Source of the DNA: Archilochus colubris
Taxonomy: Eukaryota; Chordata; Aves; Apodiformes; Trochilidae
Reading direction: 5' to 3'
Assembly (NCBI GenBank): GCA_023079485.1
Contig: CM041084.1
Location: forward strand, 124,472,292-124,536,291
Length of the DNA stretch: 64,000 nucleotides
Part shown: one piece after another, positions 1 through 64,000 of the stretch
Layout of the letters: every line of letters starts with the position of its first letter
Numbering within the stretch: position 1 is the first letter of the stretch
Notes under the pieces: model-generated
Seen by the model: only the letters and a program-made list of their open reading frames with translations
Told to the model about the DNA's origin: nothing
The model's database searches: none
Translations under genes and position numbers: made by a program

Positions 1-3000
1 AACTTTTTTAGGTATGACCACTGACTTTCAAGTTATACAGGGTTATATTCAATAAAAGTCAAGCAAGTGAAATATTTGTGCACCTTCATTTCTTCAAGTA
101 AAATGATAAGTAACTTTCCCAGCTTTATTCAGAAGCAGCTGATACCTGTTCTTGTGAAGTATCACTTCTTTGCTCTCTTCTAGTGATCCACAAAATCTCT
201 AGAGGGCTCTCAGCTCTCATATTCTCTCTGCGTAAGCTGTTTTCTATACTTACCACCAAACTTCACTTTTATGGGTTCTGGATCTAGTCTCTGAGATGAT
301 GCAAAACACCTGCTGGAGTCTCCTTGTTTACAATTTGGAAATCACAGATAGGTTGGATAACTTTTCTACAGCTCTCTTAACTGTTCCTTCTGCTCAGTAT
401 TCCATTTTGTAAATACTATATTAAAAATGTGAGAGTGAAACAGATGTACATGGATGCATTGCACTCAGTCTCTTGAAGAAGCAATTCAGTATTACAACCA
501 CAGGTAGAACTCTAGAGAAGTAAGGCATAAGGCTTTAGTAAGCACAGTCTTTTGGCAATGGCTCAGCTCTTGAGAGTCTGATTTAACTCATAATGGAATA
601 AGAAATTTTTCCATTTTAATAGTGGACTTAGTCACTCATTATATTTATTTCTTCAGTTATTTCTGAAAAGAAAACATGCAAGGAACAAGAACCTTTGGAT
701 GAGAATCCTGTAACAATCTAATGCAGCAGGAGCTGATTTTTCCTAGACTTTATACCAAGAATTATAAAAGTACCTCAGAAATTTCCCAAGCTTTACTCTT
801 TTGTGATGAAAGAAGGACGCTGGCAATTATAGTAATTCATGTGGTTATACATGAGAAGTCTTTTCAATGACTATAATTTGACCCTCTGTGTGGCTGCCCA
901 GTGCCATAGCTTCAGAGCTTTTTTCTCACATTCTCAGCGAAATGCTAATATGGGAAATTTCTGTAGTTAAAGATTAAAGCCTCTTAGCTGCTGAGATTTC
1001 TGTGAAATATGTTAATAACTTGGAAGAATAAATGTACCTTAATATTTATACTGAAAGCAAAATTTATACATTCTGATTTCAAGAGTTTTGGAAATGCATA
1101 TCTCTAAATCCAGTAATGAAGACACAATTATGCTACAAAGAAACAGGGCAGTTCTTAGATTGATACTTTGAATGTACACAGGCTTTTATTAGAACAATCT
1201 TGTGCATGCCCTGTACCTAAATTCAGATTAAGTTTCAAATAATTTCTTCATCCCTCCTGACAAAGCCCTAGTTTTAATGGTGATTAGTATTATGTGGAAA
1301 AATACCTAGCTGAAGTGCAAAGTTCATGCATATGTATGAGAAGTAAATATAACTGTCCAATCTAAATCTCTTGGCCAACTATGTGACTTTGCTTCTTTGA
1401 ACAAGAATTTTTCTTGTAGTTCTTCAAAATGAGACCAGGCACTCTTGGGTTAATGATCTCTTATCCTACACATCTGAAATGAGAAGCAAAGAATCATGAG
1501 GGATGGAAACAATACATAGAGGTGATAGTTTGCTGATCAGTCAAGGACCTTGCACTAATTCCTGGTCCCTTGAGCAAAGCCTAAATAAAGGCATTTGGGA
1601 GGAATCACTGTGTCAGGATTGCTAGAAATAGCCACCTCCTCCACTCTCTGGAAATGAATTATGAAACATGAGCAAACACAATCTCTTACCTATTTCTGTG
1701 AGTCATTTTTGTATCTTTGTCCTCACCACCATCAATAGCATCCAGGCTTTGGCTGATGGATCTTCAAAATTGCAGATCTAACCTCCCACTGTGTTCCTGA
1801 GAGTTTTTTTATTTACTGACACAGAGTATGCTTTTGTTGAGCAAGTATCCATGACAGGTAAGGAATGTGGATTCATGCTGTGCTTTCTGTTGTAGAACTT
1901 CACCTCTCACTAGCAATACTGAAGAATTATTGTTCTGATATATTTCAGCCCTTGAAAAAAAGTAGTTAGGGGGTAGGATCTAGAAAATAATTCTAGAAGT
2001 GCTCAAGTTAGTTTTAACATCTAAACCATTTAATGGAATATTTAAAGGCATTTGAACCCTAAATGTCTTCTGATAAAGACATGCCACAGTGAACACGGTC
2101 AGAGAAAGAGGGAGAGCTGGGGCATTTTAGACTGGGAAGTAGAACTGCTGTTTAAATTTACAGAGAGTGTGAATTTCTCTTCCAGATTTTCTTTATGTGT
2201 GTCCAAGACTGAGGATTTTATCACATCAGTTAATACAAGGGATTGCAAATGAATGGTTTGCATAAGCTTAAAAAAATTATCCTGTTAATCAACTATTTAA
2301 CATTTGACTAGTCCTTTTCACTTTAGACTTACTCTTTAAGGTCAATGTTTGTGCCATCTGGATAATAATGTGACACACTGGGTAGCAGTGTAATGGCTCT
2401 CTAGAATGTTCACTGAATTCTGTGTGGTGAATTTGTTTTTTTTTTTTTAATCTTTTGACGGGTGGATGTTATCTGCTGAATTTTAGCCTCACTTTTTAAC
2501 TGCTTTTGATCTCTGAACTTGACTGTAACTCTTACTATTGATTTATATTAGAGACCAAGTCTGTCATATTTTTTGTTTGTAAACCTGACCTTACCAATAT
2601 CTAAAGCAGCAGTAGATTTATTAGTGACAATGCATAGGTGGTACCCATCAAATTGTGACCTCTGGTCTGCCCTGAAATAAATTTCTGTATCTCATCAAGA
2701 AATTAGGACAACAAAACTTTTTTAAAAAATTAAATTTCTAGTGATTTTATGCATAGGATGAATCATCAAGAATCCTGGAATCCTATTTCTAACTATCTGA
2801 TTATAAGCTACTCTCAGTGTTCTGGGCTGCCTACCTGCTTTAGATCCCTTAGGCCTCTGAAGAAGGCCTTATTAAATATTTGCACAATTCCTTTATGCAC
2901 AAAACTCATTTATACCCTGCCAGCCTATGAAATTGTTTGACTTGTGATTGATGTGTCACTGCCATGATGCCTGTCTTGATGTATGGCTGTGAAATTGTGA

Positions 3001-5500
3001 TAAGCCTTCATTTTTTGGTGGGGAGAGTTTTAATGATTCTGTGATATATTTATAAAACTTTTTAAAAACAAACAAACAAACAAAACCCCAAACCCTAAAC
3101 AAAAACAAAAAACCCACAAAAAAAAAAACCAAAAAACAAACACAAAACAAAAAACCAAACCAAACCAAAAACAAACAACAAAAAATGCCCAGACATTCTG
3201 GAAGGAGCTCATCTAGAACAGCCCCTGCTTAAAGCACAGGGAATTTCAAAGTTGGATTAGATTGCTCAGGGCTTTGGCTTTTCTCCATCCTCCTTCTGGA
3301 TGGGCAAAGAAGTTCCTTTAGTGAGTGCAGGGTACTTCTGGAAAAATGGAGAAGGTAGGGAAGCCCTCTGTGTGGCAGCTTAGGCAAATTTATCAACCTC
3401 AGTTTATGAGTAGAAGAGTCAGAGGAACTCAGTTTCTTACTTCTTTTCCTCTCCTCAGAGACATTTTCTCGTTATATTCTCCCTGACTGAACACTAATTT
3501 GGTTTTCAGAAGAAAAATAAAGCTGTTTTTACAACAATGCACTGAGAAATTGAAAAAAGTGAAGAGAGATGTTTGTTCTAGCTCAGCAAATGCTGCACCA
3601 GAAAAAGATGTGAAATTATTCAGACCTGGGGTACACCTCATAGTCCTGAAATGGGCTTTTGTTATATGTGCACTGTAGACTTGCCAAGACCAGGGAGACC
3701 AGCAAGGGTACTATGAGTCACTGGAAGATGCTCTGGATCTGCATATTAGTTTGTTGAGTCAAGGAATTGAGAAGATGGCAAGAACTGGAAGTAAAAAATG
3801 AAGAAGAGGTGGGAAATATTATGGGATATGTAAGGCAGAAATACATAACTCCTGTGTACCTTGTTCATGTTCATACCTCCCCTTTTACTATTGCAAAGTT
3901 ACTGGAATACCTTGAGTGGTTCCAAACATTGATCTGTTATCTCACCTCAAATTGTTCATTGTACACACATATGTAATTAATTGTTCCTTGGCTGATATTG
4001 CTCTTTAGCTTCATTAACTCTTCTCATTTCTTGGTGTTTACCTCTCTGATGATATGCATATACAGACAGCTGTCACTTCCCCACTTGTCATTTGTTCACT
4101 AGGAAAAGCACCCTTTTATAGTCTCCTCTTGTAAAGTCTCCTCTTTAGTTCCCTGGTCTCCCCCGCACCTGTTCAAATTCATTCTCTCTCAGCTTCATGA
4201 AGATAACAAACCTGCTTCAGAGGAGGTCATACCAGGGTCTCTCAAGTGCATTGACATCCCCTGATTTGTACTTGGTTTCTTGTGAGCAGTTCCTGCCTGG
4301 TAATGCTTGTTGATACTTTATGACCAACAAATCCCACTCTTTCTCCTTCTCTTTTACTTCCTCTTCAGACCAGAAAAAATGAATCAGCCAAGATCAGGAT
4401 TCAGGACCATTGTGTTGCATTTTCTGCTAATAAATTTCACTCATTGTAATTTAAACAATGTTTGAGGGTACTGGACTTTCCTGTATGACAATCCCACACT
4501 TCCAACCTGTGCCATTTTCATTTTTCTTTAGCCAATTTGTACTTTTGTCCCCACTTCACTACTATAAAATAAGATGATCTCACTACTTCTTATTCAGAAA
4601 GTCTAATAAAGTTTAAATCACAGTGATTGACCTTTCAGTCCAGTGTCTTCCTCTGTCCATTCAGGCCCTGGTGCTAACCTCTGTATTCCACAACTTGCCT
4701 GATGATTTCCTGTGTCAGAAGAACATATTTTAGGAGTCCCACTTTTGATTTCTGTGTGTCACATTCAAGTCCCATGAGGAACACGTGTTGGCTAATGAGT
4801 ATGTCAACAATTTTAAGTGCAATTCGATGCATAACAACCTGCTAATTGAAAGGACAATTAGAGCTGAAGCAAAACAAACAGATCCTATTCTTAATTTGAT
4901 AATAAAGATTTTATCTGGAGCTGCCAGGAACTGGATCTTCAGCTAGCTAAATGATTTCCAAGAATCCTCGCAGTAGGAAGCAACACCTTTTCAAAGACTA
5001 GGGGCAATGAGCATTAGTGAATTTTTGCCCCGAGGCTGTTTCCAGATGCCATGGAGGCAGCACAGCACGGAACAGTGCTGGAGCCCGAGCCTAGAGGTGG
5101 GAATTTCATAGGGAAGGGTGAGAACCTCTGACAGCCCTTGCACACAGAAGCTGTTGGACTCATCCCCGGCTGCCCTCCAGCTCAGGGTTCTGCTGTCTGT
5201 CAAATGGGAAACAAATCGCCACTGCAGTGCTCTCAGGAGGGATGCAGCCCCTCCGAACCTGATGCAGTCTCATGCCAAACAGGCTTTCTGGAAACCACCG
5301 TAGCAAGCCCCAGCCCGCCTGCCTGTATCCTGGAAATTTGATTTCAGAAACCAACCAGCCGAAGCTTCCTGTGATATCTGCCTGTCTGTCTGCCTGCATT
5401 CATATCTTACTAGGAACTGGAAAATATTCCTAGAGTGTCGGTTCCCATTTCTGGACATTTGTGCTTGTCCCTATTCCCATGTACTCGATGGGGAGGCAGC
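1..5500. other. Upstream intergenic DNA
   Basis: The region is AT-rich with no exon of a carbonic anhydrase or other recognised gene on either strand. The only clear structure is the A/C-rich tract at 3061. The G+C content rises from about 5000 towards the CA3 promoter. Confidence 0.7.
3061..3186 (+). repeat. A/C-rich (AAAC/AACC) low-complexity tract
   Basis: About 125 bp almost free of T and G are built from aaac and aacc units. Open frames on the other strand rich in Phe, Val and Leu are composition artefacts. Confidence 0.9.
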
Positions 5501-5830
5501 CGGCACCAACCCCTTTCCCCTCACCAGGCCTTCCCAGCCCAGTCCCGGGAGTGCTCCCTTCCCCGCATCCCCCCAGGACCGGCACAGCTGTGGACCCACG
5601 CCAGATCCCTTGCGCTGCCCCACGCCGAGATCACCCTCTGCACCCCCCCTCTCTGATCCCCTCTGCCCCCGTCCCCTGGTTCAGGGCTGAGCCGCCGGGA
5701 GGTCGGAGGGGGCTGGGGGCGGCCGTCGTGTGCCGGGGGCTCCTGACAGCGGGCGGTGCGAGGCAGCGCGGATCCCCACGCCCCCGGCGGTCGGGGCCCC
5801 GCCGTCCCTCCCGTCCCGCCAGCGGCGGGG

Positions 5831-5862
5831 AAGGGCATGGAGTTGGCGGGAGTCTATAAAAA
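5831..5862 (+). promoter_or_regulatory. CA3: CA3 core promoter block with TATA box
   Basis: TATAAAAA lies at 5855-5862, 82 bp before the ATG, which places the expected transcription start near 5885. The 32 bp ending in this TATA box match the CA2 promoter at 58221-58252 at 30 of 32 positions. The block begins aagggcatggagttggc. Confidence 0.8.
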
Positions 5863-5936
5863 GCCGCCGTGGGACAAGGCCACCGTTCTGCCAGAGCCAC
5901 CGGGAAAGGCTGAGGCGCGGCGCCGGCAGCGACATC

Positions 5937-5982
5937 ATGATCAACCCCAACTACTACCCCTGGGGCTACGACAGCGACAACG
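5937..5982 (+). CDS. CA3: CA3 coding exon 1
   Basis: The exon encodes 15 residues starting MINPNYYP and leading into the family motif WGYDSDN. It ends after the first base of a Gly codon (phase 1), followed by the donor gtgagt. CA2-type proteins start MSHHWGY, so this N-terminus is four residues longer. No other in-frame ATG gives a shorter family-like start. Confidence 0.9.
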
Positions 5983-8900
5983 GTGAGTGGGGGCAATGGG
6001 TCACGGCCCAGCCCGGCCCGGCCCGGCCCGGCCCGGTTGCTCTGCTGGCAGCATCGTGGGTGCAAAACCCAGGGAGAACCGGAGCCCCCGCGTCCTGAGT
6101 GTGCGTGAGGAGGGGGAACACGGGGCCCAGGCGCGGCTGTGTGGTCGCCACTCGCAGGTGTGGCAGAGGTGGAGCTGGTGGAAGGAGAGGCCGTGGCAAA
6201 GGTCTCTAAGTTAAATAATGGCAGCCTTTCTGCTGGTGGTGTATTTTAAATTTTGAGGTATCTTTAAAATCCAGCTTTAGGTTAGCCCTTGATGCCAGAG
6301 CAGTGCACGACTGTAGCACAGCCACCATCCCTCCTGCCTACTCATTACTGTGTTCAGTTGATGTTCTGTAGCTAAGCAAAGCCAAGCTTTCATTTGTTGT
6401 GACACAAGTATAATTCATGCTTAGCTTGAAGAGATTTTCATTATATTTCACTGTATTTTTTTCTAGGACCAGATCAGTGGCACAAAAATTACCCATTTGC
6501 CAAAGGACGGCACCAGTCACCTATTGAAATCAATAATGACGATGTGCATTACGATAGCTCCCTACTACCATGGTTTGCTAGTTATGATCCTGGTGCAGCT
6601 AAGACCATCCTCAATAATGGGAAAACCTGCAGGGTTGTATTTGATGATTCTTTCGACAGATCAGGTTAGTTTTGGTTTTATCTTAAGGTGATACTATATG
6701 CCAGTGACTGTTTCTCCAGTTGTTTGGAAGACAGTGTGCTCTGAATGCTAATGGCTGTTAGAAGGTCTCTGTGCAGTCTTTGCATGACATACAGGTTTCT
6801 GTGACAACTGGTAGGAAAGGCTTGGGACTACTTTAAAGTCCATAGATAAAATTTTAGGGAATGGGGAGAGCTGCAAAGAGGCTTGTTGCAGAATGAATGA
6901 AGCTGTAAGGTGAATTTCTGAGCTTGCAAAAGCCATTGCAGGTGTACTGCTTTCTAGGAACAAGGCATCCAGGCTTTATCTATGAGGAGCAAATTCCATT
7001 CAAACTATTTGAGATGCCTAGTAGAACATCTTTAACTGTGTATATGGCTGAAGTTGGAATGTTTGAAAACTACCCCGACAAAACTGTACTTTTTATAAAC
7101 AGAGTAACTAACCAGATCCTACCACAAAGTCACAGTATTTAATCCATCTGTCCCTTTGACATTCATGAAATTTTATCTTAATGAGGATTAGAGGGCTGAG
7201 AAATTCCAGTGTTTTGGTTTTAATTATATAACAGTAATGGGCTTGATTATAAGCTTGGGTAAGTTATAACAAAGCTGGGCTGCATCAAAAGAAGTGTAGC
7301 CAGCAGGTCAAGGGAAGTGATTTTCCCCCTCTAGTCTGCTCTTACGAGACCCCACCTGGAATAATGTGTCCAGTTCTGGAGTCCCTAACAGAGGAATAAC
7401 ATGGAGTTGTTGGAGCAGGTCCAGAGGAGACCCACAAAGGTGATCAGAGGTCTGGAACACCTTTTCTATTTAGACAGACTGAGAGAGCTGGGATTGTTCA
7501 GCCTGGAGAAGAGAGGGCTCTGGGGACACCCTATAGCAGCCTTCCAGTACCTGAAGGGGGCCTACAGGAAAGCTGGGCAGGTACTTTTTATAAGGGCATG
7601 TAGTGAAAGGACAAAAGTTTAAGCTGAATGAGGGTAGATTTAGATTAGATACTTGGAAAAAATTCTTTACTGTGAGGGTGGTGAGGCATTGGAACAGGCT
7701 GCCCAGGGAAGTTATGGCTGCCCCCTCCCTGGAAGTGTTCAAGGCCAGGCTGGATGGGGCTTTGAGCAACCTGGTCTGGTGGAAGCTGTCCCTGCCCATG
7801 CAATGGGGTTGGATCTATAGGCGTTGGATCTATATTAAGGTCCCTTCTGGCGCAAACCAAAATGGCAACATGCAATATGCTGCATTTATAATGCATAGCT
7901 TTTAAGAGTTAATGGGTTATATATTTTGAAGAGATATATCTGTTCCATTTAGCAGGTGCTGGAAGTATTTAGTTTGTGTTGGCAGAACTGCTCACATTTC
8001 ATGTCAATGCTGTTGGCTATATTCCCTTGGAAAAATGATTGAAAGAAGTATGAAATTGCATTAGTACTGCAGTAAAAGAAAAAATAAAATGCATATCTCA
8101 GTATTTGTTGTTGTATCAAGGTCAGCAGAATTGTGTTATTATTTATGGGACATTAAGAGAAGGAAGAAGAAACATCAATTTCAGTAAAATATTGAAAATT
8201 CTGTCTTCCACAGGGTAAAGACTCCATTCTTAACTGCATTAGAAGTTCCAAATTCTATTACTACTACTATTCTATTACTACAAGGAATTTTACTAATAGG
8301 TTGATTGATCTTAAATATCTGTGGGCATGGATTTCATTTAATGGATTTTTAATGAATCTCGTGGGTTTCATGAAAACCGAGGACCAAGTTGCATGTGAAC
8401 TATACTAGTTAAGACACTATCAAAACTCACAAATGACTTTGCAGTCAAGACTTTGATTAGTTTTCTAGCAAAATGGGAATCTTTAATGTTATTTGAATAA
8501 AAAATGTTACTAATGTCAGATAACACAATGTATCAGTAAAGAGGTATGGCATATGAGAAGACCTCCACGGTCATTACTTCGCATTTTTTACCATCTTTTG
8601 TATTTATTCGAATAGCATCAAATATATCAATGGTTGCATCTTCTGCATAAACATCAAAGTAATGTTTTTTTATCATTAATCAGATTTTGCACATGAGGGA
8701 GTATCAAGGCACAGCAATCTGCATTGCATGGGTGCAACACAGTGGCCACATAGAGCAGAAAGTTTTGGAATGTTCTGAATTATTTTTCAGATTAACTGCT
8801 CAGTAACTGCTGTGTTCTGATCTCAGAACTAAAAAGTGACTCACTGGAAAAAAAGTAGGTGTACTTCACAACTCTTTGAAGGCAAGAGACAGTCAGTGTT

Positions 8901-11900
8901 TATTATTATGTCTCCTCTGTTATGCCATTGCCTGCAGAGTCTGTGGGTGGTGTTCCTTCTCTAATACAATCCTAATTGCAGAATGAATTCCACTGTGCAC
9001 AATCCTACTGACATAGGCATGTTTCAAGTTTTTTAGGATATTTACAGTGATTTACTTATTTTTATAAAAGAACCATTAGCTGAATCATGCTTAAATAAAT
9101 AGTAGCAATCATATAGGAATCTGTCTGCCTGTCTGTCTATCTATTGGAATTATTTCTGAGTGAACAAGAAAATGTTTATTTTTATTTATTTTATTTATTT
9201 ATATTTATGATTCTGACTTTTTCACTTTCCACTTTTCAGAGTGGTCATACCCATATCTATAGTTCTATCTAGATTTTCATTAGTGGTAGATGAAATAGAT
9301 TGATTGCCAGATAAATTGCAAAAGTGATAAATTACTAGGGTTGTCTTCAAATTTTACTTCCATTGTGTCCTCACTGACAGGAATACTTTGAATATTCATC
9401 ATTTGGACAGCTTCTTAGGTTAGGGAGAAACTCCCAGGGAAAGTGCCATCCAATAGAATTTGGGTATTATGTTGAAAAAAGCCTTATTACTGTTAGCTCT
9501 TGCATCTCAAAATGCAGGAAAAAAAATGGGAGCTGAAATCAGACTCTCCTATGCTGCTGTGCCAGATAAAACCCATACCAGAACTTTGATACTTTGGCAG
9601 CCTACCACTGCTATGATTTTTGGCCTGAATGGCAACTCAGATATACACTTTTAGATCCAGCAGTGACTGATTTTGTTTTGAATTAGGGCTGAGATCTTAT
9701 TTCTACTAGCAGAGTCCATTTCCTTTTAGAATAATAAAAAAAAATTCATGCCAGAGGAGTGTCCTTACAGCACCTAACTGATGGGACCATTGTCATGATG
9801 CTGTGTGAGATCCACAGCTTGTAACTTCCTTACCGTTAGCAACTCTGGCTTCCTTTGTAATACCTTGGTTAGATCAAGGTTTTCCATTGTTTAATAAACA
9901 GTAAAGATACCAAGTCTTGTACTGGAATCCAGAAAGAGGTGCTGGGAGAGGTAAACTGAGACTACATGAAATCAAGGTAAACTAACACTACATCAATCTT
10001 TCATTTTCTCATTTTGCTTTGTTATTGTCTTTGTTATCTTTGTTAACACTTCTGTGGAAGTTAATTGGCCAAGAAGATTCCTACTTTTAATGACTTTCTG
10101 ATTTAAATGCTTGAAGTTCCTCAGTACAGGCACATTTTCTTGCAAGGTTACCTTGATACTGTTAGCAGAATCTTTCAATTTCTTGTCAAAGGAATGGGTG
10201 ACTTTGGAAGTGGACGATGAAAAAAAAAAAAAAAAAAAAAAATAATCAGACAGCTATGGTGAGCATGGAAAGCTTGTTGCTTATCAGTCTGTTTTAGCAT
10301 GTCTAGAGTTTGTAGACAGAACTTCCTTGAGTACCACTTGGTGGAAAATCTCATTCATCTTTGCAAATGAGATTATGATTATCAACCTCTGGTGAATAAA
10401 CATCTATTTGTTGACTTGTTCTAAAACAATGAAAACCCAGTAGCTAATTAAAACTGGGGGAAGTCTGTCTATAGACACTCAAACTTTGGTTGATTCCCTC
10501 AACATCTCACATTATGCTTACTGAAGTTATAACAGAACAAGCCAGTAGCCATAACAACAGCACAGCTAAATCCCAGTGCTTGTGTAGCTGTGGTACATAG
10601 CACTGTACACCACAAAAGGCAGCAAAGCTAAATTCTTCCTTCAGAGTTTAACACATCTATCATTTGTAGTATTTGCATGAAGGTACTATTTGTGTTGATA
10701 TGAGCACAACAGAGCTTGGGTACAGGGAATTTAGGAGTTGAGTTTCTGTTAATTTGGACTTCCATTGTTGGAGGTCAAAAAGCTTGAACAATGAAGGCCC
10801 TGCTGGGGCTGTGGTTACACAGTGGACTGTCAGTTTTCTGCCCCTGGAGGTGGAGATTTCAGCCCCACTGTTGATGAAAGAGAAAGAATATTTGGGAGCT
10901 CACTTATGAACAGGCTGTGATCAAGAAACACAAAACTGGGAAAGGTGTGTTGCAGTGCAGCTGAGGTTGGGTGGCACTCTTACAGACTTCTGTCAGGCAC
11001 TTTCCTTTCTCAGACTGTCCCTGCAGGAGTACCAAATTCTTCTGCCTATATGGTGTGTGCTTAAAGAATATTTCAGTGAGAACTGAAATTTGAGTTCCAA
11101 ACGCTTTTAGGAAACGTGTTTTATCCCTGCAGTTAGGGAGACTGCTTCTGCATAGAGATCATCTTTTGAGTGGAGCCTTTTTTTAACATCTAAAGTGTGG
11201 CACTGACATTAAAAAGCTTTGTTTTTTATATTACACTGTTGGATTATGTTATAAAGCAGCATAACAATAGGTCAAATGTCGTTTTCAGTTATCATGCAGT
11301 AATACATTTAATCTAATTTCACTGTGTTTCACCAGTTCATGCTATGGATTTTGCAAGATGTGTGGATCATAAATCCTGTAAGAACAGTCCTTTCTTGTTT
11401 TTATTAACACAGCTCACCTCATGAGTCTGTTAGGTACTCCTTGTGCTTTCCCAACTGACTTTCACAGTGTTTTATTCACCACAAATGGAAGGCACTTGTG
11501 TAGGCATAAAGATTTTAACCTAGTGAGGGTAGATCAAAGTGGACATCAGTGCAGATTAACAACCAGACCCCTAACTTAGCTGCTCAGCAAGTGGATGCAG
11601 TTATTTCAAAACCTCATTGTCACATTCCTCGTTAAGGACATGGCTACTAATGAAGGTAAAGTGAGAGGAGTGGCCCCCTCCACTCAGGCTGCATCACAGC
11701 TTTATTTTCCTGTGCAAACACACAGTGAGATACAGATTATTCTCTTGCCTCAGTTGCATCCTCCAGTGCAGCACTTGCTCTCTCTGGGCAAGCATCTTCT
11801 GATTACATAGCTAGTGTAAAATAACCTTTATTTTGTTAGCCAGTTCTATCTCATGCTTCTCATTTTATGACAAGTCCAGTAGAAGGTGAGTGTTTTCACT

Positions 11901-14900
11901 GGGCCTGATGTCCACATGTGTATTGATGTAGGACTGCTCTGTGATAGACCATTCCTCAATGTGGATGGAGAGATACAGAATTTAAGCAAAATCTGAAGAG
12001 GGGAATGACGTTTTTATGTCTGCTATCAGCACTGGTGATAGGTGATGTGCAAACACGTATAAAAAGAGTCATCATTGAGCAATGGGATGAGAGTTTGCAA
12101 CGACAGAGCACCAAAAAAAGGGAATACTTTTCTCGATTGTCTTCCTGGGATGGTTTCTATATTTCTGCAGGAGGCTGTATTGCTTAAATGGCAGCAGATT
12201 TAAGGTAAACATTGCTTACATTTTGGTAAGTGTGCTGTGGCCATTCTCTTCTGTAGAGCAGAAACAGGAATAGAAATGCCACATTTCCAATATTCAGAAG
12301 TAAGTGCAGCCTTTCAGCTGGCCATGTGAAAAGGCATATGCAGTATTTCAGAGAACTAAGGGGAAAACTGGCTGCCCATATACTGGAGAATCAGCCTGTA
12401 GGCTCCTTTTCCAAAACTCTTGCTTTTTGTTTCCTGCACTGACCCAGGTAGAAGGTCAGAATGAATCACAGGGCTCTCTAGAAAAGAAGTGTTTTGGAAC
12501 CTTTAGGTTCTTCACCTTCTGGAAGTGTTTTGTGGTAGGAAAATGCTATAGCAACCTTAAAACTGGGAGTCTCAGATCTGTAAGGTGAACAATTCCTATG
12601 TAATAATTGTTATAATAAATCCTTGCTACATATAATTATGTATATATATAAATAAAACTATTTTAACACCACTGAAAAACAATTTAAAGATACCATAGTT
12701 TCTTTTATAAACTTTTACTTTATATTCTTTTTCTAACTGGGATATGGGTATATTTATTAGTGTTAGTATTTCCTGAAAACAAAAACCCAAGAGGATAAAG
12801 ATACCTTTAGAATTTAGGTTCCAAGCCACATATTTAAAAAAAAAAAAGTTTTCTTTTTCTGACTTTGAGCAGCCATAGTTTGGGGTTTTTTTGTTGTTTT
12901 ATGTGTTCGAGAATGTTCAAGTCATTCATGTAACTGTTTCACTTTACCTTTTTTTCAAAGGACTGGGAAATTTAATTTACTAACATAGGGAAATTTCATT
13001 TACAATTTACAATTTTTGTTTCATTTGCATAGTCATTTCATTTATTTTTATGTTTTATACTACACAATTGCAATTCTAAGAAAGAAAACACCTTTTTGTC
13101 CTTCAGGAGATGTTGACTTGTAGGCATCTTAGCCTTTGCATTTTTCTATTTGTTTAAAGTGTGCTAAGTAAGAGATACTGTCTATTTATAAATGAGTGAA
13201 GCAGGAATGTGTTGGCACATAGTGATGCAGTGCTTCACCTAATGCCCGATTGAAAATGTCTGCTGATGGCCCATCAGTGGAAATAATGACCCATTTTTAC
13301 CTTAAACTGGATTATGTGGTCTTACAGGTCTATTTTAATGGAGATTTGATGGCCTTGTCAGCTACTGCAGTTACCATGTCTGATTTGGCCAGGATACTGA
13401 ATGTCTGTGAGAAGAAGTAAAAGGAATTTCCTGAGCAAAACAGCTTGCCTTTAATGTTCAGTAAAGAATACTCTTAAAACATTATTTCTTGAGACAATGA
13501 TAATGGATTTCATTACTTTTCAGATTTATGGATATTTTTCTCTAGCATATAAAAACTTGTTATGTTGAATGTATCATAGAAATGCTATAGCTTCCTTCTC
13601 CAAATAAAGTGAATGAGAATTGATTATTATTTAGTATTTGGTCAATGTGAAGAAGTTCTTCCTTTTTTGTTGTGAGATCCTTTCAAATACTCCACCTATA
13701 TTTGGTATGTAATGTAAAAATGTTAAGATTATTTAGAATATAGGTTATTGTTTAGCACAGGCTGACTTTTTCCTTAGGAAAATAGGTTTTATTCTCAGTG
13801 ACTGCTTTCTGGACTAATTTGCTGTTTTCTTTCTCCTCCACAGTCAGAGAGAGCAGCCATTGTAGCAGCAGCAGCAGTAATTTCATAGGTTTTAAACCAA
13901 AAGTCATAGCCTGCAGTAAGAAACAAAGTCTGTAGCTTTTTGTGGAAACTTATTTATCATCTAGTACTTCAGTAGTTTAGCTTAACCGTGGCTATTTTTG
14001 TGTGCTTTGATGTAGGTAGATATTAGAAAGAATTCAGGGGGAGGCTAAAACACTTGCACGTAGGTGTCTTCTGTGGGCTTTTAAATATAGGTGGATTACG
14101 TCTCTAAACTCCCATTCTATGGGAGTCAACAGAGATGAGTCACACTTAATCAACAGCATCCAAGAAGCGATTCCAGTCACCATCTGTTGAATGTCTACCT
14201 TAAGGCAAGCAGAATTATTCCAGAGGCTTGACTGTTCTAGTTAGGATCTTACTTCAGTTACCCAGACGTAGGCATCTCATGCCATTTTTGATAACCTAAT
14301 GTGTTTTACCTTGCCTCCAGATACTGCTTTAGAAAAATACAGTTCTTCAGATCTTTTATCCGATCTCCCAGTCCTCTCCAGATGTCTGGCATATCCCCTA
14401 AGATACTATATGCACATTTATGCAGCTGAATTAAAACAGCTCTCTTGACTGTAATGGAAGGCTAGACACAAATAATTTTCATCTACCTGTAAGTCCTTAG
14501 AGGTGAAGATGGTTGCCTGAAGTGCTGCTAAAATCAGTGCAGATTTCTAAGAGATACTTGGTACTCTCTGAACACTGAACATCTGTACAGTAAATACATA
14601 AATAGGTATGCAACTGCTATAAAATATATATATTTCTTTTAAAAAATTGGAAGATACCTGAGTCTAATGCAGATGCAGATTATCAATTGCAGTGCTGAGA
14701 GGAGGGCCACTTCCAGAAGTCTACAGGCTGCGTCAGCTTCACTTTCATTGGGGTTCCTCTGATGACTGTGGCTCTGAGCATGTTGTGAATGGAGTGAGAT
14801 ATGCAGGAGAGGTAAGGCTCACCACTTTTTACTTTAAGTTAGGGTGTAAAGTTACATTTGTCATTACTGTTTCAGGTGGGACAAAATTTGTCATTTGTCT

Positions 14901-17900
14901 GCTTTTTGATGAGTTTTCGAGGATATTTTCAGAAACAGTGTAACTAGCAGGGCCCAACCTTGGTGAGGCCACACCTTAAGCACTGTGTGTAGTTTTGGGT
15001 GCCATGGGGGTGCTGGAGAGGGTGCAGAGAAGGGCAGCTAGGTTTATTGGGGTTCTGGACAACAGGCCTTATGAGGAGAGGCTGAAGAAGCTGGGGCTGT
15101 TCAGCCTGGAGAAGAGGAGGTTGAGGGGACACCTTACTGCTCTCTACAACTACTTGAAAGGAGGTTTTAGTCAGGTGGGTGCTGGCCTCATTTCTCCAGT
15201 GACTACCAATAGGATGAGAGAAAATGAGTTCAACAGTATTGTAGCAGAAGTACAAAACAGAAAGGAAGAAGAATGTGTTACCTTGGTTTCCTAGCACTAT
15301 AGGTTTGTAAGGGAAGATGAGAACTCTAGAATAAAAATGTGCAAAGTTTACAGTCACATTCACATGGTTTCTTTACTAAAATTGCTGTAACTTGAAAGCC
15401 AAATGCAAATTTATCATTTACTGGTAGATATCTTTTGAACTGCATGTTCTACCTGCTTACTTAAGCATCTTGTCTGTGTTCTTCAGCTTTAGGATGAGAT
15501 TTCTGTTCTTTTTTTGCAATTTTTGTATTATAGTTTATTTTAAAGCAAATAGCAGTCTAAATGGTAATATATGACCAATATAACCCATATATAAATTGGT
15601 GAATTGCTCTCCCTTTTCCTCTTTGCCTAATTCTCATTCTTTGTTGCCCCAAACTTTCTCATGTATATGAAGAAGTCTAAATTCAACTGTGATGGCTTGA
15701 TGTTCAATAATGGACTACTTTTTTTCCAGCTACATTTGTTACACTGGAATCCCAAATACAGTAATTACCTTGATGCTGTGAGAAGAACTGATGGAATAGC
15801 TGCTTTGGCCATATTTTTGCAAGTAAGTAAAGGCAACCCTTTCTTGTACTATTCCTATAGAATTTTCTAGTCTTACACACTTAAAAAGCAAAACTTTGAA
15901 TATATTTTCTAGAGATGGTAGGACATTGAAGGGCTTGACTTTGAGTAATGCATGCTTTTCAAGTTATAGACTATGAGTCATGTTATTTCAAATGTTACCC
16001 AACTACAAACAGTTGTCCTAGCAGCTATTATGTCACTATGTGGTTGGTGGAAGCTGTAAATGCAGATATATTTGCCCCTGTTTTGGAAACACAATGTCAG
16101 TAGTGGCCCTTTGACCAATAGCAGGCAGCTGTCTTTGGTGCCAATCATGGACTGATTTCAAGGACAGATACTGTTCCAAGGGTTTTCATGAATTTTCTCA
16201 CAGGCAAAACTAACTCACAGACAATACACATAATTCATCCTTTTTTTTTTAAATTCTTCTGGACACATTGCAGTCTTAACCTGAAATATTTGCCTTTGCT
16301 CTCTCCTGTTTACTTAATAACCACTAGAAATAGAAAGATGCATGTCTCTGTTGAGATCAGCAGTTGCAAACAGTAGATCTGATCATGATATCTGAATTTT
16401 GAACTAGAATAAAACTTCTTCCAAATTCTGCACTTGAGTCTGAAGAATTGCTTGTCTTTGTTAGGCTAAAATTCAGTGTAAACAGAAATAGGTGTATTGT
16501 GAAATTACCCATGAAGTTGAGTTTCTGTACTGATATAATTTCCTCATCTGGATCATAATATCTGTTGGGGTACAGACAGAAGATATATCCTTCTAAGCTG
16601 ATAGGGGTGGTAGGTTGGCTTAATGAACTGTACCTATATAGGTTATAATCTGTTTAGATGCACATACAAAAAAATAAGAGGAAGAAGAAAACTGATTGAG
16701 TGGGACTCTTTGTTAGCTCATACTTTCTTCTTTACAGGTAGGGCAGACTCCCAAACCAGAGATGAAGAGAATTCTTGATGAAATAAATGCTATCAAAACA
16801 AAGGTAATGGTGTTGGGCTTTTCATTATAGGAATATCCTGTGAAGACAAAAAAAAAACCCCAAGAGACATCACTTTCTAGTTTTCAAATTTGTTGGTTTT
16901 TGTGTTGTTCTTTTAAAGGGGAAAGTAGCTCCTTTTCCAAACTTTGATCCTTCAATTCTTTTCCCTAAATCTCATGACTACTGGACATATCATGGATCAT
17001 TCACTACTCCACCTTGTGAAGAGTGCATCACCTGGATCATTCTTAGAGAGCCTATTATAGTCAACTCAGAACAGGTAAAAATTAAATATATAATATTTTA
17101 CCTGTTTCTTTTTAGTGACATGCCATAACCTGATCTTTATCTTTTGACAAGGAAATTGCTTATTGAATTATCTAAGAAATTACATGATTAAAAGGATAGG
17201 GAAGAGCTGGATACCTTAGAAACTACCTTGAAACTCCATAGGGAATCTCTAAAAATTCTCTGAGAACTGCAGTCTACAACTTAATACATGCACTCAACCT
17301 AGCAGACATGGCTCTTTAACATAGCTCCCCTAACACAGTGTAGATGGTAAGAGTTTATAGCAGTTTGGAACGTGACTGTCAGGAAGCAGTGGTTATTACA
17401 GCTTTTGTTCCTGTGGGCAAGGAACCTCTTGTGGCATCAACTAAAGAACACAGTAACACTCTTTTTATTTCCCAGTCTCTGTGTTCCCACATTAACTCTT
17501 CCTAGTATGATAAGACAAAGCTGGATGTAGCTCATACCTTTTATTTTACCCAGAGCTCAAAACACTGCTTTACACCAAGAGCCAATGTAGGAAAGATCAA
17601 ACAAGATTATCTTGTATTGTCCTGTGACCATTTACACAGTGACACATTTAGCTAAAACTTAAGTTTGCACTAACAACAGCAGGATTTTTTCACCCATTTG
17701 TACTGTCTCAAGCTTCCTCACATAAATATGTGATGGGAATCTTAGCTTTCTCTGGTAAGAGATGAAATACAGTAATGTATTCATATAACTTGCAGCTTAA
17801 TTGTCACAGCTTGTTGAATCGTCTATCTCCTGTCTCTTTGCCCATATGAAAATTAAAATTTTAAAGCTAGTACTTGTCTGAAGAATAAAATATGAACTGA

Positions 17901-19090
17901 CTGGTTTTCACAAAAATAATCTGCTTAGAGGTTTATTATATTATGGAAGATCAGCTATAGATTTTGTTGGGAAAAGTGTAGTCACTACTGAGTATTTCAC
18001 ATTTCAGATGCGTTTTTAAAGGAATAAATAATGACATCATTTATCCAGCTTCAGGAAAGGACTTTGATCACTACTATATTTGGGTCGTGATCTTTTCTTC
18101 AGCTTACCTGAAGTTAGTGAGATTTGGGAATCAGACAGACTGTTCTTTACCTGGCCCAACTAGAAAGAATGGAGCATTTTAGATAAAAAGGAAATTACTA
18201 CATATAGCTGTGACATCGACTCTTACCCAGAGATAAGTGCTTTTCAGGCAGAATTGGCAGCATATGTGAGGTGCTGCATACAAATACAACAGAAAGACTT
18301 TTCTCACCCCAGAGTGCTTGCAGTCTAATAATAAAAGAGGATTGTGTTGCCAATTATTTCTAATCCTAGAAAGTGTACTACCGTGGCAGCCTCATTAATA
18401 GTAATTATTTTAAGTGCATGTGCATTTACAGTGGATCACTTGGATGCCTTTGTAGTCAGATGGTAATAGTATAATAACCACAAGGGTAAGTGCAGTCACT
18501 GTGAAGCAGTTGTCCACAGGAAAAATCAATTCACCAGAAATCCCTGTGAGATGTCAAGTGCACGGCCTCACTGTTTGGATTACTTTTAATGAAAAGAGAG
18601 GAATTTGCTGTGTAATAACTCCATCCAATTGCAGACTAATTTTTCCACATTTATGTAGCTACTGTCATTCTCATTTTCTGAGGACTTCCCACAGGATCTG
18701 TGGCAGTACACAGTTCTGTAGACATCACATAAATGTCAGTACTTTTCACTACCCCGTTCAGATAGAACCCGTTTTTTCTGTCTTCATTATTTCTAAAATT
18801 ATTACTGATAGGAAAAGAACACGAGTACAGGACTTGTGATGAGGTGAAGGACAACTTCACAGTTTTGAAGAAGGCTTTCTGTAAGATAGCCTCCTTGGTT
18901 TGGTTTTTGGGCTGTGGATTTGATCCCAGGGGATTTCCACCAGGACAGTTTGATTTTTGCTCTCCTGCAGATGGCGAAGCTTCGCAGCCTGTCCAAGAAT
19001 GCCGAGAATGAACCCCATCTCCCCCTGGTTGATAACTGGCGCCCAACTCAGCCTCGTTATTTCAGGATGGTGAGCTCATCATTCCTCTAG
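5937..19090 (+). CDS. CA3: Carbonic anhydrase 3 (CA3-like), complete, 7 exons
   Basis: This gene encodes a cytosolic alpha-carbonic anhydrase for reversible CO2 hydration. The exons are 5937-5982, 6467-6664, 14693-14811, 15730-15822, 16738-16803, 16919-17074 and 18971-19090. They join in frame to 798 nt (265 residues plus stop), and all introns are GT-AG. Exon lengths 198, 119, 93 and 156 are those of the CA1/2/3/13 family. In CA2 numbering the zinc ligands His94, His96 and His119 are present, with Glu106, Thr199, Thr200 and Trp209. Lys64, Arg67, Arg91 and Phe198 are the CA3 signature and predict a slow enzyme lacking the His64 proton shuttle. The motif TTPPCEEC and the start of exon 7 (MAKLRSL) also match CA3. 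Oddities are four extra N-terminal residues, one extra residue in exon 5, Leu121 and Ala143 in the CO2 pocket, and no cysteine at positions 183 or 188. The start has A at -3 and lies 82 bp from the TATA box. A bird-specific CA3 paralogue name is possible. Confidence 0.93.
6007..6036 (+). repeat. GC pentamer repeat (CCCGG)n in CA3 intron 1
   Basis: About five to six consecutive cccgg-type units start roughly 25 bp after the exon 1 donor. The minus strand carries six GGG tracts separated by two bases, a G-quadruplex-capable pattern. Confidence 0.8.
6467..6664 (+). CDS. CA3: CA3 coding exon 2
   Basis: The acceptor is ttctag and the donor is gttagt. The 198-nt length equals the family exon 2. 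It encodes [13 protein letters not shown], then the QSPIEI motif, then [12 protein letters not shown], which carries Lys64, Cys66 and Arg67 (CA2 numbering). This is the CA3-specific replacement of the His64 shuttle. Confidence 0.94.
7270..7865 (+). mobile_element. CR1 LINE 3' fragment in CA3 intron 2
   Basis: The segment carries the recognisable avian CR1 3' portion: gtagccagcaggtcaaggga, then the block around cagcctggagaagagagg, then the segment around ggctgcccagggaa. It ends near aaggtcccttctgg. Remnant open frames encode CR1 reverse-transcriptase C-terminal residues, broken by indels. It is in sense orientation to CA3. Confidence 0.9.
9121..9205 (+). repeat. Short (CTGT) and (TTTA) tetranucleotide tracts in CA3 intron 2
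   Basis: Two degenerate tracts, tctgcctgtctgtctatcta at 9123 and tttatttatttt around 9178-9204, lie near each other. Confidence 0.65.
10220..10242 (+). repeat. Poly(A) run in CA3 intron 2
   Basis: A run of about 23 A. No recognisable retrocopied gene lies upstream of it. Confidence 0.9.
14693..14811 (+). CDS. CA3: CA3 coding exon 3
   Basis: The exon is 119 nt, as in the family. It encodes [20 protein letters not shown], with Arg91, Gln92 and zinc ligands His94 and His96, then GSEH with Glu106. It ends at Glu117 before the donor gtaagg. Confidence 0.94.
14950..15240 (+). mobile_element. CR1 LINE fragment in CA3 intron 3
   Basis: CR1 coding-end sequence (gtgaggccacacc, ggctgttcagcctggagaag, ctctacaactacttgaaagg) is truncated at both ends and has an internal deletion near 15000. 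It starts only about 140 bp after the exon 3 donor. Confidence 0.88.
15730..15822 (+). CDS. CA3: CA3 coding exon 4
   Basis: The exon is 93 nt and encodes [10 protein letters not shown] with the third zinc ligand His119. It then encodes [11 protein letters not shown]. Relative to CA2, position 121 is Leu instead of Val, 143 is Ala instead of Val and 145 is Ala instead of Gly. The donor is gtaagt. Confidence 0.93.
16738..16803 (+). CDS. CA3: CA3 coding exon 5
   Basis: The exon is 66 nt (22 codons), one codon longer than the 63-nt exon 5 of human CA2, CA3 and CA13. It encodes [16 protein letters not shown] and ends IKTK. The acceptor is tttacag and the donor gtaatg. The extra residue sits in the surface segment before the helix. 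Confidence 0.92.
16919..17074 (+). CDS. CA3: CA3 coding exon 6
   Basis: The 156-nt exon has the family length. It encodes [16 protein letters not shown], then [17 protein letters not shown] with Phe198, Thr199 and Thr200, then Trp209. Mammalian CA3 has Cys at the positions occupied here by Ile183 and Ser188. Intron 5 before it is only 115 bp. Confidence 0.94.
18971..19090 (+). CDS. CA3: CA3 coding exon 7 with stop
   Basis: The acceptor follows a pyrimidine-rich stretch (ctcctgcag). The exon encodes [15 protein letters not shown], then NWRPTQP, and stops at TAG 19088-19090. At 39 residues plus stop it matches the human CA3 last exon. The tail FRMVSSSFL replaces the family VVRASFK. A donor-like gtgagc starts at 19070, but reading through gives the family length. 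Confidence 0.9.
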   Translation: MAKLRSLSKNAENEPHLPLVDNWRPTQPRYFRMVSSSFL

Positions 19091-19584
19091 GACCTGGGTC
19101 AGGTTGGGTCTTCCTGAGTGAGGTGACCTCTAGAATTAAGGGATGGTTTTGCTTTTGTTTAGACAGAACGCCAAGTCTAGGTCCAGAGGTTGCAACTTTG
19201 AGTTCGGAAACGTGAATTTCCCTTTCAGAGGGTAACATTTACTTAGGCAGATCCTACTAGTGAAATAGAAGCAGATAATCTGTTTTTTTCTTCCTAGCTG
19301 CCTTAACATTAGCTTCTGTTAATAATACAAAGAAAAAAAAGGGAGTTTCTACTGTTAGTTGCTACTGACATTTTCTGACATTCTGTTCATTACTGACATT
19401 TTCATCCAAAACCATTTTCTTTTGCCCATGTGCCTCTCAATGCTTGTCTTAGTCCATGCTAAAGAGGTTGCAGTTAAGAGAAGTAATTGTTTTCAGCATA
19501 AAACCATATTTTTCAGTGGTTGTTTTCAGCATTATTCATATTTTGCTTTGAGCTGCGCCAGTTAATGCACAAGACATTCTTGGA

Positions 19585-19590
19585 AATAAA
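19585..19590 (+). terminator. CA3: Candidate CA3 polyadenylation signal
   Basis: This is the first canonical AATAAA after the CA3 stop codon, about 495 bp downstream. Another AATAAA occurs at 19801. Transcript data would be needed to choose between them. Confidence 0.35.
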
Positions 19591-20651
19591 TGAGAGTACT
19601 CTTGGTATTTGGCACTCACATAAAATATGAAAGGTTAGAAAATAGTTTTATTACCATTGATAAAGAAATAGTCTTTTAACTTCTTAAAACAGTGGAGACA
19701 AAAGGTCTGTTCTGAAAACTAAATTCACTCATTTATGCATATTTAAAACTATGGAATGGGGGAAGAGCTCTTTCTGTTTGTGTCACAATTGGTTGTCCAT
19801 AATAAAAGATTAATTTGCTTTTTAATGTTATAGCAAGCAAAGTCTCATGGATTTTGAGAAACGGGTCTTCATATCTTGAATACGCATTTTCTCTGTATAA
19901 GCAAATGGCTTTTTTGTGTGAAAAGGGTGCTACGACTGCAGAAGTTCTTAATCTTTTGTCTCTACTGATCAAAGTGCAGTTGGTGAGGGTCTTCTTAACC
20001 ATTGTTTTGGCATAAAGGATGAAGAAATAAGATTGTAAGCCTGTAACTGTAACAGTATAACAGTATTTATGTATTTAAAAATCCAGCAATAATAAATACA
20101 TTTGCATAAGAATTTTTGTTCTGTATGTTTTTTTCCAATTTTAGAAACATGCAGAAATAACAGAATTTTAAAGAAAGACCTGCCAGTGTCCCCTGTAATA
20201 CATCTTCACAGAAATGGATGATGGGTGCTATCTTTTTCAGATGTTTGTTTGAACTACAAGAGTACTGATAATATTTCACAAAACTCCAAGCAAGGAAATA
20301 GCATCTTAAATATACTCATTGAGACATTCACATCTGCTCTTTTAGTGAGATCACCTATGCTGGTAACAGCTTTCTTGTAACATCCTATGAATCCATGCTT
20401 TCCCAAGTTGATTGCACAGTGGAAAAATTCAGTCTGTCTGTGAAACCATTAATCTGAAGTGTAATTTGCATTGAGCTCTGGAATACAAACCAGCTGCTGC
20501 TCTGGCGGTGAGTGGGCTCTTAGCTGCCCTATTCCAGGGAAGGAAAATATTGCTGAGCTTGGTGATAAGACAGGGTGTATGCTCCCTGACTCCAGGTTCC
20601 CCACTCTGAAAGATTCTTGACTGTGCTCTCACTTTGCTTTCTTACTTCAAA

Positions 20652-20735
20652 TTTTGATCAGACATTGGAATGGGCTGCCCCGGGAAGTAGTGGATTCTCC
20701 ATCTCTGGAGATATTTAAAAAGAGACTGGATGTGT
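20652..20735 (+). mobile_element. Short CR1 LINE fragment
   Basis: About 85 bp match the CR1 3' region: cattggaatgggctgcc followed by a block resembling the usual ccctggagatattcaaa motif. It lies downstream of CA3. Confidence 0.8.
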
Positions 20736-22858
20736 CAAATACAAATGCCAGCTCCCAACAGCGTGTTAGCAGCAGGGATAAGAATATTCTGATGCAGTGT
20801 GCTTTATACGTCAGAAGATTTAATCCTTTAAGATTTCTTTATCTCAAAAACTTCTAAGTAAACATCCAAAACAACATCAGGAAGTATCCTGCATGTGGTA
20901 ACTGATGTTATTCTGAACAGGAATGCAATTCACAGAACATTACTGACTACGTAGGACAGGGTTCTGATAGAATTACCCAGTGCTTCCTGCCTTCTGTTGA
21001 AAGTGGTTGTTTTCTGATGCCTGAAACTATGAGAAAACAATACTCAAGACATCTTTCTGCTTCCTACTTTTCTGCTCCAGTCAATTCTGCAGTATGTATC
21101 TGTTTGTATATATGTTGTTGCATTGGAAAAACTCATTTTGAAGCAAAAATTATTTTCTAAAATAGTAACTTGCTATGAATTAGAATATGTTATTTTACAA
21201 TGTACTTTATTCAACTAAGCTGCATATCTTAGAGCAGGCTGATGTCTTTCTTGCAATTTATGATATTGCAAAAGTGGGACATAAAATCTCAGGGTTTTTT
21301 TTAGCAGTATGATGGTTTCCCAGTCACACTTTTACAAAGAAGCTGTCTGGGTTTTGAAAATGAAGCTGAGGTCAGCCTCATCCTCTAGAGCTATATTTAT
21401 TAACTTTTTAACCTAAAGTTGAAGCTGCTCTAAAGAAAGCAGCATGCACCTTTTTCATGCAGCTGGTTTCATATTTGTATTTATAATTAGCAAAAGGTAG
21501 ATCAAATTAGGCTCTGGACTGTGTTGAATCAGTTTCAGGTAGGATAAAGTGTGTGAACATGGGGTTTGGCAGCTGTTTTACTGACCCCTCTTTGAATGTT
21601 TAAGGAACTGTGTGAGCTAATGATCACAGCTTGAGAAAATGATGGTTCGTGGGCATTGGGAAAAACACAGTAAGTGTAGGACTAGAAGGCAAAGTAAAAG
21701 CCAAAGAATGGGGGGGCAATGCTAATGGAGCTATTAGGTGAAAGTATGAGATCAGGAAGAGTTTTGAAAGAAAGAAATGTTGGGTGCTATGAGTCAGCAT
21801 TTAGAATTTGTTCATATCTGATGCAATTTTATTTTCTCTCTCTGTGTTCATGGTTATTATACAGAGGTAAGTAAATATCCAAATGTAACTTAGAGCTTTC
21901 TGTAAGTACAAGAAAAATTAATCACTGGTACGAATGAATTCAGATCACTGCAGGTCACTGTAACAACAACATCTCACATAACTCACCTCTCCCTGCACAT
22001 TGCCACTGTGTGCTGTGGTTCCATGCACAGTTAAGAGCAGGGAGCCCTGGGTGCAGAAGTATATGGTAAAAAAGAAAGAAAAATTTTCATCTGGGTGGGG
22101 TAGAAAACAATGAGTTATTACTATATTTGACTTTATATACCATGTATGCCTGACCAGATGTGGTGAGACTGGTGGTAATTAGGTACAGTCCCTCTGAAAC
22201 AGAAATGCAGACATGAGACAGCTCATTGACAGACTCTTCTCCAAGTTACTTTTCTACCACTACAAGATGTCTCAAAATATTTTAATACCTCTGTCCATGT
22301 TGCTTGAACATGAGTAAGAAGGTGCATGTGGAATGAAATTGCACCTGCCATAGCACCAGAGATATGATTGTGCTCATCAACAGTCAAAATTAATGACCAT
22401 CCATTTTAGTTAAGGTCTGCCTGTCTAAACTTGGTCAGACTAGAAGATCCAAGGGAAACGTGGAAAATCCATTTGCTGCTATTGCTTTTTGGGACCCTGC
22501 AGCATCATGCTGCTCAGAGAAGCTGTCCTTAGGTTACCTGTATGCAGCTGAGGAGGAAACCTTCAACTAACAGCCTCAATTTATGAGTCTTTCTGAGGCA
22601 GGCAAAAGAAAAAAACACAAACAATTATTATTGGTAGCTGGTATTAGCCCTCTTGCCCAAGCAAAGAAAGATGTTAAAACACCATTTTTCCCACAATGAC
22701 CTTGAAGTTCATAGTCAAAAATCTGGCAAAAGACCAAAACACTTGTTTGGCCTGAAGACATGTCTGCATGAAGATTATCTGTCTGAATGGATATGTACAG
22801 ATAATATTGGATTTGAGTATATGAAGGATGTGTAAGGGAAAAGGGAAAAAGGCTAGAG

Positions 22859-23181
22859 TGTAGCAAGACGAACCTCTCTTAGGGAATGGCACTTCAAGGT
22901 CCAACCAGGTGTTCCAGCAGAGACTCACGAGCAATGCTCTAAGCCTATGGCTCTCAGAGTTGACTAGCCCAGATCGGTGCTGTTGCTCCAAGAGCAACTG
23001 GCTTCTCTGCTGGCTAGCTCAGGACTGAGCTGAGCCTGTGTCTTAGGCCTTACCTTTTATTGGCCCCTGGTCCTGCTCATGCGCAGTGGGGGCCCACCCT
23101 AATTAGGCACAGGTGGGCTTGACACAAGCTCATGCTCACTCCCTGGCAATTAGTGGCACCTGGTTGCCTCATTACACTACA
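22859..23181 (-). mobile_element. Solo LTR with 6-bp target-site duplication
   Basis: The 323-bp element has TGTAG...CTACA ends, is flanked on both sides by the direct repeat ctagag (22853-22858 and 23182-23187), and has no internal viral genes beside it. The minus strand carries ggggccaataaaagg, a combined TATA/poly(A)-like signal, which sets the orientation. A 6-bp duplication fits class II (beta/alpha-like) endogenous retroviruses. Confidence 0.85.
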
Positions 23182-23187
23182 CTAGAG

Positions 23188-26100
23188 AGTTCAGTGAAGC
23201 CCTTAAAAAAGCTGGAGATAAAAAGTATAGTCCAAGTGACAGGTTGTAGGAAATATCTTCTTGAAGGCTAATAAACACAAGTTAAATCTTTTGCTTTTTT
23301 AAAATTTTTTTTTAATTATTTTTTTCATTGTATAGTCCCTTTTTTATTTATCTGCTGTGCCCTAATGTTTAAGGAGATACTGAGTCAGGTTCCCATCCCT
23401 GGGTGAAGATTTGAACTCGAGCTCAAGTGAATTACTTCAATAGAACTATAATAGTCTTGGAGTTTCTGACATTTAATATTGCCAGGTCTTCTGTGTATGT
23501 AGTGATCATACTGTGGAGGTCCTATAAAGTATTGAAGTATTTCTTTTTACAGGTGAATATGGATCACTGGTCCTGTGTTAGTTTTATTCTTACAGCACCA
23601 GATTTTCTCTGCCAGCACAGGTGTTTTACTCACCAGGGTACATCTGCTGCTTGACAACATAGTTCTGAGCATCTGAATTATCACTGGTCCAGATAAACTG
23701 AGAATAGTCTCATCAATGACAACAAGTATTCATGGGACAGCATCCAAACTAGCACCATCTTATAGATGCTTATTAGGTCTATAGTATTAAGAGGCCTATT
23801 CCAGAGCTTTTGGGCTTTAAGGTACCTCTCACCATGCTCCACCAGGAGCAAAAAGCAAGGAAAAACGCCCAGTCAGACATCTCCTGGGTAGTTATGGTGG
23901 AAAACTACCAACATTTCTCCAGACAGGCCCTGCAGAACCAAATTTGAGCTCTTTTTGCTCTGGCAGATAGTTCAGAAAGTATTTGGCTGTGGCTGGGGTT
24001 TCCATACAGATCAGTGATGCTTCCCATAGTATGGCACACATCTGAGTTTTTTCCTTTTCATACCTTTCTTTTCATAGTCATAGAAGTGGTTACCATGCAT
24101 ATGGATGATTTTGCTTGCACAGAATCACAAGAGCCGTTTCAAGCCTGTAACAATCCTGACACTCAGCTTCTTCATTCTATCTCAGCTTAGTGAAAGAAGG
24201 TAAAGATCTCGAAAATGTAATTTCTCCAGAGACAAGATATCACCAAAAAATGACCTAATTTTTCATGTCCTTTGTATTTACAATAATGTGACACAAACCT
24301 GTAAGAGAAAAAGAATAAAAGACTTCTCAAGCCATGTTTTATGGTAAATCATCAACATTTTTACTTTATTAGCATTATGCAAAGTTTTAGTTTAAGTTAA
24401 AACTTTCCTGGATCTAGCCTCCTTATGGCCAACTTATTATTGGGTGTTAATTTAAAACCAACAGCAGAAAAGGAATATCAGAATTTCCAAAATTTTCAGA
24501 TCTAAGCACCAATGCTGCTGTTTTCTCTGCTCCATTCATTTTCAGAAGTGCTCTTCTTTTTCTTTTTTTTTTCTTTGTTTTGCAATTTTAGTTTCTCTTC
24601 TTGCAGTCTCAAGCTGTCTTGCTATTAGATTTTTTTGTTCTCTCAAAATAAATCTTATCACAACTTCAAACCACATTTCTTGGGGTGGAACCACTTGGCA
24701 TTGTTTGACAGAATCATGTTCTTTGGCAACATCTTCTATTCTAGGCAGAAATCCTTTTTCTTCCTTTCTCTCGTAGTCCACTGCCTTCCTCTGTCTTCCC
24801 AGGCAAATCACATATGGGAGGAATATTCAAATCTCAGGTTCATTTAGACAGTTTTGCAAATCTCAGCTCTACATTATTTCTGCCTTCCTTCCCATTCAAA
24901 CACTAAGGACATAGAAACACTGTTAGTTGAGAAGGAGATGCTTTATTTTATGACTGTGATGTGTCTGAACCTCAAATAGTGGGAGGGAAGCCAATTCCTT
25001 AGTGGGAAGTCCAAAAACCTTTTAGCAGTGGTACTGTTCCTGCTTGAAATGCTCTGACCTTTGCTATCATGTTTCTTCTGGAAGTTGCTTTATTAGATAA
25101 CTTGCTGCTTTAAATCCTTGGTGGATTTAATGAAACAAGCTAAGGGCTGCAAAGTAACTGAACTCTTGACCTCTCCAGTTTCTGCTTAAACTGACTGGTT
25201 TGGTCACTCAGCTAATGGCAACTCCTGCAGTGATTTGGCATGCATGTTGGTATTCCTTATAGCCCTCATTAAAAGTGGGTAAAAGAGATCTCAGTGAAAA
25301 AATAAATAATATAATCTTCAGAAAGAATATCTGAAGAAATAATTGCAGAGACACTCTAAGAAATATATACCTGTTTTTTTACAGTTAAAAGTGCCATGTC
25401 TTTATTTTGTCCATCTAATGATTAAGGCAAAACCAAAGAGATGGACAAACACTCTGTCAGTGCTGCTCCATGGTGACCAGCGAACCCTTACACAATTCTT
25501 TCCTGCTTTGTTATTGATCACTCTTTTGTCACTGAAAATTATTGCTCTGGTCTGTCTTTGAAACAAATAAATGAGCAGCAAAACCACTGAAGCTCTGTGT
25601 CCTCTAAGCTGTGCCTGGAGATGCAGTCTATAGGTTGATCCTCTGAACTCCCAGAAAGGTTGTAGCCCTTCCCCAGAGAGGGCATGCATGGGTGGCCTGC
25701 CTTCCCTGCTCCAAGAAATAAAGAATTTTTCCTTCATAAACTTGGCCAATAGATTCAGACGTCTAAGAGGGGCCAACTGCACCTATGGATATGCACAAGA
25801 ATGTTTGGGTAAACAAAACAACTTCACTTGTCAGGCCTGAATGGTTAAAGTGGCCATTATAAAGAACAGAGAAATATGAGCCAATCCAAAGGAAATTTCA
25901 TGAGCACCAAAAATGTTTTGGTCTGTTATAAGGTCATAAAAACACTATTTTTGCTAAAAACAAAAAAAACGTGTTTGCAAATGTGTTTTAGTGTTTGCAA
26001 AAAACACTGTTTTGCTAAAAATTTATGAATACCTGTTACAATAATAGAACTTCTGTAGATATCAGCTAAAGACAAAGCATGAGATAATGCATTTGATCAA

Positions 26101-27741
26101 TAGCTTGTAATAAAGAGTTAGCTTGTTTTATACAGTGACTCTTGTCTGAAGGTGGTAATTTCTTGTTCTTGGCTAATGAGGTTATAAAATTGTTCTTATT
26201 TTCCCTCGGCCTGGTTCTCTTGTAAGGAAATGAAAGTTATGAGGTTCTTTAGAAGAGACTCTATAGCAGGGAGATCTTTCTAGATCAGTGTCTGAGGAGA
26301 TGGCACTTTCCAATACGATTTGGTTTTTTTCACAGCAAAAAATAATAAAATCAAGGCAAATTCTCATCTGAGTACATACTTCAGCAATATGAAAGTAATA
26401 ATGTGATGGGAATGACTAATTTCTTATGAAGGTCACCCATTTTTTACTTTGTCATAAAATTTTTTTCTCCTAACTTCACTTCTGCATAATGCTACTAAGG
26501 AGGAATCCCTATCAGTAGTCTCCCTCTTCCCTGTTCAAGTCCTTACAGGCTGCTATTTGACCCCTCAACATGGCAAACCAACTCTTTTATAGCTTTTTAC
26601 TCATGACATTGGTGTGGGAGGTTTCTGAGGCCAGAGCCAAATATGTCTGAGCAGCTGTTCTGCTAGGGATCACTGATGATCTTTGTGTGAAAAAAGGTGA
26701 TTCACTAGAAGATTAAGTGTATATTTGCTCTACATACAAGCCACATAACAGGCATACATTCTTTTTTTTATTCTGGCAGACCTATGAAGAGATACAGATG
26801 GGTTCACCCCAGATACTTCAGTGGCTTGCTCTGTCCAGCCAGGTTAGGATGTGTTTCCCACAGTGTCTTTAATGAGTGTGACAGAGCCCTCAGACAAACA
26901 TTGGCATTCATCTTGCATTGCAAAGTTATCCAGCCTGAGTCCAATGGCTCAAGCCACTAAAGGTACCTCAGAGCAGTTTCTTCTTTTATCTGAAAGCTGG
27001 AAGACAGAAACTTCTCCCAGAAGTAATGTAGAGCCATACCCACACTTGGCCCAAGGCATGACTTATGGTGAGCAATCACTGAGCACAATGAACACAGCAT
27101 CTCTGGGAATTGAGACATGGGTCTCCTCATATCCATCTGACATTCCCAACAAGGAGGAGACATGTCTTGGCAAGGGAGTTGAGCTTCTATTTTATTTTTT
27201 TTAATGTCTGTCTCTAGCCCTCGGAATACTCCCAGTACTCCTTCTACAGAACAGTGGCAAAATCTGCATTTGGAGAAAGTTTTATCCTGCACTTCGCATG
27301 GGGTTTGCTAAAAAAAAACAACACCAAAACTCAATATGTGTCTAACTGTTGGGTCTATCAGAAGTATGGCAAAATTCTGAGCTTAGGATATGTATATTCA
27401 TTTGTACACCATTGAAATTTTAGGTGCTGGTGTAATGGTCAACAGTCCAGATAGGAAGGGCTCTCTACTTGTTCTGCAGATTTTTTGTTATTTAAATAGT
27501 GTACTTGAGGCACCTATATTTGACTAAGTCTTGTTTGGTGTATAGGTATAAACAAATATATGAGAAGAAAATTTATCTTTGATCTGATAGCAAATTATGT
27601 CTCCTTACATGTAAAAATTGCAACTGTATTTGTTTAGCTGCTACAAGCTCTTAATGGATTTTATGTTCCATATATCTAGGTAAGATGTGCATTGATAACT
27701 GCATCATTAATAAAATCTTTATATTAGCACCTAACTGCTAA
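23188..27741. other. Spacer between the two solo LTRs
   Basis: There is no supported gene. T-rich low complexity occurs at 23297-23345 and a pyrimidine-rich stretch at about 24550-24590. A small local duplication lies at 25948. Confidence 0.65.
25948..26026 (+). repeat. Imperfect local duplication
   Basis: Segments aaaaacactatttttgctaa and aaaaacactgttttgctaa flank a doubled gtgtttgcaaa unit, indicating a small local duplication. Confidence 0.6.
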
Positions 27742-27746
27742 GTGGA

Positions 27747-28547
27747 TGTCCTGATTTGGGCCAGGATAAAGGTAATTTTCTGTCTTGTACTTTTGCTTTC
27801 AGTTAAGTCCCTTGTAAGTAGCTGCACTTGCTGAAATTAACAGCAAGTTTCTCAGTCAGTGCCTGTTTCTAGGACTGATAACACTCGATGTTCATAGTTA
27901 CAGCCAGAGACTGGTGTGCAGAGCCAAGGGCACTGCTCAGTTCTGAGGAACATTTTGCCCTCCGGAAGGAGAAAAGGAGTAAAGGGGTCACACCTACAAA
28001 ACCCTCCCTTAGGGAGGAACAGACAAGATAAATGACCAAAATTAACCAAACAGAGTATTCCATCCCATACACGTCATACTCAGTATAAATTTGAGGGATC
28101 ACAAGGGTCAAACCACTTTTTCCTGCTTCCCCTTCTTCACCTGTCCCTGTTTGCTTCGCATCCTGGAAGGATTCCATCCATTCCTCTGCCTGCGGTCCTG
28201 ATCCGTGCCAGCCCATATCTGTGTGTTCCTGCCTCCAGCTCCTGACTGCTGCCGACTCCAGGAGTCCAGCCTGGACTTTCCCAGGGCTGCCCTGCAGCCT
28301 CGGTGGTGATGTTAGTTACAGGGGGAGTGGGGGGAGGAACGTGGTATCCATTTTCCTGTATATTTGTATATATTTTGTAATTTTTCCTTTTTATCATTAC
28401 TGTTTCATTAAAGCTCTGTAGTTTAGTTTCCAACCCATAAGTCTCTCTCCCTTATTCTCTCTTCTTTCTTTATCAGGGAGGGGAGGGAGGTTAATAGAGA
28501 GCATCTGTTATTTGTTTTAATTGCTGGGCCAGAGATAAACCATGACA
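27747..28547 (+). mobile_element. Solo LTR with 5-bp target-site duplication (ERVL-like)
   Basis: The 801-bp element starts TGTCCTGATTTGGG and ends in ATGACA (TGTC...GACA termini). It is flanked by the direct repeat gtgga (27742-27746 and 28548-28552). A TATA-like tataaat at 28084 and an ATTAAA at 28407-28412 set + orientation. The 5-bp duplication and the end ggccagagataaaccatgac suggest an avian ERVL-type LTR. Confidence 0.85.
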
Positions 28548-28552
28548 GTGGA

Positions 28553-30446
28553 GTATAACCCTGGTCTCCTGAGCACAGTCCAAGTGCAAGCCTTTAATCT
28601 GAATAGACATTTCAGGGTTTTTAGGAGTCTCCTTCTCCATGCTCCAGTGGTGAGCTCTGAATGTGCAATGAGTTCCAAGAGTATCCACCCTGTGATCACT
28701 TGTCTAAAATGGCTTCTCTGTAACAATAACACAAACAGGATAGTTTCACCTGTAGAAATACTGGTGAAACTTTCTTTACTTTCTCTTTTGTTCTTAGGTT
28801 CTTCAGGGACATGCCACGTTGAGTGGTTTTCCATAGCAAGTGAATATAGATTTGTTTTCCCTTTCTCAGATATGCTAGAACTGCCTCAGTTCTGATATAT
28901 TTCAGCCTTCCACATTCAAAAAGTCAGGATAGATGCAGGAATTGGAATATTCCAAAAATACAGGAATATTCTGAAAAAGGTTACTTTGATGTTTGCACAT
29001 GAATTCTATATGCCTTCTAACAGGTTTTGCACTGAAGATTAGTAGATACATACCCTCTGACAGAAAACGTGGATACTTGAAAATTATAGAAATAGATTAG
29101 ACTTTGTGATAATTTCTTGCTTAGAAAAGGTTATTTCTCTATTAGTTTCAGTAAACATCATTTAGCAGTAAACATCATCATCCTAAGCCTGTTCTAACAA
29201 ATTGGTTGGTGCTAAGGATTGTGAAGGAATGATGGCATTGCTTGTACTGCTAGCCTTGGAGTTTCATCCCAGTCCTCTGCATCCCTCAGTTTCTGTTTTC
29301 TTCCTTTGAGCTGTCCTAATGTGACTCTATTTTAATATTTAATATGATTGCAACTGAAGATCAGTATCTGTCAAATTTAAGCTTTGCCTTGGGAGAGGGG
29401 AGTCACCAGCCTGCTGGAATTTCACAGTGAGTGAGTCCAGAATTGATAAAAAGCTTTGGTCAAACCTTCATTCCTGGCTTACTCCAAACAGACTGTGCCA
29501 GAGCACATTTGTGCAGACAGTTCAGATCATATTTTCATTCTCGACTGGAGTTTCAGCAAGCACATCATTCAAGTGAGTACATATGAGAGCACAGCAATAA
29601 TCACCTAAGGAAAAAGAAAGTATGCACTGTGCATGAGCTCTGCATGCTTTGGTCTTAAAGGAAGCAATGACAAATGAAGTGGAACACTTCTTTAATAGAT
29701 GGGATAACGGACACACTGTCTATTATTTTTTTTCTTAATATCCACAAACATTTCTTAGGTTTTATTAAGTGTATATTGAGTATTTTATGAAGTGCATCTT
29801 TGAGGAAATATTTTGTTCTGTTTTCATTCTCTGCTTTCCTGGTGAACCATTCCAGAGAGACTCATCCACAGGGAGAAGCTGTAGATGAAGTAAAACAGGG
29901 GAGGAACATCCACTAATTCCTCAGGCTTCCACTGCTGTGAGATGCACACAAACACTTTTATGTTTAGCTCTAGATCACTCCACCATGTATTGCTCTTATA
30001 CATTGCTGCTCCACATGGCCAATTTCATCTCTTCTCATACCAGTATTCTTTTCTTTTAGAAAATTATGATGAATGAAATCTGAAAAACAAGAAAGTCAAT
30101 CTGCACTGCCGGGAGAAGCTAGATTTTCAGATAAATGAACTGCAGACATGGGATTAGACAGTTTCTACAACACTGGGTACCTAAAAAAGGGCAACTCCAT
30201 GGATTACTTGCATATCTTCTTTGCTATAAGTAATTTATAAACTTCCTGAAAACAATGTGGAGAAAGTAGATACATGTTCTTAAAGATATTTAGGGACTTG
30301 CACATGTTCAGTGTTACTAAGGATGGCCCAGAAATATGGGATGCAAAGGTTCAGAATAGTCAGAATACAAAAATAAGTGCTCCAGAGGACAGCATTGATG
30401 TGATCACCTTATGTAAGAGAAGGAGATCAAATAAATTATCTATAAT
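28553..30446. other. Spacer before the pyrimidine microsatellites
   Basis: No gene or repeat is recognised on either strand. Confidence 0.6.
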
Positions 30447-30551
30447 CCTTTCCTTTCCTTTCCTTTCCTTTCCTTTCCTTTCCTTTCCTTTCCTTTCCTT
30501 TCCTTTCCTTTCCTTTCCTTTCCTTTCCTTTCCTTTCCTTTCCTTTCCTTT
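30447..30551 (+). repeat. (CCTTT)n pentanucleotide microsatellite
   Basis: About 21 nearly perfect units of cctt(t) make a pure pyrimidine strand. It adjoins, across a 55-bp C/T-rich bridge, the hexamer repeat at 30607. Confidence 0.97.
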
Positions 30552-30606
30552 TTCCTTTTATTCCCTTCCCCTTCCCCCTCCTCTCCCCTTTCCCCTCCCC
30601 GTCGCG

Positions 30607-30744
30607 TTTCCCTTTCCCTTTCCCTTTCCCTTTCCCTTTCCCTTTCCCTTTCCCTTTCCCTTTCCCTTTCCCTTTCCCTTTCCCTTTCCCTTTCCCTTTC
30701 CCTTTCCCTTTCCCTTTCCCTTTCCCTTTCCCTTTCCCTTTCCC
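30607..30744 (+). repeat. (TTTCCC)n hexanucleotide repeat, 23 units
   Basis: There are 23 perfect units. The minus strand is (GGGAAA)n, giving 23 G3 tracts with 3-nt loops. Apparent long Lys/Gly and Arg/Glu open frames across it are artefacts of the repeat. Confidence 0.98.
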
Positions 30745-33700
30745 TGGTACTGACATGTAGTGATTGATGTAGTGCATGGAATAACAAACCACTGACATAA
30801 ATATTCTTCTCAGACACTTTTCAACATCACAATGAGAGATCAGGTTATTGCCAGCAGATTTACCACACTGATATGGCCACATTTATCATTTCACTTCATG
30901 GATCCCAATTTTAGAGTCAATGCATACATAAACCCAAACATGCATATTCAAACAGATATTCTTATTGAAATTCCTGATCTTTTTAAGATAGGGCTCTACT
31001 ACTTAGAGAATCATTGCATTTACTTATTTAAAGGCACAGATAAACAGCAAATTATTAGGCACATCAGAAAGGATCCCTTTCTGATTTATAGATCTGTATC
31101 TTGAAATACAGGAGGAAGAGATGGAGGGGAGGAAGAAAAACTCAAACTTAGATGAGTATAACAATATGTGAGTCACAGAACTGAATTCCCGTGGATCATC
31201 ATCAGGGACCAGAAAACAGAGTAGGGGAAAGAAAAAGTATTAGTTTTCATTTGCCTGCTAGACTCAAAGCTCCTAAGGAAAAGGCAGCAGAGAAGCAGCT
31301 CTGAGCTGGCCATAAGGACATTTGTGCAGGTGGGATCTGATGTCCCTTCCTTATTCATGGACACAGAGAACTACTGGGCTAATCCTGATGCTGTATCTGC
31401 AAGGCTGTAAACTGTTGCTTCATGACACTTCCCAATGGTTTGTTAATAAGTGGTATGTCACACAGACAACTGGACAGTTTGCTAAAACTGAAAAATAAAA
31501 CCCTAATTTATTGGGATCTCGGCACAGGATAATGGTCATATGGGCAATCAAATCCCACACAGGATTTTTAGTCACTGTCTATTGGTGGCAAGTGTCTATT
31601 GCAAAAGTCTTTGCAGAAAGTAGTGCCTTCAGCTGGACTGGAAAAGACCCCTTGAACCACTGTTCTCCTCAGTTCCTATAACTGACTGGCTGGGCCTTGG
31701 TCTTTTATGTTTAACTTACACAGCACTTACATCCATCTGGCCACAACAGGACAGATGGACAAGCAGAACTGGTGCTGCTCAAGACATACTCCCTCTCCAG
31801 CTCAGTGAAAAATCTGATTCCCATCAAAGTGGTGTTTCTCATGTCTCTGTCTGTCCCTGTCACCAGTCAGCATGCATTTGTGTCCAATAGGAATCCTGAG
31901 CTCTTCCTCAGTGTGGCCCAGGGTGAGAATATGAAGAACAGGAACTTTCTGCTTTTTAAAGATGCAATTCCAATTGCCAAGTTCCAACCAAGATTATAAA
32001 ACCATAGCTGTCTTCCCAACCACTGCCTCTGACATCATGGCCCAGAAACCATTTCCTAAAATATCCTCTAGCATTTGGTTAAATGTCTAAGACAGTCAAA
32101 AAGTGAAGATTCATGTTTAACAGCTACTTGGGAAGACAAACACCATAACTCTGGATGTCCCTCCTTCCTCCTTCTTCCCCATAGCTTTTACTACTGAATG
32201 TGACGTCACATGGTGTGGGATGTCCCTTTGGTCAGATAAGGTCAGCTGTCCCAGCTGTGTGCCCCCCCCAGCTTCTTGTGCACCCCCACCATGCTCACTG
32301 GTGGGGTGGGGTGAGAAGCTGAGAAGGCCTTGATTCTGTGTAAGCATTGCTCAGCAGCAACTAAAAGATCACTGTGGTGTCGACACTGTTTTGGTCATAA
32401 ATCCAAAGCAGAGCACTATAAAAGCTACTATGAACCAGTTAACTAGCTATATCACAACCAAACCCAGTGCAACAGACTATCTGGATCCTACAATGAATAA
32501 CACCTAGATTCAGAGATTAGATGATTGGAGTGTCTGAAGTCAGATTCAAACATGAAGAGGGTAGTACAGATACATGGTTTAAATTTGCAGCCACCTGTGG
32601 TGAGGGAAATCAGGATAATTACCAGAAGTCCTTGGCAATTATGAAATGCAGGATGGTCTTATTTCACCATTGCAGGCTTCAGATGATATTACATCCAGCT
32701 ACACAACACTACAGCAATAGAATCCCCAAAATGTGCCCTATGCTGTCCCTGCAGCCCTCAAACTCTTCCTGTGCAGCCTGCAAAAGGATGCTGCCATCTG
32801 AAAGAAAGAAAAGAGCATCAGCACTCTCCCAATGCACACGTCCCCAGTCCTCTTTCCTCTCTGTGGGGGAATGGCCACACCAGCAGCTCTTTGGTTGGGA
32901 GGCTAAGGACATGAAATGGGGAGCCATCACAAATTGATGGGACTGTCACTTTCTGTTGTGTGTAAGCTCTAAGGATCATTTCTCCAGGGTGTTAATTAGC
33001 TCAGACTGGAGAGTGTGAAGCAAGTGAAACTGGTCTACCTTTCAAAAGTACTGTCACAGACCTATAAAAGGCTCTAGATAGGCTGTTTGTTCCTGTCTGA
33101 ATCCTTGCTATCACTAAAAGGTAGTAGAGACGGAAGCAGTTGGCCCTGCCACGAGCCCCATGAAAGTGGAGTTGTTTCCATGCAAGCAGAGCCATATTGC
33201 CCCAGGGATACATGGCCAGGCAGGGCTGTATCTGATAGATAAAGAGGATATCTGACATCTTACTAATTTCCTCTAAGGTTTCAGGAAACCTACCTAATGT
33301 GCCTGACATTTGGAACATGCCAAATTTAGGAGATTTAAAGTTAAGCAGCAAAATACAATCGGTGAAATTTATCCTTCTGACAAAATGTCAGAGGTGCTTT
33401 TTAATGAATTCACATTAATTCCCATAATGCTGACACAGCAGCAATTTTGTGTCTCTGCCAGTGGTGTAACACCTTTACCTGGTGTTTTTTTTCTGCCATG
33501 TTATCAGGCAAGGGATGAGGAAAACTGCACTTTTGCTACAGGGCTCACAAGGTTTTGAAGGTTGTGATTTCAAGTCAAAAAGCAGTAACTATCATGTTAT
33601 TTCACTGGATTCAGGAAGGCATTTTGCGTATCTAGCATATGTCTGGATGCACTGACTGAATGTCACAGCATGCGCCCTCTTGCAGCCCTTAATCTGATTC

Positions 33701-34044
33701 AAGCCGTGATAGGGGTTACAATATGACACTCCCAGAGCTATCCTTGCCACTCTGTGGGTCACTGTCCAGTCACTGCTTTCAAAAGATTGTTAAATATCCT
33801 GCTATTAGATTGTGGGATACATTTATAAATCACATTTTATTTTCCTAGGGCAGTAGTTTGCTCAAATGCCACTAGAATAGTATTGCTTGTCCTTGGTCAC
33901 CATTCCAGAATCCATTGTCAAGAAAAAGGATTTAAAGAAACTGAGAGTTTTCAAAGATTTATTGAAAAACTTGGGGCAAAAAACCAACAGAACTAAAAAC
34001 ACATCTATACAGAGATTCATCCACCAGCACACCCGAGTCCTTTT
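30745..34044. other. Spacer between microsatellites and CR1
   Basis: Open frames up to 138 codons occur, but none resembles a known protein or shows exon boundaries with support. Confidence 0.6.
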
Positions 34045-34746
34045 GAGAGCAGCCCTTGGGAAAAGGACTCAGGGGTGCTGGTGGATGAGAAGTTCAACTC
34101 GAGCTGTCAGTGTACACTTAAAGCCCAGAAAACCAACCAGATCCTGGGCTGTATCAAGAGAAGTGTGGCCAGCAGGTCAAGGGAAGGGATTCTCCCCCTC
34201 TACTCTGCTCTCATGAGACCCCACTCAGAGCACTGCATCCAGTTCTGGAGCCCTTGTTACAAGAAAGACATGGATGTGCTGGAGCATGTCCAGAGAAGGG
34301 CCATGAGGATGATCAGAGGGCTGGAGCACCTCTCCAAGAAGACAGACTGAGAGAGTTGGTGTTGTTCAGTCTGGAGAGGAGAAGGCTCTGAGGAGACCTT
34401 ATTGTAGCCTTCCAGTATCTGAAGGGGCCTACAAGAAAGCTGGTAAGGGACTTTTTAGGATGTCAGGGAGTGATAGGACTAGGAGGAATGGATTCAAACT
34501 AGAGGAGGGTAGATTTAGATTGGAAGTTAGGAAGAAGATCTTCACCATGAGGGTGGTGAGACACAGGAATAGGTTGCCCAGAGATGTGGTGGAAGCCCCA
34601 TCCCTGGAAGTTTTTAAGGACAGGCTGGATGGGGCTCTGAGCAACCTGATCTAGTGGGAGGTGTCCCTGCCCATGGCAGGGGGCTTGGAACTAGATGATC
34701 TGAAAAGTCCCTTGCAACCTTGAAAATTCTATGATTCTGTGATTCC
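34045..34746 (+). mobile_element. CR1 LINE 3' end, longest copy in window
   Basis: The copy is about 700 bp. It starts near ggggtgctggtggatgagaa and continues through gtgtggccagcaggtcaagg and the cagtctggagaggagaaggc block. It ends in the CR1 tail attctatgattctgtgatt. Frameshifts break the reverse-transcriptase frame. Confidence 0.93.
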
Positions 34747-36671
34747 AGAAAAACATACTGCCCAGCTACAAGAACAGCATTTCCAAACTGTTTTTAGACT
34801 CAGGATTGATGCTGGCCAAACAGACCATGTTTGATAATTTGGAGAATAAAAAGTGTTTGTGATCCTTTAAGATTTTATCCCCAGACAAATGAGCTAGGCT
34901 GTCATGTCTGTTTTCACCTCAAGCTGTCAGACAAAGTGCTGCAGTAGAAAGAAAACAAATTTCAGATTTCCTTTTTTGTCTGGCTTTAAGAAAAATGTGC
35001 TAAGAGGCCCCAAAAATCCTAATTATATTACTTTTCTTAAGATGAGATTAGTGAGAAAACAGTTTAGCACATGAAAAATTCTTCTTCCATTGTAGATTAG
35101 GTGGTAGCCCTCACAAAGAGACTGGAGACATTCCTTTTATCTGATGGAAAATCTTTCTTTGTTAGTATTCTTTTTATAAATATTATTTGTTAGTATTTTC
35201 TCTCTTTTTATGTTGAAAAAATGCTGGGAGGTGAAGGAAACATACTGTCTTTGTCTATTATTAACCTCGACTTTGAGAAGCTGCAGTTTGTTCATGAAGT
35301 CTCTCAGGGAACTCACAGAGCTGATGAACCAGCCAGTAAAGGCTCCTCCCAGGGGCAGGATGCCTCTTACACCTTCTGCACCCCTGCTACAAGGCAGAGG
35401 ACAGGCACTGCATGCTTCAGTGTTTCACATCTGCAGTGCTGAAAGGGATTTTCTCCCTTCTGCACATGGGTGGGTCTGATGCCAACGTGGGGAATCACTC
35501 AGCCCTAGCAGGCAGTGGGCAGGCAGGTGCCCCATGGTGGCCTTTGCCATTATGGTTCAGTAACGTACAAATGAAATCCACAGGCAAGAGTAGCAGGGCA
35601 TGGACATCCCACCTTGCTTTGCCTCTGCCAAAAAAGGTGCCAGGGCTGCACTGAGTCCCTAGTAGCCTAGGAGTCATTGCTCAGGCGGGAAAACCAGGCA
35701 ATTAAAATTAATTGGCAACTTCAGTGAGAAGAGTCAGAAAGCATTGATAAAACGATAAACACTCCTTCCTGAAAGCTCTTTTTTTTTTTTCCTTTCTTTC
35801 TCCTTTTCTTTCCTGTTTTGATTTCACTCCCCTCTTACACAGCTCTGTGATTCTTGTGATCTTGCCAGGGTGTCTGCTTACCCTTGTACAAACAGAGCTT
35901 CAACAAGTACAAAAATAAAACTGCAAAATTCAGAGTGGTATTTTGTCTCCTGATGTACATTTTATCCCAAATGCAGGCGAGCTTCTTACCTGGGGACATT
36001 TTGGTGCATCACAGAAATAGTTCATATACTTAGTGTTCAAAGTTTCAAGAAATGGGCAAGTGGAATCAAACACATGGACTTCTTGTTTATCTTAGCCTTT
36101 TTGGGTCTTTTCAGTTGCTGAGTCCTAAAATCTCTTCTGTCTTTCTCCTCTTCATTTCTGGTTTACTTTCACTTTCTTCTGCATGTGTATTGTTTTTTTC
36201 TTTCTGTTTCTATGGTTTTCATATTTCTGTGAAGAGCTTGCCGACCTCTTCATCCAGTGGTATTACTAGATAGGTAAAGCCATGGTAAACTTGGAAAACT
36301 TTTAATCAAAGTTAGCTCATTTTACCCCGTCTCTGCTAACAAGATCCTCAGTTGTTCAAGGCACACAAGGGAGTGTGTCTTGCTTTCTGGAGTGACTTGA
36401 GGCAAAGTTACAGACACCTACATTGAAAATGTAGAGGTTAACAGGTGGCAAGGGACTCCCTGGAGTAGTAAGCTATGGTCTGTCACACTTCTAGCTTAGC
36501 TCTTAAAAGCATGTAACTTGGATTGATTTGCACTGTTCCCATTTCACATAGTCTGCTGTCCCAAAACAGACTTGAAGCTCTGACAAAGTAGGATCTTGGC
36601 TCAACTTTTCCGAAGTGGCTTTAATGTGATCATGGCACAAAGTGCAAGGCAAACCTCCATCAGCCTTACTC

Positions 36672-36693
36672 TTTTTTTTTTTTTTTTTTTTTT
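36672..36693 (+). repeat. Poly(T) run
   Basis: Twenty-two T in a row, possibly the tail of an old minus-strand retroelement that I cannot identify. Confidence 0.85.
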
Positions 36694-37167
36694 GCAGAGC
36701 TGCAGGCTGATGACTTTGCTTCACCTTCCATCACAGAATTTTAGTCCACAGAAAGAATGAAGCCCTTTCTTAAAAGACAAGAAGGCATAGAAGCTTCTCT
36801 GACAAGGACCAACTGGTTCTTCCTTGTGCTACCAACATGCCAGTCTACTTCTCAGCCCACACTGTTCTGCTTTGTTTCTGTGCTGGAAGCACAAGGTCAG
36901 GGCATTTAGCACCTCCTATCATCACTGCTCTATAAATACTCATTTTCTGCCTCACTTTTTGTGGCATCAGTCACAATAGACATTTCATCCTTCTGGAAGA
37001 CGCCTCACTTCAGAAATATGACCAGAATTCGAAAAAGAGTCGACATCTCTTGTATAACATGTGAAGAAAGCCCAGCTCGGTGCCATTAATGGTTTTAGGA
37101 CATGAAATGTCAGTGACTTCCTGCCCTTCTGTCCTCGCTCTTTGCTCCTGAGTTCCTGTGGACTGTT

Positions 37168-37181
37168 CTGCCCTCTAGTGA
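37168..37181 (-). promoter_or_regulatory. CTCF-like motif, reverse strand
   Basis: The minus strand reads tcactagagggcag, matching the CTCF core consensus at 13 of 14 positions. Its orientation is opposite to the motif at 42505. Confidence 0.45.
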
Positions 37182-37519
37182 TAGCCGTGTTATCTGTGTC
37201 TCCCTCTGCCACTGAAGTGACACCGGCTGTGGCTTTAGAAACAAGATGCTGGGAACCTAAGGAGAACACAGAGCAAGGCCCAGGGCACAGAGCCAGCTGA
37301 GTGCCTGGGATGCTGAGTGCCTGGAGACAGAGCGAGGAGGTAGAAAAAGTAGATTTGGAGAGTAAAGCAGTTCGGAGGAGCATGGTTTGGGGAGAGATGT
37401 GGGGTTGCAAATGGCACAAAGGGTAGAAACTGGTCTTGACTTTGCAAAGTAACATATGGTCCAAAGTGAAATATGTCATTATTTTTCCATCAGGAGCACT
37501 TCTAATCTCACTATACATG

Positions 37520-37576
37520 TTTATTTTATTTTATTTTATTTTATTTTATTTTATTTTATTTTATTTTATTTTATTT
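37520..37576 (+). repeat. (ATTTT)n pentanucleotide microsatellite
   Basis: Eleven consecutive ttatt/tttta units are uninterrupted. Confidence 0.95.
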
Positions 37577-37769
37577 GTTGTTGTTCTATGTAAAATTCTA
37601 TGGATTTTCATAACTTCAGAACATGCTGCCATAAGGCATTAGACAGCAAATGGACAGAAAATCTGATGGAAAGGCTATGCAGCAATGTGCCTTGTAAAAT
37701 CAATGCCTTATGCCATAATAGTGAATGCTGGGGAATACAAGGGCAATGGACAACAGAAGGTGGCCTGTT

Positions 37770-38212
37770 CAGAGTGATGGAACACCTCTCCTTTGAGAAA
37801 AGGCTGAGAGAACTGGGATTTTCAGCCGGGAGAAGAGAAGGCTCTGGGGAGACCTTATTAAGACCTTTCAATTCTTAACTGTGGTCTTACAAGAAAGATG
37901 GGGACAGAGTTTTTAGTAGGGCGTGTAGCAGTGGGACAAGGGGTAATGGTTTTAAACTAAAAGAGGGTAAATCCAGGCTAGATTTAAGGAGGAAATGTTT
38001 TATGATGACGTTTTTATAACACTGGAACAGGTTGTTCAGAGAGGTGGTAGATGCCCCATCCCTGGAAACATTCAAGGTCTGGATGGACAGGACTATGAGC
38101 AACGTGATGTAGCTGAAGATGTCCCTGCTTACTGCTGATAGGGTGGAGCAGGGGACCTTTAAAGGTCCTCTCCTACCTCAACTACTCCATGACTCTGTAA
38201 TTCTGTAAGACA
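37770..38212 (+). mobile_element. CR1 LINE 3' end, diverged
   Basis: CR1 motifs (aaaaggctgagagaactggg, ggaacaggttgttcagagag, gatgccccatccctgga) end in the tail actctgtaattctgta. It carries several deletions compared with the copy at 34045. Confidence 0.88.
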
Positions 38213-41200
38213 GTGGCTGCATTCAAAATAGATGGGCCTCCATGTCTGAAATTCAAAACATCAGCACATAAACATTATGTATGAAAAATCATTATGAAAA
38301 TTGCTGAAAATGACTTAATGGGTGAAAGGACCTGCTCAAATGTGTCCTGTCCACACCTGTGTGGGACAGACTGCAACTTCCGGCCAGAGAGACTGGACAC
38401 TTCATTGGAAAAATACCAGGATCTTTTATCTTATCAATGTGCCTGCACATAGCAGAACAGCACTTCTTCCAAACCTCTCTCTTGGTTAGATTTAAGGGAC
38501 TCTCCACGGCTCTGGTTTGGAAGGAGATCGCAGTTGGAGGTGAAAATTGGAATTTCCTGTCTAAGTCTTGTCCCTTGCCAGACTGTGATGTGGGAGATGC
38601 TCCTGACAGTGCTGGAAATTCACAGACAGTCCTGGCAGATGTGCTCTTAACCTCCAATGTAAAGACTGTGCTCTTTATCTGGACATTAACCTTGTAAAAA
38701 TGCACAGTATTTTACATGCTTCATGATTTTTTTCCCTGGAAAAAAAGAGAGAAAAGTTTCTTTTAAATGTGACATCTCATGCTAGAAGTGTGGTATCAGT
38801 GGGATGGATATTTTTTACTATGACCAAAGAGTCTCAATCCGGTAGAGAACATCCTTGGCAAAGAGATGCCTTAATGACCCAGATAACTTGATGTCTCAGA
38901 TCTCAGAAACCAAAGAGATGGCTGGCAGAACTACCTTAGCTTTATGCTCTCCCTTTCCCTCAAAAACCAAGACATAAAAGAAGGAAGAAAAAAAATCAAT
39001 GCCTAAAAAAGGGCTAGGGCATAGTTCAGTAACTCAATTCAGTGGTCAGCAGAGACAAAGGTGTTCTAGTACATCGTATCACATGTAGCCAATATTACTG
39101 AGTACAGCATTACAACCAAACTGTGATTTGATCAAGCCTTTGAGCAGCTATAAACAAAGTTGTCATTTAAACTGTTTTTTATGAGAAAACTTACAATTCC
39201 TGAGCTGGCGTGTTGGAAGCCAGGGGTAGCACTTTGTGTGTTTCCTAGGGCTCTTGCAGAATTTTTCTCAAGCCTCACTGTCAGTGCAATCATGGCTGGT
39301 TTACCTACACACTTGCAGCCACGTTTCTCTGTATTCATGGGTGCCATGGCCACCAATGCCACACACAGAGGGGCACTTGCAGCATCCAGCCCGCAGATCA
39401 CGGTACTGTGTGGTACTGAGGGACTGGCTGGTGTGGAGACCTTGCTGACAGAGCATCTGTTGTGCAGACCTGAAAATGTGACCCCGTGTCCCTGCTGTAC
39501 AACAGAAACCTTTGTTTTGAGCCCTAAAGCAAAACCCTGAGCACTTAAAATCTTGCAGGAAGTTAGTCCTTAAAATCATCTCTGGCTTGTTAGATAGTAA
39601 GCTGGGTGCAGGCGAGGGATGTGTATTTATTTCATGTGAATACAGTACCTAAGCATCTGCTGTAGCTGGGTTGTGCCTTATGACTGAAGGTGCTGCCACT
39701 ACAGATGTAGAGGAGTATATGAACGATGGATAAAAGCCTCTGAAATAATGAATTCCCAGTACAGGGGGGAGGCAATGCCAGCTCATCATTTTTATATTGT
39801 AAATTCCTAGAGTAAAAAGAAAACGGCCAAAATGCAATGAACAATTCCTTATTTATTATTTTCCTGACAAGAATCAAGTCAACAGTTTTGAATTGCCTTT
39901 GGCTACTACCATTCTGGAGTCCTGCATCCCTGCATGCCTGATTTTGATTGGGAAAACTGGTCTTGCCAGATCAGACTTGGAAGATTATTTGTCACGTAGC
40001 TTTTACACTTAACCAAACATAGATCCATAGATCTTTGATAAACCAACAGGATACATAAGTTTTTGAGTGTAGCAATTTGAGCTCAAATATTCCTTAGGCA
40101 ATTATGGAGAAGAAAATTTTTTCTTGTACTGCTTGTTTCAAATATGTTGATTTTTTTCAAAAATTTCAGTTGTCATTAATCACCAGCTAATGTGAAAGGC
40201 TTTAGTTAATCAACACCTACCTTGGCACAATGTCTGAAACTTACCTGTTAATATAGTACCTCCTAAGGTTACTTTGCTCTTCCATTCATCCATTCATGCT
40301 CATCCATTCAAATCCCCTTTGAATGGCTCAGAATTGGAACCTAAACAGCAATTTAGTTAGTCAAGAAACAGGTTGCTCTTAATTTCTTCTTCTGGAACTC
40401 TTCACCAAGGATATACATTAACTGTCCCCAGAGAAAAAAAGAATGAGGGGAGGGTGAGTTCCACTGGGTAAAAGTAGCAAAGTCTCTGCTCTGATGAGTA
40501 TATAATTATATAAGCAAAAGAGAGCAAAAGTTTTATGGGGCACCCATAAAAATGGGAAACCATTCTGGGGCACCCCAGGTGCAACAGATCAGGTTTCCAA
40601 CAGTTTATCTCTCACTGGAAATATTTTCCTGACTGAAAGAAGTGGAAGATGCAGATGCAGCATTAATAGCATGGTCCATGGGATTTCTGTGCAAGACTAC
40701 GTACAATCTGAGTTTGGAACAGAAGCCACAGTAAGAACACAAGACCCCATCTTTTTAAACACTGTCGGACCATATATAGAGGGCTTTGGTTCATAAATAA
40801 CAGTGGAAATGGGATATAACTGATGGATAAGAGAAAATGCATCAGTGAACTGTAGCTGACTAAAATTTTCCATGGAGCAGTTTTTCACTCTGCCTTCAGT
40901 GAAAAAAATTCAAAAAGTTTTGGTTTCAGTTAACTTTTAAAATATTATTTTAGTTCAGTTAACAAACTGAAAACTGAATTTCTTACATAGCTGCAAATTC
41001 AGATGATGGTACCTTGGCACTCCTCAAATCAGCAGTAGCATCCCTCAAAGACCTTAAAGATCATCTAGTTCCAACCACCCTACCATGGCCAGGGCAGGGA
41101 CACCTTCCATTAGACCAGGTTGCTCCAAGCCCTGTGCAACCTGGCCTTGAACACTTCCAGGGGGAACTGATTTCTGAGTTTTGGATGGAAAGAGAGAGCA

Positions 41201-42399
41201 TAAAGCTAAGGTAATTTTGCCAACTATCTCCTTGATTCATGAGCTCGAATTGGGTCATTCTGTGATTCTGTGATTAAAGCATCTGTTTCCCAAGGCTGTT
41301 CTCTAACAGACTCAGGTTCTCTGGGCCTCAGCAAGACTGACCTCACATTGTGGTTTTTCCTTATTACTGGGACCAATAGTTACTCTACCACAAACCATGA
41401 ATTTTTAGATAGATGTGACTGGAATTGCTCCATGGAATAAGACATATACCCAATAGCTAAATGGTGAATGACAGATAAGAAGCAGCACAGGAGATGCTTG
41501 TAATGGGTCTTGAATGTATAAATGGAGGCTTAGAATTTATGAAACCAAAGAGGATAGATAAAAGTAGGGGTGCAATAGAGGTGCTTAAACAAAATAATAA
41601 ATAAATAAAAACCAACTTTGCAGCAGCATACAGCCTACAAGTGTGGAGAAACACTTTTGGTCACAGTCAGCAAATTTCCAGCCCACCGATATAACACTTT
41701 TAGAGCAAAATCTCACATTTAAAAGAAACTTTTTTCACTTTTTTCCAGAAGAAAATTTCTGATGAAGCATGTCAGAGATTGTGCATGTTTATGAGTTTAA
41801 TGTCTAGATAAAGAGAACAGTCTTTGTGTTACAGAGGCCAGTAAAAGAAACCCCCCCAGTGATCTGTCACGGATGAGTGTCAAATGCCTGATGGTATCCA
41901 ACGCCAAATGACTGTCTCCAGCATCCATGGGCGACTTGACATTTTATCTGTTCTGTTAATGCCATTTGTCTTGGACAATGATAAGGGCCTGAAAAAACTG
42001 GCAAATAATTACTCCTTGGGTTTAAAGTTTTGTGGTTTAATTTTGATAAATGGTGCATTTACCCTCAAAAACTGTCATCCCTTCATAAACATACCTTGAA
42101 ACAAACTGTCCTGAGTGTATTTTCATGAATGGGATTCATGAAATGGTAACTGGAAGGGATTCTTCACCAGAACACAACCTCTACCATTAGATACGAGCAG
42201 CCCAGTAGCTCCTTTCTCCAGGGGAAATTGTCCATCTCTCCTTGAGCCCTGTGCACCACACAGGAAGTTAAGAGCACATTTGCCAGGACTGCCCGTGAAC
42301 TTCATCACTGCCAGGAGCATCTCCCACAGCACAGTGTGGCGAGGGGAAGGAGTCAGACATTAATTCCTCTTTTCGCCTCCAGCAGCGATCTCTTTCCAA
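38213..42399. other. Spacer left of isolated CpG island
   Basis: It holds the reverse CR1 piece at 41040. Otherwise it has no recognisable content. Confidence 0.6.
41040..41165 (-). mobile_element. CR1 LINE fragment, reverse orientation
   Basis: The + strand shows the reverse complement of a CR1 3' region: agatcatctagttccaacca, then gcagggacaccttccat, then ggccttgaacacttccaggg. The usual tail is missing at its left end. An 'attctgtgattctgtgatta' stretch at 41257-41276 may be a separate CR1 tail remnant. Confidence 0.85.
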
Positions 42400-42660
42400 A
42401 ACAAACCGGTGTTGTCTCATGGGCCGTCCTGCAAACCACCCCGCCCGGCCCGAAGGCCACGGCCACTTAGGCCGCAGTCCCGCCGGGGCATCGCCGCGCA
42501 AAGCCCGCCAGGTGGCAGCAGCCGCCTAATTCTCGGCCCGGCTCGGTTCGGTTCTGTTCTGTCCGGCTCGGTGAGGCCGGGGCCCATCTCGGATCGGCTG
42601 TCATCCAGCGGCGCCTGGGAGTCGTGACGCTGAGGCCTTTGGCGCCGACAGGCACAGACG
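42400..42660. promoter_or_regulatory. Isolated CpG island in the CA3-CA2 spacer
   Basis: About 28 CpG dinucleotides occur in roughly 240 bp, standing out from CpG-poor surroundings. There is no TATA box and no protein I recognise on either strand. It could be a promoter of an unannotated non-coding transcript, an enhancer or a boundary element. A donor-like gtgagg starts at 42571. Confidence 0.7.
42505..42518 (+). promoter_or_regulatory. CTCF-like motif inside the isolated CpG island
   Basis: The sequence ccgccaggtggcag matches the 14-position CTCF core consensus CCASYAGRKGGCRS at 13 positions. Confidence 0.55.
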
Positions 42661-44799
42661 GCCTTAAATTGAGGAGTTTCAGTAACTGAAGTGTCTGGTT
42701 TGTGGTGCCTGTGGCAGTGCCCCGGGCAGTCTGTGAGCAGCACCCGTTGCCCGTTGTTCCAGTGTATTTTCATTGACACAGAGCAGTGAAGGCAGGGTTT
42801 GGCACAGTAGGCGTCAGCACGCTTTTATCGGTCCCTGTCACACGTCCCAGGTGTACCTGGTGCCAAATTGTGCTATTCGAAGGCAGCTGTAGCAGCGAAG
42901 GAGCGGGAATGTGTAAGCCCCGACCCCGCTGAGGTTCAGGCTGTGAGGTCGCCCTCATCCTCCTCTGGGGAGTGGGAGTGAGGAGCAGGGGGTGGGAGGG
43001 TTCTGGTCCCACCGGGCCAAGCACCCACCACAGCACCCACCCAGCCTAAGGGCTGAGAAATGGAGGGTACGAGGAGGATTGGTCAGGGGTTGAGCTGAAA
43101 GCAGGGAGTGGGTTAATGGGGATTTGAACCAAGGAGTGGATTGCAGGGGACATTTAACAGGCTTTTTGAAATGTGTTCATATTTAATAAAATTTTTCCAT
43201 CTCCTCTATATTTAAGTTGTATTTAACTGCACAAATGTAGTCCTTTGCCTTCAGCTTTCAGAGAAACTGTGCAATACTATAGAGAAGCCAGAGAAATGTC
43301 AGCACAGCTCCATACAGTTGCTGGGCCCGCTACAATAGAGACAAACCACGTTTAAATGCACATCGGAATGACAGTAAAAACACAGGCAGCACACAGGCAA
43401 ATGCAGCTGAGCTTGTGCCTTCTTAGTACCCTGTGGTTTTGTGTTCCAGTGTTTTGGGGCCTTACTAGGTCAGCCCTATTGTGCATTTCCCTGTAGCTCT
43501 CTCCTAATCTGTATGCTCTGTGCTAGGCACACTGTATCCAAGTAATTAAATTTCCATGATGAAACCAGAAACAAACCTTATAAACCCTGTCAGAGGCAGA
43601 AGAAAGACTCGTTGTTAGAAAATAGGGATTAAACCATAAAGGCCTAACCAGCGGAAGGGCTGTCAAGTCGTTTCTTGTAGTTTGAAGGGCCAAAAAGTTA
43701 TGGACTTGCAGTGGTTCTGAAACTCACGCTGTAGGTTCAGCAGGATCTGAATTCCAGAGGCGTGACCTGGTATGACATGTTCTGCTCTTTTCCAGGGAGT
43801 AAAGATATGGTTGTATTTGCCACATTTATGCAAATCCTTTCCGTTTTACAGGTCTGAGAAGGGAAAAAATGATCAAGATGAATCATATAGTGGAGAAATG
43901 CTTTCTATTAGGTCATATTTTCTGTAACTTCAGGATTAATTCTGAGTCAACATCTCCTTTGCATAATATATATTGATTTAAACTTGATCTCAATTGAGAA
44001 CTGCCCCTAGTAAAGCTGGAGGAAGGGTTTCTCTCCAGTTCCCTGGAGCTGTTCCCTGGCAGACTCCAGCAGCTGTCACAGGTGATAACAGAAGCTCCTC
44101 ATGGGACCTTGGCACAGCCAAGGAGAATATGTCCAACACTGGTTGCATTTGTGAGATCTGTCAGGGTGGGCAGGAGGAAAACCAGCAATGCAGACAATTG
44201 GGGCTGGCCAAGTCACTGCTTTCTTTTTCTCATCTTCTGCAAACATTAACACGCTGTAAAACTTAAAAGAGTTGGAGCTCTTTTCTAGAACTGTTGCGTT
44301 TAATGCCTGTATAACACTCTTTCTTGTTTACAAATTTCTGCCCTATACAATGTCTTCTCTACCTTCCCTGTGACTTTGTGCCTCAGTGAGCTTATCATCA
44401 CTGCTTTTTCTTTCCTTGTTAATGAGAAGGGAAACTATGATGTGTTGTTTTAAGGTTATCTGATTTGATGGAGTCTGTACACCAGTAATTTCTGAGAATA
44501 CACCCAAGAAAACTTATATTATTAAATACTTGGTAAAGGTCAAGAAACAGAGATATGGAATGTTAAGACATGTCACCATAAGATGCAGTCTTTGGATGAC
44601 TGAATGTGGATACTTGTATGTACTGACAATGGCAATCTGGTATTTTATCTGTATGTAGCTTAGTTTTCAAGTAAGAAGCTTAGAAAATGGAGCTGTTGTA
44701 ACCATTGCTAGGTATGTCTTCACATCTTTTTAATTCTATTCACATTTTATAGGAAAAAGACTTTCTTGCTCTTTTGTATCTGTATATTTTGGGGAGGCT

Positions 44800-44880
44800 T
44801 AGGGTTTTGTTGTTGTTGTTTGGTGTATTTTATTATTTTTTGGTTTTGTGGGTTTGGTTTGGCTTGTTTTGTTTTTTTCT
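44800..44880 (+). repeat. G/T-rich (GTT / GGTTT) low-complexity tract
   Basis: There are four gtt units followed by ggtttt and tggttt units. It is complementary in composition to the tracts at 3061 and 54829. Confidence 0.75.
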
Positions 44881-47800
44881 GTTAGCATCAATTTGTGTTT
44901 AGTTCTCTTACTGACTGTGTAATGGAGCTACCTCCAGACTTACATTCCAAGGCACTAATGTTTTCTTAAATTTGCATGAAACTTTTATCCTTAAGTATCA
45001 ATATTTATTTCCTTGTAAGCTTAAAACAATATAAGGACACAAAAGTTATTAAGCAAATAAATATAGCAAGGGTAGCCAGAGAAATAATACAAGCCGGGCA
45101 GTAATTTCAAAAATGAAACAGTTAAACCTAAGTTCATGAAACTGAGCTTCAGCAAGGCTTGCAGACAGCCTGCCTAATGGCAGTTACACAACAGCAATAA
45201 TTTGTTGCCTGTCTGAAAATCTTTTTTTTTTTTCTCTTTTGCCCCCGGATAAAGCGTTGAGCACACCTTGCACAGCGCAGCAGGGGCTTGGGCACATGAA
45301 CTCCTTGTTTCCCAAAATGCCTGGAATTTCTGGTTACCCAGCAACCCCAGTGGGCGTCCAAGTCCTGTACTTTGCAATGTGCAGCAACCCTCCACATGGT
45401 CTGGGGCAGCCTTAGGTCTGTGCTTCAATCCACAAAAGAAAAAAAAAAAAAAAGAACAAGAAGTGAAACCTGCAGACCGTAGTACCCGAATTTCACAAGG
45501 AGCATTTCAGCCGTGGGGTTTTATTGAGTTTGGAACCTACAAATCTTGTTTGGATCTACGTGTCGTGGTCTGAGTTTTTCTGCACCCACTGGCTCTCACC
45601 AGTCTTAGAAAATGATTGCCTTCACCTAAAAAGTGCTTATTCATGTAAAGTTGCAACAGTGGTATTTTCATGTAGGGGCATTATACTGCAGGAAGGGCTT
45701 GGGTGCTGAAATTTTTTTCACTTTCACTTTCTTGTAGGCAAACACGATCCACAGGTAGGGTGAATCAGCAGCATAAGAAAAGGAAAAGAAGTATGGGAAG
45801 GTACTTACCTTTCTTTTCCTCTAAGCTAAAATTAAGTGGTCCTTATCTGAAAAAATAACCTTCATGAAAATACCCATTAACTATGCTCTCATCCCTTTTG
45901 TGTTAAAACATTGGTACAGAAATCACAGACAACTTTTGTGAAAGCAGGAAGCTTGACTCAGTTAATGCTACTGCTGTGGAATGTTCACAGTCTTGTGGTT
46001 CTTCCTCTCACAGCTCATCTCTAATTTCAGTTCCTCCTCCCCTCAAAAGCGTAAGATGTTAATTTTGGAGCAGAATGTTGGAAAAAAATTATTCAGCATA
46101 TTGTTCCTGGTTAGATACACTTTGATCTTCCAGGATTACAGTCTGCTGTTCAAAAACATTCTCATCCTGTAAATCAGAATGGTGGTGAGATACTGAGCGA
46201 GTTTTGTACTCCGTGCACTGGAGGGGACTTCCTTGAGAGGTTGAAGTAAGGCTTGAGATGTGTGAAACAGAGAAACATTTGACTGACCTCCTTAGCTCAC
46301 AGTGCTGCATGTCGATCTGCTCATGTCATTGCAGAGCAATCTGTAGATCCACAGCCACACCTTGTGTTGCAAGATCACAGCACACCAATGCCTGGAGCTG
46401 CTGCTGATGTCATCCTTCCAGGGCTGTTTTGCCCATCTGCCTGGATGTCAATGGATTTCAGGTTGGGAGTCTTCATTGATTTGAGAGGGCAAGAATTAAT
46501 ATTAATGATGAAAGTCTTTGAGGAAAAATGATGATATAGCCATAGTGCTTTCAGAAAACAGAGGAATGTTGGGGAAAATGACCAGGGTGACACAGAAATA
46601 TGAACAGTCTTCTTGAACCTGGCTATTCCTATTACATTTAACTTGAGAAACTATAGGAGAAAAGGTTTAGTTTTCTAACTCAGACATATTCTCATAAGAT
46701 TACTAATTCAGGTCTTACTATCCCATAAGGTAAATCTAACTCAGGCTGCTATAATTCTAGACATAAAAAGCCTTTGAATATTAGTTGTGGGACTGGACCA
46801 TAGATGCCACTTAACAGGAAAAGTGCTTGCAATGTAGACAAGTAATTTATTTGAAGAGTTTAGCTGTCCTCCCAAAAGATTCAGAAGCTGCATGTGAACT
46901 ATGGAAAATGTAAGGGAGAGAGATGAGGTAGAAATAATGCACAGTTAGTTCTAACAGACCTCTCTAACAAACAGTCAGGAAGATCAAAAGCCAAGCTAAA
47001 ATGCTTGAAAAATACAGCGTGAAGTGATATTATCAGAAATTCATGAAATCACAGTGAAGACCATAGCAAGATGAACTGCTGAATATTTGCAGAAAAAAAA
47101 AAAAAAAAGGGAAAAAAGGCCTGGATTATATGGCTGAATTAGTCACAGAAGGAGAATTGAAGTGGGAAAGGAGAGGTATTCTTAAGGTAGAGAGATAACA
47201 GCGTAGTGGAGAATTTCAAGGAAGGAAAATGCTCAAAAATTGCCCCTTCTAGATTGTCAGGTAAAGACAGAAACCATCAGGAGTTCAGGGAGATTGAATT
47301 GAGAGTGGAACCAAGACAGACTGAGATGCTTCAGAAGAAATGTGGATATTCTGAGGGGGAAATAGTGTTTACTGGAGCAACTCTAATTTATAGGTAGGAC
47401 AAACATGGGTTAATGGACAATATGCATAGCAAATGTGAAATACTAATACCAGTGTGTATATTGAGAAAGCTAGTAGTTCATGAGTCCTGGAAAATAAAAG
47501 AGCTATCTAGGAGAAAAGGCAATATATATTATATTGTGTGTCTGTGCTATCCTGACTTTAATTTTAAGGACACTTAACCTTAAACCCCTGCTCATCTCCT
47601 GTATAAATATTAACACAAAATAGAAAGTGTCTCAGATCAATACCACATCCACAAGGTATTACATGCCTTGTAATCAAACCAAATATTTTATTTGTTTCAG
47701 AGCCAAATCCCATGCAGTCAAGTTTATTTAGTGTTTTATTAACGCTAGAGGATACCCTATCATCTATTCCCCGTCTTCTTAAGGAAAAATAATTCCTTTT

Positions 47801-49562
47801 TAATTAGGTCATTGCAGTCATGTGCTGCTGCCATTATATAAACTCCTCCTGGTATTTAATGATGGATAAATACAACATGGCATTTATGCAGGTTTAATGT
47901 TGGAAAGGAAATATTAATACACAGGGTGTAGAACAGGTAGAGCAGATAGAATCTGGTAATATAAATTCCTTTCCCATGTTCTAGCTCAGTTCTGACCAAA
48001 CCTACAGCTAAAAAGGTAAGTTGGCATCACTTTTCCTAACTCTGCCAACAAGAGGACACAAATTTACATGAAATGCCCACACTCAAGTAATTGAATAAAA
48101 TCTACTTCTCAAGTGCTAACAACATTCAGTGCCTAGAATTTTAATTAAGACCAAGATACAATTATCCCATATGCCTGATTCTCAGCTATCCACATCCACT
48201 ACCTAATTCTTGCATAAGGTAGAGCTAAACACAGGGAGGACTTTAAGTGTGATATGGATGTTTTTTCTGGAAAGGATATGGATGATTCTTTCAGAGAAAA
48301 TTCAGTTTGGTTGTCAGCTAATGGAGTTTATTGGCAGAAATTATACAGATACTGCAAAAATATATTCAGAAATACATAAACAGAAAGTTCAGAGAATGCA
48401 GCATTAAGCCTTATTTACATTTATGTTTATTCTGATAAAATTATATCAAGAAGTAGTCTTAAAACATCATGGATAAGCTTTGAAGGTCTAGACTTTGAAA
48501 TGTATCTCTACATTTTTGCCCTTAATGCAGTATAGAGCTTGTTTTCATTATATAAGAAGACATTAAAATATTCATGGCTACTGAACTGGGCTCTATTGCA
48601 GTTCTTTGGTAAGCAAAATTATCTCTTCTTGTACAAGTAATGATAAAGACACTTCACTATTTTTATGGGTTTGATGCTGCCACTGGAATATTACTTAAAC
48701 TGGGCAAATTCCACACTTTGACAAACTAGTAATTTTGTTAGTGACGCCCCAAATAGTTACTGTCCTGAGTGTCTTTTAGTTTACCCCATGCATTTTGTGT
48801 AACTTTCTCCCCAGAACCACTGGGGTGGAGCAGTGTGGGCTGTGGGGCAGTGTCAGGCTGTTGTTCAGACTGATGTACATCACTTGTAAAGAATAGTCAT
48901 GAAGCAGAGAGGCTGAGTTAACAAGGTCAGTGACTGCACAAATCACTGTGCAGGTCTATGTGCAATAAGCAGCCTGTATTGCACAACTTGCAACTGTGTT
49001 CCAAGCTCTTCTGTTTGCACCTGTTGTTTCTGCTGACATTATTTATCAGTCCTTTGTCTTGAGTGCTTTCCAGTCCAAAAGCAAGTTGTTCCTGCTCACA
49101 GGGACTTTAGCCTCTTCCTAGTCTCCATTACTCTGTGCAGAAAGTATTTATATGAATACTTAACTGCAGCTAGACAAATGTGTCTTTCAGGATACAGATG
49201 GTTATACTTGGGCAAGTCCCTTGTAACCCACACATAATTCAAGCACAGCTTCCATGCTGGAGGGCTGAGCCACTGGACTGCCAATGAGTCTGTGCTAGCA
49301 TAAGATCTCATGAGTAGCCTCCAGATGTGGGAAGAAGTAAGGTAGAATAAATTGATGAATTCTGCTGTAACAGAAGCACTTGGTGTTCATGCAGCAAACA
49401 CAGCCTGGCCCAGTCTACAGTTAGAAGCTGCTGTCACATGTGAATTATCACCAAAACTCTTCCCACCCTCAGCATTTCAAAGGTTCTGGAATAAGTGTCA
49501 TGACCAGTCAAACGAAACTTTGGCTCACAGATTCTTGGAGCTCTTTCTTATCAGCTACAGAT

Positions 49563-49563
<1 letters not shown>

Positions 49564-49595
<32 letters not shown>

Positions 49596-49597
49596 TC
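49564..49597 (+). repeat. Poly(T) run with one C
   Basis: About 34 bp of T with a single interrupting C, then CCCC. Confidence 0.85.
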
Positions 49598-52500
49598 CCC
49601 ACATTCTTACTTTCCTTAACAAGAGCGGCTTAGTCCTTTAAGCATCAAAATGTGCCATGTTTTGCATGTCATGGTGCAACTATTATCAATAATATCTCAA
49701 TGACAATGCAGTAAGTATGCTGCAACCCTTCATCATCAGCTTGTTACAGCACTTTAAATCAGCCCAGGTTGCATACTTGCCTGGCAGAAAGGTAGGCACA
49801 AAAGCTTGGTACAGCTTTAGTCTGATAGAGTCCTTGATCCTGTTTGACCGTGTGTTTATTCACTGTGAGAGTTTGCCAGAAATGAGGGTTCTTTCCTTTT
49901 GTAGAAGATAGCTTGTCTCCAATGACATTGTCATTTAAAGTGCTTGTAAATTAAGTGAACTCATTAAAGACTTAAAATCTACTTCCATTGATAGATACAA
50001 AAAGTGAGGTACACTTTTTCCAGAACTTTCTGAGAAATAGTCTCAGCAATTTGTTCAGCAAAACAAAAAATATTATTTGTAAAAAACCCCAACCATATTT
50101 GTAAAGCAAATATAGGCATACAATGTTGCTTGGAGCAAGCTATCAGTAAGTCAGTCATCAGTAAGCAAGAACAGTTCCTATTAACCCCTCTACAAAGCAA
50201 TACAAAACCCCAAAATTTTGCAGTTTGAATTGAGTCTGAGTACTTATTTTAGAGGTTACGGGTGATCATGCCTCATGTCCCAAGCAGGACAAGCAAGGTG
50301 CTCTAAGATGCACCCTTGTTTGATGTCCCTTGTAACAACAAAGTACTTGAAAAAGCCTGACTGACCTTATTCTACCTTTCATCTCATCAGGGACATGTTT
50401 CAAAATTAATAGCAGCTCTTTGACAAGAAACACTCTTCAAGAATCTTCAGAGTTTGGGTTTCTAATTGCATCAGAGGTTTCAATACGCTCATGGAGGCTA
50501 TGTAAAAGTCTAGGTTTTACTTCTTCCTTTTCCTGCCTTTGTACAGTGATAGATGTTATGGAAATTGTTCCATTGTTTGTCTAAAAACTGCTTTTTGATT
50601 TCTTAAAATAAGTTTTGGCAGCACATGAATACTGTAACACTGGTGATCTGTGACAGAGATCTTTCATTTCCTACAACTTGATCTGGATTAATGCACAAAT
50701 AGACTTTAATCCAGTCTGTCAGCAGGTATGTCTGGCCAAGATAACACAGTTTGAGGAGTGCTGCTTTCCTTTTCAAACAGAAATTGGCTGGCCTTATTGC
50801 TGCTAGCAGATCAGCTTGGATGCTTCCACTTCATAGTGTAAAACCATCTCTGTGCTAAATGACAAGCCTCATCTGACAAATTTCTGCAGATAAAGCACAG
50901 CCTGTATGGTTTTGCACAGTCAACCTCACTAGCTATTTTTATTCAGTGCAGCAATTCAGTTGCCCTTCAGTGCTACTTTGCATCCTAGAAGGCAGTTTCA
51001 TAATTTCCTTCTCTAAGCATTTCCAATGGGAGCTGTGATTGGCTGCCATAATGCTTGGTTTTGATGACAGTATGGAAGGATTCACCAAGCATGTGATGTC
51101 TTCCAGGAAAACAAACCTTTTTTAATTCTCATCACTGAGGGTTGTTCAGAAGTCCTAATTCACAATACAAAGTTACCTCTGAAGTCACAAAACAGTGCTG
51201 TTGTCTTTTTGTTAATTTTATTACAGCACCCTGTATTCTAGGCCAACTGGACACAGCTTTATCCCTGCATTGCCACCCTTCTGCATTCATCCCTTTCTAC
51301 AGGATTTCTCCTCAGCACCAGCATCTGCAACAAATCATTGCCACTGAAAGAGCTGGAATGGCCTATACACCACTATTAGGGACCTTTTTCTGGGTCAGTA
51401 CATCATTGTGCTAAGTGTCTCCACTATTCTGAACTTATTATATAGTTTTTTTCACCATTTTCCAAACCAACAATTTGCATGTTAAAATTGAACTGATTCA
51501 GGAGATGTCAGCTGCATATTCTGACAAAGCCCCATTAACTGGTCAGCCAAGCCTGTTTCCCAGGCAATTGGTGACAGACAAAATCATGACTGCCAAAAAT
51601 TGTATTCTTGATAATGGAATGAAATGTGGAAATCAGGTTTTATAAGCAACGAGACCAAGAAGATGAAGGTACAGCTGTCGTCTGGACTAGTAATCTATTT
51701 CTGGGAATTCTGTATGTTTTCTTTCAGGGGATCAGGACTATTTCTCCTTTGAACTCTGGCAGTGAGACGTAATTAATTCCTATGGCCTGGATTTAGTTTG
51801 ACTTCCATTCTTTGAAGAATATTTAGGTCAAAACAATCAGTGAGAAAGAATTTATATGCTTCTGCCAGTCCACTATAGAAGGATACTTAGAACGGAAAAG
51901 CAAACATAGTTTATGTAATATTTTGATAGCATTTATATCAAATGTTCATCATTTATTTGCAGTTAATATCTGTAATAGCAGATTCGGTACACAATGTACA
52001 CTTATTTGTCCATTTTGAAAGGCTTTTTACTATGAGCTGCAATATCAAACCAGTTTGGTGTAGTATATCAATCCTAGGAGAATACTAATCCGATCAGAAT
52101 CCTTAAGAAGATTGAGCAATGCTAATGCTTACTGAATAGAAATTTTCAGAGCTGCGTGAGAGAAATATAATTTAAATTATAAAATATGGAAATAGTTGCT
52201 ACTTTAGTGAACTTTGATTTCTGAACAGAAATTCCATGTTGTCAAATATCTCATAAATCAAAATAGAATAAACCAAAAGCATTCAAATAACATTGTAACT
52301 TTCAGGTTTTATTAGTTTAGATCAATGTGGTTTCAAAACCTCTGCTTTGTATTCATTCTTGTAGAAGAACAGGTCCTTGCATTCCACCTTCATTATTTTT
52401 AAAAGGTGTTGTCATATACCCCAAGTAAACATCTTAAAATGTTAAAAACCATGAAGATGTCATGAACAGCAGGGTTTTTTCTACTTTCTCCTATACTGTT

Positions 52501-54828
52501 TGAAAATGTCACCCCACTGCTTATTTCTGCAGATAAATTACCATTTTCCTCTGACAGCAGCAGGTAGCCAACTTCACTTTAAAACCATCTTTTGAACAGA
52601 AAGGCTGTTGCAAAGCTAACTTCTGTCACTAGTGTGTTTTAACCCTTTGCAGAGAATATTACAGGGTGACACGAATATCTTTAGTTAGCCTGGCTGTTTG
52701 CAACATAACTGAAGAGTGATTTCCATCCTAAGAAAGTAGAAGAGATGCCATGTGAAATCCACATCATGGGTCTCCAGCGTGGAGGACTGACCGTGTACGA
52801 GGTTTTACGGAAAGAAACAGTGAAGGCAGACAATATATATTCCCAACACAAAGCCTTAGACACCATTGGTTTAATCAGTGACATTATCCACCACAGGGCC
52901 TGTATTTTTCAAGAAATCCCTGACAGCTGCTAGAGAAATGATTGAAAACTGGTCCAGCCACCTCTGAAATGCTTTTCCTTTTCACATCACCTCAGCTCCC
53001 AGTATGCAGAAGGCATTTTGGGGTCATGCTCTGATCTGAGTAGGAGGTGAAGTATAATCCTCAGTTGAAATTGTTTGAGAGATCATACCTGACCTAGTCA
53101 TCCTGGTACTTTGTGTCAGTGGGTGAGGAAGCCATCAGCAGCCACATGGGTCAAAATTCAGAAAACTGGGGTGGGAGCACCTTTGCTTTACTTTTTCATA
53201 GTCTGTACTGAAAATAGAATAGCTAGACCTACAAGCCTGGTCCTACAGTTTGATGTGATTCTACATGCCAGTGAAAAGGCTGACCTGAGTTGAATTTTGT
53301 GAGATGAGGAGCAATTTTTAAAACTACCAATTTAGGCTTAAACCTTGGTTGAGTAAACACAGCCTTAAGCATCCACAGTACCCATAATGAGGTTTCCTTT
53401 TTCAACTTCTGCGGATAGAATTTATTTTTAAATCAACATCATTTCACTGCCAGATTTTCCAACACCAAATTTTCCATTGCCAGATACAGTCACAAAGTGA
53501 CTTACCAAAAAAATAACTAAAAATGAAACAGGTGAGTTTAATTTTCCAAGAGTTAAATCATCATTCATCACTGCTGAATGCAACATAGCTTCTCTCCTCC
53601 CTAAAAGAGAATTTAAAAAAGACCAATATTGGAATCATGCAACAATCTGAAAAGTTTTGTGTGTGGGCACGTCTCATGCATTTCTGGAATCAGAGAAAGG
53701 GTGATGAGGTGGATGGGAGAAAACATAAACAAAACCATCCTGTGATATGTATATTTCTTGTTGGTTTGTGTAGCCTTTAACTCCAAAAATCATGAATTAA
53801 ATATAAGAACAGGAGAAGTTCCAAAGCATTCTTTCTGAAGTCACTGTGCTTTTTCCTTATCACTGAGTAAGGCATCTAATTCAATGCTAACACAATTAGG
53901 ACAGTAATATTATTTTTTTTAACATGAATGATTGAAGAGACTGAGAGAGCAGGTACAGGGACAGAAAGGTTGGTTCTGAGGCACAAGCCTGAAGTTTAAT
54001 TCCTGTTACAACCCAGACGTACCCATAACTTTTGACAACTCTGAAGGTCCTTTGCCCAATAAATCAAACTAACTGAGAATTCTTGGGAATGAGGAAGCTG
54101 TCATTCATTAGCAGCTTGACATAGAAATATATAGTAAAATAGATTTCTCAGTATCTTAGTTACTCCTAGACAAACATTTAAATAAACCAACAATTTGTCA
54201 AAACAAAGCCTAATTATTTTCTCAAGAAACAAAAGAGGGGTACATATTATGTGGATATTTTTATTGATTTATTAAGTATTTACAGACCTTGGCAGGTTTT
54301 ATTACTACTTTGAAAACACATCCAGTTCAATGCCAGACACACAGCTGCTAGGATTGCCCAGTCCAATTTGCAGTTTTTCATGAGAATTAGAGGCCTTAGC
54401 TGAAGGCTTTGGATCAAAGGCTAGGGTTCAGAGCCATCATTCTTGTTTACACCCATCAATGGTAAAGAGGTTTTGTTATTAATAGGTTTTGCTCTGCAAT
54501 TTCCTGCTCATTTGGATGTGAAACTTTAACAAGAGTAACAAAATGAATAGAGTATTTACTACCTTGTGAAAGGACACTTGACAGTTCTGTGCAGTGCAGT
54601 CTTTGGTGTCCAGCCACCATCTACCCCTGGATGAGCACAAGCCATTTCTGAAAGCAATCGCTTTCTATCCTGACTCCAATCCTGCAGGCAACTCACAAAG
54701 CTCCTGTGGAACAGCTTCTTGGTCACTGCTCTACACTGCTAATAATAACCCCATCGTAGAGGGCCATGAAATTTAACTTGCCAGGCAGGATTTGCCCCTA
54801 CTGAAGCCATGCTGACTGACACCATCAC

Positions 54829-54896
54829 AAAAAAACCAAACAAGACCAAACCAAACCAAACCAAACCAACAGCAAACCCGCCCCCCCAAAAACTAC
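54829..54896 (+). repeat. (CCAAA)n low-complexity tract
   Basis: Repeated aaacc units with a run of seven C resemble the tract at 3061 in composition. Confidence 0.85.
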
Positions 54897-55742
54897 AAAC
54901 CTCACACTGTGTTTTTCCTGCTGCATACATCTGCATCATCCTACTGATACATCATGAAGCTTGCTTTGCTGATACTTGTGATTTTTGTTTTCATAATTGC
55001 ATTTAACTTTCACAGAATAGGTAGAATGAAATCAGAATGATGCAGTGTTCTTGCTCAGCAATGAATAGAAACAGAGGGAGATGTAAAAATATGGCTTCAA
55101 ATATGATTTAGTGAAAATGAAAAGGTGGATAATTCTATGCACTTATGATACATAGTGATACACAGGTTTTGCGCTGTCCTTTGCTCAGGAATGAGTACCA
55201 TAAACTGTGAGGAGCTATCTGAGTGAAGAGTTTGCATTTATTGAAACTTAATGCAGCTTTTATTTGTACTTACTAATATGGTTCAAAAGTACCATCAAAT
55301 CTAGAAACAACTGTTTACTGTATTCATATAGATCTAAAGCTAAGAAATTGAGATGAAGAAAGGTATCTGTTTTCATTAGTTCCTAAAAACCCTCACACAA
55401 TGACAGAAATGGGAGACAGGATTACATTGGTATATTTTCTAGCCAAAATTTTAATGTCAGAGTCGTGAGTAATCAAGTGGCTATAGTAATTATCTAATCT
55501 GTTCCCTGTATCTGTATTGCTTGGAATGCATTTATAAGGCTTCTGTCACCACAGGAATTGGGAACATTTGCTTTAGGAACTGCTCCTACACATTCTGTAC
55601 GTGCAAGTAGGCCTTGCTGGTGTGCATCATTCCTCCCATTTCAGCAGCACTGTGGCAGAGAGGGGCAGGTGTGTGCAGCATAGTGTGGACTTAGGTGAGG
55701 TGCTTGAGGTAGTGCAGGTACCATGCTGGTACTTACTGTGTT

Positions 55743-55855
55743 ATAGAATCACAGAATGGTTTGGGTTGGAAGAGGAAGATCATCCAGTTCCAATCACCCT
55801 GACACGGGCAGGTACACCTTCCATTAAACCAGGCTGCTCAAAGCCCCATCTGGGT
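55743..55855 (-). mobile_element. CR1 LINE 3' end, reverse orientation
   Basis: The + strand begins atagaatcacagaatggttt, the reverse complement of the CR1 tail. It continues through agatcatccagttccaatca and stops after ggctgctcaaagcccc. It is a roughly 113-bp 5'-truncated copy about 2.5 kb upstream of CA2. Confidence 0.9.
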
Positions 55856-57689
55856 CATTTGCTGCTGCCTTGCTTTTTGCCACTGCTAAGCAGCTTCACC
55901 AGGGTGCAGTATGATCTGGGCTGGACTGTTTCCAGTATCCAACTTCTTCTCAAGGCTAATGTCTGTCTTTGACACATTGCATTCTGCTATAAAACCATAG
56001 TCACAATTAGAAGAGTCTGATGCAGGCAGGAATCAAAAGAGGAGGAGGCTGGAACTAATGAGCTCAATCATTGACAGGCTCTCAACAGCAGCTTCTTGGA
56101 ATGGGCTAAAGCCTGTGAATCCTAACTACTGAATGATCACAGAAAGATGGGCATTTGATTTTAAGAACCACAGACTTTTTATTTGTGGGTGTGTCTGTGT
56201 GATTAGCATTTACCACAAATCTGATGACAGAAATTAAGTGATAAAGCTAAGATTCATGTAATTAAAATCCAAGTCCCTTGGTGGTGCTGCTAACTGACTG
56301 CATTTCCCTGGTGAGAACTCTAAGTAGATCTTTGAGGAAGCCACCATGCCAAACAGTGCTGTGCTTAATCCTGTGCTTGTCCTTTGCACAGTACTCCCTT
56401 TGACGTCAGTGGAAACCTGACATATGAGAGTGCAGAGGAATCAGGCTAAACTGGGTTTTTTTTTTAAAGTCAGGTTAAATGGAAGGAAGTGTTCTTGAAT
56501 GTACAGAAATCTTACTCCTTTCTGCAACACAAAGGGCAAGTTTTCCTTAAGGATTCTTACCTATATGGACTTGCATATGTGTCTGTTTATGAGAGACCAT
56601 CAAAACACTTGGACAGAACAATCAGCAGGTTTAAAAATGATTGATGGAAAGTATCTATAATGAGCAAACAAGGAATTGCTAGCAAATTCCTAAGATCTGC
56701 ATTTCCCTTTAGTGGTCTACATTATACACCACAAACAATAACTTCTGTGTACACTGTTTTGCCTTCACATTTCCATTTTTTGACTAAATCATCGAGTAGA
56801 GGCATGCAAAAATGAAAGGACATACACTGTTAGTAAGTAAAAAGATTTAAGTATTTTCTGCTTATACTTGAAGGGGTCTGAGAAACGGCTTTCGTAAGTG
56901 ATTTCCCAGCTAGTTCCTTTTCCTATTAGCAACAATGACTACATTGTATCAATGGATTTTTGTCCCCCCGCTTAATAAAAAAAAAATGATACACATTTTA
57001 CAGTGCTGAATGTAAATCATGGGAGTCATTCTGGTGTTGTTATTCTAGCTTTACAGTTACCGCACTGACAACAGAATTTAGACCCCTGTGGTTGAATCAC
57101 AGCAGAATAAAATTAAAACCACATTTGGATAAGCCATCTTAGTAAGAAAACGGGATAAACTAATATTACAGTTATATTATTCCCATACCAAATATTGCCC
57201 GGAGCAAGAGGACAGAGAAAAACTTTCAGGAAGGGTGATCTGCAAACCCACTCATGTCCGAGTAGCTTCGCAGGGACCGACAGCCCCGCTGCAGCGCAGG
57301 GACGAGGAGCCTCGGCACAGGACGGAATTCAGCCGCTGGTAGAAGGGTTGCCAAGGTGCGATCACTCCTGTCCGGCGATAAAACACCGGAGTGTTGAGCA
57401 ATAGAAAAACACCGAAAATATGTATTGCTCAATTTTATTCTCGCAAGTCCATCCTCGGGAGTGGTAGTTGAACCACTCTCACGGTAAGTATGTATTTCCT
57501 AAACGCTAAGAAATGAAGAGGCACAGCTCTACCTGCTGCCCTCTCCAAAGTGAGAACCACCCCCCCCCCACTGTCAAATAATAAGCAATCACGTCCTCCC
57601 TCATTCCTCTGAAGCGTGTCCATAGCCTCCCCTCGGCTAAACGCGCTGATCTCCGCCTCCGAATCCTCGTTAATCCCTTCTAGAATCCG
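55856..57689. other. CA2: CA2 distal upstream flank
   Basis: No gene is present. G+C content rises from about 57190. Distal CA2 regulatory elements are plausible here, but none can be pointed to. Confidence 0.55.
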
Positions 57690-57984
57690 GCAACTATGAC
57701 AAAACCCCTCGGCAGGGCGCCAGAACGCAGTCGCGTCCCCCCTTTCCCCATAACCTCCCCCTGCCATCGCTGCTCTGGCCGCACAGCCCTTCCCTTCACC
57801 CCCGGCAGGGAGCAGCAGGCGACCGCGGTGCCCTTCCCCTGCGCACGCTCCTTCCCACACCCCGGAGCACACAGACGCGCACCCGCGCACGGAGCCGCGC
57901 ACCCGCCTCTCGCCCCACGTCGGCTCCCGCTGCGCTGCCCCCCGCCACCTCCCCACGGTCACCGAGCTCCGCAGGTGCGCAATG

Positions 57985-58009
57985 CGGGCGGGGAGGGCGG
58001 GAGGGAGGG
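57985..58009 (+). promoter_or_regulatory. CA2: GC-box / G-quadruplex-capable cluster upstream of CA2
   Basis: Six runs of three or more G separated by single bases occur in about 24 bp, including gggcggggagggcggg, which matches two GC boxes (Sp1/KLF-type sites). It lies about 240 bp upstream of the CA2 TATA box. Confidence 0.55.
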
Positions 58010-58220
58010 AAGGAGAGTCGCGGACCGCTCCCCCACCCCCCTCCCCGCCCTGCCTGTGTCCGCCCCGCGCTGCCCGGCTGCCGGGGGCGCTGCCGGACGG
58101 GCCCGCCGCAGCTCCGCGGCCGCGGCTGATCGCGGATTATAAGGGACCGCTCTCTCCGCCCCTTACGGAGTCTCCCTCCGCCCCTGTCCGCGTTTCCCAC
58201 CCCTTTCTTCGGCCGTGGAG

Positions 58221-58252
58221 AAGGGCATGGAGTTGGCTGGAGCCTATAAAAA
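58221..58252 (+). promoter_or_regulatory. CA2: CA2 core promoter block with TATA box
   Basis: TATAAAAA lies at 58245-58252, 74 bp before the CA2 ATG. The 32-bp block is the near-identical partner of the CA3 block at 5831-5862, with mismatches only at two positions. The expected transcription start is near 58275. Confidence 0.82.
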
Positions 58253-58318
58253 CCCCTGAAAGCGCGCCGGGGCCACGACGCTGCGACAACCTCCGCGGAC
58301 AGAGCCGGGCCGCACACC

Positions 58319-58352
58319 ATGTCCCACCACTGGGGTTACGGCAGCCACGACG
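58319..58352 (+). CDS. CA2: CA2 coding exon 1
   Basis: The exon encodes 11 residues, [11 protein letters not shown], plus the first base of a Gly codon, followed by the donor gtgagt. It is the standard CA2 N-terminus with its histidine cluster. Confidence 0.95.
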
Positions 58353-61300
58353 GTGAGTGCCCGGAGGGTGCCCGGGGGTGCCCCGAGAGTGCCCGGGGCT
58401 GCCCCGAGGGTGCGGGGCTCCGGCGCGGTGCGAGACACCTGCCGGCAGGTCCCCGGGAACAGCGCCCGGGACGTGCCCGCTGCGCCTCGCAGAGCCTCTG
58501 CCCTGAGCAGGCGGTTTTTAATTTTCTTTTATTTCTCTTTGCTCTTTATAATTTTGTTTTAACCTTGAAATGCCTCCTGCGCCCGAGCAGGCAGCCGGGC
58601 GCGCCGCGCTGTTTGCCTGGAGCATCTTCTGGTTTCTTAATGTCATTCCTTTACTTCGGTACCGGCGCAAGGACGAGGGGAGGACGGAGTACTGCTCCAA
58701 GCAGGACGGGCTGGTGGCCTCTCTAAGGACTCCTTGGTAAAACCTCAGCCTCCAGGGCTCGAGGGCTGCCGGGTCACTGCCGTGGTCCCCAGATGGGATT
58801 TCCCCTGATCAGTGTTACAAGCACCGGCAGCCCGCAGATGTGGTACATTATTAAAGGCTGATGCTAGTGTTGAAACCTCGCGGTTTGCTAGAGTGAGGGT
58901 TATCATTTATATCCTCCCTCAGCTCGTGTCTTTTCCCACTGAGCTTTTTCACGCTGTCTTGCAGGACCCGCTCACTGGCACGAGCACTTTCCCATCGCCA
59001 ATGGAGAGCGCCAGTCCCCTATTGACATTAGCACCAAGTCCGCCAAGTACGACTCCTCTCTGAAGCCTCTCAGCTTCACTTACGATGCCGGCACGGCAAG
59101 AAACATTGTCAACAACGGGCACTCCTTCAACGTGGAGTTTGATGATTCTTCCGACAAGTCAGGTGAGACCTCAGCTTCGTGGAGATGGGAGAAGCTGCTA
59201 CTAATACTGCTATCCACAGAGGCAAAAAAATAACAAGTGTTTTGTTTTCAGTAAGGTCAGGATTCAGCCCTTAAGGAATTGCTGTCCTTCTCAGCTCCTT
59301 TAGACTAGAAGAAAACTGAGCTCTGATTAAAAGAAAGCTCAGCCTATCTGGGCAGTTTTGAAGTGCCCTGCTCTAAACCCCAGAAGTTCAGTTGCCTTAT
59401 TTTTGTTTAAATTGGAAGGATTTGGATAAAGGTTAAGTCGTAAGAAAAAAAAAAAAGTATTATTTACAAGAACAATTTTAGGCATAGTTCATGATAAGAT
59501 ACTCACCAGATGGTGAAAAAAGGTAAAATACCTTACAGTAAGAAATGTGCTTTAGTATAGCAAAGGGTTACAGTTAACAACTTGGAAGTGGAAATAGTTT
59601 GGAAATAGTTTCTTTGGTTATCAAAATATTATTCATATTTCTGAAGCCAGTATGCTCCCAGGTTAGTACTGAAACAGAAAAATTATTAGAAAATACCTCT
59701 CTTTTGTAATTTAAACAAGTATTATCCCTAACATTTCTAGACATTGGGCTTTCTAGAGAAAGTGAATATACGTGACACATTCCTATACAAAGTTTGGTAT
59801 CAGGAAAGTTGTTCTAATAGCGTGTTAGTGTTCAGCATACTATATGGTGAAATTCAGTACTGATTCCTGAAAACCTTCCAGTAATCCTTCCTGAAAGAAA
59901 TCCAGTATTGATGGACGGATGGAATCCAAGCCACAGTTGCAACAAGGATTTTGTAGGCTGCCTTTAGTTGCAGTTTTTCAGCTGTCCGAATTTGCGAAAA
60001 TCATTACCCTGCTACAATGAATGTGGCTCTATTTTTAATTTAGACAGCAAAAACAATCCCATTGTAAGTCACTGTCTTTTCTAGACACTGCCTGATTTAA
60101 CTTGCTTGAGCAAGTGCCCTGTTTTTCCCAAGCGTTTCGTTGGCAATGTCATTTCAGGGATGGTGCTGAAAACAAATGATCCATGCCTACTAAAAATGTG
60201 GGGCTTTTGCATATAATGTAATGCAATATTATAACAGATATTCAGCATTGTTCTAAGAATTCAGCTTTGTGTTTTAATTGCATTCTGTCTGTTGAACAAT
60301 ATGTGGTCAGCTGCAAGTGTTCACAGTCTTATAAATACTTAGGTCCAAGTATAATTTACACAGAACATCCCCATTAACATTTGTATGGCTTAAAAAATAT
60401 GGAAAATGTATTCTGACTTCTTAGTGTTTATTTTTCTGAAGCACTGAGGAGCTGAATGCATGTTCATTTTGTCAGTGTCATGGGGAATAAGGTAAATGAT
60501 TCAGAGTACAGTATAAATGTTTTCACCAGGTATGTGCCCGTCAGATCTTGCTGTTATCGGGCTCTCGCTGAGCCCAAAGGAGATAGGTTCAGGTCCTCAC
60601 AGTATAACAAAACTACTGTGTGTTCACTTTGTGGCTGCACAAGTTTGGGAAGACTGTGAAAATTAGGTTGTATTTGGTAGCTTGGGAGGAAAAACCAGTA
60701 AGAACATAAAACTGAAAATGTCTGTAGGAAGAATGATTTTTATGAGAAAAGTTGGTGCAGAACCAGAACATCTGTGACAGGGATCCTCTGACAGATATGC
60801 AGTGACACAGCTTTCAGAGTGGGAGGATAGGAGATGGAAGTAGAAATATTCTCAGTAGCTGCATTAGTGAATCAGAAACTGATTATTCTTCAGAAAAAAA
60901 CCCAACATTAAGCAGCTCTCTGTGAAGCCAGGTAAGGGTGGATCCTTCAGTATCACACTTCCTGTTGGAAATTACTGTGCCTAGAATCTACCTGGTGGCA
61001 TGCTTAGTGGCTTCATTTGTATGCAGCTAACTGGGTAACCTACTTTCGAAACACAAAATAGAGCTGTCTTTGACTTAACCGTGCTTGATTCACTCCTATT
61101 TCTGAACTCTGTGCACTAAATTCGTGGTTAGACATCACTGAACTGTCACGAGAAGAAACTATGTGAAATTATGTGCTGTGCTGATGTATTTTGCAGAAGA
61201 CAATGGAATAAAATCCTGTAAGTACTTCCCACAGGTGTGCTCCTGTGAGCTGTCCCCTATGCAGTAATGAATTACCTGTGATAGGAGGCACAGAATGAAG

Positions 61301-64000
61301 TAATAAGATCATTGTGTGCAATTACTCATGTCTTGAAGATTATTCACAAACAAAGAAGTAGATCCATTCATTAAGAATCTTCAGGCTTGTGAGTAATGAC
61401 ACTGAAGTAAATTGAACAGCAGCTCTAGGTAATAATGTTTGACCTCTGCTCTTCAGGTTATGTGAAACGAGTTCTTGCAATAAAAAATACAGGTAGTAAT
61501 AGTATAGTAAAAATAAGCAAGAAAGCTAAAATATGTGAATGGACAAAACTCTGAAAGTAGTTGTTACTTATTTCTTTGATTCAGAAAGTATGTAATGTGA
61601 GTACTGTTAATCATAGGTATCAACAAGTAGAAATCAAAATATTCACAATTTTGATGCAAAATATTTTTCCCCAAATAAAAGGCTCTTCATCCCAAATGTG
61701 TGTTTCTAACATTATGTGCATGCATACAAGAATATGTAGTCTAAAGTTTCTCCCCATATTAGTGAAAAACTAAAAACCTGCAAGAAAAAAATTGAATAAA
61801 AAATTATATCCTATCATAATTCTTTAGCATAGTAAGGATGTAAAATAAGTTTAACATTATAAACAGTAATAATCTATGTGCAATTTATGTGACTTAGTGT
61901 ATCTTCACAGAAAAAATGTTTTCTTCTCTGCTTTTAGATCTCTTTACTGATAGGTGAAGCCTTAATAGACCTCTCTATATAGCCTCTGCCTATGACCTGT
62001 AACGTTTCTCTTACGATGCCGTTTCAACAGAGAAAGGATGTTAAAACCTTTGTGATGGATTTAGAACCTGACTTTGTTTTACTTCCTTGTTGATTTTATT
62101 AGGTATTTTTAGAGTTTGCTAAACATGATTAGAAAAACCCTCTTCCTAAGCAATTAACCCTAAATCTTCTGTTTCAGTTCTTTGAATTTCTTGGGCTATA
62201 TGACAGCTATTACATTCCAGAATACACATTATAAAGGCTCAGACAATTCCCAGAGTGAGTTCACTTCATATTTGACAGTTGGTAGTTGTGAGAAATGGTG
62301 TGCAGAACAAAAATTCACAACTCAGCATTGCTGTGTTTATGAACACTTTTTTTTTTTTTTGCTTGATGAAATTCTATTATCTTGGATAAAGGATGTCTTC
62401 TGTCTTGTTTCCTTGCAGCCCTTCAGGAATATTTTCTTGTGTGTAGAAAATGAATATTCTAGCTTCCTCTTTGGTTGTTAGTGAGTTTCTCTGATCTTTC
62501 AATACTTTCAGTTTCTTTCTTAGTTCTCACGTCCACTGTCTTTTAAAAGTGGTGAAAGTTCAAGCATTTCATCTTTTAAATTTCTATAGCTTTAAATAAA
62601 AGCAAACTTTCATTATGATAAAATGTCACTAGAAATAGAACTACAAATTCAGGTTCATCAACCTTTGTACCTGACCTTCCACATTTAAGTGAAGCAAATG
62701 ATGCTCATAACAGTTAAACTAAAAAAATTCACCTTATCTTAGGAACTTCACAGAACAGTAGTGTCTACTTAAGGGTACTTATTTTGACATATTAAGCACT
62801 TTATGTGATAATCTCCTTTAAGGACAAGTGTATCAAGTCCACTCATATAAAAGATGGAAGTAAACAGCGACTTCTCAGGGCTGTAAAACCACAGGAAGTG
62901 ACTTAGCTCAAGAAAGCCTCAAGAGCCTGAAAGAAGTTTTTGTAACATACTTACAGTGTGTTCTCTATGTAAGTTTCCTGGAAAAACTTCTCAGAATTCA
63001 CCTAAACCCCGAAATTCAAATGGAAAATTCTCAAAGCAGTAGGCACTATATCAGTATTTTCTGGTCATGTGTATGATGAGCTTTTAAAACGAAGAAGTCA
63101 ATCAGCAATTAGTTTATTCTGTAGCAAGAATGTTCAAACTATCATATTTTAGGTACAGAACCTGACAGGAGTGAATTGCAACTATGGTGTAAGGCTCTAG
63201 AGACATTACTAAATGTTCTGGTAATTTCTGCTGGTGGGTGAGTCTCTCAACTAATTCCATTTACTTTGTTGCTGCTGATCTAGACATAATACTGGAACCC
63301 AAAATAAAATCCCAAGTAAACTTGTCACTTTTGCAGATACACAATTGTAGAACTTTAAAATTATTAGGAAATAATAATATAATACCTAAGGAAACACAAT
63401 ACCTAAGGAAATATTTCATTGACGTTGGAACTAGCATCCCTTGGGAGAGACGTGCAGTAGTTGTAGTCAAATACATTGCCCAATTCGTTGCCCAATTCTT
63501 CCTGTAATTGTAAACATTGATGAGAAAGCTTCAACTGTCTTGAATTATGAGCTGCTGTCATAAATTATTTTGTTCTATTTGTTATTCAACAGCCAGTGTA
63601 TTATCATTGCTTACTCTGAATTTTGTGCCACTGTTGCTCTCTTCCTATAACATGTGCCTCAACAGGTAAACTGAGGAAGAACCATTCAGGTCTGCTGTAC
63701 TTAAGGAGCAACTTTTAATCTAAGCCACTGCCACTGGGCTATATTTAGACTTCCCAGCTCTGAAGATATAACATTAGATATGCCAGAAAAATATTGTGTG
63801 TTATCAGCCATGGATTGAAGGTCTACAATACAGTACAGCCTGAGCAGTGTGCTGAGCCTTCTTAATCAGTATTCAGACACTTGCCCCATGTGTCACAATT
63901 ACTTTTGTGCACTGCTTGACCAGCAGGTCAGAAGGCCCAGAGGGTGTGTGATCATTAAGTCATTTCTTCAGTGAGCTGGGATTGCCAGGAGGTGCAAAGC
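58319..64000 (+). CDS. CA2: Carbonic anhydrase 2 (CA2), 5' part, exons 1-2 only
   Basis: This gene encodes the fast cytosolic carbonic anhydrase isozyme. Exon 1 is 58319-58352 and exon 2 is 58965-59162, joined at phase 1 as in CA3. Together they give [11 protein letters not shown], then [20 protein letters not shown], and later [12 protein letters not shown]. His64, the proton shuttle, is present, as are Trp5 and Tyr7. The residues closely match what I know of avian CA2. The intron after 59162 remains open to the window edge. I found no exon 3, which should encode the His94/His96 ligands, so intron 2 exceeds 4.8 kb. The ATG has A at -3 and is 74 bp downstream of the TATA box. The gene is in tandem with CA3, about 39 kb downstream. 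Confidence 0.95.
58353..58425 (+). repeat. Degenerate GC-rich 10-11-mer tandem repeat in CA2 intron 1
   Basis: Imperfect units such as gtgcccggagg and tgccccgaga alternate six or seven times immediately after the exon 1 donor. Confidence 0.6.
58965..59162 (+). CDS. CA2: CA2 coding exon 2
   Basis: The exon is 198 nt with acceptor cttgcag and donor gtgaga. It carries [20 protein letters not shown] and the His64 motif [12 protein letters not shown]. It ends DDSSDKS at phase 1, ready to join an exon starting with the rest of a Val codon. Confidence 0.96.
59163..64000 (+). other. CA2: CA2 intron 2, open at window edge
   Basis: More than 4.8 kb follow the exon 2 donor without an exon 3. Two small tandem duplications at 63381 and 63476 are the only structures noted. 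Confidence 0.85.
63381..63414 (+). repeat. 17-bp tandem duplication in CA2 intron 2
   Basis: The unit aatacctaaggaaacac is followed directly by aatacctaaggaaatat. A second small duplication, of ttgcccaattc, occurs at 63476-63499. Confidence 0.8.

What the first reader, a model, noticed from the sequence alone, without database searches (positions are those of the whole stretch)
5831..5862. CA3 and CA2 share a near-identical 32-bp core promoter block
The 32 bp ending in TATAAAAA upstream of CA3 (5831-5862) match 58221-58252 upstream of CA2 at 30 of 32 positions. Both begin aagggcatggagttggc-like and sit 74-82 bp before their ATGs. The flanking promoter and 5' UTR DNA do not align well by eye, and the proteins are clearly diverged paralogues. 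Either strong selection has held an unusual extended core promoter element since the tandem duplication, or gene conversion has copied it. The 5' half (agggcatggagttgg) is not a core element I recognise.
Basis: partly seen in the sequence, partly recalled or inferred. Interest (0 to 1): 0.8.

Follow-up and report, generated by a model that had tools for sequence, protein, structure and literature searches.

The report
Shared hormone-response promoter block, CA3 and CA2
Two neighbouring bird carbonic anhydrase genes carry an almost identical 33-letter stretch just before their start points; its unrecognised half looks like the vitamin D switch already described in the chicken CA2 gene, here seen at CA3 too.

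Summary
5830-5862 (CA3) and 58220-58252 (CA2) agree at 31 of 33 positions, against at most 24 of 33 in 1000 shuffles. Neutral CA2/CA3 sequence is saturated: exon-2 third codon positions agree at 27 of 66. Flanks drop to background at once. Gene names are right.

A vitamin D response element (VDRE) in the chicken CA2 proximal promoter is published (Quelo 1998; I saw only its title, in PMC3637238). I recall its letters as AGGGCAtggAGTTCG, 14 of 15 the same, unverified. So the block is most likely VDRE + 8-bp linker + TATA box, kept since the duplication. Both differences lie in the linker (P 0.053).

Selection is favoured over gene conversion, not proven: no other vertebrate DNA could be searched, and 12 tries at the window's own genome did not complete. 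I found no report of the element in CA3, in openly licensed papers only.

The parts
5830..5862 (+). CA3 copy of the shared block (33 bp, 31 identical to the CA2 copy)
5832..5846 (+). CA3 DR3 site AGGGCA-TGG-AGTTGG, probable vitamin D response element
   Evidence: 10 of 12 to RGKTSA n3 RGKTSA (consensus from PMC4010781); identical to the CA2 copy
5847..5854 (+). CA3 linker CGGGAGTC; holds both differences, at 5848 and 5853
5855..5862 (+). CA3 TATA box TATAAAAA, first base 82 bp before the ATG
5937..5982 (+). CA3 coding part of exon 1 (donor GT at 5983, edge read by eye)
   Evidence: protein
58220..58252 (+). CA2 copy of the shared block
58222..58236 (+). CA2 DR3 site AGGGCA-TGG-AGTTGG, probably the counterpart of the published chicken CA-II VDRE
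   Evidence: existence of the chicken element from a reference title in PMC3637238; letters recalled
58237..58244 (+). CA2 linker CTGGAGCC
58245..58252 (+). CA2 TATA box TATAAAAA, first base 74 bp before the ATG
58319..58352 (+). CA2 coding part of exon 1 (donor GT at 58353, edge read by eye)
   Evidence: protein

Best explanation
The block is a two-part promoter module that both genes inherited from the common ancestor of CA2 and CA3 and that purifying selection has held. Its first part is a DR3 nuclear-receptor site bound by VDR-RXR, possibly also by thyroid hormone receptor or relatives. Its second part is a TATA box at a fixed distance of 8 bp. Ligand-bound receptor next to TFIID would change transcription from the TATA-set start, so that CA2 and CA3 both answer to calcitriol. 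Shown here: the identity, the DR3 match, the saturation of neutral sites, the sharp edges. From a cited title: a VDRE lies in the proximal promoter of chicken CA2. Recalled: its letters. Inferred: receptor binding and response at CA3, and selection as the cause of the identity.
For: 31 of 33 against a shuffle maximum of 24, with neutral identity 27 of 66 at third positions and 7 of 16 at four-fold sites. In the block DR3 is the only spacing of 0-6 at which both half-sites reach 5 of 6. DR3 15 of 15 identical, TATAAAAA 8 of 8, linker 6 of 8; both differences in the linker (P 0.053). Both copies share the same two departures from RGKTSA, which speaks for common descent and not convergence. A VDRE of the chicken CA-II proximal promoter is cited in PMC3637238, which also reports CA2 induction by calcitriol in human breast samples (passages). 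v-ErbA is said to act on CAII by occluding the T3R response element (PMC2194726, passages). Red-cell CA-II and CA-III of chickens both differ by sex and correlate with laying rate at 16-63 weeks (PMC3060127; PMC3247080; passages).
Against: The DR3 alone is weak: 102 sites as good in the window on both strands, 0.32 per 200 bp, and a better-scoring DR3 (11 of 12) lies on the minus strand at 5631-5645, 306 bp before the CA3 ATG. A degenerate VDRE and a TATA box do not explain why 11 of 13 positions that neither needs, and 6 of 6 two-fold positions, are also identical (P 0.0017 for 11 of 13 at 41%, 0.011 at 50%). The linker placement has P 0.053 only. PMC3637238 says that CA2 induction in osteoclast progenitors seemed indirect. 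After a forced moult chicken red-cell CA-III fell while CA-II did not change, and plasma CA-III did not follow laying. No orthologue was seen.
Confidence: 0.6

Rival explanations
1. Gene conversion copied a short tract between the CA3 and CA2 promoters in this bird's lineage, so the identity is recent and says little about selection.
For: Positions that neither a VDRE nor a TATA box needs are also identical, 11 of 13; the genes are tandem, same strand, 52 kb apart.
Against: The tract would be only 33-39 bp and would begin and end at the edges of two functional motifs; the flanks are at background on both sides (15 of 30, 4 of 15).
Confidence: 0.25
2. Selection holds the block, but for a factor other than VDR-RXR: another nuclear receptor (T3R, RAR, COUP-TF) or an unknown protein over the whole 33 bp.
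For: The T3R/v-ErbA action on chicken CAII (PMC2194726, passages). The constraint covers more positions than a VDRE needs.
Against: Spacing 3 is the spacing that PMC4010781 gives for VDR-RXR, and spacings 4 and 5 fit poorly from 5832 (second half 3 and 2 of 6). A chicken CA-II VDRE is on record (title).
Confidence: 0.13
3. Chance likeness of two TATA promoters of similar GC-rich composition.
For: TATA boxes recur, and both 700-bp regions are GC-rich (71% and 74%).
Against: 31 of 33 against at most 24 in 1000 shuffles. Among 79 TATAAA sites in the window, those other than the two in the block share at most 11 of 18 upstream letters at any spacing of 0-24. In 108 viral and prokaryote contigs with the first 17 bases, at most 8 of the next 13 specified letters agree.
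Confidence: 0.01

Closest known systems
[quoted passage not shown] title seen as reference 49 of PMC3637238; paper not held)
   Same: Same gene, proximal promoter, DR3 layout; 14 of 15 letters the same as I recall the element.
   Different: One letter differs from the recalled sequence (unverified); here the same 15 letters also stand before CA3.
DR3-type VDREs in general (RGKTSA n3 RGKTSA; PMC4010781; PMC6332450; passages)
   Same: Two direct half-sites with spacing 3, each 5 of 6. A published table of human candidate VDREs holds one with half-sites AGGGCA and AGTTCG (PUS3, PMC3604145).
   Different: Immediately upstream of a TATA box with a fixed 8-bp linker, and all 15 letters shared by two paralogues.
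TFIIB recognition element upstream of TATA, BREu (SSRCGCC, recalled)
   Same: The seven bases before TATAAAAA fit at 5 of 7 in each gene (counted by eye).
   Different: Weak fit, and it does not cover the 5' half of the block.

Membership tests
DR3-type vitamin D response element | Two RGKTSA-like half-sites as direct repeats with 3 bp between | tested here: met
   5 of 6 and 5 of 6, spacing 3, both copies; each half has one departure, and sites as good are common (102 in the window)
DR3-type vitamin D response element | Binds VDR-RXR | not testable with these tools
   needs gel shift or ChIP
DR3-type vitamin D response element | Calcitriol response that depends on the site | not testable with these tools
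   for chicken CA2 a VDRE is claimed in a title; for CA3 nothing was found in the searches
Chicken CA-II VDRE (same element) | Same letters at the same place in CA2 | tested here: inconclusive
   14 of 15 against letters that I recall; the paper is not held and no held paper has the string
TATA core promoter | TATAAA-type box upstream of the coding start | tested here: met
   TATAAAAA 82 and 74 bp before the ATGs
TATA core promoter | Transcription start about 30 bp downstream | not testable with these tools
   no CAGE or RACE data
Gene-conversion tract | Block sequences cluster by species, not by gene | not testable with these tools
   no vertebrate DNA collection; the window's own genome did not answer (12 tries)

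The most novel reading that the evidence does not exclude
VDRE, linker and TATA box form one rigid composite core promoter in which receptor and TFIID together touch the whole 33 bp. That would explain why even the spacer and most of the linker are kept between paralogues whose neutral sites are saturated, and it would couple CA3, a muscle-type enzyme, to the calcium hormone together with CA2, for instance in laying hens.
Probability: 0.2. Interest if true: 0.6.

Novelty: new member of a known kind. Interest (0 to 1): 0.42.

Why it matters
If right, a hormone-response element known from one gene (chicken CA2) was present before CA2 and CA3 split and has been kept in both. That predicts calcitriol control of CA3, and it offers a natural pair for asking how a receptor site fixed 8 bp from a TATA box works.

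Tried and rejected
Chance was rejected by shuffles, and a repeat family by the copy count in the window. Exact 17-base matches in viral and prokaryote collections (7 and 101 contigs) are taken as chance: at most 8 of the next 13 specified letters agree. E2F, NF1, Myb, p53 and KLF readings of the 5' half were weighed from memory and dropped for poor fit; no tool scored them.

Ten paper searches were made. The 1998 VDRE paper is not held, and no held paper has the recalled 15 letters in one string. (AGGGCATGG) matched 292 papers, 40 listed, none opened. One search found 4 papers with both recalled hexamers and 'VDRE'; only PMC3604145 was opened, and its passage does not name carbonic anhydrase. 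PMC6771766 holds the hexamers in primers. PMC8537632 and PMC2330062 were looked at in passages and gave no promoter sequence. Searches on CA3 with thyroid hormone, vitamin D or a shared promoter gave nothing on this point. Not used: the search for homologous proteins and structure prediction, which do not bear on a promoter.

Full report
Observation. The two stretches agree at 30 of 32 positions as stated, and at 31 of 33 with the preceding base (5830-5862, 58220-58252). blastn on 700-bp regions gives 35 of 39 with E 3e-11. In 1000 dinucleotide shuffles of the two 250-bp upstream regions the best 33-mer reached 24 at most. There is no third copy in the window: the next best is 20 of 31 specified positions, and of 79 TATAAA sites those outside the block share at most 11 of 18 upstream letters.

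Genes. CA3 exons read from the window, without exon 5, are closest to CA III among solved structures (best E 2.6e-107; first CA II 1e-85). CA2 exons 1-2 (77 residues) are closest to CA II. The finding's gene names stand.

How surprising. In exon 2 the paralogues agree at 27 of 66 third codon positions, 7 of 16 four-fold sites and 33 of 66 residues, so neutral sites are saturated. In register with the block, the 30 bp upstream agree at 15 of 30 and the 15 bp downstream at 4 of 15; letting the flanks slide by up to 15 does not lift any of four 30-bp flank pieces above 16 of 30. The identity needs selection or recent copying.

What the 5' half is. AGGGCA-TGG-AGTTGG is a direct repeat of nuclear-receptor half-sites with spacing 3, each half 5 of 6 to RGKTSA (consensus in a passage of PMC4010781). 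[quoted passage not shown] I recall its sequence as AGGGCAtggAGTTCG; this could not be checked. If the recall is right, the CA2 site here is that element with one change. The DR3 match alone would prove little: 102 sites as good occur in the window, 0.32 per 200 bp on both strands, and an 11-of-12 DR3 lies on the minus strand at 5631-5645.

Layout. Two bases (2 of 2 identical), DR3 (15 of 15), linker (6 of 8), TATAAAAA (8 of 8). Both differences lie in the linker, P 0.053. Both copies share the same two departures from the consensus, which points to common descent. Against a simple VDRE reading, 11 of 13 positions that neither motif needs agree (P 0.0017 at 41% neutral identity, 0.011 at 50%), and 6 of 6 two-fold positions agree. 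Either more proteins touch the block, or a short conversion took place.

Physiology. PMC3637238 reports CA2 induction by calcitriol in human breast samples, and its discussion calls CA2 induction apparently direct in myelomonocytic cells but indirect in osteoclast progenitors (passages). PMC2194726 states that v-ErbA acts on CAII by occluding the T3R response element and binds several domains of the promoter up to 600 bp (passages). In chickens red-cell CA-II and CA-III both differ by sex and correlate with laying rate at 16-63 weeks (passages). After a forced moult CA-III fell and CA-II did not change; plasma CA-III did not follow laying; the authors give no evidence for a hormone acting on CA-III synthesis. 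This fits shared hormonal control in part and speaks against it in part.

Verdict. Most likely a VDRE-linker-TATA module kept in both genes since the duplication (0.6); conversion 0.25; selection for another factor 0.13; chance 0.01. For CA2 the element is known; for CA3 I found no report, which rests on the ten paper searches listed in Tried and rejected, in openly licensed PubMed Central papers only.

Limits. No vertebrate collection is on hand, and the window's own genome could not be reached (12 tries). CA1 and CA13 promoters and all orthologues are therefore uncompared.

Noticed in passing
58136-58145: A second TATA-like stretch, ATTATAAGGG, lies about 110 bp upstream of the CA2 TATA box; a possible alternative start.
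   Followed up: no
5937-5982: The CA3 protein begins MINPNYYPWGYDSDN, about four residues longer before the conserved WGY than the CA III chains of solved structures (alignment 8-155 against 4-151).
   Followed up: no
5631-5645: A better-scoring DR3 (11 of 12 to RGKTSA) on the minus strand, 306 bp before the CA3 ATG.
   Followed up: no
7764 (-), 34639 (-), 55839 (+): Three similar translated fragments (LPL-Q-AQSPI) that look like CR1 LINE ends, as recalled from bird genomes; not checked against a repeat library.
   Followed up: no
19100-58200: Simple motif scans showed no convincing carbonic anhydrase exon in the 39 kb between CA3 and CA2; CA1 and CA13 were not found in the window, but the scan was not exhaustive.
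   Followed up: partly
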